This document shows positions 1 to 64,000 of a DNA stretch of 64,000 nt, piece by piece. The notes beneath the pieces are model-generated. The model was not told the origin of the DNA and searched no databases. It was given only the letters and a program-made list of their open reading frames with translations. This stretch comes from Pyrococcus horikoshii OT3 (GTDB taxonomy: Archaea; Methanobacteriota_B; Thermococci; Thermococcales; Thermococcaceae). Position 1 is the first letter of the stretch, and each line of letters begins with the position of its first letter. Location: the NCBI RefSeq assembly GCF_000011105.1, contig NC_000961.1, forward strand, positions 916,662-980,661, read 5' to 3'. The position numbers and the translations under genes are program-made.

Positions 1-1
1 G

Positions 2-280
2 GAATTCTTATACGAGAGGGCTAATGAATGGCTTGAATCCCATATAAAGAGGGTTGATACTTTAGAAGAAGCTAAAGCCGTCTTTGAAGACAGGAGGGGC
101 ATAGTCGAAATTCCATGGTGTGGAGAGGAGAGCTGTGGCTTGAAGATGGAGGAAGAGCTTGAAGCTAAGATGCTTGGAATCCCCTATCCTGAAGAAAAAG
201 CGAAAGCCCCTGAAGGATCCAAGTGCCCGGTTTGTGGAAGGGAAGCGAAGTTTATAGCTAGATTCGCTAGAACCTATTAG
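2..280 (+). CDS. proS: Prolyl-tRNA synthetase, C-terminal end (partial)
   Basis: The reading frame is open from the window edge and ends at TAG 278-280, giving the last 92 residues. It shows the Cys-rich C-terminal domain of archaeal/eukaryotic-type ProRS: a WCGEESC stretch followed by [11 protein letters not shown] and a terminal RFARTY. The paired cysteines fit the zinc site of this class II synthetase, and an aromatic C-terminus is known for the family. The N-terminal catalytic core lies outside the window. The next gene starts 10 bases downstream on the same strand, so the two may be co-transcribed. Confidence 0.9.
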
Positions 281-290
281 GTGTTTCCTC

Positions 291-851
291 ATGATAATTC
301 TTTTAGTTGGAATGCCAGGCTCTGGAAAAGGAGAAGTAGCAAAAGCATTTAGGAGAAGAGGAATCCCAGTAATTTCTATGGGTGATGCAATTAGGGAAGA
401 AGCAGAAAAAAGGGGAATTCCAAAAACTCCGGAAGGATTAAAATACGTAAGCTTAAAGGTTAGAGAAGAGCTTGGCCCTGGAGCCGTTGCTATATTAACG
501 ATTCCAAAGGTTAGAGGGATCATAAAAAGGAAGGGGATAGTGGTCATAGAGGGTGTCAGGAGTCCTGCTGAAGTCCAAGAATTTAGAAGGGAGTTCAAAA
601 ATGAGAGGGTAATAATTCTGGCAATTCACTCTCCACCTAAGGTAAGGTTTGAGAGGCTAAGGAGAAGGGGAAGGAGTGACGATCCAAAGACCTGGAATGA
701 GTTTTTAGATAGGGATAAAAAGGAGCTTGGATTTGGGATAGGAGAGGTTATGTCTTTAGCGGATTATGTGATATTGAACAATTGTACATTCAATGAATTC
801 CAAAGGAAGATCGAAAAAGTTGTCTCTAAGATACTGAGCAATTGGCCCTGA
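291..851 (+). CDS. P-loop nucleotide kinase-like protein, UPF0200 family
   Basis: This 186-residue protein begins with a Walker A loop, GMPGSGKGE, at about residues 7-15. A GDAIREE segment and an Arg-rich lid-like stretch (RLRRRGRSDD) near residue 125 follow, as in small nucleoside or dephospho-CoA kinases. It matches the archaeal UPF0200 family, whose substrate I do not know to be settled. The ATG sits 10 bases after the proS stop with no clear Shine-Dalgarno, so translation may be coupled to proS. Kinase-like chemistry is an inference from the P-loop and lid. Confidence 0.75.
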   Translation: MIILLVGMPGSGKGEVAKAFRRRGIPVISMGDAIREEAEKRGIPKTPEGLKYVSLKVREELGPGAVAILTIPKVRGIIKRKGIVVIEGVRSPAEVQEFRREFKNERVIILAIHSPPKVRFERLRRRGRSDDPKTWNEFLDRDKKELGFGIGEVMSLADYVILNNCTFNEFQRKIEKVVSKILSNWP

Positions 852-879
852 ATCCCTTTTCTTTTAGCAGGGAGATAAG

Positions 880-927
880 GTTTAAAAATAGTGGTAGGGG
901 TATTTATAAAGGATTTTTAAGGAGGTG
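880..927 (+). promoter_or_regulatory. Promoter and ribosome binding site of the TBP gene
   Basis: A TATA-like TTTAAAAATA lies at 881-890, and a second AT-rich TATTTATAAA at 901-910. A strong GGAGGTG Shine-Dalgarno at 921-927 precedes the ATG at 933. The first TATA box would place the transcript start near 914, which leaves room for the Shine-Dalgarno. The second would give a nearly leaderless transcript, so the first is preferred. Confidence 0.55.
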
Positions 928-932
928 TTAAG

Positions 933-1508
933 ATGGTGGATACAAGCAATGTCAAGCTAAGGATCGAGAATATAGTGGCTTCCGTAGATCTTTTTGCTCA
1001 GCTCGATCTCGAGAAGGTTCTGGATATATGCCCAAATTCTAAATATAATCCAGAAGAGTTTCCCGGTATCATCTGTCGTTTTGATGATCCGAAAGTTGCT
1101 TTGCTGATATTTAGCTCCGGTAAACTCGTCGTTACGGGGGCAAAGAGTATCCAGGACATAGAAAGAGCAGTTGCAAAGCTGATCCAAAAGCTTAAGGGAA
1201 TTGGAGTAAAGTTCAAGAGGGCTCCCCTAATAGATGTACAAAACATGGTCTTTAGTGGGGATATAGGAAGGGAGTTCAATCTCGATAACGTTGCATTGAC
1301 CCTTCCCAACTGTGAATATGAACCTGAACAGTTCCCTGGAGTTATATACAGAGTTAAGGAACCAAGGGCTGTAATACTACTGTTCTCTTCTGGTAAGATA
1401 GTTTGCTCTGGAGCTAAAAGCGAAGCTGACGCTTGGGAAGCAGTTAGGAAGTTGTTAAGAGAGCTTGAGAAATATGGCCTAATAGAGGAAGAAGAGGAGG
1501 AGCTCTAG
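933..1508 (+). CDS. tbp: TATA-box-binding protein
   Basis: This 191-residue general transcription factor recognises TATA boxes and recruits TFB and RNA polymerase. Two imperfect direct repeats of about 90 residues are visible: NIVASVDL...[30 protein letters not shown], and a second copy with [30 protein letters not shown]. Together they form the saddle fold. The C-terminus is a run of acidic residues (EEEEEEL), typical of Thermococcales TBP. It stands alone with its own promoter and converges on the next gene 4 bases away. Confidence 0.97.
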
Positions 1509-1512
1509 TTTT

Positions 1513-1929
1513 TTATTCTATTGGAACCCCATCTTTAGTCCTTGGGGCCAACCATTTCATGAGTTTTTGAGGTTCCTTTGTTCTAATTGTAATCGTTATT
1601 GGCCCCAGGGGAGAATCTTCGTTGAAGTTCACCTTCCCAACGTAAGCGACTTGCTTGTGAACTTTTATTATAATTTCTTCCCCAAAGTATCCCTCCTCAA
1701 GCATCATTCTTGCAGTGTCGAGAATTTGCTGTCCTCTGAAGAGCTCATACAAACGCTGAAGGGCCCTCTTATCCTTGGTTCTACCTACTAGAATCACGTA
1801 TTCCCCTTTATCAAACGCTTCAAATTGTAGACCAGGAATTAAATTCAGCATCGCTTTCTTTACCTTTCTGATGTCTTCAGTGGGGTATACGTAGGCCTCA
1901 ACTTCCACTTCCTCAAACATGGTCATCAT
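1513..1929 (-). CDS. UPF0201 family protein
   Basis: A 138-residue archaeal protein, recognised as UPF0201 from [20 protein letters not shown] and the ending [11 protein letters not shown]. The fold is a small alpha/beta domain. Relatives have been linked loosely to RNA binding, but I know of no firm function. ATGs occur at residues 1, 2 and 4. No Shine-Dalgarno precedes them, and the TATA-like stretch at 1939-1956 sits about 25 bases upstream, which suggests a leaderless message. The exact start among the three ATGs is uncertain. Confidence 0.75.
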
Positions 1930-2017
1930 AGGGAGAATTGGATATACATTAAAAACGTTTGGTTGTTAAATTTAGATTCATACCATTACCTGGGAACCTG
2001 GGAGTAGTTCGAAAATT

Positions 2018-2055
2018 CCTTAAATATAGCTGATCCGCTATTGGATAGGTGGTGA
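2018..2055 (+). promoter_or_regulatory. Promoter and ribosome binding site of tyrS
   Basis: A TTAAATATA box at 2020-2028 lies about 37 bases before the ATG at 2057, and a GGTGGTGA Shine-Dalgarno (about 2047-2054) follows it. Confidence 0.55.
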
Positions 2056-2056
2056 C

Positions 2057-3184
2057 ATGGATATCGAGGAAAGGATAAACCTAGTGTTGAAGAAGCCTAC
2101 CGAAGAAGTACTGACTGTTGAAAACCTAAGGCACCTATTCGAGATAGGGGCCCCTCTGCAACATTACATAGGCTTTGAGATAAGTGGTTATATACACTTA
2201 GGAACTGGGCTAATGGCTGGGGCAAAGATAGCTGATTTTCAAAAGGCCGGAATAAAGACTAGGGTTTTTCTGGCTGATTGGCATAGCTGGATAAACGATA
2301 AGCTTGGTGGGGATCTCGAGGTAATCCAGGAGGTTGCGTTGAAGTACTTTAAAGTCGGAATGGAAAAGAGCATCGAGGTAATGGGTGGCGATCCAAAAAA
2401 GGTCGAATTTGTTTTGGCTAGTGAAATTCTCGAGAAAGGGGACTACTGGCAGACGGTAATTGACATATCAAAGAACGTCACCTTAAGCAGGGTTATGAGG
2501 TCGATAACGATTATGGGTAGGCAAATGGGGGAAGCTATAGACTTTGCCAAACTCATATACCCGATGATGCAAGTTGCGGATATATTCTATCAGGGAGTTA
2601 CAATAGCTCACGCTGGTATGGATCAGAGGAAAGCCCATGTTATAGCTATAGAGGTTGCACAAAAGTTAAGATATCATCCAATTGTTCATGAGGGTGAAAA
2701 GCTTAAGCCCGTAGCAGTTCATCACCATCTCCTCTTAGGACTTCAAGAGCCCCCCAAGTGGCCTATAGAAAGTGAGGAGGAATTTAAGGAAATAAAAGCT
2801 CAGATGAAGATGAGCAAGAGCAAACCATATTCAGCGGTGTTTATCCATGATTCCCCAGAGGAAATAAGGCAAAAGCTTAGAAAAGCCTTCTGCCCAGCTA
2901 GAGAGGTTCGTTACAATCCGGTTCTTGACTGGGTAGAATACATAATCTTTAGGGAAGAACCTACCGAGTTTACAGTTCACAGGCCCGCAAAGTTTGGAGG
3001 AGATGTAACTTATACAACATTCGAAGAGCTGAAGAGGGACTTTGCTGAAGGTAAGCTTCATCCACTTGACTTAAAGAACGCCGTTGCAGAGTACCTGATA
3101 AACCTTCTAGAACCTATTAGAAGGTACTTTGAAAAGCATCCGGAACCCCTTGAGCTCATGAGAAGCGTTAAGATTACCCGTTAA
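2057..3184 (+). CDS. tyrS: Tyrosyl-tRNA synthetase (archaeal type)
   Basis: This 375-residue class I synthetase charges tRNA-Tyr. The HIGH-type motif appears as GYIHLGTG near residue 46. The class I KMSKS loop is present exactly, as QMKMSKSKPYS near residue 253. The length fits the archaeal/eukaryotic TyrRS, which lacks the bacterial S4-like C-terminal domain. The start is fixed by a GGTGGTGA ribosome site. Its 3' end overlaps the convergent CYTH gene by 11 bases. Confidence 0.96.
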   Translation: MDIEERINLVLKKPTEEVLTVENLRHLFEIGAPLQHYIGFEISGYIHLGTGLMAGAKIADFQKAGIKTRVFLADWHSWINDKLGGDLEVIQEVALKYFKVGMEKSIEVMGGDPKKVEFVLASEILEKGDYWQTVIDISKNVTLSRVMRSITIMGRQMGEAIDFAKLIYPMMQVADIFYQGVTIAHAGMDQRKAHVIAIEVAQKLRYHPIVHEGEKLKPVAVHHHLLLGLQEPPKWPIESEEEFKEIKAQMKMSKSKPYSAVFIHDSPEEIRQKLRKAFCPAREVRYNPVLDWVEYIIFREEPTEFTVHRPAKFGGDVTYTTFEELKRDFAEGKLHPLDLKNAVAEYLINLLEPIRRYFEKHPEPLELMRSVKITR

Positions 3185-3671
3185 TGAGCTCAATGTAAAG
3201 CTTAGGCTCTACATCTTCCTCTTTTAATCCTAATCTTCTGGCAACATCCCATATTATCTTTTTCCCTTCCTCTGGGTTCGAGGTTATAACTTCAATATCT
3301 AGGAAATCCCCAGCTTTTTCAACCCTGTTTAGTTCAAATGTCACGTTATTGAGCTTGTATATCCACCTTCTCTTCTTAACTACTCCTTGAACTTTGAATC
3401 CAAGCCTTTTAAATAGCTCTATGGCTCCCTCGGGATCTTGAACCTCAAATTCCAATTCATAGAATTCCTCATTCCTTTTGTCTAGAATTTCCTTGTACGT
3501 TATGTAAGATTTTCCGGTGTTATTGATCTTTCTGACCCTCAATAGTTTTGGGGAAGGAAGTTCAAAGTAGACATCTTCTTGCTCTTCGATTCCAAAAAAC
3601 TTTGCACCTAATCCCTCTATTTTCCTTTTTATATCCTCAAAGTTTACCCTGAACTTAACCTCAATCTCCAT
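3174..3671 (-). CDS. CYTH-domain protein (class IV adenylate cyclase / CyaB-like)
   Basis: The 165-residue protein starts MEIEVKF, which carries the ExExK signature of CYTH enzymes that handle triphosphates at a divalent metal site. Further charged strands such as YELEFEV, VVKKRRWIYK and FELNRVEKAGDFLDIEV match the acidic and basic tunnel residues of the family. Members include class IV adenylate cyclase and triphosphatases. Which activity applies here cannot be decided from sequence, and archaeal members are often triphosphatase-like. A GGAGGTAT site supports the start. It lies 4 bases downstream of the Lrp-type gene on the same strand. Confidence 0.8.
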   Translation of the reverse strand: MEIEVKFRVNFEDIKRKIEGLGAKFFGIEEQEDVYFELPSPKLLRVRKINNTGKSYITYKEILDKRNEEFYELEFEVQDPEGAIELFKRLGFKVQGVVKKRRWIYKLNNVTFELNRVEKAGDFLDIEVITSNPEEGKKIIWDVARRLGLKEEDVEPKLYIELING

Positions 3672-3675
3672 TACC

Positions 3676-4164
3676 TTATACCTCCGCTAAGAAACCTGAG
3701 ATTTCATCACCTTTCTTGATCTCAGAAATTGGAAGCACTTGGACACTCCTTAGTGTCGGTATTGACTCTATGTTCTCTTCTATAAACTTTAATAACTTAT
3801 CCCTATCTTCACCGCCCACGAGGGCTACTATCTTTTCTTTCCCACTCTTCGCCACAAAGAGCACTTCCGGGAATCCTGAAAGTGTCTTTGTCACGTATTC
3901 CATGTACCTGTCAAGAAAATCTTCAATTATTGGCTTATCCACTTCAAGAACTACAAGGGCCAATTCCCTTGGCCTTATAGGCTCCCCAAGAATTATCGTG
4001 TATTTTTCAATAACACCCCTCTCTTGAAGTTTCTTTATTCTGAAGTGAACGGTTGATTCAGGTTTTTTCAATTGATTACTAATTTCAGCTATAGTTAGTC
4101 TCGCATCTTTTTTAAGTAGTTTCAATATAGCCCTGTCGAGGTCATCAAGAGGAGTGCTAATCAT
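3676..4164 (-). CDS. Lrp/AsnC-family transcription regulator
   Basis: This 162-residue protein has an N-terminal winged helix ([41 protein letters not shown], shown here only as its recognisable outline, residues about 6-46). A RAM-like alpha/beta ligand domain follows. It overlaps the ubiX stop by 8 bases and sits just before the CYTH gene, so three genes may form one unit. The target and effector are unknown. Confidence 0.88.
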
Positions 4165-4702
4165 CTTCTCTCATCCCCCACCTTCTATATAGATTATGGG
4201 TAATTCCCAATAGGTCAAGGATTTTCCCAATTATAAAGTTTACCATGTCGTCTATTGTCTTAGGTTTTGTATAGAATGCTGGAGATGCTGGCATGATTAT
4301 CCCACCAGCTTGGATAATTTTCAACATGTTTTGGACATGCACCAAATTAAGTGGAGTCTCCCTTATAAGTAGTATCAATTTTCTCCTCTCTTTTAGAGTT
4401 ACATCCGCGGCCCTCGTGATTAAATTATAAGAAAATCCATTCGCTATTGCACCAAGTGTCTTCATTGAGCACGGGGCTATAACCATCGCATCAAAAGGGT
4501 ATGATCCAGATGCTATTGGGGCAAATAGATCATCTTCATCAAAATCGGGAGTTATTTCCATCCCAGTTTCATACTTAGCCACCTTTATTCCGGTTTTAGA
4601 TGCCAGAAGTATAACATCATGTCCCAATTTCTTTAAGATTTCATACAGTTTTATCCCATATATACTCCCACTAGCTCCCGTTATGGCAACGATTATCTTC
4701 AT
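4157..4702 (-). CDS. ubiX: UbiX-type flavin prenyltransferase
   Basis: The 181-residue protein starts [16 protein letters not shown], the FMN-binding N-terminus of UbiX/Pad1 proteins. It also has the [13 protein letters not shown] loop and a late [13 protein letters not shown] segment. These enzymes make the prenylated FMN used by UbiD-type decarboxylases. An upstream in-frame ATG at 4732 is rejected because GGTGGGAG lies just before the ATG at 4702. A partner UbiD is not in the window. Confidence 0.88.
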
Positions 4703-4762
4703 TCTCCCACCAATTTCAGTAAACCTTCTCAATGTTTATAAAGTTGCAATTTAAGTAGTCAT

Positions 4763-5581
4763 GTGGTGTTAAAGTTGGAGATATTTGAGATCCTACTCAT
4801 AAAAGCTAAAGAAATAGCTGAGGAGATAAATGCCAGGGTTATAGTTTTGGTGTATCCTTCGAGGGAGGATGTTAACCTAGAATTTAGTGGAGAAATCGTT
4901 ATCGTTGGAAGGGAGTTTGATGTTTCAAGGGAGAACATTAAGAAGCTTCCATTCCCAGTTTCAATAGGCTTACCAAATCTACTTAGTCTAGTTTCTGCAT
5001 TCTTAAAAAGTAGGGGAATTATTAAGGAAGGAGAGTTCTTTGTTTATGTGACTAAGGATAGTATTGGAATACGGAAGGTTGAAGAGAAAACCATGATAGC
5101 CAACGAGTTCTTTGAGAGGTATGAGGGGATAATAAATAGGGTGCTAGAGATAGCGATAGAGCTTAGCATTGAAGGGAGGGAAGGGGTTCCAGTAGGGACG
5201 ATATTCGTTATAGGGGATACGAAGGAAGTCATGAAGCACTCCCATCAGCTGATTCCCAATCCATTCAAGGGTCATCATCTCAATATTCTCGATCCAAAGG
5301 TGAAGAACATAATAAAGGAGTTCTCTTTTCTTGATGGGGCTTTCATAATATCCTCTAAGGGTAGGATCATCGCAGCTGGAAGGTACTTAGATGTTGATCC
5401 CAAAAGTTTGGATGTTACACTACCCCAGGGACTTGGGAGTAGGCACCTGGCCTCTGCAGCTATAACTAAAATAACAAAAGCAATAGCCGTGACGCTCTCT
5501 GAAAGTGGGACTGTGAGAATATTTAAAGATGGTCAGATAGTCTTTGAGCACAACCCAAGGTTATCGTTTAGATCCCTTTAG
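4763..5581 (+). CDS. DisA_N-domain diadenylate cyclase (archaeal, DacZ-like)
   Basis: The 272-residue protein carries a C-terminal DisA_N domain with the catalytic DGA motif (DGAFIIS, Asp at residue 191) and a GSRHLASAA motif around residue 227, in place of the bacterial RHR. A TLPQGLGSRH loop precedes it. Such enzymes condense two ATP into c-di-AMP. An N-terminal domain of about 110 residues is unlike the bacterial cyclases and fits archaeal DacZ. The start is either GTG 4763 or a TTG 12 bases on, and neither has a decisive ribosome site. It converges on the coiled-coil gene with a 21-base overlap. Confidence 0.82.
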   Translation: MVLKLEIFEILLIKAKEIAEEINARVIVLVYPSREDVNLEFSGEIVIVGREFDVSRENIKKLPFPVSIGLPNLLSLVSAFLKSRGIIKEGEFFVYVTKDSIGIRKVEEKTMIANEFFERYEGIINRVLEIAIELSIEGREGVPVGTIFVIGDTKEVMKHSHQLIPNPFKGHHLNILDPKVKNIIKEFSFLDGAFIISSKGRIIAAGRYLDVDPKSLDVTLPQGLGSRHLASAAITKITKAIAVTLSESGTVRIFKDGQIVFEHNPRLSFRSL

Positions 5582-5872
5582 CATTTTCTTAAGTTCTTCA
5601 TTCTCCCTCTTCAGTCTTTCCCTCTCGGTTTTAAGGATCTCATTATCCTTGAGGGCCTTCTCATAGTACTTCCTTAATTCCGCAATTTTACTCTCCATTT
5701 CATTCAACTTCTCTATAAGCTTCTCTCTTTTCTCGAGTAGGTATTCCTCGTACTCAGCTATCAAAGTCTCCCTAACGTTATCTAGGTTATCAGTGATAAG
5801 CTTTTTAATATCGCTCCTTTTTAGCTCTTTAAATTTATCCCTGGGAACTATTATAGTTATCTCTTCCTTCAT
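5561..5872 (-). CDS. Small coiled-coil protein
   Basis: This 103-residue protein has about 30 residues of mixed sequence (MKEEITIIVPRDKF) and then a long charged heptad-like helix, ending ERERLKRENEELKKMLKGSKR. Its ATG overlaps the stop of the radical SAM gene (ATGA), so translation is probably coupled. The first strand resembles AbrB/ribbon-type N-termini only weakly. Function is unknown. A longer open frame upstream is discarded because it runs back inside the radical SAM gene. Confidence 0.65.
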   Translation of the reverse strand: MKEEITIIVPRDKFKELKRSDIKKLITDNLDNVRETLIAEYEEYLLEKREKLIEKLNEMESKIAELRKYYEKALKDNEILKTERERLKRENEELKKMLKGSKR

Positions 5873-6990
5873 AGGAACTTGCCCATATACTCGAAGGGTA
5901 TTGGGCATAAAACTATTCCCCTGCTCCAGAGGCAATCCCCACAACTTGGCGAGGTTCCCCAACAGTCTTGAGTGGTATCAAGCGCAAATGAGCATGAGGT
6001 GTTTAAAGGACAATCTATGCACGATGGATACGCTGAAGCTTTAACCAGGAACCTAAACCTTACATACTCCTCGCTCATCCATATATCCTTTAGGCTCTTC
6101 TCCTTAACATTTCCGAAAGAGTGAGCTATAACCTTTTTCTCTCTACCAAATATAACCTCCGGATAGGTGTGCAGGAATCTATAGCATGGAAAAACTTCTC
6201 CGTCCCATCTAACAACGGTAACGTTATTTTCGATGAAGTCACAGTACCTGTTAGTTCTAAGCTTAAACTCTGCTATTCTCATGAAAGGACCTCCTTCCGC
6301 TATCTGATGCAACTCGTTAACTATTGGAGTCATATCCACGCTCCCATCGTATACTATAGCCTTAGAATGTTCCTTTGTCATTGGAATTAAATTCGAGATT
6401 AGCATGGAATCCACTCCAAGGTTCCTAAGGTATATGGCCATTTCAGGTAATTGCTTGTAATTCTCCTTTGTGGCAACAACCTCAACACCAATAGTGGGTT
6501 TTTCAGTCTTATACCGCTTTTTGAGCTCAACGAGCTTCTTTATCCTGCTCTCAACGACCTTAGAAGTTATATGGCCTAGCGTTACAATGTTGGAGGGCGT
6601 GGGAATTGCATCCATGGAAAAATACACTACGTCAACTCCGAGTTTGACAAATTCTTCTAAAATCTTATCCTCTAATAAAACGCCATTGGTGCTCATTCCC
6701 AGTCTAAAGCCTCTCCTCTTTACTTCCCTAACCATGTCCATAAACCTTGGATGAACTGAGGGTTCCCCTATGCCTCCAAAGTATATCATCTTTAATTCCG
6801 GAAACTCTTTGGCATCATCAAGGATCTTTAAGAAGAGATCCCAATCCATGTCTCCCTCTTTATCCTCCCAGTACTGTTTAAAGCACATTTCACATTTCAA
6901 ATTGCATCTATTCGTTATTTCCAGATATAGATACCTTAAATCCGGCTTTGGCTCGATTACTATCTTTGCCCCCCACAATTGGAACTCCAT
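5869..6990 (-). CDS. cmo: Radical SAM/SPASM protein, tungstopterin cofactor-modifying type
   Basis: The 373-residue protein has the radical SAM motif CNLKCEMC (a CxxxCxxC pattern) near residue 29. A C-terminal Cys-rich SPASM-like region follows (CIDCPLNTSC, CWGTSPSCGDC). A gene of this kind sits beside aor in other Thermococcales and is called the cofactor-modifying protein, although its exact reaction is not established to my knowledge. It starts right after the MoaD-like stop (ATG at 6990, stop ends 6991). Linkage to MoaD-like and AOR genes supports a role in tungsten-bispterin maturation. Confidence 0.85.
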   Translation of the reverse strand: MEFQLWGAKIVIEPKPDLRYLYLEITNRCNLKCEMCFKQYWEDKEGDMDWDLFLKILDDAKEFPELKMIYFGGIGEPSVHPRFMDMVREVKRRGFRLGMSTNGVLLEDKILEEFVKLGVDVVYFSMDAIPTPSNIVTLGHITSKVVESRIKKLVELKKRYKTEKPTIGVEVVATKENYKQLPEMAIYLRNLGVDSMLISNLIPMTKEHSKAIVYDGSVDMTPIVNELHQIAEGGPFMRIAEFKLRTNRYCDFIENNVTVVRWDGEVFPCYRFLHTYPEVIFGREKKVIAHSFGNVKEKSLKDIWMSEEYVRFRFLVKASAYPSCIDCPLNTSCSFALDTTQDCWGTSPSCGDCLWSRGIVLCPIPFEYMGKFL

Positions 6991-7245
6991 TCAACCCCCT
7001 CCAGCCGGCGGAAAGATGCTTACTACATCCCCATCCTTTAGCTTTGTTTTAACTCCTTCAAGGTGTTCTATGTTATGACCATTCACAAGGATTATATACC
7101 CTTTTTCGAGCTCTTCTTTAACCTTCGGATACTTGGAATATATCTTCTGAAGTAAATCTTCAACATCTTCGGCCTCCTCGTCAAAAATTCTTCTTCCAAT
7201 GATCTCTATTAAAGTTGCGAAAACCTTCACTTTAACCTTAGCCAT
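6991..7245 (-). CDS. MoaD/ThiS-family sulfur carrier
   Basis: This 84-residue ubiquitin-like protein ends in FPPAGGG. The terminal Gly-Gly is the site that is adenylated and turned into a thiocarboxylate. The VSIFPP segment before it is typical of MoaD. It lies between aor and the radical SAM gene on the same strand, so it likely donates sulfur for the dithiolene of the tungstopterin. Confidence 0.87.
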   Translation of the reverse strand: MAKVKVKVFATLIEIIGRRIFDEEAEDVEDLLQKIYSKYPKVKEELEKGYIILVNGHNIEHLEGVKTKLKDGDVVSIFPPAGGG

Positions 7246-7277
7246 TAGGATCCCTCAAAATAAAAAAGATGAAAAGG

Positions 7278-9101
7278 TTACATAAACTCTTCGAGTCCAA
7301 GCTCCTTAAGCTTCTCCTCTGGGATCCTTCCGTCTTCTGTCCATCCTCTTAGCTTGTAATATCTTGGAAGCATCTCCTTAAGCCTAACCACGTGACCCTT
7401 ATTTGGACCTTCGGGCATTGGCTCCTCCAGGAATCTCTTGGGTAGTGTATCCTCCTTAAGTGGATCTAGACCAGCTTTAAGGTTGAACAGCCTCTCAGCG
7501 TTCCATATCCTTTCTCCTATCTTGAGATAGTCATCCGTCGAGAAGTCCCAGCCCAATGCTGCGTTAAGCATGTCAGTGTAGTCATCCGCACCAAGGCCGA
7601 ACGTCGTGAAGATACAGAGACCAGCGGCGTCTATCACGGCCGTAAGATCCTGGAAGAGGATTACCATCTTAACTTTCTCATCGCTTATGTCGTGTGGATC
7701 CATCTTATATGGATACCCCAGGATCTCTGGACTAATCATATATTGCTTTATGTGACATCCTCCTCTATTGTTAGTTGCGTACCCAAGTCCATGACCTTCA
7801 GCTCCCCTCGGGTCGTAAGCTGGTAACTCCTGCTTCTTAACGCCCATAAAGTACTCCAATCCGTTGAACTTCTCGGCGAGTCTATAACCTCCCTCGGCTA
7901 GTATATCTCCAAATCCCTCTCTCTTGGCTATCTTGTGTATCCAATAGTGGAGAACCTCGGTATTTCCGAACCTGAACGGTGGCTCATTCTCCCCTCCTAT
8001 ATCCTCCTGCTTTATCAATCCCCTCTCGTAAAGCTCCATCGCTGTGGCTAAAGTTCCGCCAAGGCTTATCGTATCCATACCGTATTCATCTGCAAAGTGG
8101 TTTGCTTCAATTATAGAAGCTAGGTCATTGATTCCGAGGTTAGCACCTAGGGCCCAGGTGCTCTCATATTCAGGACCTTCGGTCTCTCCTATTGAAGGTA
8201 GATAGTTAACCCTACCACATCCAATTGGGCAGGCAAAGCACGGTTTATTCCTTACGAGGTACTTAGCGGCCATTGCCTCTCCGCTCTGTTCGTATGCATA
8301 CTTAAAGACTCCTGTCTGGAAGTTCCTTGTTGGGTAAAGACCATGCTCATTTATTATGTTTACTAAAACGGCAGTTCCATACTTAGGAAGCCCTCCTCCG
8401 GCCACTGGATCCTTCCTGAGCTTCTCTATCTTCTCTCTGATGACTTCCATGAACTTGCCTTTATCGGCAACTTCAACCCTCTTATGCCCTCTTACAACTA
8501 TGGCCTTTAGGTTCTTACTTCCCATCACCGCTCCAACTCCACCTCTTCCGGCCGCCCTATGACCATTGTTCATTACTGCGGCAAATCTAACTTTGTTTTC
8601 TCCTGCAGGTCCTATGGAGGCTATCTGTACATGTTTGTCTCCAACTTCCTCCTTAAGCATCCTCTCAGTCTCGCTAACGAGCTTACCCCAAACCTTACTT
8701 GCATCTCTTATCTCAACATTCTCATCGTTTATGTAGATGTAAACTGGGTGGTCTGCTTTTCCTTCAACTATTATCGCATCCCAACCGGCAAATTTAAGTT
8801 CAGCTCCAAAGTAGCCTCCTGAATTAGCCATAGCGATGTAACCTGTTAGGGGGCTCTTCGTTATGACCATGTACCTTCCACCCGTGGGAGCGGAGGTTCC
8901 AGTTAAGGGTCCCGTAGCGAAGATAAGTTTGTTCTCTGGAGAGAAGGGGTCAATCTTGGGATCCATCTCCTTAAGTAGGAAGTATATTCCAAATCCTCTA
9001 GTTCCGAGCCACTTCTTGGCGAACTCCTCGTTGAAGGTTTCTTCCTTAATGGTGCCATCACTCAGGTTTACCCTCAGTATCTTCCCCCAGTAGCCAAACA
9101 T
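7278..9101 (-). CDS. aor: Tungsten-containing aldehyde ferredoxin oxidoreductase
   Basis: This 607-residue enzyme oxidises aldehydes to acids and passes electrons to ferredoxin, mainly aldehydes from amino-acid catabolism in the cytoplasm. The start MFGYWGKILRVNLSDG is typical of AOR. The cluster ligands appear as CFACPIGC (C-x2-C-x3-C) near residue 290 and a later Cys in AAGLCIFTTFG. Pterin-binding Gly/Arg-rich stretches (RAAGRGGVGAVMGSKN) are present. The length matches the family. It is the first gene of the set with the sulfur carrier and the radical SAM protein. Confidence 0.97.
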   Translation of the reverse strand: MFGYWGKILRVNLSDGTIKEETFNEEFAKKWLGTRGFGIYFLLKEMDPKIDPFSPENKLIFATGPLTGTSAPTGGRYMVITKSPLTGYIAMANSGGYFGAELKFAGWDAIIVEGKADHPVYIYINDENVEIRDASKVWGKLVSETERMLKEEVGDKHVQIASIGPAGENKVRFAAVMNNGHRAAGRGGVGAVMGSKNLKAIVVRGHKRVEVADKGKFMEVIREKIEKLRKDPVAGGGLPKYGTAVLVNIINEHGLYPTRNFQTGVFKYAYEQSGEAMAAKYLVRNKPCFACPIGCGRVNYLPSIGETEGPEYESTWALGANLGINDLASIIEANHFADEYGMDTISLGGTLATAMELYERGLIKQEDIGGENEPPFRFGNTEVLHYWIHKIAKREGFGDILAEGGYRLAEKFNGLEYFMGVKKQELPAYDPRGAEGHGLGYATNNRGGCHIKQYMISPEILGYPYKMDPHDISDEKVKMVILFQDLTAVIDAAGLCIFTTFGLGADDYTDMLNAALGWDFSTDDYLKIGERIWNAERLFNLKAGLDPLKEDTLPKRFLEEPMPEGPNKGHVVRLKEMLPRYYKLRGWTEDGRIPEEKLKELGLEEFM

Positions 9102-9237
9102 AAAATAACACCAAAATTTTGTCTTTACATTTGTCCATATAAAATTTTTCGAAAATAAAATCGTTCTCGGTAAATAGGAAGGTTAAACGAATCTGTTAAT
9201 TTGACATTTATCTGAAATTATTTAAGAGAAGAGGGGA

Positions 9238-10554
<1,317 letters not shown>

Positions 10555-10619
10555 CCTAAATCCCCACTTGAAAAATTAGAAAGGTATTATTAAGTTTACC
10601 GGACAAAATTGTTAAGGAA

Positions 10620-11861
10620 TCAGAAGAGCCACTGGTTCTCTATACACTCATCGCAAGGTGGCTTCTCTCCTGCAATGGCCTTAAACTTTTTGTATATACA
10701 CTCTGGAAGGCCGAGAGGACAGTGATCGGGATATTGTCCTGGTCTAACTTTCGTTGGATCGAGCTTTATCTTTATGTATGCCTCGTACTCCTCAACTTTC
10801 TTCCATGGAAGAACCTTGGCCCCATAGATAACCAGATTGTCATATATCTTAGCGTAATCCCCTATTACGGCGTTCTCCTTTATTATGACATCCTTTCCTA
10901 CGACGACTCCTTCGCCTAATATCGCATCCTTTAGCTCGGCCCTCTCCTTTATTATGTCGTTCCCCAGGAGTATTGAGCGCTTAAAGTAGGCTTTATCCTC
11001 AATTATTGTATTAGGCCCTATGTAAGTGTAGGCCTTTATCTTAACCCCATGCCCTATCTTTGCGTTGTCATCTATGTACACGGGTCCTTGAACCTCGACA
11101 TCATCTGGAATTTCAACGTTTTCCCCTAGGATCATGTATCCATTTTCCTTGGATAGCTCATCAAGTGCTATTTGATGGGCATAGAAGAAGTCCTCTGGGG
11201 TTCCCAAGTCAACCCAGTAATACTGCTTTGGCATCTTGTACCCATAAACCAATCCTTGATTTACGAACTTTGGAAGAATTTCCCTCTCAAAGTAGATCTC
11301 TTTGTTCTTTGGTATCTCTTTTAGGACATCCTTGTTAACCATGTAAATTCCAGCATCTACCAAATTTGTCTTTGGTTTCCTGGGTTTCTCTTCGAACTCC
11401 ACGATCTTTCCTTCCTCATCGGTAATTACGACTCCGAACCTCTCAGGATCATAAACCTTCGTGAGGGCTACAGTTATCAAACCATCGTTCTTCTTGTGGG
11501 CCTCTATTAGTTCAGAATAATCAAAGTTCGTGAAGACGTCTCCATAGATCACCAGGAAATCATCTGAAACGTATTCCTCGACGTTTTTCAGTGCCCCACC
11601 AGTTTCGAGCGGCATTGGATCATTTACGAACCTTATATCCTTAGGATAGTCTCTCATTTTTTCCTGAATAAATTCCCTAATCTCGCCCCTCATGTAGTGA
11701 ACTGAAAGTATTATTTCATCAATTTCCTTAACCTTTTCCAGGGCCTCTAAAATATACTGTAGGTTCGGCTTTCCTAACACGGGAACCATTGGCTTTGGCC
11801 TCGTTGAAGAAATTGGCCTTAATCTAGTCCCAAATCCCCCAGCAAGAATTACAGCCTTCAT
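10620..11861 (-). CDS. Sugar-1-phosphate nucleotidyltransferase with hexapeptide-repeat tail
   Basis: The 413-residue protein starts MKAVILAGGFGTRLRP, the nucleotide-binding signature of GDP-mannose or glucose-1-phosphate pyrophosphorylases, followed by TRPKPMVPVLGKP. The middle has alternating hydrophobic hexapeptides (a left-handed beta helix). The tail is unusual: four cysteines in CPLGLPEC and PPCDEC, which could bind metal. The start is ATG 11861, with AGGTGA before it; a GTG nine bases upstream is part of that ribosome site. The sugar cannot be assigned with confidence. Confidence 0.85.
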   Translation of the reverse strand: MKAVILAGGFGTRLRPISSTRPKPMVPVLGKPNLQYILEALEKVKEIDEIILSVHYMRGEIREFIQEKMRDYPKDIRFVNDPMPLETGGALKNVEEYVSDDFLVIYGDVFTNFDYSELIEAHKKNDGLITVALTKVYDPERFGVVITDEEGKIVEFEEKPRKPKTNLVDAGIYMVNKDVLKEIPKNKEIYFEREILPKFVNQGLVYGYKMPKQYYWVDLGTPEDFFYAHQIALDELSKENGYMILGENVEIPDDVEVQGPVYIDDNAKIGHGVKIKAYTYIGPNTIIEDKAYFKRSILLGNDIIKERAELKDAILGEGVVVGKDVIIKENAVIGDYAKIYDNLVIYGAKVLPWKKVEEYEAYIKIKLDPTKVRPGQYPDHCPLGLPECIYKKFKAIAGEKPPCDECIENQWLF

Positions 11862-11957
11862 CTTATTCACCTGATGTTATCCTTAAACCGTTCCCCTTTA
11901 TAAGGTTTTCAATCCGTTAGAGAAGAAGTTAAATAAGGATAATGAGAAGGATAACTT

Positions 11958-12257
11958 ATGTCACTTAGGGAGGAGTACAGGAGATTTAAGACCAGCACCG
12001 GAAGTGTAAAGGCGTCAATTGCAAAGTCCATTTTAAAGGAGTTAATCAAGTTTTCAGGGGAAGAACCCTACTGGGAGAGGGTCGAGGGTGAGTTGAAGAT
12101 AAAAGAGTATGAAGCCAAAGAAGTTCTTTTATTCTTGGAAAGTATCGGGGAAATTAAGATAAGGAGGTCGAAAAATGGAAGGAGGCTGTACGTTTTAACC
12201 CTCAAAAACCTAAGGAAAAACCCTATTACACTAGATAAGTGGATTAAGGTTCAGTAG
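11958..12257 (+). CDS. Small basic protein, winged-helix-like
   Basis: This 99-residue protein is rich in Lys, Arg and Glu. Its helical first half and the stretch EAKEVLLFLESIGEIKIRRSKNGRRLYVLT look like a helix-turn-helix with a beta wing, but I recognise no named family. It stands alone, divergent from the nucleotidyltransferase and converging on the GH57 gene with a 7-base overlap. DNA binding is a guess from the wing-like pattern. Confidence 0.6.
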   Translation: MSLREEYRRFKTSTGSVKASIAKSILKELIKFSGEEPYWERVEGELKIKEYEAKEVLLFLESIGEIKIRRSKNGRRLYVLTLKNLRKNPITLDKWIKVQ

Positions 12258-14047
12258 TCCTTCCCTTTATGCTCGCACCAATTCGGATTTTCCCATTTTC
12301 CATGCATCTCTCCTGGGATATGTCCCGTATCTGGCACGGCCTCTTTTAGGTCATATAGGATTTCTATTACCTCTTTCATCTCATCTGGAAGATCCCTCTT
12401 TCCCACGTACAGTGATGCCCTCGTTATTACATTATACCTACTGTTTGGAACCTCACTTTTAAGGGAGTCGAACCAAGCTTCTTCACTCGTTTCCCAGCCC
12501 TCTAACCCCTTTAGCCTGAAGAGATCGTAGTCATAATAAAGCTGTGGGAACGCCAGAAGCTTCATGTATTCCAGGAATATATAGTTTGCCCTATCCCTAT
12601 TTTCCTCCATATAAAGTTCCATCAACTCAATTAGGGCTTTACTTATCGTTGCAACGTTTCCAAAGGTAACCCTGGTATCTATGTTCTCCCAAAATCTTGG
12701 ACAGGAATGATTTGCTAGGAGCATTAGATAATAAATCCTACCAAGTTTTAGGGCTATTGAAGGATCAACTTCACTTATAGGTTCCATTACGTAATCAACG
12801 CTCGTATCAAGTTCAAAGTATTCATAATGCTCCTTGAAGAAGATCCTAGCGTACCTAACCAGGAACTCCTTAACAGCTTCAACATCCTTAACTCCCTGGC
12901 CTTTAAGTATGTCAATGACTCCAAACCTTATAGTCCTGTTTAACTCCCTGAAGAGCTTCATGAACGCATACTTCCACAGCTGAGAAACCTTTTTCCCCTT
13001 ATACATTCTGTTAATCACCAAGTTATCCTCCCTTCTAATCCCCGTCCACCTCGTATCGCTAGTCCTTCCATCAAGGCTTAAGTCGAAGTAGTCACTCCAG
13101 CTTGAATAATCCTTAACGTTTATTCTGAAGCTCTCGCTACATTCCCCTGGAAGGCTTTTGTACTCTCCTCTCCTTTTCCTCCTCACGAACTCGGCAACGT
13201 TAACTATTTCGACTCCCCTTTTCCTCAACCTATCTACCCATTCGAGGAATCTGTCAAGTTGCTCAGGATTCGCAACCAAGCTTTCCAGGTCACTAGATAG
13301 GAATACAAGGTACTCTATTCCCTGATTTTCCTTGAATACATCTATGCATCCTTCGGCAACGGCCCTCGTTAATCCCTCTACATCTAACGTATTAAAGGCA
13401 AAGGCGTCACTTATTGTATGCACCCTCCCAAAGACGAAGGCGCTCTTACCATCGCAAAGGTATTTGTTGCATGAGAATCTCGCCTGAGGGATGTTAACTC
13501 CCACAAATTGCCTCTCGTCGAGGAGAAATATCACATCCTTATCCGTGGATTCCGCAACGATCCTGGCCGTCTGCTTTGTTATTAAATTTTCTGGAAGCCA
13601 GAAGGGAACGACATCTTTTCTAGCTATGAAAGGTCTATAAAAGTCAAAGGCGATTTTTGCCAAGATTTCTTGCTCAAAAATACTCAAATGGGGCATTATG
13701 GGATGAAAAGGCACCGTAACTGCAGGTTCCACGTGGGTTCCAAGGGTTTCAACTATCTCCCCATATATCTTCGGCTTGTACTTTAATATCATATAAAGCG
13801 TGAAGGGTTCAAAGTCAACACTTACGGAACCTTCATTCAGCATTCTAAGCGTGTCATCAACGTATTCATAGGCCTTTATCATGGTTCTTGTCCAGTTCCT
13901 CCCCTTAACCTCCTCCTCCCTGATCGTTAAAGCTACTGGGCTAAGCCTTTCCGAGTACTTTATTGGATCCCATCCGGAACCGTCATGAACGTAGATTATA
14001 TCGCCCGGCTGGTAGGCGTGGAAGTGATAGCCGAACTTCATGAACAT
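12251..14047 (-). CDS. Glycoside hydrolase family 57 protein
   Basis: The 598-residue protein opens with FGYHFHAYQPGD, the HQP-like first conserved region of GH57. HPIMPHL, a WLPENL segment with a candidate catalytic Glu, and a later SSDLESL segment follow. GH57 enzymes act on alpha-glucans (4-alpha-glucanotransferase, amylase, branching enzyme). Which activity applies is not clear, and no signal peptide is visible, so it is probably intracellular. It follows the 132-residue gene with only one base between stop and ATG, and forms an operon with the KaiC-like ATPase. Confidence 0.82.
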   Translation of the reverse strand: MFMKFGYHFHAYQPGDIIYVHDGSGWDPIKYSERLSPVALTIREEEVKGRNWTRTMIKAYEYVDDTLRMLNEGSVSVDFEPFTLYMILKYKPKIYGEIVETLGTHVEPAVTVPFHPIMPHLSIFEQEILAKIAFDFYRPFIARKDVVPFWLPENLITKQTARIVAESTDKDVIFLLDERQFVGVNIPQARFSCNKYLCDGKSAFVFGRVHTISDAFAFNTLDVEGLTRAVAEGCIDVFKENQGIEYLVFLSSDLESLVANPEQLDRFLEWVDRLRKRGVEIVNVAEFVRRKRRGEYKSLPGECSESFRINVKDYSSWSDYFDLSLDGRTSDTRWTGIRREDNLVINRMYKGKKVSQLWKYAFMKLFRELNRTIRFGVIDILKGQGVKDVEAVKEFLVRYARIFFKEHYEYFELDTSVDYVMEPISEVDPSIALKLGRIYYLMLLANHSCPRFWENIDTRVTFGNVATISKALIELMELYMEENRDRANYIFLEYMKLLAFPQLYYDYDLFRLKGLEGWETSEEAWFDSLKSEVPNSRYNVITRASLYVGKRDLPDEMKEVIEILYDLKEAVPDTGHIPGEMHGKWENPNWCEHKGKDY

Positions 14048-14048
14048 G

Positions 14049-14447
14049 CTAGCCCCCCCTTAGAAACTTTGGAAACTTTAGCATCTTGAACCCCCTTAGA
14101 AACCTGGGCATATCCTCATTTCTCGGGAATGCTATCCTCCTCAACTCGTTCCCGCTATAGCTAACAATGATCTTTTCCCTGCTTATCTCTTCTTTCTCCT
14201 TATCTTTCATAAGCCCAGCGTGTATCCTCCTGATTCTTTCCCTTCTTCCAACTTCCTTTCCCTCGTTATATGCTTCCTTTACTTCATCGTAGATCCCTAG
14301 AGACTCCGCCTCCCTGTATATCGATTCTAGAATATCTCTAACCCACCCAGACCATTCCACGTGCCCATAAAGGCCAACGTAAATCCCGAAGAGATAAGCT
14401 TTTTTAACCACATTCTTTTCGTTCAGGATATCTTGTATCTTTATCAT
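14049..14447 (-). CDS. Uncharacterised protein of the KaiC-like/GH57 operon
   Basis: A 132-residue helical protein with no family I recognise. It starts MIKIQDILNEKNVV and ends KMLKFPKFLRGG. It lies one base downstream of the KaiC-like gene and one base upstream of the GH57 gene, so all three are surely co-transcribed. The placement suggests an accessory factor for one of these partners. Confidence 0.6.
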   Translation of the reverse strand: MIKIQDILNEKNVVKKAYLFGIYVGLYGHVEWSGWVRDILESIYREAESLGIYDEVKEAYNEGKEVGRRERIRRIHAGLMKDKEKEEISREKIIVSYSGNELRRIAFPRNEDMPRFLRGFKMLKFPKFLRGG

Positions 14448-14448
14448 T

Positions 14449-15159
14449 TCAAACTACCTCAAACGGCGATTTATTATAAACAACCAAACCCTGATCCGTG
14501 AACTTAAGTAATTTAAGGTTTGGATCGTGTTTCGTTCCCCTCATCTTAAAGATCTGTATCGCCCTGATCATCCTACCCTCATGCATGAAGTAGTGTAGCA
14601 TTATTATTCCGCTCACCAAATAGTGCTCTTCAGAGTACTTATCTAACTCCACCATCTCAGCTATTAGGTACGTTGTAACCCCAAGATTTTCGAGGCTTCT
14701 AACGAACTTCGCTAACTCAACCCTCTTCTCCACGGGATCCTGCAACGGAAAATCTATTGCCGTCAGCGGATCTATAACTAGCCTAGTGATTTTCTCATTT
14801 TCAGTAATCTCCCTTATCCTGGACAAAACGCTCCTCCACGTCGGAACTTTGGTTGATTCCCTCCATAGGATTGGCCCCAGGTCGTAAAGTATCAGCCTCC
14901 AATTATTTACGTAAACATATACGGAAGGATCAAACCTTACCATATCCCTGACTACTTCCTCAGGCTTGTGGATTAGGGAGATGTAAGCAACCTTCTCCCC
15001 TCTCCTTGCACCCTCCAAGAGGAACTGCATTCCGAAGGTTGTCTTACCACTCCCTGGGGGCCCCGTAATCAAATACACCCTTCCGGGAATTAATCCACCC
15101 TCAATTAACTCATCAAGTCCCTTAACCCCCGTGGATATCCTTTCCTGTTGTGTCTGCAT
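14449..15159 (-). CDS. KaiC-like RecA-fold ATPase, single domain
   Basis: The 236-residue protein carries Walker A GPPGSGKTT at residues 33-41, after the typical STGVKGLDELIEGG lead. A Walker B-like strand, TRLVIDPLTAID, lies around residue 130. Archaeal single-domain KaiC relatives are common and mostly uncharacterised. It heads the operon with the 132-residue protein and GH57, which suggests regulation of glucan metabolism by inference only. A TATA-like CTATAAATAAC lies upstream near 15,190 on this strand. Confidence 0.82.
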   Translation of the reverse strand: MQTQQERISTGVKGLDELIEGGLIPGRVYLITGPPGSGKTTFGMQFLLEGARRGEKVAYISLIHKPEEVVRDMVRFDPSVYVYVNNWRLILYDLGPILWRESTKVPTWRSVLSRIREITENEKITRLVIDPLTAIDFPLQDPVEKRVELAKFVRSLENLGVTTYLIAEMVELDKYSEEHYLVSGIIMLHYFMHEGRMIRAIQIFKMRGTKHDPNLKLLKFTDQGLVVYNKSPFEVV

Positions 15160-15273
15160 TTACAATCACCCCTCACTCACAAGTGTTATTTATAGTGCAA
15201 CAACTAAATAAAAGTATTGAAGATCGAACAACATTAAAAAGTGAAATCACTAAGTAAGGAGTGGGGTGAAAAA

Positions 15274-16203
15274 ATGATATTCGATGCTCACTCAGACTTG
15301 CCAACTTACGTATATGAGGAAAGGGAGAAGGGAAGGACTAGAGTCCTCGAAAGCAATTTCGAAAAGTTCTTTACTGGGATCTCGGCTAGGGTTATGAGCG
15401 TCTGGAGCAGGCCGGAGAAGAAACCGATAATACTTAGGTACGCCTTGGAGGCATATAACAGGCTGTTCAAGGATGTTAGTGAAAGCGAAAAACTCGTGAT
15501 AGTTGGTACCGTTAAAGAGATGGAAGATGCAATAAAAGACGGTAAAGTAGCCCTTTGGCTTGGGATGGAAGGAGGGGAACCCATAGAGAGTCTAGACATA
15601 CTGGAGATATTCCACTCGATTGGATTGAGAGTCTTAACCTTAACTTGGAGCTTAAGGAATCAAATAGGGGATGGTGTCTTTGAAAGAACTAGAGGAGGGT
15701 TAACCAACTTTGGAGCTGAAGTCGTTGGAAAGTGCGAAGAGCTTGGGATAATCATAGATCTAAGCCACATAAATGAGCAGGGGTTCTGGGATGTTCTAGA
15801 CATTACGGGCTTCCCCGTGATAGCTTCCCATTCGAATGCTAAATCCCTTTGCGATAACCCCAGGAATTTAACAGATGAGCAGATAAAAGCTATTGCTGAG
15901 AGAGATGGGGTGATAGGGGCTGTGGCTATTCCAGCCTTCGTCGACAAAGATAATCCAACCCTTGAAAAGTACGTTAAGCATATAGAGTACATGGTGGATC
16001 TTGTCGGTTACAAGCACGTGGGAATAGGCTTCGACTTCGTCTACTACCTCCCAGGATGGAGTGGAAAGAGCGTTGAAGGACTTGAGGATGAATCTAAGAT
16101 ACCGGATCTAATAAAGGCCCTAGAGGAGAATTTCAGTGAGAAGGAGGTAAAAGGTATAACATTTGAAAACTTCAAGAGGGTATTCGAGAGGGTAGTTGGG
16201 TGA
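15274..16203 (+). CDS. Membrane dipeptidase-like metallopeptidase, family M19
   Basis: The 309-residue protein begins MIFDAHSDLPTY, which provides the first HxD zinc ligands of M19 renal dipeptidase-like enzymes. The bridging Glu is in WLGMEGGEP, and later ligands are in IDLSHIN and ASHSNAKSL. These enzymes cleave dipeptides, some with D-residues at the C-terminal side. An in-frame GTG upstream is rejected because GGGGTGA precedes the ATG at 15274. It overlaps the methyltransferase start. Confidence 0.88.
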   Translation: MIFDAHSDLPTYVYEEREKGRTRVLESNFEKFFTGISARVMSVWSRPEKKPIILRYALEAYNRLFKDVSESEKLVIVGTVKEMEDAIKDGKVALWLGMEGGEPIESLDILEIFHSIGLRVLTLTWSLRNQIGDGVFERTRGGLTNFGAEVVGKCEELGIIIDLSHINEQGFWDVLDITGFPVIASHSNAKSLCDNPRNLTDEQIKAIAERDGVIGAVAIPAFVDKDNPTLEKYVKHIEYMVDLVGYKHVGIGFDFVYYLPGWSGKSVEGLEDESKIPDLIKALEENFSEKEVKGITFENFKRVFERVVG

Positions 16204-17045
16204 TGCTCTACTTTATAACTTTTAGAGAAGCAAGGGTACTGCTAAAGTCAAGAGATTTAGCCCTTATTAATGTGGACTTAATGAAAACAGGAAAAAAGAT
16301 TAGGGTTAGAGTCAGCAAAGATTACGTTGAATTCCCGGACGGCTCCAGAGTTAAGAAGGAGATTATAAAAAGGATAGCAGAAGATGAGGGGAACGTTTAT
16401 TTCGTAAGGGATGGGGAAGTTTTCAAAGCGGCCATAGCCGGTGAACATTTCTACAAGCTAGTTCCAACGATTCCCCCCACAATTGAGATTAATGGGATAA
16501 GGATGCACAGGACTAAGGGTACGGATCCGTTGAAGGATACCATAGCTAAAGTAAACACCGTGAAGCCGAGGGAAGGGGAAGTAGTCCTAGATACGTGCAT
16601 GGGTCTAGGGTATACAGCTATAGAATCGGCTAAAAGGGGAGCGAGAGTAATAACGATAGAGAAAGATCCCAACGTAATTGAACTAGCTAAGATAAATCCG
16701 TGGAGTAGGGAACTCTTTGAATCTCCAAAAATAAAGATTTTACAAGGAGATTCTTTTGATTTAATTAAGAAGTTTGAAGATGAGTCTTTTGACGTTATAA
16801 TTCACGACCCACCCAGGTTCTCACTAGCCGGCGAACTCTACAGTGAAGAATTCTATATGGAAATGTTTCGGGTCTTAAAGCCAGGGGGTAGATTGTTCCA
16901 TTACGTTGGTAACCCTGGGAAGAGGTACAGGGGGTTAGACCTTCAGAAGGGAGTGATGGAAAGGTTGAGGAGGGTAGGATTCATGAAAGTGAGGAGGGTT
17001 CAAGAGGCCCTGGGAGTATTTGCATTAAAGCCCAGTCTAGAATGA
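16200..17045 (+). CDS. SAM-dependent methyltransferase (Rossmann type)
   Basis: The 281-residue protein has motif I VVLDTCMGLGYTAIES near residue 125, an acidic motif II (VITIEKDPN), and the motif IV-like HDPPRFSLAG. VLKPGGRLFHYVGN then follows. The N-terminal 100 residues form a separate domain. The DPP motif is compatible with amino-group or spermine-synthase-like chemistry, and the substrate is not known. The start is GTG 16200 or ATG 16203, both overlapping the dipeptidase stop, so translation is coupled. Confidence 0.8.
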   Translation: MMLYFITFREARVLLKSRDLALINVDLMKTGKKIRVRVSKDYVEFPDGSRVKKEIIKRIAEDEGNVYFVRDGEVFKAAIAGEHFYKLVPTIPPTIEINGIRMHRTKGTDPLKDTIAKVNTVKPREGEVVLDTCMGLGYTAIESAKRGARVITIEKDPNVIELAKINPWSRELFESPKIKILQGDSFDLIKKFEDESFDVIIHDPPRFSLAGELYSEEFYMEMFRVLKPGGRLFHYVGNPGKRYRGLDLQKGVMERLRRVGFMKVRRVQEALGVFALKPSLE

Positions 17046-17101
17046 AATGCGCGGGTTAGAGGGCTTTATTCTCAAGAAATCCCACTACTATAAGACTGTT
17101 G

Positions 17102-20100
17102 CTTTTCATACTATTTAGTCCTACGGAAACGAAGTCCTCTACTACGAGAATGGCGTCTACAGGTTCAACGGCTTTCCACACTATTTAGTTCTACGGAAAC
17201 ACAGTTTGCCGAGCAGTTGGGAGCAACTTCCATAGTCTTTCCTCTTTCCACACTATTTAGTTCTACGGAAACATATAGGAGTAGAGACCATAAAAACCTT
17301 CCCCTACTAGTTTCCACACTATTTAGTTCTACGGAAACGCGACGAATTATGGAGCCACGCCCGAGCGGGTGAGCATTCCGTTTCCACACTATTTAGTTCT
17401 ACGGAAACCTCTTTGGGAACTTTTAGAACAGGCAAAAGAGTTACTTAGGGAGCTGTTTCCACACTATTTAGTTCTACGGAAACTTTGTTATTATAGGTCA
17501 GCGAATGGGGTGGTTATGGCGGACGAGGAGTGGCAGAGTAGGTTTCCACACTATTTAGTTCTACGGAAACAAAATGCTAGGGAAATCCAAGAGATTGGAG
17601 AGTTTCCGTTTCCACACTACTAAGTTCTACGGAAACCTCAATTGCCTTGTCTAGTATAAATCTACCCAGCCATGGTTTCCACACTATTTAGTTCTACGGA
17701 AACGGTCTGCAGGGCATGTGGATCACCTTTCTATTATTCACATGTTTCCACACTACTAAGTTCTACGGAAACCCTTGCAGAAGAATGGCTGGAGACTGCA
17801 GGAAAGTTGGTAGTGTTTTGTTTCCACACTACTAAGTTCTACGGAAACTAGAGGGAAAGTTGTGATATGCAGAGCGGATGAGAACGAGTAGTTTCCACAC
17901 TACTAAGTTCTACGGAAACAGAAATTGTTTCAGAAATGTCAATAGTGGACTTGAACAGGTTTCCACACTACTAAGTTCTACGGAAACAAGGAGCCGTCTC
18001 CAGGAGCCCATTCCCACCCTTCCTTGTACGTTTCCACACTACTAAGTTCTACGGAAACCTACTAGCAAGGCTGGCAATGTACACAGCAGTAGGGTACAGT
18101 TTCCACACTCCTAAGTTCTACGGAAACTAGTTGTATATTGGGCATTGGTTGATGACCTTACTCTCCCGTTTCCACACTACTAAGTTCTACGGAAACCCAC
18201 AATACGGAGCCAGCAACAGCTCTTGTTTTGTAGTTTCCACACTATTTAGTTCTACGGAAACATAATATAAAATAGGAATAAGAGAGGGAACGGAAAGTGC
18301 TTTCCACACTATTTAGTTCTACGGAAACTTTTGTTGGGGGTGGTGAAGGATGAGGGTAGTAATTGCTTTCCACACTATTTAGTTCTACGGAAACTTGACA
18401 ATCGGGAATTCTCCGGTGAGGGGTAGTCTGGGCAACTCTTCAACTTTCCACACTATTTAGTTCTACGGAAACGCCAAGAAGCCTGAAAAGTCGGAGTGGG
18501 AAAAGATAATCTTTCCACACTATTTAGTTCTACGGAAACCGTAGATCCCTCCTATGAGGTGTATGTGCTTGCCAGAAAGTTCTTTCCACACTATTTAGTT
18601 CTACGGAAACACGGAGCTCGGGATTAGTCCTGGGACTGTTAGGAAGGAGTTCTTTCCACACTATTTAGTTCTACGGAAACAAGTACGTTATTACCTCACT
18701 CGTAAACTCTTCCCGTCTTTCCACACTATTTAGTTCTACGGAAACACGGGGTTGATGATTACATTAAAGTTCCTTACAGTTCTTCTTTAAACTCTTTCCA
18801 CACTATTTAGTTCTACGGAAACAGAGAAGTTTTACCTTCCGAGCTCGTGAAGTATATACAATCTTTCCACACTATTTAGTTCTACGGAAACTGAAAAGGG
18901 TTATAAGTTCTGGCGGTTAAGATTACTCTTTCCACACTATTTAGTTCTACGGAAACCTGGTTCGGTGGAGTGCTTGTGGCTTGGTTCTACTTCTTTCCAC
19001 ACTATTTAGTTCTACGGAAACAAGCTGTCGCCCTTCCTCACCACGGCAATTAAAGTACTTTCCACACTATTTAGTTCTACGGAAACATTAGCGAACGGCA
19101 TGGTTAAGGAGGTCGGCATAAAGTCCTTTCCACACTATTTAGTTCTACGGAAACCTACTTCATTCCGTCTCCCTCTTTCTCTTATCACCGCCCTTTCCAC
19201 ACTATTTAGTTCTACGGAAACTAGGACTTCGCCGAGCCTTGCACCAGTCCAGCAGGCGTCTTTCCACTTTCCACACTATTTAGTTCTACGGAAACCTTGA
19301 CGAGAGAATAGTCCAGAAATTAAGAGGAATGGGATACACGATCTTTCCACACTATTTAGTTCTACGGAAACGTGTTACCGTAGCACAGAAGGGTAGCTTC
19401 CGTGTCTCTTTCCACACTATTTAGTTCTACGGAAACGCTGCATTCAATGCCGAACCTGCAACTATGCTTTATCTCCTCTTTCCACACTATTTAGTTCTAC
19501 GGAAACCCTATCGGCCTCAAAGACGCAAAGGCATTCTACGATTACTCTTTCCACACTATTTAGTTCTACGGAAACTGGAACACCTCTACAAATAATGTTG
19601 GATAATAAACGTTTCCGTCTTTCCACACTATTTAGTTCTACGGAAACATGTTACATTGACACTATCAGGAGCAAGCCACATAACTTTCCACACTATTTAG
19701 TTCTACGGAAACCTCTAGCTACTTCTGCCGGCTCTTCTAGGGATAATACTTTCCACACTATTTAGTTCTACGGAAACACGTGACTAAGTACAGGGTTATC
19801 GCAAAGGTTGCCTTCTTTCCACACTATTTAGTTCTACGGAAACAAGGAGGAGGTGAAGGGGATGAAGATTGTTCTAAAAACTTTCCACACTATTTAGTTC
19901 TACGGAAACAAGCTGGGGCTTGATACTGCGGACAGGATGGATAGTGCCTTTCCACACTATTTAGTTCTACGGAAACCTCATTGATGGGGAGGATGGGGAA
20001 GCTCCTTGCAAAACTTTCCACACTATTTAGTTCTACGGAAACAAGAAATACATTGACAGGAAAGTCATCTATTGGGAGTTCTTTCCACACTATTTAGTTC

Positions 20101-21649
20101 TACGGAAACATAGTAAAAGAGGAGCAGTACATCAGCGATGACGAGCTTTCCACACTATTTAGTTCTACGGAAACAGAGAATCATAGAGGAGGAGGGTGTG
20201 GAGACTGCTTACTTTCCACACTATTTAGTTCTACGGAAACCGGACACTGTGCAGAAGCTCAGGCAAGCCAAGAGTAGTTCCTTTCCACACTATTTAGTTC
20301 TACGGAAACCTTGGGAACTGGGTACGGCTGGGGAACTGGATAAGGCTTTTCTTTCCACACTATTTAGTTCTACGGAAACATATTATCCAGCGTCCTACCG
20401 TCTTTCGGCACCAGGAAGACTTTCCACACTATTTAGTTCTACGGAAACCTCAAAGACATCTAATAGGCAAATAGGCATAGCTTTCTTTCCACACTATTTA
20501 GTTCTACGGAAACCCAGCCTCCTCCCTTGCCTGCTCTGGGAGGAGTTCCCCTTTCCACACTATTTAGTTCTACGGAAACGAAGGGGTGATGGCTTATACA
20601 TTGTAAGGCCTGGGGACTTTCCACACTATTTAGTTCTACGGAAACACGTTTGGGTAATCCCAGTAAGGGATGAGGCAACCGGCTTTCCACACTATTTAGT
20701 TCTACGGAAACAAAATGCTTCGATGGCGTGGAGTACCTTAACAGTCTTCTTTCCACACTATTTAGTTCTACGGAAACACTGTTATGTTGACGCGCTAACA
20801 CACTCACACGCCCAGTATCTTTCCACACTATTTAGTTCTACGGAAACCGGATAGGGTCACTAAGTAACATTGGCCCCCCTTATGACTTTCCACACTATTT
20901 AGTTCTACGGAAACCGAAGTGATAGAATGGTCAGAGTACTGGAAATTACCAGCTTTCCACACTATTTAGTTCTACGGAAACCCAGAAAGGGGAACCTACA
21001 GGGCTGTAGTAATCAGAATCTTTCCACACTATTTAGTTCTACGGAAACGCGATTTCCGCAACTACCTTGCCTCCTGGGGGAATTGCTTTCCACACTATTT
21101 AGTTCTACGGAAACAAGACATTGTTCCTGATGATGATAAGTTGGAAAGAACTTTCCACACTATTTAGTTCTACGGAAACAACAACTCCATTTTTATCACC
21201 TCGTCTGGACGTTAAACTTTCCACACTATTTAGTTCTACGGAAACGCTGTAAAAGGACAGGGGAAACTTGTTGTGGAGGTTTACCTTTCCACACTATTTA
21301 GTTCTACGGAAACTTGTAGACAGTGTTTTTGAAGTCAAGCGTCAGTATCAACCTTTCCACACTATTTAGTTCTACGGAAACGTATTTCGAGTCGGATTTC
21401 ATCTGGTATGCAAGAAACCGCTTTCCACACTATTTAGTTCTACGGAAACCGTTGCTTTCTTAGACGTTGAGGGAGCCGACACGACGCTTTCCACACTATT
21501 TAGTTCTACGGAAACAAATTAAGTTTCTGCTCCATGCAATTCCACCTCCTTTCTTTCCACACTATTTAGTTCTACGGAAACCCCAGGACTGCCCTTCTCA
21601 GCAATCCCCAGGAGCCTGTACTTTCCACACTATTTAGTTCTACGGAAAC
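17102..21649 (-). CRISPR. CRISPR array, 67 repeats and 66 spacers
   Basis: Sixty-seven 29-base units were counted by hand. On the plus strand most begin CTTTCCACACTATTTAG and end TTCTACGGAAAC. Spacers are mostly 36-49 bases, with one of 58 (17484-17541). The RNA sense is the minus strand, because repeats then end in GTGGAAAG, like the crRNA 5' tag of Thermococcales, and because the left-most unit (17102-17130) is the degenerate one. Units 4-17 (17310-18261) start with G instead of C. Within that block, eight units (8 and 10-16) carry CTACTAAG, or once CTCCTAAG, where others have CTATTTAG. No cas gene is in this window. Confidence 0.98.
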
Positions 21650-22090
21650 TTTTGGGTTTTTTGCTTTATTCGTTTAATAAAGTCTCCTCAAAGTTTATAT
21701 AATTTACTCACTGTGGGAACCGGTAATACTGGACTTCATTTATAAACCTGACACAAAAATCTAGAAGTCACGAGAACCCTCGAATAAACCATCAACCAAA
21801 AATCCTCTCAATTCAACTGGAAAAGAGAGATCGAAACTAAGTTAAATTAATTTAACTCACTAACACTAAAATCCTTCAAAAATAAGCCCTTAACAAGACT
21901 CCTAGACTATCCAATTAAGGGGTTAAAACACTTCAAAGTTAAAATAAAGCGTTAAGATAACTCGAATTCCAAATGAATACAATTGACAAGAAATTACCAC
22001 TATGATGGTAAACAGAAAACAAAAATCCCAATGAGAGAATTAAACTAAAAACAAGACATTAAGAACCCTTAATTATGGAATCTAGACCCG
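21650..22090 (-). promoter_or_regulatory. CRISPR leader with promoter
   Basis: This AT-rich, gene-free stretch lies next to the uniform end of the array. On the minus strand, a TATA element (AAATTATATAAACTT, plus positions 21690-21704) lies about 43 bases before the first repeat. That would put the start of the pre-crRNA near 21,670. Low complexity and many A runs are usual for leaders. Integration of new spacers would be expected at the 21,649/21,650 junction. Confidence 0.75.
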
Positions 22091-22094
22091 AGCA

Positions 22095-22165
22095 GGGTAT
22101 TAAACCAAAAACAAGAGAAAACAAAAAGAGAAAACAAAAACCCGTAACACGAAAACAAAAACAAA
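22095..22165 (-). terminator. Poly-T terminator region after the 155-residue gene
   Basis: Read on the minus strand, the bases just after the stop at 22174 contain four or more T5-like runs (TTTTTGTTTT repeated). Runs of T are the known signal for intrinsic termination in archaea. They would stop transcription of the upstream gene before it enters the CRISPR leader. Confidence 0.5.
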
Positions 22166-22173
22166 TGAAAAAT

Positions 22174-22641
22174 TTACCATTCATGATCTCTGTAGCCTAA
22201 GAAGAGTCCCCTAAGTCCCGAACCCAGGAAGTCTTTAGCTATAAACTGTCCGAAAAATTCCTCAGTTTCCTTCTCATTCATCCACTTTATATGTTCAGGT
22301 ATCCCTTCGGCCAGCATATAAACTAAAGACTGTGGAGTTTTTCCTATGTCCAGCGTATAGATCTTCTTGTTCAGCTTTTTGGCCTTCTCAACTTCCCTGC
22401 AAACTAGGGAGGAGAACTTTCCATATATTGCCACGGCCACTAGGTAATCAACTTCTGCTATCTTATCGCTTATATCTCTCAGTCCATAATCGGAGGGAAG
22501 TATTACATTGTTCGAATTTAGGTTCTCCTCTATTATCTCAAGGATTATTTTTTCTGTTTTAGTATGGTATAGGATAGTTGGCTCACTTAGATAAATGAGG
22601 GGCCCAAATTTTTTCCTCTTTCTTTTGAGGAACCCGAACAT
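22174..22641 (-). CDS. Uncharacterised protein, deoxyribosyltransferase/SLOG-like
   Basis: The 155-residue protein has a basic start (MFGFLKRKRKKFG) and then YLSEPTILYHTKTEK, followed by SDYGLRDISDKIAEVDYLVAVAIYG and a KKIYTLD strand. The pattern of an N-terminal YLSxP strand, a central D/E-rich helix and a VDYLVAVA strand resembles nucleoside 2-deoxyribosyltransferases and related Rossmann-like SLOG proteins. That is a fold-level guess. The start is set by GAGGTG six bases before the ATG at 22641. It lies between the CRISPR leader and a decayed ATPase. Confidence 0.6.
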   Translation of the reverse strand: MFGFLKRKRKKFGPLIYLSEPTILYHTKTEKIILEIIEENLNSNNVILPSDYGLRDISDKIAEVDYLVAVAIYGKFSSLVCREVEKAKKLNKKIYTLDIGKTPQSLVYMLAEGIPEHIKWMNEKETEEFFGQFIAKDFLGSGLRGLFLGYRDHEW

Positions 22642-22649
22642 TTCCAGCA

Positions 22650-22712
22650 CCTCAGATGGGGATCAAAACATCATCATCGACCCCTTTCAGCAGGGATGAC
22701 ACACATCATCGG
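22650..22712 (-). ncRNA. Possible C/D-box sRNA in the 5' leader of the 155-residue gene
   Basis: On the minus strand the order is ATGATGT (box C-like, last base off consensus), 12 bases, CTGA (D'), 9 bases, ATGATGA (C'), 15 bases, CTGA (D). The ends ACC and GGT could pair as a short terminal stem. The imperfect box C and the long D'-C' spacing make this weaker than the candidate at 46803. It could instead be a chance feature of the 5' untranslated region. Confidence 0.35.
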
Positions 22713-22959
22713 TTTACAATTTAAATTTCCCTTTTGTAACCCTAGTTCTCGAACTAAATGGCTTTTTTGAGACATAATCATCAGGTACCTTGTAAGACCT
22801 ATGAAGGAATCCACAAAAGGGACTTATAATCTTTTGTGTTTCTTGAACAGGTTAATATAGTGAACTTTGCCAGCTATCCCTGGTTGTACTTTCTTTTACA
22901 GGGTTAACGCTGAATTGCACAAGTAAAGGATACCTTGAACTAGTTCAGGAATATATGTG

Positions 22960-23650
22960 AGAGAGTCCATTTGGATGTTCTGAGGAGTTAAAGCGAATTA
23001 ATAAACGCTCTTCATGCCAAAGCTGGGTGGCAATTCTTAGATCAATGGGGAGGCTGGAAAGACAAGTCTAGTGTACCTTTTTGCTGACTGAAGTAGACAT
23101 GTCGCAAGGATTTTTGTTAGGGATATTACTTATAGCCCCCCTAAGATTCAAAATCTGAAACAGGGTATGAACAAAGTCCTAGCCATGGCATTTAATGAAA
23201 TTTATTGGTGATCCCATGCTGGTATCCTCAAAAAACTGTTTAAAGTTACTCCCAAGGACAGTCTCTATCACTTGAGATACTCCTCCAGCCTTGCTCGATT
23301 GGGCAACTTTAAGGTTTAGAGCTTTATCCATCTCTCTTAGAGGTTGCAGGGCGTGAACGAAGCATTAAGGGAACTAGAGCATTTCTTAGACGGAAGAAGT
23401 CCCAGCCTAAGATTGGGCAGATGTGTAGTCTTCCTCTTCAAGATTTATGGGCTTGATTTTAACTCTTCCAGTTTAGGTACTTAGTTTGTGAACTTTAACT
23501 TGGTTTACCAGTTTTCATCCTGAGACTTCAAGTAATCCGGTACTCCATGAGATGATCTCTTTGATTTCTTCACCGAGGTTCAATCTCGCCAAAACTTCAC
23601 AAAGGCTTTAGAGGAACTCATAGGAGGTCAACACTTAAGCCTTCTTAAGC
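22960..23650 (+). pseudogene. Decayed archaeal ATPase (Arch_ATPase/MJ-type) gene
   Basis: No intact frame remains, but pieces of one protein are readable in order on the plus strand. They are EELKRIN, AKAGWQFL, then INGEAGKTSLVYLFAD, with a P-loop-like GEAGKT at about 23041-23088, each in a different frame. RIFVRDITYSPPKIQ and ALRELEHFLDG follow. This order matches the N-terminal half of archaeal AAA ATPases such as the one at 55680. Several frameshifts and stops show it is dead. The rest of the 1.1 kb interval shows no other gene. Confidence 0.6.
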
Positions 23651-23739
23651 TGTATCAATTTGTCCTCTTTATGAGACTTTTCTCTGAAAAATCTCACTAA
23701 GTATTTTTAAGGGGTATAACATAATGGTGAAGTGGTAAA

Positions 23740-24732
23740 ATGGCAGAACCCGTTTTAAAGTGGGCCGGCGGAAAGAGGCAAATCCTCCATTATATAGTCT
23801 CTCTAATGCCTTCCGATTATAAGGATAGGCGTTTCCATGAACCATTCTTTGGTGGTGGGGCCGTCACATTTTGGCTGGAGCCAAAAGAGGGAACGATCAA
23901 CGACATTAATCCAAAGCTGATTAACTTCTACATCATCCTACGTGATTACCCTGAAGAGTTAATTGAAGATGCAAAGATGCATAAGAATGAAAGGGAGTAC
24001 TACTATAGAATGCGAAGAGAATACAATAAACTTGCCCTCAGTAGTTGGTTTAGGGACTTTGTAAGGAGGGGATTTAAGGTAGAGAGTGAGCAGGATAGGA
24101 GAAATGCAATTCGTCTTGCAAGCCTCCTGCTTTACCTGAATAAGACTGCATATAATGGGCTGTACAGGGAGAACAGGAAGGGCGAGTTTAACGTTCCCTT
24201 TGGGAGGTACAAAAATCCTAGGATCGTTGATGAGAAGAGATTAAGGGAAGCGAGCAGAGTTTTAAGAAACCTCGAAATTTATAATACTGACTTCTCATAT
24301 GTCCTCGATAAGGCTAAGGAGGGAGATCTAGTTTACTTTGATCCTCCATACCAGCCCATTTCCCAAACGGCTAGCTTTACAGATTACTCTAAGGAAGGAT
24401 TCACATACAAGGATCAAATAAGGCTTAGAGATGTGTGCTTAGAACTCCATAGGAGAGGAGTATATTTCATCTTGAGCAATTCTTCAGCTCCAGAGATAGT
24501 TAAGCTCTATAAAGATATCCCTGAATTCGACATAATAATTGTGAAAGCAAAGAGGGTTATTAACTCCAAAGCGGATCGTAGGGGCCCTGTTGATGAAATT
24601 CTTGTGACTAATGTTCCAAGGGAAGAAAGAGTTGGACTAGAGAAGGCTATTAAGTTAACAAGACAAGAGAGCTATGAAAAACAGGAACAAGGACACAATA
24701 GAGAGAGATCAATACTTGAGTGGATTAATTAA
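23740..24732 (+). CDS. DNA adenine-N6 methyltransferase, Dam/DpnM type
   Basis: The 330-residue protein has the N-terminal SAM motif LKWAGGKRQI (residues 5-14) and the catalytic DPPY motif, YFDPPYQP, at about residue 201. The order SAM motif then DPPY is that of the D12-class (alpha) m6A methyltransferases that include Dam, DpnM and EcoRV methylase. Many act on GATC, but the target here is not proven. The gene stands opposite a frameshifted open frame that may once have been a partner nuclease. The two stops overlap by four bases. Confidence 0.9.
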   Translation: MAEPVLKWAGGKRQILHYIVSLMPSDYKDRRFHEPFFGGGAVTFWLEPKEGTINDINPKLINFYIILRDYPEELIEDAKMHKNEREYYYRMRREYNKLALSSWFRDFVRRGFKVESEQDRRNAIRLASLLLYLNKTAYNGLYRENRKGEFNVPFGRYKNPRIVDEKRLREASRVLRNLEIYNTDFSYVLDKAKEGDLVYFDPPYQPISQTASFTDYSKEGFTYKDQIRLRDVCLELHRRGVYFILSNSSAPEIVKLYKDIPEFDIIIVKAKRVINSKADRRGPVDEILVTNVPREERVGLEKAIKLTRQESYEKQEQGHNRERSILEWIN

Positions 24733-25157
24733 ATCCTTAGTCCTGCTTTTTTCATAGCATTAACAGGGTGTTCTCCTTTCATTACATCAACGAACATCTG
24801 ATATGCCAGTTTTCGACCTTTGTATCCCTTTTCAGGCGGTATTCCTGTTCGAATATCCACTCAAGAGCATGCAGGATATATTCCAAGGTATATCCAGGAG
24901 CTTTGCTAAATTTTCTTTTTGTATCCTCATCTATTGACTGCAATATTTCCTCCATAGAAGCATCCTTTTTAGTTATTAAATCAAAAAGTATCTGTCCAAT
25001 TTCTTTGCTGTAACATAAAAATCAATTAGGAAATGCGCGTGCTTTGGGTATATTCTCTTTTTCCTGGAAATTTCACTTTAACAATAAAATCCCTATCCCC
25101 TTTTTTACCCGGTTCCTTCCAGAGAATTGTTCCGTCTGATAATATTTTACGAGGCAT
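24729..25157 (-). pseudogene. Frameshifted gene facing the methyltransferase, possible former restriction partner
   Basis: On the minus strand an ATG at 25157 opens a frame reading MPRKILSDGTILWKEPG. After about 30 codons the sequence continues sensibly only by changing frame: KKRIYPKHAHFLIDFYVTAK, then TKKDASMEEILQSIDED, then GYKGRKLAYQMFVDVMKG and GLRI before TAA 24731-24729. At least three frameshifts are needed. I do not recognise the family. The convergent placement tail-to-tail with an m6A methyltransferase suggests, without proof, a dead restriction endonuclease. Confidence 0.55.
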
Positions 25158-25187
25158 TTATGTCACTATTAGGCACCTTTTTTCTCA

Positions 25188-25238
25188 GCTTTTTAAATAA
25201 CTTTATATGCCCGGAGCAATTAAGATAAGAGGGAGGTG
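25188..25238 (+). promoter_or_regulatory. Promoter and Shine-Dalgarno of the EVE-domain gene
   Basis: TTTTTAAATAACTTTATATG (about 25190-25209) holds TATA-like elements, and a strong GGAGGTGATC site (about 25231-25240) precedes the ATG at 25247. The same AT-rich block could also serve the broken minus-strand gene starting at 25157. Confidence 0.5.
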
Positions 25239-25246
25239 ATCGGATA

Positions 25247-25684
25247 ATGACCTATTGGATCTGCATTACGAACAGGGAGAATTGGGAAGTCATAAAGAGG
25301 CATAATGTATGGGGGGTTCCAAAGAAACATAAGAATACTCTTTCAAGGGTTAAACCAGGGGATAAGCTCGTGATATACGTGAGGCAAGAAAAAGATAAAG
25401 AAGGAAATTTGCTTGAACCAAAGATCGTAGGAATTTATGAGGTTACAAGTGAACCTTACGTCGACTTTAGCCGTATCTTTAAGCCCCACAGGGGAGGTAA
25501 GGAAACTTACCCATACAGGGTGAAGATAAAACCTATTAAAATAGGGGAAATCAATTTTAAGCCGCTAATCAACGACTTAAAGTTCATTAAGAACAAGAAG
25601 AGATGGTCAATGCACTTTTTTGGGAAGGCCATGAGGGAGCTACCTGAGGAGGACTATAAGCTGATTGAGAAACTATTATTATGA
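25247..25684 (+). CDS. EVE-domain protein
   Basis: The 145-residue protein reads [26 protein letters not shown], then [10 protein letters not shown] and a late [20 protein letters not shown]. This is the EVE domain, a PUA-like fold, and an archaeal member of just this size has been studied structurally. EVE domains bind modified bases in DNA or RNA and are often found with restriction and other defence genes. Its place 0.5 kb from an m6A methyltransferase fits such a role. It converges on trmB with a 6-base overlap. Confidence 0.85.
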
Positions 25685-26701
25685 TTCTAGCATGAGCCTC
25701 ACGTTAGTGCTCTCGTAATCCTCAATTACCGCGAACATTCCCCCGACCTTTACGATCCCTTTTTCCGTTTCTATTTGAATGTTGTTCACTCCCTCCCTGA
25801 AGGAAAGGGTGTAACCCACAACCTTCCCGTAGAGCTTTTCCACTTCTCCAGTCTTTACGTTCCTACCGACGATCTCGCTGAAGATCGTTGAAGAGGGAAG
25901 GTGTCTTTTCACGAAGTCTGCAGCATGAAAGACCGCGAAGAATCTTATATCCTGGGGATTCATTATCTGCTCAACTTCAAGTGATGACTCCTTAAATATC
26001 TCAAGGGTTAGGCTATACTGGGAGAATATTATCTCCTTAAACGTCGACTTAAAGCTTGGAGGGGAGGGAGGCATGAAGCTGACGTTCTGAATTGTTGCAA
26101 CGACCTTTCCATCCGCTAGCCCTATTAAATGGTTAAACTTCGTAAACCTTCTTAAGAAAAAGTTTCCCCTCCCCTCAAAATCCGAGATATCTGGAACTTT
26201 ATCTATATAAAGTGAAAGGGTTACCCCCCTGTCTAGAATACCAATAAGGGTTTCTCTAATGCTCTTAAAGAATTCACTTGGGGTTACAACTATAACCTCA
26301 TTTTCTGATGATTCCAGGGTTTCCTTGAACATTTCTATGGCTTCCTCAAAATCGTGACTCCTCCATATCGAGGGCCTACATCTCTCCTCCCTTTTAACTT
26401 CAGAAATCGCTTTCTCTAGCTTCTCTGAAATTTCATCTAGTTCTTTTTTAAATCTAAGGAAAGCTATCCTGGGAGAATAAGCTGCATAAACCTTGGGATT
26501 TCCTTCGATTTCTGTGACAAATCCCCTAACTTTTAGGGAAGATATCGTGTCGTAAACCCTGTTATAGGGGATTCCGCTTCGAATTGAGATCTCCTTAGCG
26601 GTACTTGGACCGTAAACGAGTAGAGTCCAATAGGTTAGCACCTCGTACTTGGTGAAGCCAAGTTCTATCAAAGATTGAAGGATTTCGGGAGGAATTTCCA
26701 T
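25679..26701 (-). CDS. trmB: TrmB-family sugar-sensing transcription regulator
   Basis: The 340-residue protein has an N-terminal winged helix ([24 protein letters not shown] is its first part), a coiled helix ([22 protein letters not shown]), and a C-terminal sugar-binding region. It is the last gene of the trehalose/maltose operon. In relatives TrmB represses the operon and is released by maltose or trehalose. Two sites fitting its known operator form lie at 30962 and 31088. In Thermococcales, malK usually follows trmB; here it does not. Confidence 0.92.
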
Positions 26702-26705
26702 TGTC

Positions 26706-27956
26706 TCATCCTCCGAGGGAGTTCAAGATATCCAAGTACCTTTCCATATGTTTAGTTATTATGAAGTTTTTCCTCACCCTTTCCTTGGCCTTAGCTCCCA
26801 TCTCCTTCGATACCTCTGGATGTTTAAGGAGATAGAGCACCTTCTCAACGGCTTCATTTGCATCCCTTACCAAGAATCCAGTCTCCCCATCTACTATCTG
26901 GAACTTAATACCGCCAACTGCTCTACCAATTACAGGTTTTCCCTTCCACATAGCCTCGGTAACTGTTAACCCGAACCCTTCCCTTATCGACATTTGTAAT
27001 ATAACATCGCTAGCCCTTTGGAAGGCGTTAACCTCCCTCGCGTGAACCCCTATTAAATTCGTCAGGACTTTCACATCGTAGTCTTCTCCTATCTTCCTTA
27101 GGGTCTTTTCGAAGTAGATCCATCCCTCTGGGTCGTCGTGGGCCATGACCCCAACTAGGAGTAGCTGAACTCCTGGGATCTTTTCCTTAACCTTTCTGTA
27201 AATCTCGATAACGTCGAATATCCCTTTCCATGGATCGAACCTTGAGACCTGGGTTATTATAGGTTTCTCCGGATCAACGTCGAATCTCTCAAGGATTCTT
27301 AGGATTTCCGTCTGCTTAAGCTCAACGTTCTTTTCGCTCAGGGGATCTATCGATGGAGGCATTATAACGGCCTTATTCCTATCTAACTCAGGCTGAACGT
27401 ACTCAGGAAGGTGGAAGATATATCTGTCGTACTTCTCCACGAACCTCCTCAGGAACTCCCAGAATTCTCTGTTTGGTGAGCTGAGATCTATGTGGCACCT
27501 CCAGAGCCATGGGCTCTTCTTCTCGTAGAACTCTATAAGGGCGGCCGGCTGGGGGTCGTGGACTAGAACGTAGTCAAAGCTTGAAAGGTCAATGAATTTA
27601 GAATTTTCCCTGTTCACATTGAGGTAAAGTTCTTTCATCTCCTCCGTTAGCTTGAGGGATTCGTTACCTTGAAGTGCGTTGTGAAAGGTCTTCGTGACGT
27701 TGAAGAATTCCGTGGGCCCCTCGATTACGAACCACCTTGCTTCAATTCCAATGCTCCTCAGTAGGGGTACCAAGCTGTGGAGTATCTCGGCGACACCTCC
27801 TCCGAAGGAAGTTGAGTTCACATGGACGAAACTTCTTCCTTTCAATTTCTCGGCCTTTTCCTGGATTTTGCTAACTTCTTCCTCCCCTATTATGCTTTTA
27901 TAGTCTTCAAGCTTTCTTTTCCCCGAACTAAATTCCTTAACCTCGTACATCTTCAT
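26706..27956 (-). CDS. treT: Trehalose glycosyltransferring synthase TreT
   Basis: The 416-residue GT4-family protein has an N-terminal GT-B domain with [20 protein letters not shown], a nucleotide-binding segment starting [13 protein letters not shown] (as [11 protein letters not shown]), and the late [19 protein letters not shown] motif with the conserved donor-site Glu residues. TreT makes trehalose from NDP-glucose and glucose. It sits between malG (3 bases) and trmB (4 bases). Confidence 0.93.
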
Positions 27957-27959
27957 CCC

Positions 27960-28790
27960 TCACTTCTCAACTGACCATCCAATCATACCACTAATGTAAT
28001 ACTTCTGGAACAATGCGTACACGAGGAGGGGGACGAGCATTACCATTATCGATGCCGCAGTTAAGAGCCCCCAATCAACGAAGTACTGACCTCTAAGCAG
28101 GGGTAAACGCTGAGTTGCAACGTATTTTTCTGGATTCTGAAGGAACACCAATGCCAGGAAGAAGTCACTCCAAACCCATGTAAATTGAAGTATAGATGCT
28201 GAGATCAGCCCAGGTAATGCCATGGGAAGGACTATCTTATAGAATATTTGGAAGTCGGTAGCTCCATCTATTTTGGCCGCTTCCTCGACATCCGTTGGAA
28301 GCATTGAGAAGTAGTTCCTCATGAAGAATATTATCCATGCAAGGCCCCATGCGGAGTGAACTATTATCAATCCCCTGAAAGTGTTGAGCAGGTGAGCATT
28401 CCTCAGTAGGAAGTAGAGGGGGACAACCGTCATCTGCTGGGGAAGGGCCATTAGGAGAACTATAAATGCAAATAGGTAATGCTTTATGGGGAAGCTGTAC
28501 CTGGCAAATGCATAGGCCGCTAATGATGCGACTATAACGGGAACTATCGTTGATGGGATGGCCACTATTAGGGAGTTCTTGAGTCCTTCTCCAATAGGGA
28601 ACATTGGATGATTTAGTGCGTTTATGTAATTTTTCAAGGTAATGGTGAATGGGTGAAGATGCCACCAGCCGCTCACGATCTCTTCATAGGGCCTTACCGA
28701 TGCCATCAATACTCCCATGAACGGGATTAGCCAGGCTATTCCAATTGACCAGGCAATTAAGTTAGGAACTAGATACCTCCTAATTTTCAT
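27960..28790 (-). CDS. malG: Trehalose/maltose ABC transporter permease MalG
   Basis: The 276-residue membrane protein has about six hydrophobic segments. The permease EAA loop is seen as EEAAKIDGATDFQIFYKIVLPMALPG (key part EAAKIDGA...LPMALPG). It pairs with MalF in the inner membrane. It starts 4 bases after the malF stop. Confidence 0.92.
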   Translation of the reverse strand: MKIRRYLVPNLIAWSIGIAWLIPFMGVLMASVRPYEEIVSGWWHLHPFTITLKNYINALNHPMFPIGEGLKNSLIVAIPSTIVPVIVASLAAYAFARYSFPIKHYLFAFIVLLMALPQQMTVVPLYFLLRNAHLLNTFRGLIIVHSAWGLAWIIFFMRNYFSMLPTDVEEAAKIDGATDFQIFYKIVLPMALPGLISASILQFTWVWSDFFLALVFLQNPEKYVATQRLPLLRGQYFVDWGLLTAASIMVMLVPLLVYALFQKYYISGMIGWSVEK

Positions 28791-28794
28791 CCCA

Positions 28795-29670
28795 TTATCC
28801 CCTCCTTTTTATCAGCCACAGTGCTGGGATGAAGGTTAAAGCCGTAAGTAAAACGGCAACAACGGCAGCGTAGTTGTAATTAAGGGATCTAGCGAAGTAG
28901 TCCCACATCTGGAGGGCTAGAACCATTGAAGCTCCTCCTGGGCCCCCTCCAGTAGCTACATATACTATGTCGAATATCTTGAGATCCCAGAGCAAGGTCA
29001 TTGCAACTATCACGACGGTTATTGGCCTGAGGAGGGGCCATATTACGAATCTGAAGATTTGAAACTTATTAGCCCCATCGATCAGGGCTGCTTCGTAGTA
29101 ATCCTTTGGGATGGAAGCTAGCCCTGCGGAGTACATTAACATGCTGAACCCCGTCCATATCCAGATGGAACCAAGGATGACTGAAAATAAGGCCGTCTGA
29201 GGATAGGCCGTCCAAGTAATTGCGAGTTTTTCAATACCAATTAGCTTAAAGAATGCTGGGATTACTCCGGCCCCCTCCTCGAAGAGGAACCTTATTATTA
29301 ACCCTCCTACCACCATCGGGATTACCATTCCCAGGAATATTATCGACTTTATTATAGAGCTCCCCTTAACCTCCTTCTTTCTAAGGAGGAGGGCAAATCC
29401 CAAACCAAGGAATATCGTCGTTGGAAGGTGAATCGCTATCCAAACTATGTTATGAATTAATGCTCCCCAAGGAGGGGATTTCGTCGGGAACCTCTCAAGG
29501 TTAACTATGTCCGGACTTAGAAGGACGTTCTTATAATTTTCAAGCCCAACGAATTTATCGCCCAGAAAGAAGCTTAGGTATATCGTCTTGAAGACGGGAT
29601 ATATAACGAAGGGTACCATCAGGGTTAAGGCCGGTAAAAGAAAGAAGAAGGGAGTTAAGTTCCTCCTCAC
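28795..29670 (-). CDS. malF: Trehalose/maltose ABC transporter permease MalF
   Basis: The 291-residue membrane protein has about six hydrophobic segments and an EAA loop, YEAALIDGANKFQIFRFVIWPLL (key part EAALIDGA). It is the second permease of the operon. The ATPase subunit MalK needed for transport is not encoded in this window. Confidence 0.92.
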   Translation of the reverse strand: MRRNLTPFFFLLPALTLMVPFVIYPVFKTIYLSFFLGDKFVGLENYKNVLLSPDIVNLERFPTKSPPWGALIHNIVWIAIHLPTTIFLGLGFALLLRKKEVKGSSIIKSIIFLGMVIPMVVGGLIIRFLFEEGAGVIPAFFKLIGIEKLAITWTAYPQTALFSVILGSIWIWTGFSMLMYSAGLASIPKDYYEAALIDGANKFQIFRFVIWPLLRPITVVIVAMTLLWDLKIFDIVYVATGGGPGGASMVLALQMWDYFARSLNYNYAAVVAVLLTALTFIPALWLIKRRG

Positions 29671-29680
29671 AGTGAATCCC

Positions 29681-30931
29681 TCACTTCTTCGGGAACTTCT
29701 CGTCTAGGGTCTTTAAAACCTCGTCAAGCCTATCGGGTTGCACCCAAAGTAGCTTAAGCTGATCCCAGAAGACCTTCTGCCACTCCCCTCCAACGCTGTC
29801 ATCCAGATCTGGAGCTGATTCAACGTTCGCAACGATCTTTGCAACATCCCTCATCGGGGCCCAGTAATCGTCTATCGAAACCTTCTTCCAGGTAGCTAGC
29901 TTTCCTGACTTCGTTCCAACGTGGATCCTTTGTCCCTCCGTCGCAAGGAACTTAGCAAGTTCTAGGGCTTCCTTAGGATGACTAGTGTACTTTGGAACCA
30001 TTAAATAGTCCGGGGCTATAACCATGGCTTTTACCCCAGGAAGTGGAATTAGGCCGAGGTCGTTCGGATCATCGACCATTCCTGTTATCCAAGTTCCCAT
30101 GAAGTAGAGTGCGTATTCTCCTTTCCACCATAGATCAACAGCGGATGTCCACTCTATGGGATCACTAAAGTATCCAGCTTTTAGCAAAGGAACGAGTTTC
30201 TCCTCGAAGATTTTTCTAACCTGAGGATCTTCCCACTTAACTTCTCCTTTTATTAGCTTGAGCTGGAGATCCTTCCCTCCAAAGGTTAGTATGAAGTGTT
30301 CCGTTACATCTGATAGGGGCCATCCCACGCTATCTCCGCTGACTATTGGAGCTTTAATCCCTGGTATCTTCTTTATCTCCTCGAGCAATGCAACGAAATC
30401 ATCCCAGGTCTTTGGTGGCTTTAGATTGTGCTTCTCAAAGAAGGACTTCCTGTACCAGAAACCTGGTTTTGCTGCGGCCGTAAATGGGGCCCCATAGATC
30501 TTCCCATCCACCGTTACACTATCTAAAATCCCAGGAACGTATTCTTCAGGGTTAATAATGTTGTTAAGCTCCATTAGGTGTCCTTTCTTACCCATCTCTG
30601 CGATGAACCATCCCCACATGAATATAACATCAGCTGGAGTATCATGGGATTCGAATTGGAGGGGGAGAATCGTGGATAGGTCTTCTGCTCTATACGTTTT
30701 GTACTCGATCTTTATATTAGGATGTTGCTTTTCAAAGGCCTTTAGAACCTCCATGAATGCATCAAGTTCAGCCCCCGACCAAGGCCCGATTACCTTGAGC
30801 GTTATTACCTCCTGGGTCTTGGTCTTAGTAACCGTTGGTGTCTCTGTTGTTGTGGTTCCCCCTATACACCCACTCGCAACTGTGGCTATTATCAACGCTC
30901 CAACTAAAAGGAGGGCGGGAATCTTGTTCAT
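29681..30931 (-). CDS. malE: Trehalose/maltose-binding lipoprotein MalE
   Basis: The 416-residue protein starts with a signal peptide and a lipobox (IATVASGC), so it is anchored to the membrane by a lipid. A Thr-rich linker and a solute-binding fold follow (LKVIGPWSGAELDAFMEVL begins it). A GTG at 30943 is rejected, because it is part of the GAGGTG ribosome site for the ATG at 30931. It heads the operon malE-malF-malG-treT-trmB. Confidence 0.93.
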   Translation of the reverse strand: MNKIPALLLVGALIIATVASGCIGGTTTTETPTVTKTKTQEVITLKVIGPWSGAELDAFMEVLKAFEKQHPNIKIEYKTYRAEDLSTILPLQFESHDTPADVIFMWGWFIAEMGKKGHLMELNNIINPEEYVPGILDSVTVDGKIYGAPFTAAAKPGFWYRKSFFEKHNLKPPKTWDDFVALLEEIKKIPGIKAPIVSGDSVGWPLSDVTEHFILTFGGKDLQLKLIKGEVKWEDPQVRKIFEEKLVPLLKAGYFSDPIEWTSAVDLWWKGEYALYFMGTWITGMVDDPNDLGLIPLPGVKAMVIAPDYLMVPKYTSHPKEALELAKFLATEGQRIHVGTKSGKLATWKKVSIDDYWAPMRDVAKIVANVESAPDLDDSVGGEWQKVFWDQLKLLWVQPDRLDEVLKTLDEKFPKK

Positions 30932-30939
30932 TGCATATC

Positions 30940-30985
30940 GCACCTCAATTAACTATGTATGTACTAAAAGTATATATATTTTTAG
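30940..30985 (-). promoter_or_regulatory. malE promoter with TrmB (TM) operator
   Basis: On the minus strand AAATATATATA (TATA box, about 30973-30983) is followed directly by a palindrome TACTAAAAGTA at 30962-30972. That is an exact match to the TACT-N3-AGTA form I recall for the TrmB operator of Thermococcales trehalose/maltose operons. The site lies between the TATA box and the expected transcript start near 30,950, so binding would block initiation. Confidence 0.85.
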
Positions 30986-31087
30986 ATTTCATATGTCAAC
31001 AAAAATTGGAAATTTTTCGCTTCATTTAGCATTTAACAAGCTTATACATACTTATCTTGTAACGAGTTGATGATGCCCTCTTGTGTA

Positions 31088-31098
31088 TACTTTAAGTA
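31088..31098. promoter_or_regulatory. Second TrmB-type operator, upstream of the acetamidase gene
   Basis: TACTTTAAGTA is a second exact TACT-N3-AGTA palindrome, inside a longer inverted repeat (GTATAC...GTATAC-like flanks). It ends about 19 bases upstream of the TATA box of the rightward acetamidase gene and far from the malE start. Upstream-of-TATA placement suggests activation or control of the divergent gene, which is an inference. Confidence 0.65.
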
Positions 31099-31116
31099 TA
31101 TACACATTCGGGAGCG

Positions 31117-31155
31117 TTTATATACTCTAATCCACTAATAAGATCTTTGAGGTGG
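31117..31155 (+). promoter_or_regulatory. Promoter and ribosome site of the acetamidase gene
   Basis: TTTATATAC at 31117-31125 is a strong TATA box, and GAGGTGG at 31149-31155 lies just before the ATG at 31160. Their presence shows that the true start of the gene is 31160, upstream of the frameshift. Confidence 0.7.
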
Positions 31156-31159
31156 CCTT

Positions 31160-32460
31160 ATGACAGCTGAAGAGGAAATATACAATGATGTACAAATGAA
31201 TGGGATTATAGGACCTCACACTAAGATGCTTGGGCCGGTTGCAGATGGGGAAGGATAACATTTCTAACAGCTCCTGGGTGCTGGGGTCCAATGATAACAC
31301 CAACTATTAGAGGAGGACATGAGGTCAACTATCTCGTAGCGGTGGAAGGGGCAAAAGTTGGTGACGCCATAGCGATTAGGGTAGAGAGGATTAGAGTGCT
31401 TTCAAAGGCCGCATCATCGGGCGTCGACTCCCCCAGAGAAGGGAGCTTTGTTGGTGACCCTTACGTTGCGAAGAAGTGTCCAGTTTGTAATGAACCATGG
31501 CCCGAGTTTGAAGTGGTAGGAATTGGAGAAGACGCTATAAGGTGCAAAAAGTGTGGAGCCCCTGTGTCACCATTTAGGATGATAAATGGGTATACCATGG
31601 TTTTTGACCATGAAGGTGGCGTTGGAGTCACTGTTGACAAGAAGACGGCCGAAATGATAGCGAAAAATGCCTGGGAATGGCATGCACTACCTAAAAATTC
31701 AAAACAAGTCCCCATATTAATCTTCGCAAAAGCAGATATCGTTGGAGTTCCATCTAGAATTAGACCATTCTTAGGCCAGTTGGGAACAATACCTGCAGTT
31801 GATATCCCTGACTCGCACAATGCTGGAGATTTCGGATACTTCCTAATCAACGCTCCCCACCCCTATGCGATTTCCAAAGAGGATTATGAAACCAAGTTAA
31901 CCGATGGTCACTTGGACGTTGACTCCGTAAGGGAAGGAGCTATAGTCATAGCGCCAGTTAAAGTAGAAGGGGGAGGAGTTTACGCTGGAGATGCTCACGC
32001 AATGGAAGGAGATGGGGAAGTCGCTGGCCATACAACGGATGTAACGGCCGAGACAACTGTTACAGTTGAGGTTATAAAGGGCTTAAACCTAGAAGGGCCT
32101 ATTCTTTTACCTCCAGAGGAAGATCTACCACCCCTGGCCAAACCCTGGAGGAAAGATGAATGGGAAAAGGTTGAGAGGTTAGCAAAGAAGTTTGGAATTG
32201 AAGTTGAGCCTGTTGCTCCACTCCAAATAATTGGTTCTGGACCAACGATTAACGATGCTGCACTCAACGGGTTTAAGAGAGCGGCAAAGCTCTTTGGAAT
32301 GAGCGTTGAGGAGGTTAAGAATAGGGTCACCATTACCGGAGCTGTAGAGATTGGAAGATTGCCCGGAATAGTCCAAGTTTCCATGCAAGTTCCACTAAGG
32401 ATCCTTGAGAAGCTTGGGATATACGAGCTAGTAGTTAAGCACTATAACCTTCCATTTTAG
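31160..32460 (+). pseudogene. Acetamidase/formamidase-family gene with one-base frameshift near its start
   Basis: From ATG 31160 the frame reads MTAEEEIYNDVQMNGI and on to GPVADGEG, then hits TAA at 31256. The family sequence continues in another frame with GRITFLTAPGCWGPM and runs intact to TAG at 32460. One extra G in the GATGGGGAAGG run (31244-31254) would restore a 433-residue protein. Family marks are PDSHNAGDFGYFL, GDAHAMEGDGEVAGHTTD and a C-terminal EIGRLPGIVQVSMQVP. A CPVC...CKKC zinc-ribbon pair is inserted near the N-terminus. The enzymes hydrolyse short amides. A sequence error, true mutation or internal start at 31291 are all possible. Confidence 0.75.
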
Positions 32461-32474
32461 ATTAAGTGAAAAAA

Positions 32475-33638
32475 TCAAAGGGAGAGGTAGTGATAAGTCA
32501 GAAGAGAATGGATCGCTGCTCCCATCCACAAGATGTCCTCATCCACATTAAACTTTGGATGGTGGTGTGGGTAAATTATTCCCTTTTCTTCGTTTCTTAT
32601 TCCCAGGAATATGAACAGTCCTGGGGCTTTGGTTGTATAAAAGGCAAAATCTTCAGCTCCCATCGTTGGTTTAGGCTCCCTAATTTCGCCCAGAACCTTT
32701 AGCACATCCCTCGCAAAATTCGCCAGCTTTTCATTATTTATAGTTGGGGGTATATGCTCTATCGTTAGTTCAAACTTCCCCTCGCACCTCATCCCATTGG
32801 CAAAGTTTTCAGTAATCTCCTTCATTCTCCTTACTATATAATCCCTAACTTCCTCATCGAATGTCCTTATGGTTCCAAGTATCTCCGCGGATTCTGGAAT
32901 TACATTAAATGTCGTTCCAGCTTTTATCGAGGTAACGCTAAGAACCGCTGGTTGTAGTGGATCTACTTCCCTCGATATTATCTTCTGATAGGCATTCACT
33001 AAATCTACAGCTAAAGCTATTGGGTCTATCGAGAGGTGCGGTGCTGCTCCGTGACCTCCCTTCCCCTTTATCAAAACCCTAAATGCATCTGCAGACGCTA
33101 GTAGTGGCCCGCTCTTGATTCCTATGATTCCCGAAGGTAGCTCGGCCCATACGTGGATCCCAAAGATAGCATCTACATCATCCAAGTGCCCTTCTTCAAC
33201 TATCTTCTTTGCTCCAAGTCCTCCTTCCTCAGCAGGTTGGAATATTAATTTAACGGTTCCCTGCAACTCATCTTTCATCTCCGCTAATATCTTTGCTGCT
33301 CCTAGTAGCATTGCTGTGTGGGCGTCGTGACCACAAGCATGCATCTTCCCAGGAACCCTAGACTTATAAGGAACATCATTCTCCTCCTGAATAGGCAAAG
33401 CATCCATATCAGCCCTTAAAGCCACGGTTTTTCCGTCTTCTTTTCCTTTAAGGATACCTATAACCCCTGTTTTTGCAGTTCTGACAACTTCATATCCGAG
33501 CTTTTTTAATTCTTCCTCCACTATTTTAGAAGTCCTCTCTTCCTCATACTTCAGCTCTGGGTACATGTGGAAATCTCTCCTCTTCTCAACTATATACCCC
33601 TGCAACTCTTTTGCTCTTTTAATTATAAACTCATCCAT
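32475..33638 (-). CDS. M20-family amidohydrolase/carboxypeptidase
   Basis: This 387-residue zinc enzyme has a DAHTAM-containing metal motif (HACGHDAHTAMLLGA), an acidic PAEEGGLGAKK loop, a later GGHGAAPHLS segment and the final MGAEDFAFY. These are the marks of the M20D aminoacylase/carboxypeptidase group that removes N-acyl or N-terminal groups from amino acids. It follows the symporter by 13 bases on the same strand, which suggests that it acts on the imported compound. Confidence 0.93.
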   Translation of the reverse strand: MDEFIIKRAKELQGYIVEKRRDFHMYPELKYEEERTSKIVEEELKKLGYEVVRTAKTGVIGILKGKEDGKTVALRADMDALPIQEENDVPYKSRVPGKMHACGHDAHTAMLLGAAKILAEMKDELQGTVKLIFQPAEEGGLGAKKIVEEGHLDDVDAIFGIHVWAELPSGIIGIKSGPLLASADAFRVLIKGKGGHGAAPHLSIDPIALAVDLVNAYQKIISREVDPLQPAVLSVTSIKAGTTFNVIPESAEILGTIRTFDEEVRDYIVRRMKEITENFANGMRCEGKFELTIEHIPPTINNEKLANFARDVLKVLGEIREPKPTMGAEDFAFYTTKAPGLFIFLGIRNEEKGIIYPHHHPKFNVDEDILWMGAAIHSLLTYHYLSL

Positions 33639-33651
33639 TTTCCATCGCCCC

Positions 33652-35091
33652 CTACACGGAGACTGCTTCTTTAAACCTAGTGAAGAGCTCCTCCTCGGGC
33701 TTCGTTAAGTATGCTACTATCAAAGTTACTATTATGTTAACGAGTAGGCCCCACAAACCAAAGTGAATTCCGAGAGGGTTCTTCTTTAGAACGAGCCTTA
33801 GATATGCCACCGTAATTAGACCCGCTATTATCCCAGTTCCAGTGGCGTACTTGTTCATCCTCTTCCAGAACAATCCAAAGACCGCTCCTGGAAACATTTG
33901 TGTCATCCCTGCGTATGCCAGGAGAAGCAGGGAAACAAGCCTTCCTGGGCTGTAGAGTGCAAGTCCCATCGCAAGGAGTCCTAATAGTATTACAGAAATC
34001 CTGCTAACTAGGACTAGTTCCTTGTCACTTGCAGTTGGCTTTGCTATTGCATATAAGTTCTTTGAGAGCAGACCTGCAAGTGAGAGGAGGATTGCACTTG
34101 CAGTTGAAGCGGCCGCAGCAAATCCTGCTGCGCCAACTACTCCCAAAACCCAGGAGGGATAAGTTATCTCCACGGCTTTAAGTACGGCTTCGTCTGGAGC
34201 ACTTAGCTTTATTCCTAAGGCCGCAACCGTGAATCCAGCCAGTATAACGGGAATCATAAATATCGAATATAAGGGGAGTAGTACATAATTCCTCTTTAGG
34301 GTCTTTAGATCCCTTGCACCGTATATCGATGGATAAAGTTGCGGATACATGAAGAAGCCCAAACCGCTGAGGATTAGGGTTGAAACGTACCAGCTTATCC
34401 CGAGTGGCGGATGCAAGATTAGGTGATCTGGCTTTGTCTGGGCAAGGGTTTTAAATAATTCTCCAATTCCACCGAACTGCTTAAAGGGAATTGTAAAGAG
34501 GACTACCCAAGCCACTATGAACATCAACGTGGCCTGAAGTAAATTAGTCCAGGAAATTCCTCTTAATCCACTGGTGTAAACGTATATCATCATTATAATC
34601 ATTCCAATGACTATCCCGGCCTTGGGGGTAATACTCCCAAGGGAACCAACGTGAACTATGTAACCAAGTCCCTGAAGTTGAAGTTGCAGATATGGGATGT
34701 TAAAGATTATCCCTATCAGCGCCACTAAAACTGCTAAGGCCTTGCTATTGTACCTGACCTGGAAATAGTCTGCCTGAGTAACGCATCCAAAGGCCTTTCC
34801 CGCTTTCCAAACGTACCTAGCGTAGAAGTAACCGAATGAGTATGCTAGGGCCCCATATCCGATGGCATACATTATAGGCATTCCATAGGAATATGCCCAT
34901 CCTCCAGTCCCGAGGAAGGCGTATGCGCTGTAAATTTCTCCTGCCATTAGGACGTAAAGGAATATTAGACCAAGGGTTCTCCCCGATACCAAGTATCCTT
35001 CGAGCGTGAATTTCCTCTTTATCCCAGCCATAACACCTACGATCAAGCTGAGGAAAACCCAACCCAGAACGATTATTAAGGCACTACTCAA
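33652..35091 (-). CDS. Sodium/solute symporter (SSS family)
   Basis: The 479-residue membrane protein has about 13 hydrophobic segments, with SSS features such as YSAYAFLGTGGWAYSYG and AAGFAAAASTASAILLSLAGLLSKN. The longer open frame to 35127 is rejected, because GGAGGTG precedes the TTG at 35091 and the overlap with the upstream gene then falls to 8 bases. The substrate is unknown; proline, pantothenate and carboxylates are all transported by this family. The M20 neighbour points to a peptide or acylated amino acid. Confidence 0.9.
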   Translation of the reverse strand: MSSALIIVLGWVFLSLIVGVMAGIKRKFTLEGYLVSGRTLGLIFLYVLMAGEIYSAYAFLGTGGWAYSYGMPIMYAIGYGALAYSFGYFYARYVWKAGKAFGCVTQADYFQVRYNSKALAVLVALIGIIFNIPYLQLQLQGLGYIVHVGSLGSITPKAGIVIGMIIMMIYVYTSGLRGISWTNLLQATLMFIVAWVVLFTIPFKQFGGIGELFKTLAQTKPDHLILHPPLGISWYVSTLILSGLGFFMYPQLYPSIYGARDLKTLKRNYVLLPLYSIFMIPVILAGFTVAALGIKLSAPDEAVLKAVEITYPSWVLGVVGAAGFAAAASTASAILLSLAGLLSKNLYAIAKPTASDKELVLVSRISVILLGLLAMGLALYSPGRLVSLLLLAYAGMTQMFPGAVFGLFWKRMNKYATGTGIIAGLITVAYLRLVLKKNPLGIHFGLWGLLVNIIVTLIVAYLTKPEEELFTRFKEAVSV

Positions 35092-35308
35092 GGAGCCCAC
35101 CTCCAAGTTCCAGCTTATATGCTCCATAGAGGCAAAGGGAAGTGAAGATTAGCCAGATAGTATTCCAGAACATTAAAGGAGGCATTCCGAGGATTAGTGG
35201 GCCTGGCTTGTTTAGAAATGGTGATACTATAACGTAGGCTATCCAGGGTATAATTCCTAGTAGCATAGCCATTGAATATACTTTACTTTTCTCCATAAAG
35301 TTCGACAC
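35084..35308 (-). CDS. Small membrane protein, DUF3311-like, paired with the symporter
   Basis: The 74-residue protein has two hydrophobic segments and an LGMPPLMFWNTIWLIFTS stretch that matches the DUF3311 family. These small proteins are commonly encoded just before SSS symporters. The stop overlaps the symporter start by 8 bases. It is likely an accessory subunit. Confidence 0.8.
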   Translation of the reverse strand: MSNFMEKSKVYSMAMLLGIIPWIAYVIVSPFLNKPGPLILGMPPLMFWNTIWLIFTSLCLYGAYKLELGGGLLE

Positions 35309-35456
35309 CTCCCTTGAAAATTTTCAAAAAGAAAGTTGGTATTTAACGATTTTATTCCTTTTGTTTAGAAATTTTTCTTACATTATGGTTAAAGTTTAGC
35401 AAGTACATCATGGGAAATAAAGGTGAAGGAGTAGAAGTTAGTATTACTATAACGAA

Positions 35457-35969
35457 TTAAAATTTAAGTTTCAAGGACTTGTACCAAGCCTTTGGACTCC
35501 CTATAGCGGTAAAGACCTCGTATTTCTCCACAATGGTCTTACTCCTTAGAAACCTATCTATGTGATATTTCAAGCTTTCTAAGTTGGATTCAAAGAATCT
35601 TAGCATCAAATCATATCCATTTCCTATATATTCAGTAACCTCGTATATCCTGGGATTCTCAACTGCTTCATTCACGAACTTTCTGATCTCCTCGGGTGTG
35701 GCATCCTTCGAAAATTTGACTAGAACATCTGCATAAGCCACGTCAGCAGCTCTTAGAAGGAGCAATCCTATCACCTGTAAGATACCTTCCCTTTGAAGCT
35801 TTAAGCGATGACGCCTGACGGTTGTTACCGAAACTCCCAGCCTTTCGGCAATCCTGCTATCGCTTATCCTGCCGTCTTCCCTAAGCATTTTATATATCAT
35901 TATGTCCAGATCGTCTAATTTTCCCTTAAACACCTTCTTAAGAACCGCGGTCTCTGGATCATCATTCAT
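35457..35969 (-). CDS. Lrp/AsnC-family regulator of the DUF917 cluster
   Basis: The 170-residue protein has a winged helix (LDDLDIMIYKMLREDGRISD starts it) and a RAM-like ligand-binding half. A longer open frame to 36038 is rejected, because GGGTGAGAG lies before the ATG at 35969. It follows the M29-like gene by 4 bases and appears to be the last gene of the cluster, where it could sense the substrate or product. Confidence 0.85.
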   Translation of the reverse strand: MNDDPETAVLKKVFKGKLDDLDIMIYKMLREDGRISDSRIAERLGVSVTTVRRHRLKLQREGILQVIGLLLLRAADVAYADVLVKFSKDATPEEIRKFVNEAVENPRIYEVTEYIGNGYDLMLRFFESNLESLKYHIDRFLRSKTIVEKYEVFTAIGSPKAWYKSLKLKF

Positions 35970-35973
35970 ACTC

Positions 35974-37026
35974 TCACCCTTTCTTAAGCTCTTTAGCAAG
36001 TTTTGCGAGCTCAGGAGGATATACGATATTCCCCTCATCCATTATTTGCACACCATCTATCCATACCGAAGAATTGAGGCATATCCCATCAGTATGAGAA
36101 GCCGCTGGAATTCCTCCAGGAATGTCTGGAACTAACCTTGGTCCTATGTTTCCAATTCCCCACTCTGTAGCTCCCCATACCCTTTCATCCTCAACTATAT
36201 TCCCAGTAAGCTTTGCTCCAGGATTGAAACCATATGAGATGTGAGCTAACTGATACATATTGGGATCGTTAAAGCCTTCAAGCCAACTGGAGAACTCCCT
36301 TGCTTCCCTCCCTCCTTCAATGTTAACTATTTTTCCCCTTTCAACCTCAAGTTTTATCGGTTCCCTTAAGAGCCCTATCGGGGGATAAACTGAACCGTCA
36401 AATACTATAACACCATTGATGCTCTCTAACTTAGGAGTCCAGCTTATCTGTCCTGGGAGCATTTCATAGGTTCCTTTAGGAACGTAACCGGAATGAACTA
36501 TCAATGGTCTCTCTGGATGATTTTCAAATTCAACATCAGTCCCTGCTGGTGTTGTAATCCTTACGTGTTTTCCCCTTTGAGTTATCTCAGCGATCATCTC
36601 TAAAAACTTGGAGAGCTTTTTCATGTCAACCTTACCTATCGTTCTTACCATCATATCGGGATTCATTCCCACTAAGCAAATGTACCGAATATTTTTGTTT
36701 TCCTTGATAACGGTATCAAAGACCGTAGAATAAAGCAACCATTGATAATTGAACTCTATCCAAACATCAACATTTTTTAATGCTCCTATTAGTGCTCTTT
36801 GAGGTAACATAGGGTCTGCGGCTTTTCCAACTCCTTCAGGGGTTGCTATCCACATGACGAGGGGTTTTGCTCCTACCTCAAACACAGCCCTCGCTGTGGC
36901 ATTAACGACTTCCTCGCTAGAAAGAGTATCAGCCGTTATGGCGACAACCTCATTAGACTGAACGTTTAGGATTTCACTCACCAACCTCTTGGCCGCATAA
37001 CCGAGTTCAAACTCATAGCTCCTCAT
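35974..37026 (-). CDS. M29-like metallopeptidase (NicX/AmpS superfamily), copy 2
   Basis: The 350-residue protein resembles the M29 aminopeptidase T group. It has an early EVVAITADTLSSEEVV, a central RITTPAGTDVEFE, and a late GFNPGAKLTGNIVEDERVWG with ASHTDGICLN, the probable metal-ligand region. The same superfamily holds the 2,5-dihydroxypyridine ring-opening enzyme NicX. It lies 37 bases after the OPT-type transporter gene and before the Lrp gene. The substrate is not known. Confidence 0.8.
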   Translation of the reverse strand: MRSYEFELGYAAKRLVSEILNVQSNEVVAITADTLSSEEVVNATARAVFEVGAKPLVMWIATPEGVGKAADPMLPQRALIGALKNVDVWIEFNYQWLLYSTVFDTVIKENKNIRYICLVGMNPDMMVRTIGKVDMKKLSKFLEMIAEITQRGKHVRITTPAGTDVEFENHPERPLIVHSGYVPKGTYEMLPGQISWTPKLESINGVIVFDGSVYPPIGLLREPIKLEVERGKIVNIEGGREAREFSSWLEGFNDPNMYQLAHISYGFNPGAKLTGNIVEDERVWGATEWGIGNIGPRLVPDIPGGIPAASHTDGICLNSSVWIDGVQIMDEGNIVYPPELAKLAKELKKG

Positions 37027-37063
37027 AATTCTTCACCTCCAAAAAAAGAGTAAGAGGAAGGGA

Positions 37064-38647
37064 TCACTTCTTACCCAACTTGAGGGTTGAAGTGAAGAAG
37101 CTAACCAACGTTGAACCTGCTATCAAACCTGCACCGAGGACATAGAGAATATTCTGACCTTCCTCCTTATACTTCTGCACTACGGCCCACCTTATAGCAA
37201 GGGCTACCAGTACAGTGATTCCCGCTATCGGGTAGTTTATGAGCAACCCTGTAGCGAACAATATTCCAAGTTGCCTGTCAGGGCCTCCTATAGCCTGCAC
37301 TATAGCTCCTGGGATCGCCCATAATAGGAGGTACTTAGCTATTTCAGGATTTGCCCCAGCTTTTATCGTCGCGACGTAGACTCTATCTACAGGTGGCACT
37401 AGATCTTGAGCAAGGTAAGTCTTGGCGAAAAGAGCTACCATGGTTGTTGCAACTATTAAACCTGTAATCTCAGCAAAGTACTGCTGTCTCCTCCCCTCCA
37501 TTTCAAATTTTATATCTTTTCCTTCTCCCCTAATTATCCACCCAGTCTTAAGGTCGTAACCCATATCAGCAAATGCCGGCCCTGTGGCCGCTGTGAATCC
37601 CACTAAAAGACCCAGGGCTGGAGCTGGAAATCTCATTAGGATCCCAAGGATGAGGAATATTAAGGCCGTTGCAAATGCCGGGAACCACCCAGCGTGCATT
37701 GCGGAGAGTCCAACGATTAGTTCAGAAACCAAGGCTGCTATCGCAGCGAAGAGGAACCACCAAATAAACATGCCAATGGACATTCCGGAATAAAGGCCAC
37801 CTAACAATGCTAAAATCAATGCCACGACAGTATAAAATGTAAATCCCTTTGTTAACGCTGACTTTATATCTTCTTCGCTTCTCGTAAATTCATAAGTAGC
37901 TTCCTCCTCTTTTAACGCTCTCCTCTTCTTTGATATTATTAGGATTATCTGAATCAAAGCCACCAAACCCGCTCCAATCATTATTCCATGGGGAACATAG
38001 TACTTGTTGACATCCGTTCCGAAGAGTTGCTTGGAGTACCCTCTAACTATCAAACCAATACCGAACATTGCTAGGGCCCACATATTTCCGATCCATGCAA
38101 CACCTGCTATATCTGCTGGTATTCCTAAATATCTAACTATACCTCCAGCTATCATTCCATAAAGTAAGAGAAGTGCTCTTTTTCCTTTTTTAGCGGCAGC
38201 TATTAAGGTTTCTGCGGTAGCAATTCCTGGAGGCCAGGGATTCTTTGCTGGGAATATTCTTGTATCGAAAAGCCAGTATATCATTGTCATATCGATTATC
38301 GCTGCTAAAGTAGCACCGATCCACATGGGAATTAAAAGATCTTGTCTACCTAAGAGCCAGGTAACACCAACAGGAAGAAAGATTGCATTTGCCGCACCAA
38401 ATGTAGCTCCTGAAATAGCCGTCTGAACTAAATTCTGCCTATTGAGATCTAGGAATGACTTTAATGCTTTCGCAGGTAATCTGGCAAGTAAGATAGCAAT
38501 TAATGCACCTATTATCGAGGTGTTCGTTGTAATTCCCAACCTTGTAATTAGCTCCAGACCGATAATGGAACCTAATATTGCCATTATCACGTTCAAAACA
38601 AATACACCAGGCTCAAAAGCTGAAGGATGTTTTCTTACTTTTTCCAT
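37064..38647 (-). CDS. OPT-family oligopeptide transporter-like protein
   Basis: The 527-residue membrane protein has about 12 or more hydrophobic segments and repeated Gly/Ala-rich helices, with the charged loops RGEGKDIKFEMEGRRQQY and EEEATYEFTRSEED. I place it in the OPT superfamily, which carries peptides or metal chelates with protons or sodium. It is shorter than eukaryotic OPTs. It is flanked by two M29-like enzymes on the same strand. Confidence 0.75.
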   Translation of the reverse strand: MEKVRKHPSAFEPGVFVLNVIMAILGSIIGLELITRLGITTNTSIIGALIAILLARLPAKALKSFLDLNRQNLVQTAISGATFGAANAIFLPVGVTWLLGRQDLLIPMWIGATLAAIIDMTMIYWLFDTRIFPAKNPWPPGIATAETLIAAAKKGKRALLLLYGMIAGGIVRYLGIPADIAGVAWIGNMWALAMFGIGLIVRGYSKQLFGTDVNKYYVPHGIMIGAGLVALIQIILIISKKRRALKEEEATYEFTRSEEDIKSALTKGFTFYTVVALILALLGGLYSGMSIGMFIWWFLFAAIAALVSELIVGLSAMHAGWFPAFATALIFLILGILMRFPAPALGLLVGFTAATGPAFADMGYDLKTGWIIRGEGKDIKFEMEGRRQQYFAEITGLIVATTMVALFAKTYLAQDLVPPVDRVYVATIKAGANPEIAKYLLLWAIPGAIVQAIGGPDRQLGILFATGLLINYPIAGITVLVALAIRWAVVQKYKEEGQNILYVLGAGLIAGSTLVSFFTSTLKLGKK

Positions 38648-38657
38648 CTAACCCACC

Positions 38658-39620
38658 TCAAATGACGAGATTCCCATCTTTAAACAGATATTTTCCATCA
38701 ATAAGAACAGTTGGCTCCTTAATTATCCCATCTAAGTGTACGGGAGCCTTAACTTTTCCTCCAAAATCGTAGTTACTTCCCAGGGCTATATGAACCGTTC
38801 CAAAGACCTTTTCATCTTCTAGTATGTTACCACTTATCCTAGCCTTTGGATTCGTCCCCACTCCAAATTCGGCAATGTTCCTAGCTTCTTTCCCATATCT
38901 AGACAATATTTCTCTTAGCTTTTCCGCTTCTTCACCTCCTCTAATATCTTCAGCGAATCCATCCTTGACTATGATCTCGATAGGTTCTTTAAGAACTCCA
39001 ATACCGGCCATCGAGCCATCTATAACAACCCTTCCATTTGCCGTCCCTTCTAGGGGAGCTATGTAAGCTTCGGCCCCAGGAAGATTTCCGCATTCTCCTG
39101 GATTCCTGTATATTCCAGTACTCCTCCTAGCTTTTCTTCCCTCGATTGAGAACTTTAAATCGGTTCCTAAAGGCGTTAAAATATGCACCTCCTTTCCTTT
39201 GTCAAGAACGTCAGCTATTTTATTGGTAAGCTCTAGCATTCCCTCGTAGTCAGCACTCATTGTCCGCACGAAGATTTCTCTGGTGATTCCAGGAAGGGTC
39301 GCAACCCTAGCTCCTCTCTCGCAGGCTTCCTTCTTTGCTAGCGTATGAGTTATAGATTTCGAAGTTGGGGCTATAACAACATCAGCTACTTTCATAGCCT
39401 CAGCTACAGGCTTTGGAGGCTCTTCCCCATGCATCTTTCTTGGCAGTATCTCAACGTATATCGCCTCAGCTCCAAGCTCCTTAGCCTTCATCCATAGATG
39501 ATATCCTATCTCTCGTTCGGGCTCATCGGCTATTACTAAAACCGTTTCTCCAGGTTTCACGCCCATACACTGTTTTAAGGCAGTTTCACACGCTTTATAT
39601 AGTTCTTTATCTATCCCCAT
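38658..39620 (-). CDS. M29-like metallopeptidase (NicX/AmpS superfamily), copy 1
   Basis: The 320-residue paralogue of the 350-residue protein shares HILTPLGTDLKFSIEG, the GTNPKARISGNILEDEKVFGTVHIALG block, and a late KAPVHLDGIIKEP with the HLDG signature. It differs enough to be a separate specificity. It starts 3 bases after the AroM-like stop and ends 10 bases before the OPT gene. Confidence 0.8.
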   Translation of the reverse strand: MGIDKELYKACETALKQCMGVKPGETVLVIADEPEREIGYHLWMKAKELGAEAIYVEILPRKMHGEEPPKPVAEAMKVADVVIAPTSKSITHTLAKKEACERGARVATLPGITREIFVRTMSADYEGMLELTNKIADVLDKGKEVHILTPLGTDLKFSIEGRKARRSTGIYRNPGECGNLPGAEAYIAPLEGTANGRVVIDGSMAGIGVLKEPIEIIVKDGFAEDIRGGEEAEKLREILSRYGKEARNIAEFGVGTNPKARISGNILEDEKVFGTVHIALGSNYDFGGKVKAPVHLDGIIKEPTVLIDGKYLFKDGNLVI

Positions 39621-39623
39621 AAT

Positions 39624-40277
39624 TCATTCCCCCAATTCCCCAATTACCCTAGCCATCAAAGTTCTAGGAAGAAGAACGGGTTTTCCTGTAACCTCTTTAA
39701 CTATCTCTTTTGACCTAGTTGAATAACCTATGCAGTCAAGAACTATAAGCTCAGAACTCGCTAGATCTTGAGCTTGTTTCCTTAGCTCTTCTTCGGTTCC
39801 AACGTATGGAGAAACGCTCCTCACTTGGACTTCCTTTACAACCTTCTTCCACTTTCTCTTGGCCATTTCTTTCTGTTTTGGATCCGGTACTAGAACTCCT
39901 AGCTTAGACACGTTCAGGGCTTCAACGGTTTTTAAAAGAAGGATTGAAGGTTCAATGAGTAGTTTCTTTGCCTTTAGTTCTGGGAATTCTCCCGTGCATA
40001 GAAGTCCTATTGCATCAACTTCCTTCTCGAGTTTATCAATGCACTCCTGGAGCTTCTTCACTATTTTATCCCTACTTAACTTAACTTGACTTCCATCCCT
40101 AAGCCTGCTGACTAGAACTTCCTCATCCTCTTTTGGAGCTAGTTCCTCAATTTCATCTCTGGTTAATTCATCCAAAGCTCCGCACTCAACAATTCCAACC
40201 CTCTCCATATAAGGTTTCATCTCCGGAACGACATCCATCCTTGGGGATTGACCTATCGTTATAAGGCCAACTTTCAT
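39624..40277 (-). CDS. AroM-family protein
   Basis: The 217-residue protein begins KVGLITIGQSPRMDVVPEM, a clear AroM hallmark, and has a mid-protein AIGLLCTGEFPELKAK. AroM proteins belong to the Asp/Glu racemase-like fold and have no firmly known reaction. It overlaps the DUF1177 stop by 4 bases, in the middle of the operon. Confidence 0.85.
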   Translation of the reverse strand: MKVGLITIGQSPRMDVVPEMKPYMERVGIVECGALDELTRDEIEELAPKEDEEVLVSRLRDGSQVKLSRDKIVKKLQECIDKLEKEVDAIGLLCTGEFPELKAKKLLIEPSILLLKTVEALNVSKLGVLVPDPKQKEMAKRKWKKVVKEVQVRSVSPYVGTEEELRKQAQDLASSELIVLDCIGYSTRSKEIVKEVTGKPVLLPRTLMARVIGELGE

Positions 40278-41212
40278 TTTCTCTGCCTCCCAAGCGTTTG
40301 AAGGTGGTTCATTGGGCCATAAAGCTCAATTAAGCGTTTAAACTCCTCTTCATCGTAGAACTTCACTTTTCCTCTACCAAATCCCTTTGCTACCTCAATG
40401 CAGAACCTCGCGGCCTCTTCAATATCCACGATATGGCTTGCCCCAGTTGCACATCCAGGAACAGGGACCTCGGCCGTTATGGCAACTCCTACAACTGGTG
40501 CATTTGTAGTTGTAGCAGGTTGCATGATGCTGTTGAGGTGATAAATGCCATTTCCATACGGGGTTATGTCCTGCATCGTTATCGGAACAACTGCAGGCAT
40601 CCTGCCAGTTACGTACTGCATTATGTCGAGAAGATCCTCGCTAACTCTGAGGATCCATCCTTCCTTCACCGTGGGAGTTATAGCGAAGCCTCTGATGTTT
40701 ATTATCCTGTTCCCCTTGGTAGTATCTACTGAGAGGATAGCATCCATGCTGGGATCAACTTCATACCTATTCATAGTGGCCATGTCTACTGGAGAACCCA
40801 TGAAGGGCACGGGATCATGGGGCTGGGTTGGAGCATTTGGACAGATGTGGGTTGCTATTATCACATCTCCATCCAAGATATCTCCATTTCTCCTCATGTC
40901 TGCAAGCTTTAAGGCCACAGCTATTGCCGTTATCGCTCCATCTGCATCTGATACTAGCCCAATCATTTCTGGCCTTGCCCCAATACCTCCAAGCCTTCCT
41001 ATTATTCCTAAAGTTGGAGCATCTCCTCCTGAGAGCTTACCGTTCTTTCCTGGGATAATTATCTTTATGAAGTCCGTAGAGCCCTTTTCTCCAGTTATAG
41101 TTTTTACTTCAACATTTTCAATTCCCCTATCCCTGAGGAATTTAGCTACCTTTTCTCCAGTAACGTAAGCACTGTCTAGGAGTTCATAAGCTTCAATAAC
41201 CTGTTTTAACAT
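40274..41212 (-). CDS. DUF1177 family protein
   Basis: The 312-residue protein contains GLVSDADGAITAIAVALKLADM, THICPNAPTQPHDPVPFMGSP and a late VPGCATGASHIVDIEEAARF. These match the uncharacterised DUF1177 family. His and Asp residues in THICPNAPTQPHD could bind a metal. GAGGTGG before the ATG at 41212 sets the start. It is found in other genomes beside DUF917 and AroM genes, as I recall. Confidence 0.8.
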   Translation of the reverse strand: MLKQVIEAYELLDSAYVTGEKVAKFLRDRGIENVEVKTITGEKGSTDFIKIIIPGKNGKLSGGDAPTLGIIGRLGGIGARPEMIGLVSDADGAITAIAVALKLADMRRNGDILDGDVIIATHICPNAPTQPHDPVPFMGSPVDMATMNRYEVDPSMDAILSVDTTKGNRIINIRGFAITPTVKEGWILRVSEDLLDIMQYVTGRMPAVVPITMQDITPYGNGIYHLNSIMQPATTTNAPVVGVAITAEVPVPGCATGASHIVDIEEAARFCIEVAKGFGRGKVKFYDEEEFKRLIELYGPMNHLQTLGRQRK

Positions 41213-41222
41213 TTTTACCACC

Positions 41223-42278
41223 TCATAAAATCTTCTTTCCAACTACCTCCTCAACCTGTTTCAAAACTTCAGGATCTTTAACCCCTGAACCGAGAAGTAA
41301 AAGATCTTTGGGAACCGTCGCTATTACTACCTTATCACCCTCTTTTACTTCCGCGGAAGTCATTGGTAAGCCCGTATTCTGATTGATTAGAACTATAAGG
41401 TCAGGAAACGTTGCATATCTCTTTCCACTTGAATCTTCCAGCGTCATGAACTCATTCCAAAACGTGATTTCATAAGTTTCCTTTCCCTTAATTATTACCC
41501 TTCCTATGTCAAATCCTCCCTTGGTTTCAAGCTTGACCTTTTCTATAACTCCATTATCAACGACTCTTCCTCCCCCAATTACCTTAAATATCTTCTCTAG
41601 CATAGCATCAACTTCGTTCTTGTGATCTAAGATTACCTTTCCAATCTCGATTGCTTGGGAGATAGCACCGACTGCTGCATTCTCCTTTACATAATCTGGA
41701 GTTACGGGGTTTCTAGTAACGGCCACTAATCCTCCAGCTTGAACTGCAGCTTCTCTCACAAGCTTAGCCGCTCTTTCCAGGGATCCCTTGACTATCACTT
41801 CAACATACCTTTCCCTGCTACCACCAACGGCTGTCTGGATCGAGACATACTTGGGGAGCTTGTGAAGCCCTAGAGCTCCCATGACTCCGGTAGGGTGGGC
41901 CCTTCCATCAGCAGGTGCATCTACAACGGGAATTCCAAGGATTGCAGATTGAATCCAACCATTTACCGTTGAGTAGCCTCCATTTTCTGAAGATATGATG
42001 CCACTTAGGGGGACTTTTGCAACATCCATGAAGAGTTCCATAGACTTTATTGCATGGGATGGGAGGAGGTACTTTTCTTTAGCCGCTGGAGCTCCAACCA
42101 TGGAAACAGTTGCTATGAACCCTTCCCTAATTTTATCCACACCCACTATCTCAACTTCACCGATCTCTACCGCAAGCTTTGCATGCTTCAGTCCAAGCTT
42201 TATATCACCTCCTCCTCCACCACCTAGGAATGCTCCTCCAAGGACCGCAGCTTCAGCGATCTTTTCATCTACCCTCAA
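41223..42278 (-). CDS. DUF917 family protein (hydantoinase/oxoprolinase-associated)
   Basis: The 351-residue protein has a Gly-rich start (AVLGGAFLGGGGGGD), then AKLAVEIGEVEIVG and VVDAPADGRAHPTGVMGAL, and a C-terminal DLIVLINQNTGLPMTSAEV. DUF917 proteins are linked with hydantoin and oxoproline utilisation. The start is TTG 42278, with GAGGTG 8 bases ahead, overlapping the racemase stop by 14 bases. The chemistry is unproven; amide or ring hydrolysis is an inference. Confidence 0.82.
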   Translation of the reverse strand: MRVDEKIAEAAVLGGAFLGGGGGGDIKLGLKHAKLAVEIGEVEIVGVDKIREGFIATVSMVGAPAAKEKYLLPSHAIKSMELFMDVAKVPLSGIISSENGGYSTVNGWIQSAILGIPVVDAPADGRAHPTGVMGALGLHKLPKYVSIQTAVGGSRERYVEVIVKGSLERAAKLVREAAVQAGGLVAVTRNPVTPDYVKENAAVGAISQAIEIGKVILDHKNEVDAMLEKIFKVIGGGRVVDNGVIEKVKLETKGGFDIGRVIIKGKETYEITFWNEFMTLEDSSGKRYATFPDLIVLINQNTGLPMTSAEVKEGDKVVIATVPKDLLLLGSGVKDPEVLKQVEEVVGKKIL

Positions 42279-42942
42279 ATCTTTTCACCTCTCTTCTCTT
42301 GAGCGCATGAAGGGCAACGGCCCCAGAAGCGATAACTGGATCGATAACAGGAATTCCAACTTCCTCTTCAAGAACTGGAGCAATTCCTATTGTAGACATC
42401 CCGGTACAACCTAGAGCTATAACCTCTACTCCCTTTTCTTTAAGCCTTTTTGCAGCGTTTATAACTTCTCTTCTCCCCCAATCCGTTAACAAATCTAGGG
42501 TATTTGAAACTCCACTCGGATGATCTTCGGCTATTAAATTATTCCCTAGAATACTCCTGATAACTTTAGGAGTCTCCTCTGTTAAGTTTAAGACTCCTAC
42601 TCTTCTTCCGTAAGCTAGTGCTAACGCTGAAACAGAAGATCCAGCGCCAATTACGGGAATCGAGAGTAATTTTCTAACTTTTTCAACGGCTGGATCTGCA
42701 GCACAACTTATTATAATAGCATCGACACCCTCCCTTTCAAACTCCTTAGCGAGCCTTATTATTTTGGGCTCGGCCTCTCTCTCGGTTTCTTCATTGTATA
42801 TCCCCTTAGGTTGATCTTCAATGCACCTGCTAACAACCTTTAACTCGGGAAATGCACTTTCAATTATTCTACCATGTAAGTTAAGGATCTCTTTATCCTC
42901 CAATGTTATTACTCTTATTAGTCCAATAGTGTATTTATCCAT
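42265..42942 (-). CDS. Asp/Glu/hydantoin racemase-family protein
   Basis: The 225-residue protein has the two family cysteines in IISCAADPAVEK and VIALGCTGMSTIG, in the positions of the catalytic Cys pair of Asp/Glu and hydantoin racemases. The ATG at 42942 is preferred to a GTG nine bases upstream, because AGGTGT lies between. It is the first gene of the eight-gene cluster. Confidence 0.87.
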   Translation of the reverse strand: MDKYTIGLIRVITLEDKEILNLHGRIIESAFPELKVVSRCIEDQPKGIYNEETEREAEPKIIRLAKEFEREGVDAIIISCAADPAVEKVRKLLSIPVIGAGSSVSALALAYGRRVGVLNLTEETPKVIRSILGNNLIAEDHPSGVSNTLDLLTDWGRREVINAAKRLKEKGVEVIALGCTGMSTIGIAPVLEEEVGIPVIDPVIASGAVALHALKRREVKRFEGR

Positions 42943-42969
42943 ACGATACACCTAAAAATTTGGGAGTAA

Positions 42970-43050
42970 AGTCCAGTATATATCCATTATTGAACTGTAT
43001 CGATAGCTTAATAAGTGCGAATTAGACTAATAATTTAAAAGTATAATTGC
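42970..43050. promoter_or_regulatory. Divergent promoter region between the DUF917 cluster and an Lrp gene
   Basis: On the minus strand GGATATATAC (plus 42975-42984) is a good TATA box about 35 bases before the racemase start. On the plus strand TTTAAAAGTATAA (about 43033-43045) can serve the Lrp gene at 43110. The divergent arrangement suggests that the regulator controls the cluster, but no clear operator palindrome was found. Confidence 0.5.
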
Positions 43051-43109
43051 TCAATGAACTAAAAATTAAGTGGGTAATCTCACGATCATGACAAATTTAG
43101 GTGTTGAAA

Positions 43110-43589
43110 ATGAAGAAAAGGAAACTATCAAAAAAGGATTGGGAAATTATAAAACTACTCAAAAAAGACGCAAGAATGAGCGATGCAGAGATAGGGAGAA
43201 GAATAGGTCTTTCCAAATCTGCCGTTAGATGGAGGAGGATAAATCTGCAAAAAAGAGGATATCTTCTAATTTCAGCATACTTAAGGTTCGATAAGCTTGG
43301 TTATACCTATGCGTTCGTTCTCGTGAAGATAAAGCCCGACACTCCTAGGAATGAAATTTTAAAGTTTAAGAAAGCGCTCATGGAAAACGAGCACACCTTC
43401 GAGATTTATGAAGTTCTTGGGGATTATAACGTTCTTATAGGTGTATTTGGTGAAGATGTATCTGAACTAAAAAGGAACATTCAAGAGCTGATAATAGGGC
43501 AAAAGTGCGTTCAAGAGTATAAAGTCCTCCTGGGCGCAAAGAGCCTAAAAGGGCTTGAGGTACCATTTTGGGATGCACTTGAGGATTAG
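43110..43589 (+). CDS. Lrp/AsnC-family regulator, divergent from the DUF917 cluster
   Basis: The 159-residue protein has a winged helix ([20 protein letters not shown] starts it) and a RAM-like half ending QEYKVLLGAKSLKGLEVPFW. It is distinct from the Lrp gene at the far end of the cluster. ATG 43110 follows a GTG-containing ribosome site by 6 bases. Divergence from the racemase gene suggests local control. Confidence 0.85.
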   Translation: MKKRKLSKKDWEIIKLLKKDARMSDAEIGRRIGLSKSAVRWRRINLQKRGYLLISAYLRFDKLGYTYAFVLVKIKPDTPRNEILKFKKALMENEHTFEIYEVLGDYNVLIGVFGEDVSELKRNIQELIIGQKCVQEYKVLLGAKSLKGLEVPFWDALED

Positions 43590-43620
43590 TTAATTAAAGC
43601 CTGAAACTTACTCCTTATCC

Positions 43621-44031
43621 ATGAAGTTCGAAGCCTTCAAGATCGTTCCGGTCGGTTATATAAGAAAGGAGAAAAATGTTTTCATCGAGATCCTTCCAGA
43701 GTTCAGAGAGGGTATGGAGGGACTAAGAGAGGGAGACTGGATAAAGCTCATATTATGGTTCCACAAAAGTGACACTCCAGAGCTTAGGAGAATCCTTAAG
43801 GTTCATCCCCATGGGAATCCAGAGAACCCCTTAACTGGAGTCTTTGCTACCAGATCTCCCTTTAGGCCAAATCCTTATACTGTGAAGGTGCATAAAATTG
43901 AAGGTAACAGGATATACATAGACTGGATAGATGCTGAGGATGGAACGCCAGTTTCCGACATAAAGATATTTCCTGAGCGCTATGACTGCCCAAAGGAGAA
44001 TTATCAGTCGACTTCCAGACTGAAATCTTGA
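43621..44031 (+). CDS. trmO: TrmO-like tRNA t6A methyltransferase family protein (UPF0066)
   Basis: The 136-residue protein has PVGYIRKEKN at its start and the GVFATRSPFRPNPY signature of UPF0066/TsaA proteins. In bacteria the family N6-methylates t6A37 in tRNA. The archaeal activity is inferred. Its 3' end overlaps the convergent ferritin-like gene by 28 bases. Confidence 0.85.
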   Translation: MKFEAFKIVPVGYIRKEKNVFIEILPEFREGMEGLREGDWIKLILWFHKSDTPELRRILKVHPHGNPENPLTGVFATRSPFRPNPYTVKVHKIEGNRIYIDWIDAEDGTPVSDIKIFPERYDCPKENYQSTSRLKS

Positions 44032-44480
44032 TAGTCCATCCATATTCCAGTTTTTGCAACAGAATCATATTGAGCCTTTAAAAGCTCGTAATGGGATTCT
44101 TCAACCTTTGCAAGTTCTCTTAAGGTTTTTCTAACGTCCTCATCTCTAATCTCTTCTGCAAGCTTCTCGTAGAACTCCCAAGTTGCTTTTTCTTGCTCCA
44201 TTCCAATCTCCACGGCCTTTATTTCACTCAGCTCTCCTTCAACCTTGGGGGTAAGTTTCTTGACGATCTCCTCATCTATCCTGGGGCGTTCGCAGGATTT
44301 GAGGAGCTCATTTATGAGCTTCTCTTCAAAAATCCTCCAGTGTTCTGCTTCCTCACTTGCCAGGAAAAGGAACATCTTCCTGGCTTTCTCTTCCTTAGCG
44401 ATCCTGGCCATCTCTAGGTAAAACTTAAGCTCCGTCTTTTCCACTTCAAGTGCTAAAGCTAAGGCATCGACAACCTTCAT
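44004..44480 (-). CDS. Ferritin-like/rubrerythrin-type diiron protein
   Basis: The 158-residue four-helix protein contains ExxH-type motifs: LASEEAEHWRIFEE and LAKVEESHYELLKA, plus KTELKFYLEMARI and EQEKATWEFYEK. These four helices supply the Glu/His ligands of a diiron site. No rubredoxin domain is present. It may help against peroxide or store iron. GGGGTG sets the start at 44480. Confidence 0.82.
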   Translation of the reverse strand: MKVVDALALALEVEKTELKFYLEMARIAKEEKARKMFLFLASEEAEHWRIFEEKLINELLKSCERPRIDEEIVKKLTPKVEGELSEIKAVEIGMEQEKATWEFYEKLAEEIRDEDVRKTLRELAKVEESHYELLKAQYDSVAKTGIWMDYQDFSLEVD

Positions 44481-45229
44481 TTTTAACACCCCATAAAGTT
44501 ATGTTTATGTCATTCATAAGCTGATCGTTAGACTTTGCTTGTATCTCTCCAGGTACCTGGTTATATACTCGTACCACAAGAGTAGCATTCCATTTTCAGA
44601 GGCATAGCTTGAAAGCTTGCTAACTCGGCTTTGTCTAGACTCTCAAATTTAAATAGCTCGTCTTTTTATCTCATCAACAGGAGAAGGCAATGACAAAGGA
44701 GCAGGGGTTACTAATTTTAATTTTTATTGATCCTTCTCCTTGAGCAAGCCATAGTTTTATTTAAGAATTTGACAGAATATTCTCCCCGCTAGGAGGATTT
44801 TCCTCTGGAAGAGTGGTAATAAGTCCTATATTTCAATATAACTTGCTCCACTCTCCCACAACCCTTTAAAGGTCTTATCAACATTCTTCATCTTTAGACT
44901 CCTTAAGCTTTCCAATGTACCAGAGCTCGTAGAACTTTTGAATGTGGCATGCATCGATTAACTCGAGGGTCTTATCAGCTAAGTATATAGTTATCAGCTA
45001 AGTATATAGTTTTTAGACTTATCGAGATTAAAGATTTATGATTTAGTCTAATAATAATCTATCTACTTAACAGCTCTCCAATGACATACCGTTAGGGGCA
45101 AGGCTACCCGGGGTTATAAGTGATTTAACATCTCCAAAACAAACATAACATCTGAAAAATGTCAAAAACGGTATAGAGATAGTCAAATCTTGGCTCAAAC
45201 TTGCTAAGCCCAAGGAAGGAGGTGATTAA
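44481..45229. other. Gene-poor 749-base interval with coding debris
   Basis: No intact gene was found. On the minus strand around 44860-44980, a readable stretch YLADKTLELIDACHIQKFYE runs on for about 35 codons before a stop and could be the remains of a small gene. A 19-base tandem duplication (44972-44990 and 44991-45009) interrupts it. Just before the next gene, the plus strand reads LKNVKNGIEIVKSWLKLAK and ends at a TAA that abuts the next ATG, which may be the tail of another lost gene. Confidence 0.45.
44972..45009. repeat. 19-base perfect tandem duplication
   Basis: Two identical copies of TTATCAGCTAAGTATATAG lie head to tail at 44972-44990 and 44991-45009. The duplication is not a multiple of three and shifts any reading frame across it. 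Confidence 0.9.
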
Positions 45230-46417
45230 ATGAGAGGAGGATACAGAGCTTGGTTTATTGTAAATCGCTTCTTTGGTTTTATAATTCTCTCTATTGCAAC
45301 TCTTGTTTACTTTCTAAAACTTGAAGAGGTCAATAGTGAGACAGTAGGTATTCTGGTCTTTCTAATTCTCTTGGGATTTGCATGGACAGACTATTCTAAA
45401 TTTATAATACGTACGAGCTTCGGTGTCGCAACTTTTCTTGCATTCTTCGGGTACGTTTTCGAGAGCTTATTCTATGCAATCCCCTTCTTCATGATCTTCT
45501 TAGTTTACGCCTATCTCCTTTCAATTGATAAGGAAAGAAAAGCATTTTACCTTTCAATGGTTTCAATACCTATAGCCATTGTTTATAGTTACCTTATTCC
45601 CGATGCCTCCCCCGTTACCTGGGCCTTCATTGGGCTAATGTTAGCCTATAATCACCACGTGATAATAGAGGATATGGCTATTGGAGACATATACATAATC
45701 CCCATATACTTTATGGTATTAGGTCCCTTTGCCCTGATTCCATATTCAGTTTTGTACGCGGTGGGAGAGGTACTCTACTACTCAGAGGCGGTAGGGGGCT
45801 TTCCAGTTGCACCAAGCTTATTTGTGACTGGGATACCCTTGTACATGATCATGCTAGAACATGGAATATCGCCATTTACCTTCCACTCGATCAATACCCA
45901 TCCAAGTCTAGCGGCTGTACTATTTTTAATCGCCTTCATCTATATAAGCTACTTAGAGGCAAAGCAACTACTATCAGGAATAGTGGCGGGGATAACCGGT
46001 TTACTTCTATTCTTTGGATACGCAATGGGTCTTCGCTGGGTTTCGAAGGAATATCATCTATCTGAAGCAAAGCTTGCGCTTTTAGCGCTTCTTGGGTTAA
46101 GCATGGCCCTTGGCGTTGCTTGGATTATTTGGAAAAATATAAAGATCCACTATCATGGATTCAGTACCGTGGATGTAAGAGACATAAATATTCTCCTCTG
46201 GCTCTGCTTAGCGATTTCCATTGGATTGACAATTTACATAGTTAAGAGTGCGATCTCGGAGACCTTGAGTATTGTAACCCTTGCTTTTTCCGTTGTCTTT
46301 GCAATTCTTCGAATAAAGGTGTCTGATGAATATATACTCCAAGATCCCAGATTTAGAGCAATTGAAGGAGCATTGGCTGGTTTTTGGCTTGGGGTGCTTC
46401 TCTCCATGCTTCATTAA
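45230..46417 (+). CDS. Uncharacterised polytopic membrane protein
   Basis: The 395-residue protein is almost entirely hydrophobic, with about 10-11 membrane segments and short polar loops. It has no transporter signature I recognise. AAGGAGGTGATT lies just before the ATG, so it is well translated. It stands alone between two gene-poor regions. Confidence 0.65.
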   Translation: MRGGYRAWFIVNRFFGFIILSIATLVYFLKLEEVNSETVGILVFLILLGFAWTDYSKFIIRTSFGVATFLAFFGYVFESLFYAIPFFMIFLVYAYLLSIDKERKAFYLSMVSIPIAIVYSYLIPDASPVTWAFIGLMLAYNHHVIIEDMAIGDIYIIPIYFMVLGPFALIPYSVLYAVGEVLYYSEAVGGFPVAPSLFVTGIPLYMIMLEHGISPFTFHSINTHPSLAAVLFLIAFIYISYLEAKQLLSGIVAGITGLLLFFGYAMGLRWVSKEYHLSEAKLALLALLGLSMALGVAWIIWKNIKIHYHGFSTVDVRDINILLWLCLAISIGLTIYIVKSAISETLSIVTLAFSVVFAILRIKVSDEYILQDPRFRAIEGALAGFWLGVLLSMLH

Positions 46418-46802
46418 ACTTAACTTTCCTTCATAATGTTAGGTATTCTATCGGGGGTAACATTCCAACTTTCAGAATTTTTGACTCTCTGCTTCCTTCC
46501 CTTATCTCACGTACTTAACGGCTCATATAGTCAGACAGTTATAAGAGAGTAGAAAAACCGTCCATAGTAGTTATTTCTACTTCTGCGGTTGAGTCTAGAA
46601 GTCGTGCCTTGGTTATAATAGCATAAACTATACAACAATCTCAAGCCTTTTTGTATCCCTAGGAAGGCGTCTAACAAAGTGAGTTCAAATAAAGTTCAGA
46701 AGAGACATTCTACAACCAGATTTTGATTGCAAACATGATCCTTATCGCTAGAAGATAAGGAAAGAACTTATTTTGGGTCTTAATCTTCAAAAATAAAGAT
46801 AA
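46418..46802. other. 385-base interval without a recognised gene
   Basis: No gene of any length was recognised on either strand here. The interval is AT-rich, between the membrane protein and the C/D-box sRNA. Confidence 0.5.
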
Positions 46803-46858
46803 GGATCAGACATGGGCGTCCTTCATCATCAGCTCAGCCTTCCGACTACTCATCATCC
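46803..46858 (-). ncRNA. C/D-box guide sRNA overlapping the DUF371 stop codon
   Basis: On the minus strand the order is box C ATGATGA (plus 46850-46856), a 12-base guide, D' CTGA, four bases, C' ATGATGA, a 13-base guide (AGGACGCCCATGT), and box D CTGA (plus 46805-46808). All four boxes are perfect and the spacings are those of archaeal 2'-O-methylation guides. Box C lies within the last codons (DDE) of the DUF371 gene, so the RNA may be processed from its mRNA. The targets were not identified. Confidence 0.75.
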
Positions 46859-47271
46859 ACAATAATCTCTATAATTGCAGTAGTATTTGGATCCCTAAGC
46901 CTTTCAACGATTTTCCTGTCTATGTCCTTAGCGGCCTTGTTAGCTTTGATTGCTAAGGTTCTCCCATCAACCCAATCGCTTTTCCTAATAACCATCGAAG
47001 TTTCACTTTCCAGGCTTAACCTAGGATCTCCATATGCTATAACCTCGTCAACAAGATCACCAACTCTGATTAAAATCCTAATCCTCTTTCCAGCTCTTAT
47101 AGCCCTCTTAACTTCCTGGGAAAGGTCTTGGAGAGCTTTATCCGCCGAAACGCAGATTATACAGTCCCCTCTCTCCGTTAGGTAATCCTCTTTAGTTATC
47201 TCAAAAGTAGAGCGATGAGTGGCTTTAACGTTTCTATGCCCTTTACACCTTATAACTTCCTTGATCATCAT
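46846..47271 (-). CDS. DUF371 family protein
   Basis: The 141-residue archaeal protein has CKGHRNVKATHRSTFEITKE and RGDCIICVSADKAL, the marks of DUF371. Function is unknown. The ORF extends to a TTG at 47292, but ATG 47271 or 47268 is more likely, and without a Shine-Dalgarno the message may be leaderless. The last codons form box C of the sRNA described at 46803. Confidence 0.7.
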   Translation of the reverse strand: MMIKEVIRCKGHRNVKATHRSTFEITKEDYLTERGDCIICVSADKALQDLSQEVKRAIRAGKRIRILIRVGDLVDEVIAYGDPRLSLESETSMVIRKSDWVDGRTLAIKANKAAKDIDRKIVERLRDPNTTAIIEIIVDDE

Positions 47272-47328
47272 TACTACACTATAGGGGAACAATTAAAACT
47301 TTGTTACCAGAGCATCTTTATTGTCCCT

Positions 47329-56787: not shown

Positions 56788-57377
56788 TATCGGTTCAGGG
56801 CATTAATTTTGGACTCAAGTCTTTTTAACTTCTCCTTAAACCTCCTCATCTGGTCATTCGCTATCTCAACTATCTTATTCAGATACTCTTCTCCAACGAA
56901 TATTTCCCCATTTTCTCCCAGGAGAACATCCATTCTCTCCGTGGATCTAATCTCAACGATTAGCTTTTTGTTACTTATGCTCTTTATGTTAGAATACTTA
57001 AATCCGCAGGAAACGGCCAAGTTTACAAGCTTTACTGCATCTTCCAGGGTTTTAGCCCCTACGTGGAGGATGGGACTTCTCACAAGAAACCACAGCTGTC
57101 CACTCCTATGCTTTTTAATGGCCTCTAAAACTTCATAGAGAGAAACTTCTCTATGCCACTTCCCAAGCCATTTGGCGTTTACCTTATCTCCAAAGTGGGG
57201 CATCTCCATTACGGAGATTCTTCCAGAACATGAGGAAGTAGTGAAGTAGTTTTCTATAGAATTAATTTTCTTTAAGAGAGGGATTATGTCCTCGTCAACC
57301 TCTCCCTTTCTTAGGGCAATTTCGAGGCTCATTAGAGCCTCCTTTTTAGCCCTTTCGAAGTTCTCAGTGAACCGCAT
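56787..57377 (-). CDS. taw3: Wybutosine biosynthesis methyltransferase Taw3/TYW3
   Basis: The 196-residue protein contains IENYFTTSSCSGRISVMEMP, the TYW3 hallmark, then GKWHREVSLYEVLEAIKKHR and SPILHVGAKTLEDA. The enzyme methylates the tricyclic base at position 37 of tRNA-Phe. The start is ATG 57377 rather than an ATG 12 bases upstream, because a TATA-like CTTTAAAAGC near 57405 would make the downstream ATG leaderless. Confidence 0.88.
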   Translation of the reverse strand: MRFTENFERAKKEALMSLEIALRKGEVDEDIIPLLKKINSIENYFTTSSCSGRISVMEMPHFGDKVNAKWLGKWHREVSLYEVLEAIKKHRSGQLWFLVRSPILHVGAKTLEDAVKLVNLAVSCGFKYSNIKSISNKKLIVEIRSTERMDVLLGENGEIFVGEEYLNKIVEIANDQMRRFKEKLKRLESKINALNR

Positions 57378-57487
57378 GTATAAGAGCATTCAGGTGGAGC
57401 TTTTAAAGGTAACTTAAGCTGTTGAATATTATTCGTTGTGGGATGAGGAGTAGGGAGGGTTACAGTTTCTTCAATTTCAATGTATAT

Positions 57488-57640
57488 CTTTTTAATTTTA
57501 TACTAGCTTATTGGAACGGCCGATGGGAATGTTTGTGTTTCAGCATGTGAAGTCTTTTATAGTCTTATTGGAACTTAGGATCTTCCCTTTTTAGCACCTT
57601 CAATATACACATTTCAATTCTTTTATAATCTTATTGGAAC
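57488..57640 (-). CRISPR. Remnant of a second CRISPR array, three degenerate repeats
   Basis: Three 30-base units end in CTTATTGGAAC: 57488-57517, 57545-57574 and 57611-57640. The last is the best kept (starts ATTTCAATTC, then TTTTATAATC). They resemble the other Thermococcales repeat family ending GTCTTATTGGAAC. Spacers are about 27 and 36 bases. Divergence grows to the left, so the leader would be on the right, as in the main array. Confidence 0.8.
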
Positions 57641-58140
57641 AGGGGGGCTTTTTTCGCTCTAATTCTCTTATACAGAGTAATTGCATCACTCGAATTTATA
57701 AGGCTTGTGGAGGGTTAAACTTACCGAGGAACCCACTTTATAAATAAATCAACTTCTCCTGGGACTTTAAATTAACAAAACTACCAGGAACTCCTTGGAA
57801 AGAAACTTATTGTTTTTCATATCTTATCTCATGAACAGGCTCTATCAACTTAGCCAAGAAAAGTACTAACTTTTTACAAAAATTAAATAAAAACTCTCAA
57901 ACCTTTTCCAAAAATATATCCTCCTCAATATTTTATTTAAAAATTTCAAAAATTTTCGTAACAATTTAATAACAAAACTTTAACATAAGGAAAATACTAA
58001 TTTTAAGTAACTAAGTCAAACTCTAATCCCTCTAAAACCTCTATTCTAAAAATTAAGCCTAGACAAAGCCAAAAATCCAAAAATAATCCCAAATATCTTG
58101 CACCGAAAAATTTTTGAATAATTACTATCAAAAGCTAATA
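57641..58140. other. AT-rich interval, possible leader of the remnant CRISPR
   Basis: This 500-base gene-free stretch is very A-rich on the plus strand, like the leader of the main array. A TATA-like TTTATAAATAAA lies near 57,740. No gene was seen on either strand. Confidence 0.45.
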
Positions 58141-58151
58141 AGTGGTTAGAA

Positions 58152-59114
58152 ATGTTAAGAAAAATTACTATACTAATATTGATTCTAATATTCTCAGTTG
58201 CTTTAGTTGATCATATAAGGAATGCCAACGAGAATGAAAATATTAATCTTCTTTCGAAAATTCCGGAAGATGTGAATGAAACGGGGCTTATTGGAGGGTA
58301 TGGAAATGTTAAAGTGGCAAAAGCTACTCAGGGATATATAATATACATAAATAACTCTAAATTTTTCCTTAACGCTTCAAAGGCTTATTTCTTCCCCTGG
58401 GGGTTTGTAGTAATTGAAAAAACCTATGAAAATTTGACAATTCCAGTTTACATCTACACAAGAACAACTACAACGACCTACAGAAGAATAGAAGGCTCAA
58501 ATGATACAATCAAAGGCGTAGAAGTAGCTATCAAGGAAGGAGTTGAGAACGTAACTGAAGTTGTCGAGGTAACAAAGATTAAAGCGTACAGCTACAACGG
58601 GAGTCTCTTGTGGGAGCATAAACCTCAACCACCGTATAAGTGGGGAGCTATTTTGCATTACCCTCGAGTACTTTTCTCCAACAATAGCGAAGTGTTCTTT
58701 ATAGCTGAAATCCCCCAAGGAATTAGAGGAAACTCCCCTGATCTCCCACCACTCCTAAGGAATGTTACTCAAAACTGCTTGTATGTCTACGGAGAAAGAG
58801 GATTAATCCAAAAGTTCGTTTTCTCCAATCTATATAGGGCAACAGACGTGTTTCTCATCTCAGCACGAAATTACACGGCCTTTGGTATAGAAATTCCCTA
58901 CGGAGACAATACCCCTCACTATGCCGAAGTGTTAATTTTCCAAGGTTCCAAGGTTATCTTTAGAAAGAGCTTCGTGAGAAGTAATCCCTCCGTCCTTATG
59001 GACTTACTTACAGGAAAGGCCAAAGTTCTCCCCAATGGGTACGTGGAGTTTGGAGTTTTCGACGGAGTGGGAGTTTATCACAATGGCACCTTTAAGTATA
59101 TCCCAAGAAACTGA
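58152..59114 (+). CDS. Secreted or membrane-anchored protein of unknown function
   Basis: The 320-residue protein begins with a basic-hydrophobic signal or anchor (RKITILILILIFSVALVD) and continues as a beta-rich region with many N-x-S/T sites, suggesting glycosylation outside the cell. A Thr-run TRTTTTTYRR is present. No family was recognised. Confidence 0.65.
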   Translation: MLRKITILILILIFSVALVDHIRNANENENINLLSKIPEDVNETGLIGGYGNVKVAKATQGYIIYINNSKFFLNASKAYFFPWGFVVIEKTYENLTIPVYIYTRTTTTTYRRIEGSNDTIKGVEVAIKEGVENVTEVVEVTKIKAYSYNGSLLWEHKPQPPYKWGAILHYPRVLFSNNSEVFFIAEIPQGIRGNSPDLPPLLRNVTQNCLYVYGERGLIQKFVFSNLYRATDVFLISARNYTAFGIEIPYGDNTPHYAEVLIFQGSKVIFRKSFVRSNPSVLMDLLTGKAKVLPNGYVEFGVFDGVGVYHNGTFKYIPRN

Positions 59115-59167
59115 AACTTTTCTCCCACATCTTTTTAAATCAAAACTCAAACAACAATTCAGTTCTT

Positions 59168-59190
59168 CCCCGTGCCCAAGTGGCTCGGGG
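59168..59190 (+). promoter_or_regulatory. Stem-loop in the RNase J leader
   Basis: CCCCG-T-GCC, loop CAAGT, GGC-T-CGGGG forms a strong hairpin with a single T-T mismatch. It ends 19 bases before the ATG at 59210 and just before the GGGAGGAG ribosome site. It could control translation or mRNA stability of RNase J. Confidence 0.55.
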
Positions 59191-59209
59191 AGATGAGGGA
59201 GGAGAGAAC

Positions 59210-60532
59210 ATGATAAAAATCTACACTCTCGGGGGTTACGAGGAAGTCGGAAAGAACATGACTGCCGTTGAATACGAGGGAGAGGTAGTGATAATAGACA
59301 TGGGGATAAGGCTAGACAGGGTTTTGATTCACGAAGACGTTGAGTTCCAGAAGATGAGCTCAAAGGATCTAAGGAAGCTTGGAGCAATACCCGATGACAG
59401 ACCAATCAGGGATAAGAAGGTTGTCGCTATAGCCCTGTCTCACGGACACTTGGATCACATAGGGGCCGTGGGGAAGCTGGCCCCTCACTATCCAGATGTC
59501 CCAATATATGGAACCCCTTACACGATTAGGTTGGCGAAGAGCGAAATAAAGGGAGAGGAGTACTTTGAGGTTACGAACCCACTCTACGAGACAAATTATG
59601 GGGAGATAGTGCAAGTAAGCGAGAATCTAGCCATAGAATTTGTCCAGGTAACCCACTCAATTCCCCACTCTTCAATAGTCGTGATTCATACCCCAGAGGG
59701 AGCCGTCGTTTATGCTTGCGACTACAAATTTGACAACAATCATCCTTACGGTGAGAAACCCGACTACAAGAGGTTAAAGGAGCTTGGAAAAGAGGGTGTG
59801 AAGGTTCTAATAGCAGAATCAACGAGAGTTGCCGAGGAAACGAAAACCCCAAGTGAGGCCGTTGCAAAGATGCTTCTTGAGGACTTCTTCTTATATGAAG
59901 GAATGGAGGCCGATGGGCTTATAGCGACGACATTTGCAAGTCATATAGCAAGGCTTCAAGAGCTGATAGAGATTGCAAATAAGATGGGAAGGCAAGCTAT
60001 ATTCATAGGAAGATCTCTAGCGAAGTACACCGGGATAGCAAAGCAGTTGGGCTTGATAAAGATGAAAGGGTCTAGAGTTTTAAGAAGCCCGAATGCAGTA
60101 AGTAAAGTCCTAAAAGAGGTTTCTCAAGCGAGGGAAAATTATCTTCTCATAGTAACCGGGCATCAAGGAGAGCCTGGAGCAATCCTAACTAGAATGGCCA
60201 ATGGAGAGCTTTACGATATAGGTCCCAGGGATACCGTTGTCTTCTCAGCGGGAGTCATACCAAATCCCCTAAACATAGCCCAGAGGTATGCCCTGGAGAC
60301 AAAGCTTAAGATGAGGGGCGTGAGGATGATAAAGGATTTACATGTAAGTGGGCACGCAAGTAAGGAGGATCACAGGTACCTAATCAGAATGCTCAACCCT
60401 GAGTATATAGTTCCAGCACACGGTGAATTTAGAATGCTAACTCACTACGCTGAACTCGCGGAGGAGGAAGGTTATAGAATTGGGAAGGATGTGTTCATAT
60501 CCAGGAATGGACACATTGTCGAGATAATTTAA
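59210..60532 (+). CDS. rnj: Archaeal RNase J (beta-CASP metallo-beta-lactamase ribonuclease)
   Basis: The 440-residue protein has the metallo-beta-lactamase motif LSHGHLDHIGAVG near residue 75, an ACDYKFDNNHPYGEKP segment, and late HVSGHASKEDH and VPAHGEFRM motifs of the beta-CASP family. Archaeal RNase J is a 5'-3' exoribonuclease. An earlier in-frame start at 59180 is rejected, because it lies inside the hairpin and GGGAGGAG precedes ATG 59210. Confidence 0.92.
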   Translation: MIKIYTLGGYEEVGKNMTAVEYEGEVVIIDMGIRLDRVLIHEDVEFQKMSSKDLRKLGAIPDDRPIRDKKVVAIALSHGHLDHIGAVGKLAPHYPDVPIYGTPYTIRLAKSEIKGEEYFEVTNPLYETNYGEIVQVSENLAIEFVQVTHSIPHSSIVVIHTPEGAVVYACDYKFDNNHPYGEKPDYKRLKELGKEGVKVLIAESTRVAEETKTPSEAVAKMLLEDFFLYEGMEADGLIATTFASHIARLQELIEIANKMGRQAIFIGRSLAKYTGIAKQLGLIKMKGSRVLRSPNAVSKVLKEVSQARENYLLIVTGHQGEPGAILTRMANGELYDIGPRDTVVFSAGVIPNPLNIAQRYALETKLKMRGVRMIKDLHVSGHASKEDHRYLIRMLNPEYIVPAHGEFRMLTHYAELAEEEGYRIGKDVFISRNGHIVEII

Positions 60533-60589
60533 AAAGGGTAAAGCTCATAAGGGGCTTAATTTTTTCTTTTCCTGGTTGGAGGTGTAAGT

Positions 60590-61618
60590 ATGGAGAAATA
60601 TGAAGAACTATTTGCAAGAATAAAAGAGAAGGCTAAACTCATCGATGAGAAGATCTTCGAGCTCATCCCGGAAAAGGATCCCAGAGTCCTCTATGAGGCC
60701 GCAAGACACTATCCTTTAGCAGGTGGAAAGAGGGTTAGACCCTTCGTTGTTCTAACGTCAACTGAAGCTGTTGGCGGGGATCCTCTAAGGGCCATCTATC
60801 CAGCGGTGGCCATTGAGCTAATTCATAATTACTCCCTGGTTCACGATGATATAATGGATATGGATGAAACCAGAAGGGGAAAGCCAACTGTGCATAGAAT
60901 TTGGGGTGTAAACATGGCTATTTTAGCAGGAGATCTGCTCTTCAGTAAAGCCTTTGAAGCTGTGGCAAGGGCGGAAATTCCTCCAGAAAAGAAAGCTAGA
61001 GTATTAGAAGTTATTGTAAAGGCGTCAAATGAGCTCTGTGAAGGCCAAGCTAGAGATCTAGAGTTCGAAAAGAAGAGCACGGTAACTATAGAAGAATACA
61101 TGGAAATGATAAGCGGAAAGACGGGGGCATTATTTGAAGCTTCAGCAAAAGTCGGAGGCATAATCGGAACGGACAACGAGGAGTATATAAAAGCCCTTTC
61201 AAGTTGGGGGAGAAACGTTGGAATTGCATTCCAAATTTGGGATGATGTTCTTGACCTTATTGCCGATGAGAAAAAGCTCGGAAAGCCTGTGGGTAGTGAC
61301 ATCAGAAAGGGGAAGAAAACCCTGATAGTTGCCCACTTCTTTGAGAACGCAGATGAAAAGGATAAGCAGAGGTTCCTAAAGATTTTCGGAAAGTATGCTG
61401 GTGATGTTAAGGGGAGGGGAATTATTGAGGAAGACATCAAGTCCGATGTTATGGAAGCTATCGATCTACTTAAGAAGTATGGGAGCATAGATTATGCAGC
61501 GGAAATTGCTAAGGATATGATTAAAAAGGCAAACGAAGCCCTAAGAATCCTTCCGAAAAGTAAGGCCAGAATGGATCTAGAGTTGCTTGCTAAATTCATT
61601 GTAGAAAGAGAATACTAA
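60590..61618 (+). CDS. Geranylgeranyl/farnesyl diphosphate synthase
   Basis: The 342-residue prenyltransferase has the first Asp-rich motif as VHDDIMDMDETRRG near residue 85 and the second as IWDDVLDLIAD near residue 220. It makes C15/C20 isoprenoid diphosphates for ether lipids. GGAGGTG lies before the ATG. It follows rnj by 57 bases on the same strand. Confidence 0.92.
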   Translation: MEKYEELFARIKEKAKLIDEKIFELIPEKDPRVLYEAARHYPLAGGKRVRPFVVLTSTEAVGGDPLRAIYPAVAIELIHNYSLVHDDIMDMDETRRGKPTVHRIWGVNMAILAGDLLFSKAFEAVARAEIPPEKKARVLEVIVKASNELCEGQARDLEFEKKSTVTIEEYMEMISGKTGALFEASAKVGGIIGTDNEEYIKALSSWGRNVGIAFQIWDDVLDLIADEKKLGKPVGSDIRKGKKTLIVAHFFENADEKDKQRFLKIFGKYAGDVKGRGIIEEDIKSDVMEAIDLLKKYGSIDYAAEIAKDMIKKANEALRILPKSKARMDLELLAKFIVEREY

Positions 61619-61879
61619 CCTCCAACCCCTTTTCTATTCTTCAAATCCCCATAAATTTAAATCTTCGATTGGTATCAACCTCAATTTTACCCCAGGAGTG
61701 TTCTCCTGTAAGCCCGAGGATTATAAGATGTATGAAAGTTTTAGAGCTTGAAAAGTTATAAAGTAGTAAAAATCTGCACACCCGCTCTCTAATTCATCCC
61801 ATAAATTTACAGTCAAATTACCACCCTCTTATTCCCATAAACCTTTTTAACCCTAAAATCTCTTAGATACACGATTCTT

Positions 61880-62713
61880 ATGAAGTTTGGTATAGTTGCG
61901 AGGAGGGATAAAGAGGAAGCCCTAAAGCTAGCATACAGGGTATATGATTTCCTTAAAGTTCACGGATACGAGGTAGTTGTAGATAAAGAGACCTATGAGC
62001 ATTTTCCGCATTTCAAAGAGGGAGATGTAATCCCACTAGACGAATTTGATGTAGACTTTATAGTAGCAATAGGTGGGGATGGGACGATCCTCAGGATAGA
62101 GCATATGACTAAAAAGGATATACCGATTCTAAGCATAAATATGGGGACTCTAGGGTTTCTCACGGAAGTTGAACCATCAGATACGTTCTTTGCATTAAAT
62201 AGGTTAATAGAAGGAGAATATTACATCGACGAGAGAATTAAGGTTAGAACCTATATCGATGGGGAAAATAGGGTTCCAGATGCACTGAATGAAGTTGCGA
62301 TACTCACGGGAATCCCAGGAAAGATAATTCACATGAAGTATTATGTAGACGGAGGATTGGCCGATGAAGTAAGGGCCGATGGATTGGTTGTCTCAACTCC
62401 CACAGGTTCCACGGGGTATGCAATGTCTGCTGGAGGGCCATTTATAGACCCCAGGTTGGATGTAATTCTAATAGCCCCTCTCCTCCCCCTGCCCAAAACC
62501 TCTGTTCCAATGGTTATTCCAGGGAGTTCAAGGATAGATATAAGAATGCTGACCGATAGAGAAATAATTCTTGCTATAGATGGGCAATATTACGAGCACT
62601 TACCTCCAAACGTTGAGATAACGGTGGTAAAAAGCCCAAGAAAGACGAAATTCATAAGGTTCACAAGGGAGATTTATCCAAAATATACTATCAGGATAAA
62701 GGAAAGACACTAG
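61880..62713 (+). CDS. nadK: NAD kinase
   Basis: The 277-residue protein has the family motif GGDGTIL near residue 61, [14 protein letters not shown], and [14 protein letters not shown] around residue 175. It phosphorylates NAD to NADP. The 261-base gap before it shows no gene. It converges on the homoserine dehydrogenase with a 4-base overlap. Confidence 0.95.
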
Positions 62714-63669
62714 CGGAGGTTTGGGAATTTTAGAGTTGCCTTTATTATATCGGTGAAAACTCCGCTAGCGGTAACTCTTCCTCCTCCCCCTGGGCCCTTA
62801 AGTATAACTTCCCCTAAATTGTTCGTCCTTATAACAGCTGCATTTTGCACTCCTTCAACGAGCAACGGATTATCACTTGAAAGTTTCCTCGGCTTTACGC
62901 TTATCTTTCCCTTAGATACCTGAGCTACGAGTCTAACATTCCTGGCATCTCTAACCTCCCTAATTCCTAACCTCTCTTCCTCTTCTGGAGGTTCCCCATA
63001 GGAAACCCAGTGAAGGATCTTCGCCTTGTAATAAGCGTCTATTCCATCTATGTCCTTTGAGGGATCCTCTTCTAGAATACCTAGGCTCTTGGCTTCCTCT
63101 ATGGCATCATCAAGCGTTTTTCCTTCACTCATCTTAGTAAGAATGAAGGTGGTACTAGCATTTACAACAGCGTCAATTCTCTTAATATTCTCTCCAAGCA
63201 GATTTTCCCTTAATACACCTATTATCGGCGTTCCGGCCATTACCGTTGATTCAAAGAATATTCCTGCATTATTTTCCTTGGCTAAATTCATTAGTTCGTC
63301 ATAATAATTAGCTATGGGCGGCTTATTGCTTGTCACGACGCTTATCCCCTCACCAAGAGCAACTTTGTACATTTCATGAGCTTCATCCCAGCTACTGACA
63401 TCAACTAGAATGTTTGGTTTAACTTCCTCGACTAGCTCCTGAGGGGAAAAGTTGTAAACTTCATAATCCCCGATGTTGCTCAGCTTTCCCGTGGATTCCT
63501 TAACTTCCTTAGCTTCCAAAAGGTCAAAATCACCCCATATAGTCCCGCTTCTGTCGGTTATTGAGATGACGTTCAGTTCAACCCCAAAAATTCTACTTTT
63601 TTCAGCTATAATTTCAGCTAGAGCTCTACCAACGGTTCCAAATCCGAAAATTGAGATGTTAACTTTCAT
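62710..63669 (-). CDS. hom: Homoserine dehydrogenase
   Basis: The 319-residue enzyme has an N-terminal Rossmann motif [11 protein letters not shown], then [16 protein letters not shown], a catalytic-domain [10 protein letters not shown], and [18 protein letters not shown] at the end. It reduces aspartate semialdehyde to homoserine for threonine and methionine. It is monofunctional, without an ACT domain. Confidence 0.94.
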
Positions 63670-63752
63670 GACGAAAGGTAAGCGGAGAAAGGTTTAAAAA
63701 GCTTATGAAAGAACTTAGAAACTTTATTAACCTCAAACCTTAAGTTTAATTT

Positions 63753-64000
63753 ATGGAGGGGGTTCCTTTGAAGAATTCTAGGCCATATTTCCATAGATTC
63801 ATGGTAGATTTTATCAACGGATCTTCACCTACCGAGGTATTAAAGTTGGCCTCCAACACCGTTGATGATTTTGTAAAAGAGTTGATCTCCATATTTGAAT
63901 TAAAGGATTATAAGGTTAAATTTATGGCAATTGACGACTGGGATCACGCCGAAGGAGATAAGTTAGTAATTCTCCCGTACAGCGAGATAAGCGAGGATGG
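63753..64000 (+). CDS. Unknown protein, N-terminal part (runs off the window)
   Basis: The frame reads EGVPLKNSRPYFHRFMVDF and later MAIDDWDHAEGDKLVILPY, open to the window end. It could start at ATG 63753 or, with GGAGGGGG as ribosome site, at TTG 63768. The family is not recognised. Confidence 0.6.
   Translation, partial: MEGVPLKNSRPYFHRFMVDFINGSSPTEVLKLASNTVDDFVKELISIFELKDYKVKFMAIDDWDHAEGDKLVILPYSEISED

Follow-up and report, generated by a model that had tools for sequence, protein, structure and literature searches.

Which process is served by the compact gene run that lies in the Pyrococcus horikoshii window, i.e., the whole stretch of 64,000 nucleotides analysed here? A sequence-only reading had proposed an undescribed catabolic system for the uptake and stepwise opening of a cyclic amide. 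Profile searches confirmed all of its gene calls and family assignments, coordinates included (Table 1). The genes Race, DUF917, DUF1177, AroM, M29a, OPT, M29b and Lrp1 are packed on one strand, with gaps from Race to Lrp1 of -14, 10, -4, 3, 10, 37 and 4. DUF3311, SSS and M20 then follow downstream, and the facing acetamidase/formamidase as well as the divergent Lrp2 are located where they had been reported.

Table 1. Features of the gene run and its flanks; positions are those of the window.
Feature	Position	Strand	Evidence
Acetamidase/formamidase (FmdA_AmdA), convergent	31291-32460	+	profile match
M20 amidohydrolase, likely terminal hydrolase	32475-33638	-	NCBIfam carboxypeptidase CpsA equivalog
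SSS-family sodium:solute symporter	33652-35127	-	PF00474
DUF3311, small subunit of symporter	35084-35308	-	PF11755 2.6e-10
Lrp1, Lrp/AsnC-type regulator	35457-36038, start probably 35969	-	profile match
M29b, NicX/M29-like	35974-37026	-	below Pfam M29 cut-off; homologous to M29a and NicX
OPT-family importer	37064-38647	-	PF03169 3e-25
M29a, M29-type metallo-aminopeptidase-like	38658-39620	-	PF02073 1.4e-14
AroM-family, racemase-like	39624-40277	-	PF07302 1e-79
DUF1177	40274-41242, probable real start M11 at 41212	-	PF06675 6e-145
DUF917/S-Me-THD-like	41223-42278	-	S-Me-THD N/C 9e-19/4e-30
Race, PF01177 Asp/Glu/hydantoin-racemase family, first of run	42265-42951	-	PF01177 1.1e-31
Intergenic control region common to Race and Lrp2	42952-43100	.	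partly conserved among relatives
Lrp2, divergent Lrp/AsnC-type regulator	43101-43589	+	profile match

The flanking genes differ in how closely they are tied to the run. Most Thermococcales copies of the cluster retain Lrp2 in divergent orientation to Race, and an SSS symporter is also found in locus L015, downstream of the cluster and after an Lrp1-like gene. The M20 amidohydrolase scores 586 bits against a cut-off of 500 for the CpsA equivalog. The acetamidase/formamidase showed no second linked case among the neighbourhoods of relatives and is therefore probably incidental. GTTCA-WT elements upstream of Race recur by eye among relatives. As the motif is not significant statistically (11 matches versus 10.8 expected in the window), a common Lrp operator is not claimed.

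The neighbourhoods of DUF1177 genes, of which the best 80 of at least 578 were surveyed, show that the gene set is a real and widely conserved module. All six core genes are present in 21 loci from Bacillota, Synergistota, Thermococcales and others; the window's DUF1177 is 62-93% identical to its homologues at the other loci of this set. The pairwise distance matrices of the six genes are correlated across these loci (rho 0.37-0.73, 0 of 500 permutations). Thermococcales share the gene order of the window, and Bacillota and Synergistota have OPT-Race-DUF917-DUF1177-AroM-M29a. Among the Thermococcaceae, 9 of 94 genomes carry DUF1177, and a true AroM occurs in exactly those nine (p≈1e-12). With the order recurring in other genera and phyla and AroM following the distribution of DUF1177, such an arrangement can hardly have arisen by chance. 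The expected co-occurrence elsewhere was thus found, but conservation of the whole set holds only in part: DUF1177 and AroM, the latter often immediately downstream of the former, are the core of the system, whereas DUF917 is absent from some loci.

Around this core the composition varies: DUF917, the importer, for which OPT, Dpp ABC or NCS1 may stand, and the final hydrolase, which may be M29, M20, PepE or a CN-hydrolase, can be exchanged or missing. Some genomes combine DUF1177-AroM with an importer, a dipeptidase and a racemase only. The importer is encoded by OPT or Dpp/Opp ABC genes, and the hydrolase is of the M29, DapE/ArgE-type or AbgB-like M20, PepE or Xaa-Pro-dipeptidase-like kind; together these types argue for a peptide-like substrate. 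The OPT protein is of a distinct, weak-scoring subtype, found at the cluster in six DUF1177 genomes and, within the Thermococcaceae, only at DUF1177 loci. Bathyarchaeal DUF1177 genes lie in other genomic contexts, which speaks against the catabolic reading proposed below, and no DNA-level match to DUF1177 was found in E. coli genomes. An amidohydrolase next to one cluster (L033) proved to be NagA and unrelated.

Both the conserved unit and the type of compound, a peptide-like amide, are well supported. That the operon takes up small modified dipeptide-like amides, often cyclic or D-configured, and hydrolyses them step by step is a reading to which we give an even chance, with substrate and reactions deduced from the gene families. 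Such an operon would be catabolic and probably under Lrp control, importing small peptide-like amides and hydrolysing them to amino acids. Uptake may proceed via OPT, perhaps also via the SSS symporter, and the cofactor-independent racemase-type proteins Race and AroM would adjust the configuration at the alpha-carbon. Where rings of the hydantoin or diketopiperazine type serve as substrates, DUF917 may act on them. DUF1177, with its remodelled zinc-exopeptidase fold, would cut amide bonds together with M29a and M29b, and an M20 enzyme would finish the linear product. The likeliest substrates would be cyclic or D-configured dipeptide derivatives such as diketopiperazines and hydantoin-like rings, compounds into which peptides are readily converted at high temperature.

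The smallest clusters, IclR-OPT-DUF1177-AroM-PepE-racemase and the Dpp-DUF1177-M20 arrangement of four loci (L085, L090, L092, L094), also fit another explanation, namely the salvage of linear dipeptides with D-, iso- or otherwise damaged residues. No ring would be opened here; the racemases would return residues to the L configuration, with DUF1177, M29 and M20 acting as peptidases. Enterobacterial clusters, which have PepE and no DUF917, would suit linear aspartyl dipeptides, and the modelled exopeptidase fold of DUF1177 and the M29-peptidase-like ligand set of M29a (both described below) point the same way. The presence of DUF917, CDO, HyuA/HyuB and NCS1 as companions, however, is difficult to account for unless ring substrates are involved, and the characterised racemases of the superfamily mostly have other substrates (see below). 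We consider this explanation possible but rather doubtful.

Several independent hints point to ring chemistry: the superfamily of DUF917, linked cyclodipeptide oxidase (CDO) genes, a Planococcus plasmid on which HyuA/HyuB, an NCS1 permease and DUF917 adjoin DUF1177, and a locus with NCS1 and a CN-hydrolase (L083). The window's DUF917 is homologous over its full length to the desulfurases of ergothioneine-type thiohydantoins (NCBIfam NF058529, NF058532), and residues E98, D120, R126, N275, E276 and D293 are invariant in 47 homologues; 2o3i is a remote relative in the PDB. By profile it belongs to the superfamily of these desulfurases but stays below the cut-offs of the thiohydantoin and S-methyl-thiohydantoin desulfurase equivalogs, with 290.2 bits versus 440 and 257.9 versus 450. 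Catabolism of ergothioneine-type thiohydantoins, to which the matches to both models would point, is therefore very improbable: both scores are well under the cut-offs, neither an ergothionase nor a thiourocanate hydratase nor another gene of that pathway was recognised in the cluster, and the importers are of the peptide type.

Hydantoin utilisation operons, which comprise racemase, hydantoinase, carbamoylase and NCS1 permease, have the racemase family in common with the window. Some DUF1177 loci share with them an M20 or CN-hydrolase as finishing enzyme, and the plasmid mentioned above places HyuA/HyuB and NCS1 beside DUF1177. The window differs in its OPT importer, and hydantoinase B (PF02538) is absent from the genome, so that no hydantoin operon with a HyuB-type hydantoinase is present. 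The classical operon is not known to contain DUF1177, AroM or M29.

Another parallel is provided by the CDO clusters that lack a cyclodipeptide synthase (CDPS), around which genes for PF01177, DUF917, AroM and OPT were reported to be enriched (PMC11055893, Nat Commun 2024). They share the PF01177 racemase, DUF917, AroM, OPT/Dpp transporters and peptidases with the module, and occur in the same kinds of genomes as the DUF1177 loci; CDOs were found in Thermococcus, Blautia and Clostridium. The main text of that study does not mention DUF1177, the module's most conserved member. As none of the literature searched characterises the module, its description as uncharacterised can stand, limited by this partly reported neighbourhood. 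In our data, CDOA/CDOB (PF00881/PF19585) are linked to five Thermococcales loci, with the genes beside the cluster in L011, L015 and L018 and also in a linked region (L115). CDOB occurs in 6 of the 9 Thermococcaceae genomes with DUF1177 versus 7 of the 85 others (p=1.4e-4). The window's genome differs in that it has no CDOB gene, and its cluster contains and adjoins no CDOA-CDOB pair. Thermococcales also have a separate Dpp-Race-DUF917-Race-M29-CDO module, without DUF1177 and AroM. For the related CDO clusters, the biosynthesis or tailoring of a secondary metabolite was offered as an explanation (PMC11055893). For the module, production of a diketopiperazine- or hydantoin-like metabolite instead of catabolism is improbable: no CDPS or NRPS synthase was recognised in the neighbourhoods examined, in which importers, peptidases and nutrient-type regulators (Lrp, IclR, PucR) predominate.

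The sequence-only reading had also pointed to a ring-opening enzyme among the relatives of the M29-like proteins. Both M29a and M29b indeed have NicX, a 2,5-dihydroxypyridine dioxygenase (7cn3), as their closest solved structure and share a sequence family with it and the M29 aminopeptidases. M29a reaches 54.2 bits (Pfam gathering cut-off 27), and E251, E268, E270, H277, H295 and D297 are invariant among its homologues, which suggests an M29 aminopeptidase with predicted peptidase activity. M29b stays below the cut-off (18.9 versus 27 bits), but is homologous to M29a (prob. 100 in the profile comparison) and to NicX (1.8e-16). The iron of NicX is bound by H265, S302, H318 and D320 (PMC7910607). 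H318 and D320 are conserved in both proteins and S302 in neither. M29a has a Glu at the position of H265, while M29b has a His there and a Glu at the position of H277 of M29a; this reciprocal Glu/His exchange affects two metal-site columns (H262 and E288 in M29b). M29b thus aligns H262, H311 and D313 with three of the four NicX ligands and Gly290 with S302, and is unlikely to be an iron dioxygenase of the NicX type. The kinship with NicX could still be taken to mean that M29b opens an aromatic N-heterocycle, oxidatively or hydrolytically. This is hardly credible, as the fourth ligand is not conserved, NicX requires O2 while Thermococcales are anaerobic, and no further gene of pyridine catabolism was recognised.

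Race matches over its full length the solved structure 2eq5, annotated as a "228aa long hypothetical hydantoin racemase". Its catalytic-type cysteines C83 and C182 do not vary among 39 homologues taken from the loci, as in the two-cysteine, PLP-independent racemases of the PF01177 superfamily. AroM keeps C94 and C182 in 62 homologues and is related to Race by hhalign (prob. 96.5), making it a putative racemase. Characterised racemases of the superfamily mostly use free amino acids or hydantoin-like rings.

In the literature searched, a single paper names DUF1177, in passing; no paper on its function was found, and PF06675 is not mentioned. An AF2 model (pLDDT 86.8, pTM 0.90) gave 203 PDB matches in Foldseek at E<=0.001, with E down to 2e-8, and the best 50 of these 203 are nearly all M17, M28 and DapE enzymes. 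With a TM of about 0.5, the match is at superfamily level, and DUF1177 is thus modelled with the M17/M28/M20 zinc-exopeptidase fold, of which it would be a divergent version. This assignment rests on the structure model, since comparison with the M20 families by HMM yielded a 15% probability match at best; the profile found nothing significant among PDB sequences, and an SDxDG turn aligns weakly with the M20 SD motif. In contrast to the di-zinc exopeptidases, the canonical H-x-D and Glu-Glu motifs are absent from the homologue alignment, which shows conserved residues of its own (D99, D101, H132, H142, D173, E194, H235). As the canonical metal ligands appear not to be kept, a role as hydrolase is only predicted.

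The uptake-plus-hydrolysis part of the original proposal is therefore borne out as one conserved unit. Opening of a ring is put forward as a hypothesis beside the use of linear D- or isoaspartyl dipeptides, since the genome has neither hydantoinase B nor CDO, M29b lacks a ligand and DUF917 is not universal. A bolder and more speculative version would have the racemase-like AroM and the exopeptidase-fold DUF1177, with a new active site, jointly open the rings of cyclic dipeptides or related cyclic amides, to which DUF917, M29a/b and an optional CDO would add accessory steps. Hyperthermophiles would thereby recover heat-formed diketopiperazines, through a cross-domain pathway not recognised before.

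Several uncharacterised families (DUF1177, DUF917-like, AroM, M29-like and an unnamed bacterial family) are tied to one conserved pathway that spans many phyla of bacteria and archaea; gut Blautia and a conjugative Klebsiella plasmid are among its carriers. Once the substrate is solved, many genes could be annotated together, a clue to the function of AroM in E. coli would be gained, and the way in which anaerobes recycle cyclic or racemised peptides might be revealed. New here are the modelled fold of DUF1177, the cysteine pairs of AroM and Race, and the Glu/His swap between M29a and M29b. Haloferax volcanii has DUF1177, DUF917 and AroM, which makes the pathway open to ordinary genetics. The model of the unnamed bacterial family (C5) weakly resembles the ribose-bisphosphate isomerase/eIF2B fold.

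The gene set in the window is one unit, and the cluster is a genuine, widespread and conserved catabolic module that is functionally uncharacterised. Eight genes, from a racemase-family protein (Race) to Lrp1, one of two Lrp/AsnC-type regulators, follow each other with gaps of -14, 10, -4, 3, 10, 37 and 4 bases when the probable starts are used; M29a and M29b denote two M29-like proteins. DUF3311, SSS and M20 are next in line (gaps 148, -44 and 13 bases). Rechecking of coordinates and family matches confirmed gene order and families as given in the sequence-only reading, which had proposed a candidate undescribed system for uptake and stepwise opening of a cyclic amide. All cluster proteins fall in known superfamilies, and PDB entry 2eq5 ('228aa long hypothetical hydantoin racemase') matches Race across the full 228 residues.

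Features of the cluster and of related loci (window positions unless a locus, genome or accession is named)
Feature	Location	Strand	Remark
Race (PF01177)	42951-42265	-	first gene of run
DUF917	42278-41223	-	family match
DUF1177	41242-40274	-	family match; probable internal start M11
AroM	40277-39624	-	family match
M29a	39620-38658	-	family match
OPT	38647-37064	-	family match
M29b	37026-35974	-	family match
Lrp1	ends 35457	-	family match; probable internal start M24
Second Lrp gene	starts 43101	divergent from minus-strand run	family match
TrmO-like gene	43621-44031		beyond divergent Lrp gene; no cluster link seen
Rubrerythrin-family gene	44004-44489		beyond divergent Lrp gene; no cluster link seen
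IclR-OPT-DUF1177-AroM-PepE-racemase cluster	L125, Klebsiella plasmid NZ_CP057460 174946-180353		transposase genes either side
C5 gene	L084:10945-11769		unnamed family
E. coli K-12 AroM	L124:2429-3106
Sister module	L115 (G007:396000-408000)
CRISPR-like array	L018:15330-16244

DUF1177 is present in nine of 94 Thermococcaceae genomes, and since the flanking genes vary from genome to genome, the cluster is sporadic in this family. Full-strength AroM matches occur in exactly the same nine genomes (chance about 9e-13), and DUF917 of any type in 8/9 of them vs 11/85 others (p=5e-6), both values ignoring kinship among genomes; Race proteins account for the weaker matches to this model. OPT of the cluster type is found in six of the nine. 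Gene order is unchanged in five genomes (G005, G007, G010, G046, G093); the cluster-type OPT and M29b are absent from G077, where an M20 gene comes after M29a, and G073 retains only DUF1177-AroM-M20.

When one genome per species was scanned, the relatives of DUF1177 numbered at least 578. The 80 best-scoring ones (loci L022-L101), a sample skewed to close relatives and with many contigs from metagenome bins, belong to Bathyarchaeota, other archaea, Bacillota, Chloroflexota, Synergistota, Spirochaetota, Actinomycetota, Bipolaricaulota and others. AroM lies directly downstream of DUF1177 in 31/80 and DUF917 directly upstream in 29/80. Where at least 4 kb is available on both sides (50 loci), same-strand companions are AroM (38), DUF917 (25), OPT (20), Race (20), M29a (18), M20 (12) and M29b (7). 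DUF1177-AroM is the most constant pair, and DUF1177 the most conserved protein (mean identity 69% vs 48-54% for the others). The co-occurrence elsewhere on which the sequence-only reading depended is borne out: Race, DUF917, DUF1177, AroM, M29a and OPT are found together in 21 loci, window counted, or 20 independent ones, because L017 and L022 probably come from a single genome. All pairwise distance matrices of the 21 loci correlate (rho 0.37-0.73; 0/500 permutations), which, as judged from these distances, shows a co-inheritance of the six genes that is not separated from species phylogeny. In a contig labelled bacterial (L098, bacterium GBS-1), the cluster has the archaeal order and a DUF1177 85% identical to that of the window, reflecting either inter-domain transfer or misbinning. 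Seven Bathyarchaeota loci (L026, L028, L031, L034, L055, L062, L073) hold DUF1177 without AroM in another fixed context: a small protein (c8), an M24-like peptidase and others.

Several positions are interchangeable. Many loci have OPT as importer, about 20 have a Dpp-type ABC system instead, and two (L083, L099) have NCS1. Archaeal copies come with an Lrp regulator, bacterial ones with PucR (17 loci) or IclR. The slot of the final hydrolase is taken by M29, CN-hydrolase, PepE, an Xaa-Pro-dipeptidase-like amidohydrolase or an M20 protein of the DapE/ArgE or AbgB type. A Klebsiella conjugative plasmid and Sodalis share one version with an IclR gene (see table), and this enterobacterial system appears mobile, given the plasmid type and the flanking transposases. 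The haloarchaeon Salinigranum has Dpp-DUF917-DUF1177-AroM-aminopeptidase-racemase-aspartoacylase family-Lrp, and in Planococcus HyuA, DUF917, NCS1, HyuA and HyuB adjoin DUF1177. C5 occurs among DUF1177, AroM and M29a genes in L084 and nine other bacterial loci; no Pfam match was found for this family, which has a conserved tail E-C...C..H..C and a model weakly resembling ribose-1,5-bisphosphate isomerase/eIF2B.

The companion genes point to a small peptide-like amide that is imported and then hydrolysed, often with ring chemistry. Judged by family, OPT would import the substrate, Race and AroM would change its configuration, DUF917 would handle the ring, DUF1177, M29a/b and M20 would hydrolyse amides, and Lrp would control the operon; we give this reading as a whole about an even chance. 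That linear D/iso dipeptides alone are the substrates is a more doubtful, though still serious, proposal.

The individual enzymes offer further clues. The AlphaFold2 model of DUF1177 (pLDDT 86.8, pTM 0.90) has its structural matches, at a TM of about 0.5 and E down to 2e-8, among zinc exopeptidases of the M17, M28 and DapE types. DUF1177 lacks the His-x-Asp and Glu-Glu motifs of these enzymes, however; near- or fully invariant among 89 sequences are D99, D101, H132, C134, H142, D173, E194, H235 and E283. C94 and C182 are invariant in AroM, as are C83 and C182 in Race. AroM of E. coli K-12, 28% identical to the cluster protein, has Ser at the first of these positions and so may lack racemase activity. 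M29a and M29b share H and D of the metal site, whereas E251 and H277 of M29a correspond to H262 and E288 of M29b in all sequences compared. Their nearest solved structure is NicX, with iron ligands H265, S302, H318 and D320 (PMC7910607); as S302 is conserved in neither protein, both fail as NicX by the iron-ligand test. DUF917 belongs to the superfamily of the thiohydantoin desulfurases, yet scores under both cut-offs. Biosynthesis, thiohydantoins or N-heterocycles, taken jointly, receive the small remainder of our belief beside the two readings of amide breakdown.

A further link leads to cyclodipeptide oxidases (CDO; subunits CDOA, PF00881, and CDOB, PF19585). The nitroreductase and DUF6092 genes downstream of M29b in L011 and L018 are CDOA and CDOB, and CDO genes also occur in L015 and L016. 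Among Thermococcaceae, CDOB is found in 6/9 DUF1177 genomes vs 7/85 others (p=1.4e-4); a genome search found none in the genome of the window. In G007, a second module, Dpp-Race-DUF917-Race-M29-CDOA-CDOB, adjoins the DUF1177 operon on its downstream side, and this sister module without DUF1177 and AroM is seen in several Thermococcales (L115, L118, L119 and L120). Five genomes without DUF1177 have CDO modules with Dpp genes, and with Race, DUF917 and M29 where the examined stretch reaches. The module is partly foreshadowed by a 2024 CDO paper (PMC11055893), which reports racemase, DUF917, AroM, OPT and Dpp genes around CDOs, names Thermococcus, Blautia and Clostridium as hosts, and proposes hydantoin/allantoin-like or peptide compounds as candidate substrates; DUF1177 is not mentioned in its main text. 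In L018, the G005 copy of the cluster, a CRISPR-like array with 14 repeats of CTTTCAATTCTCTTCTAGTCTTATTGGAAC at a spacing of about 66 bases starts immediately beyond CDOB.
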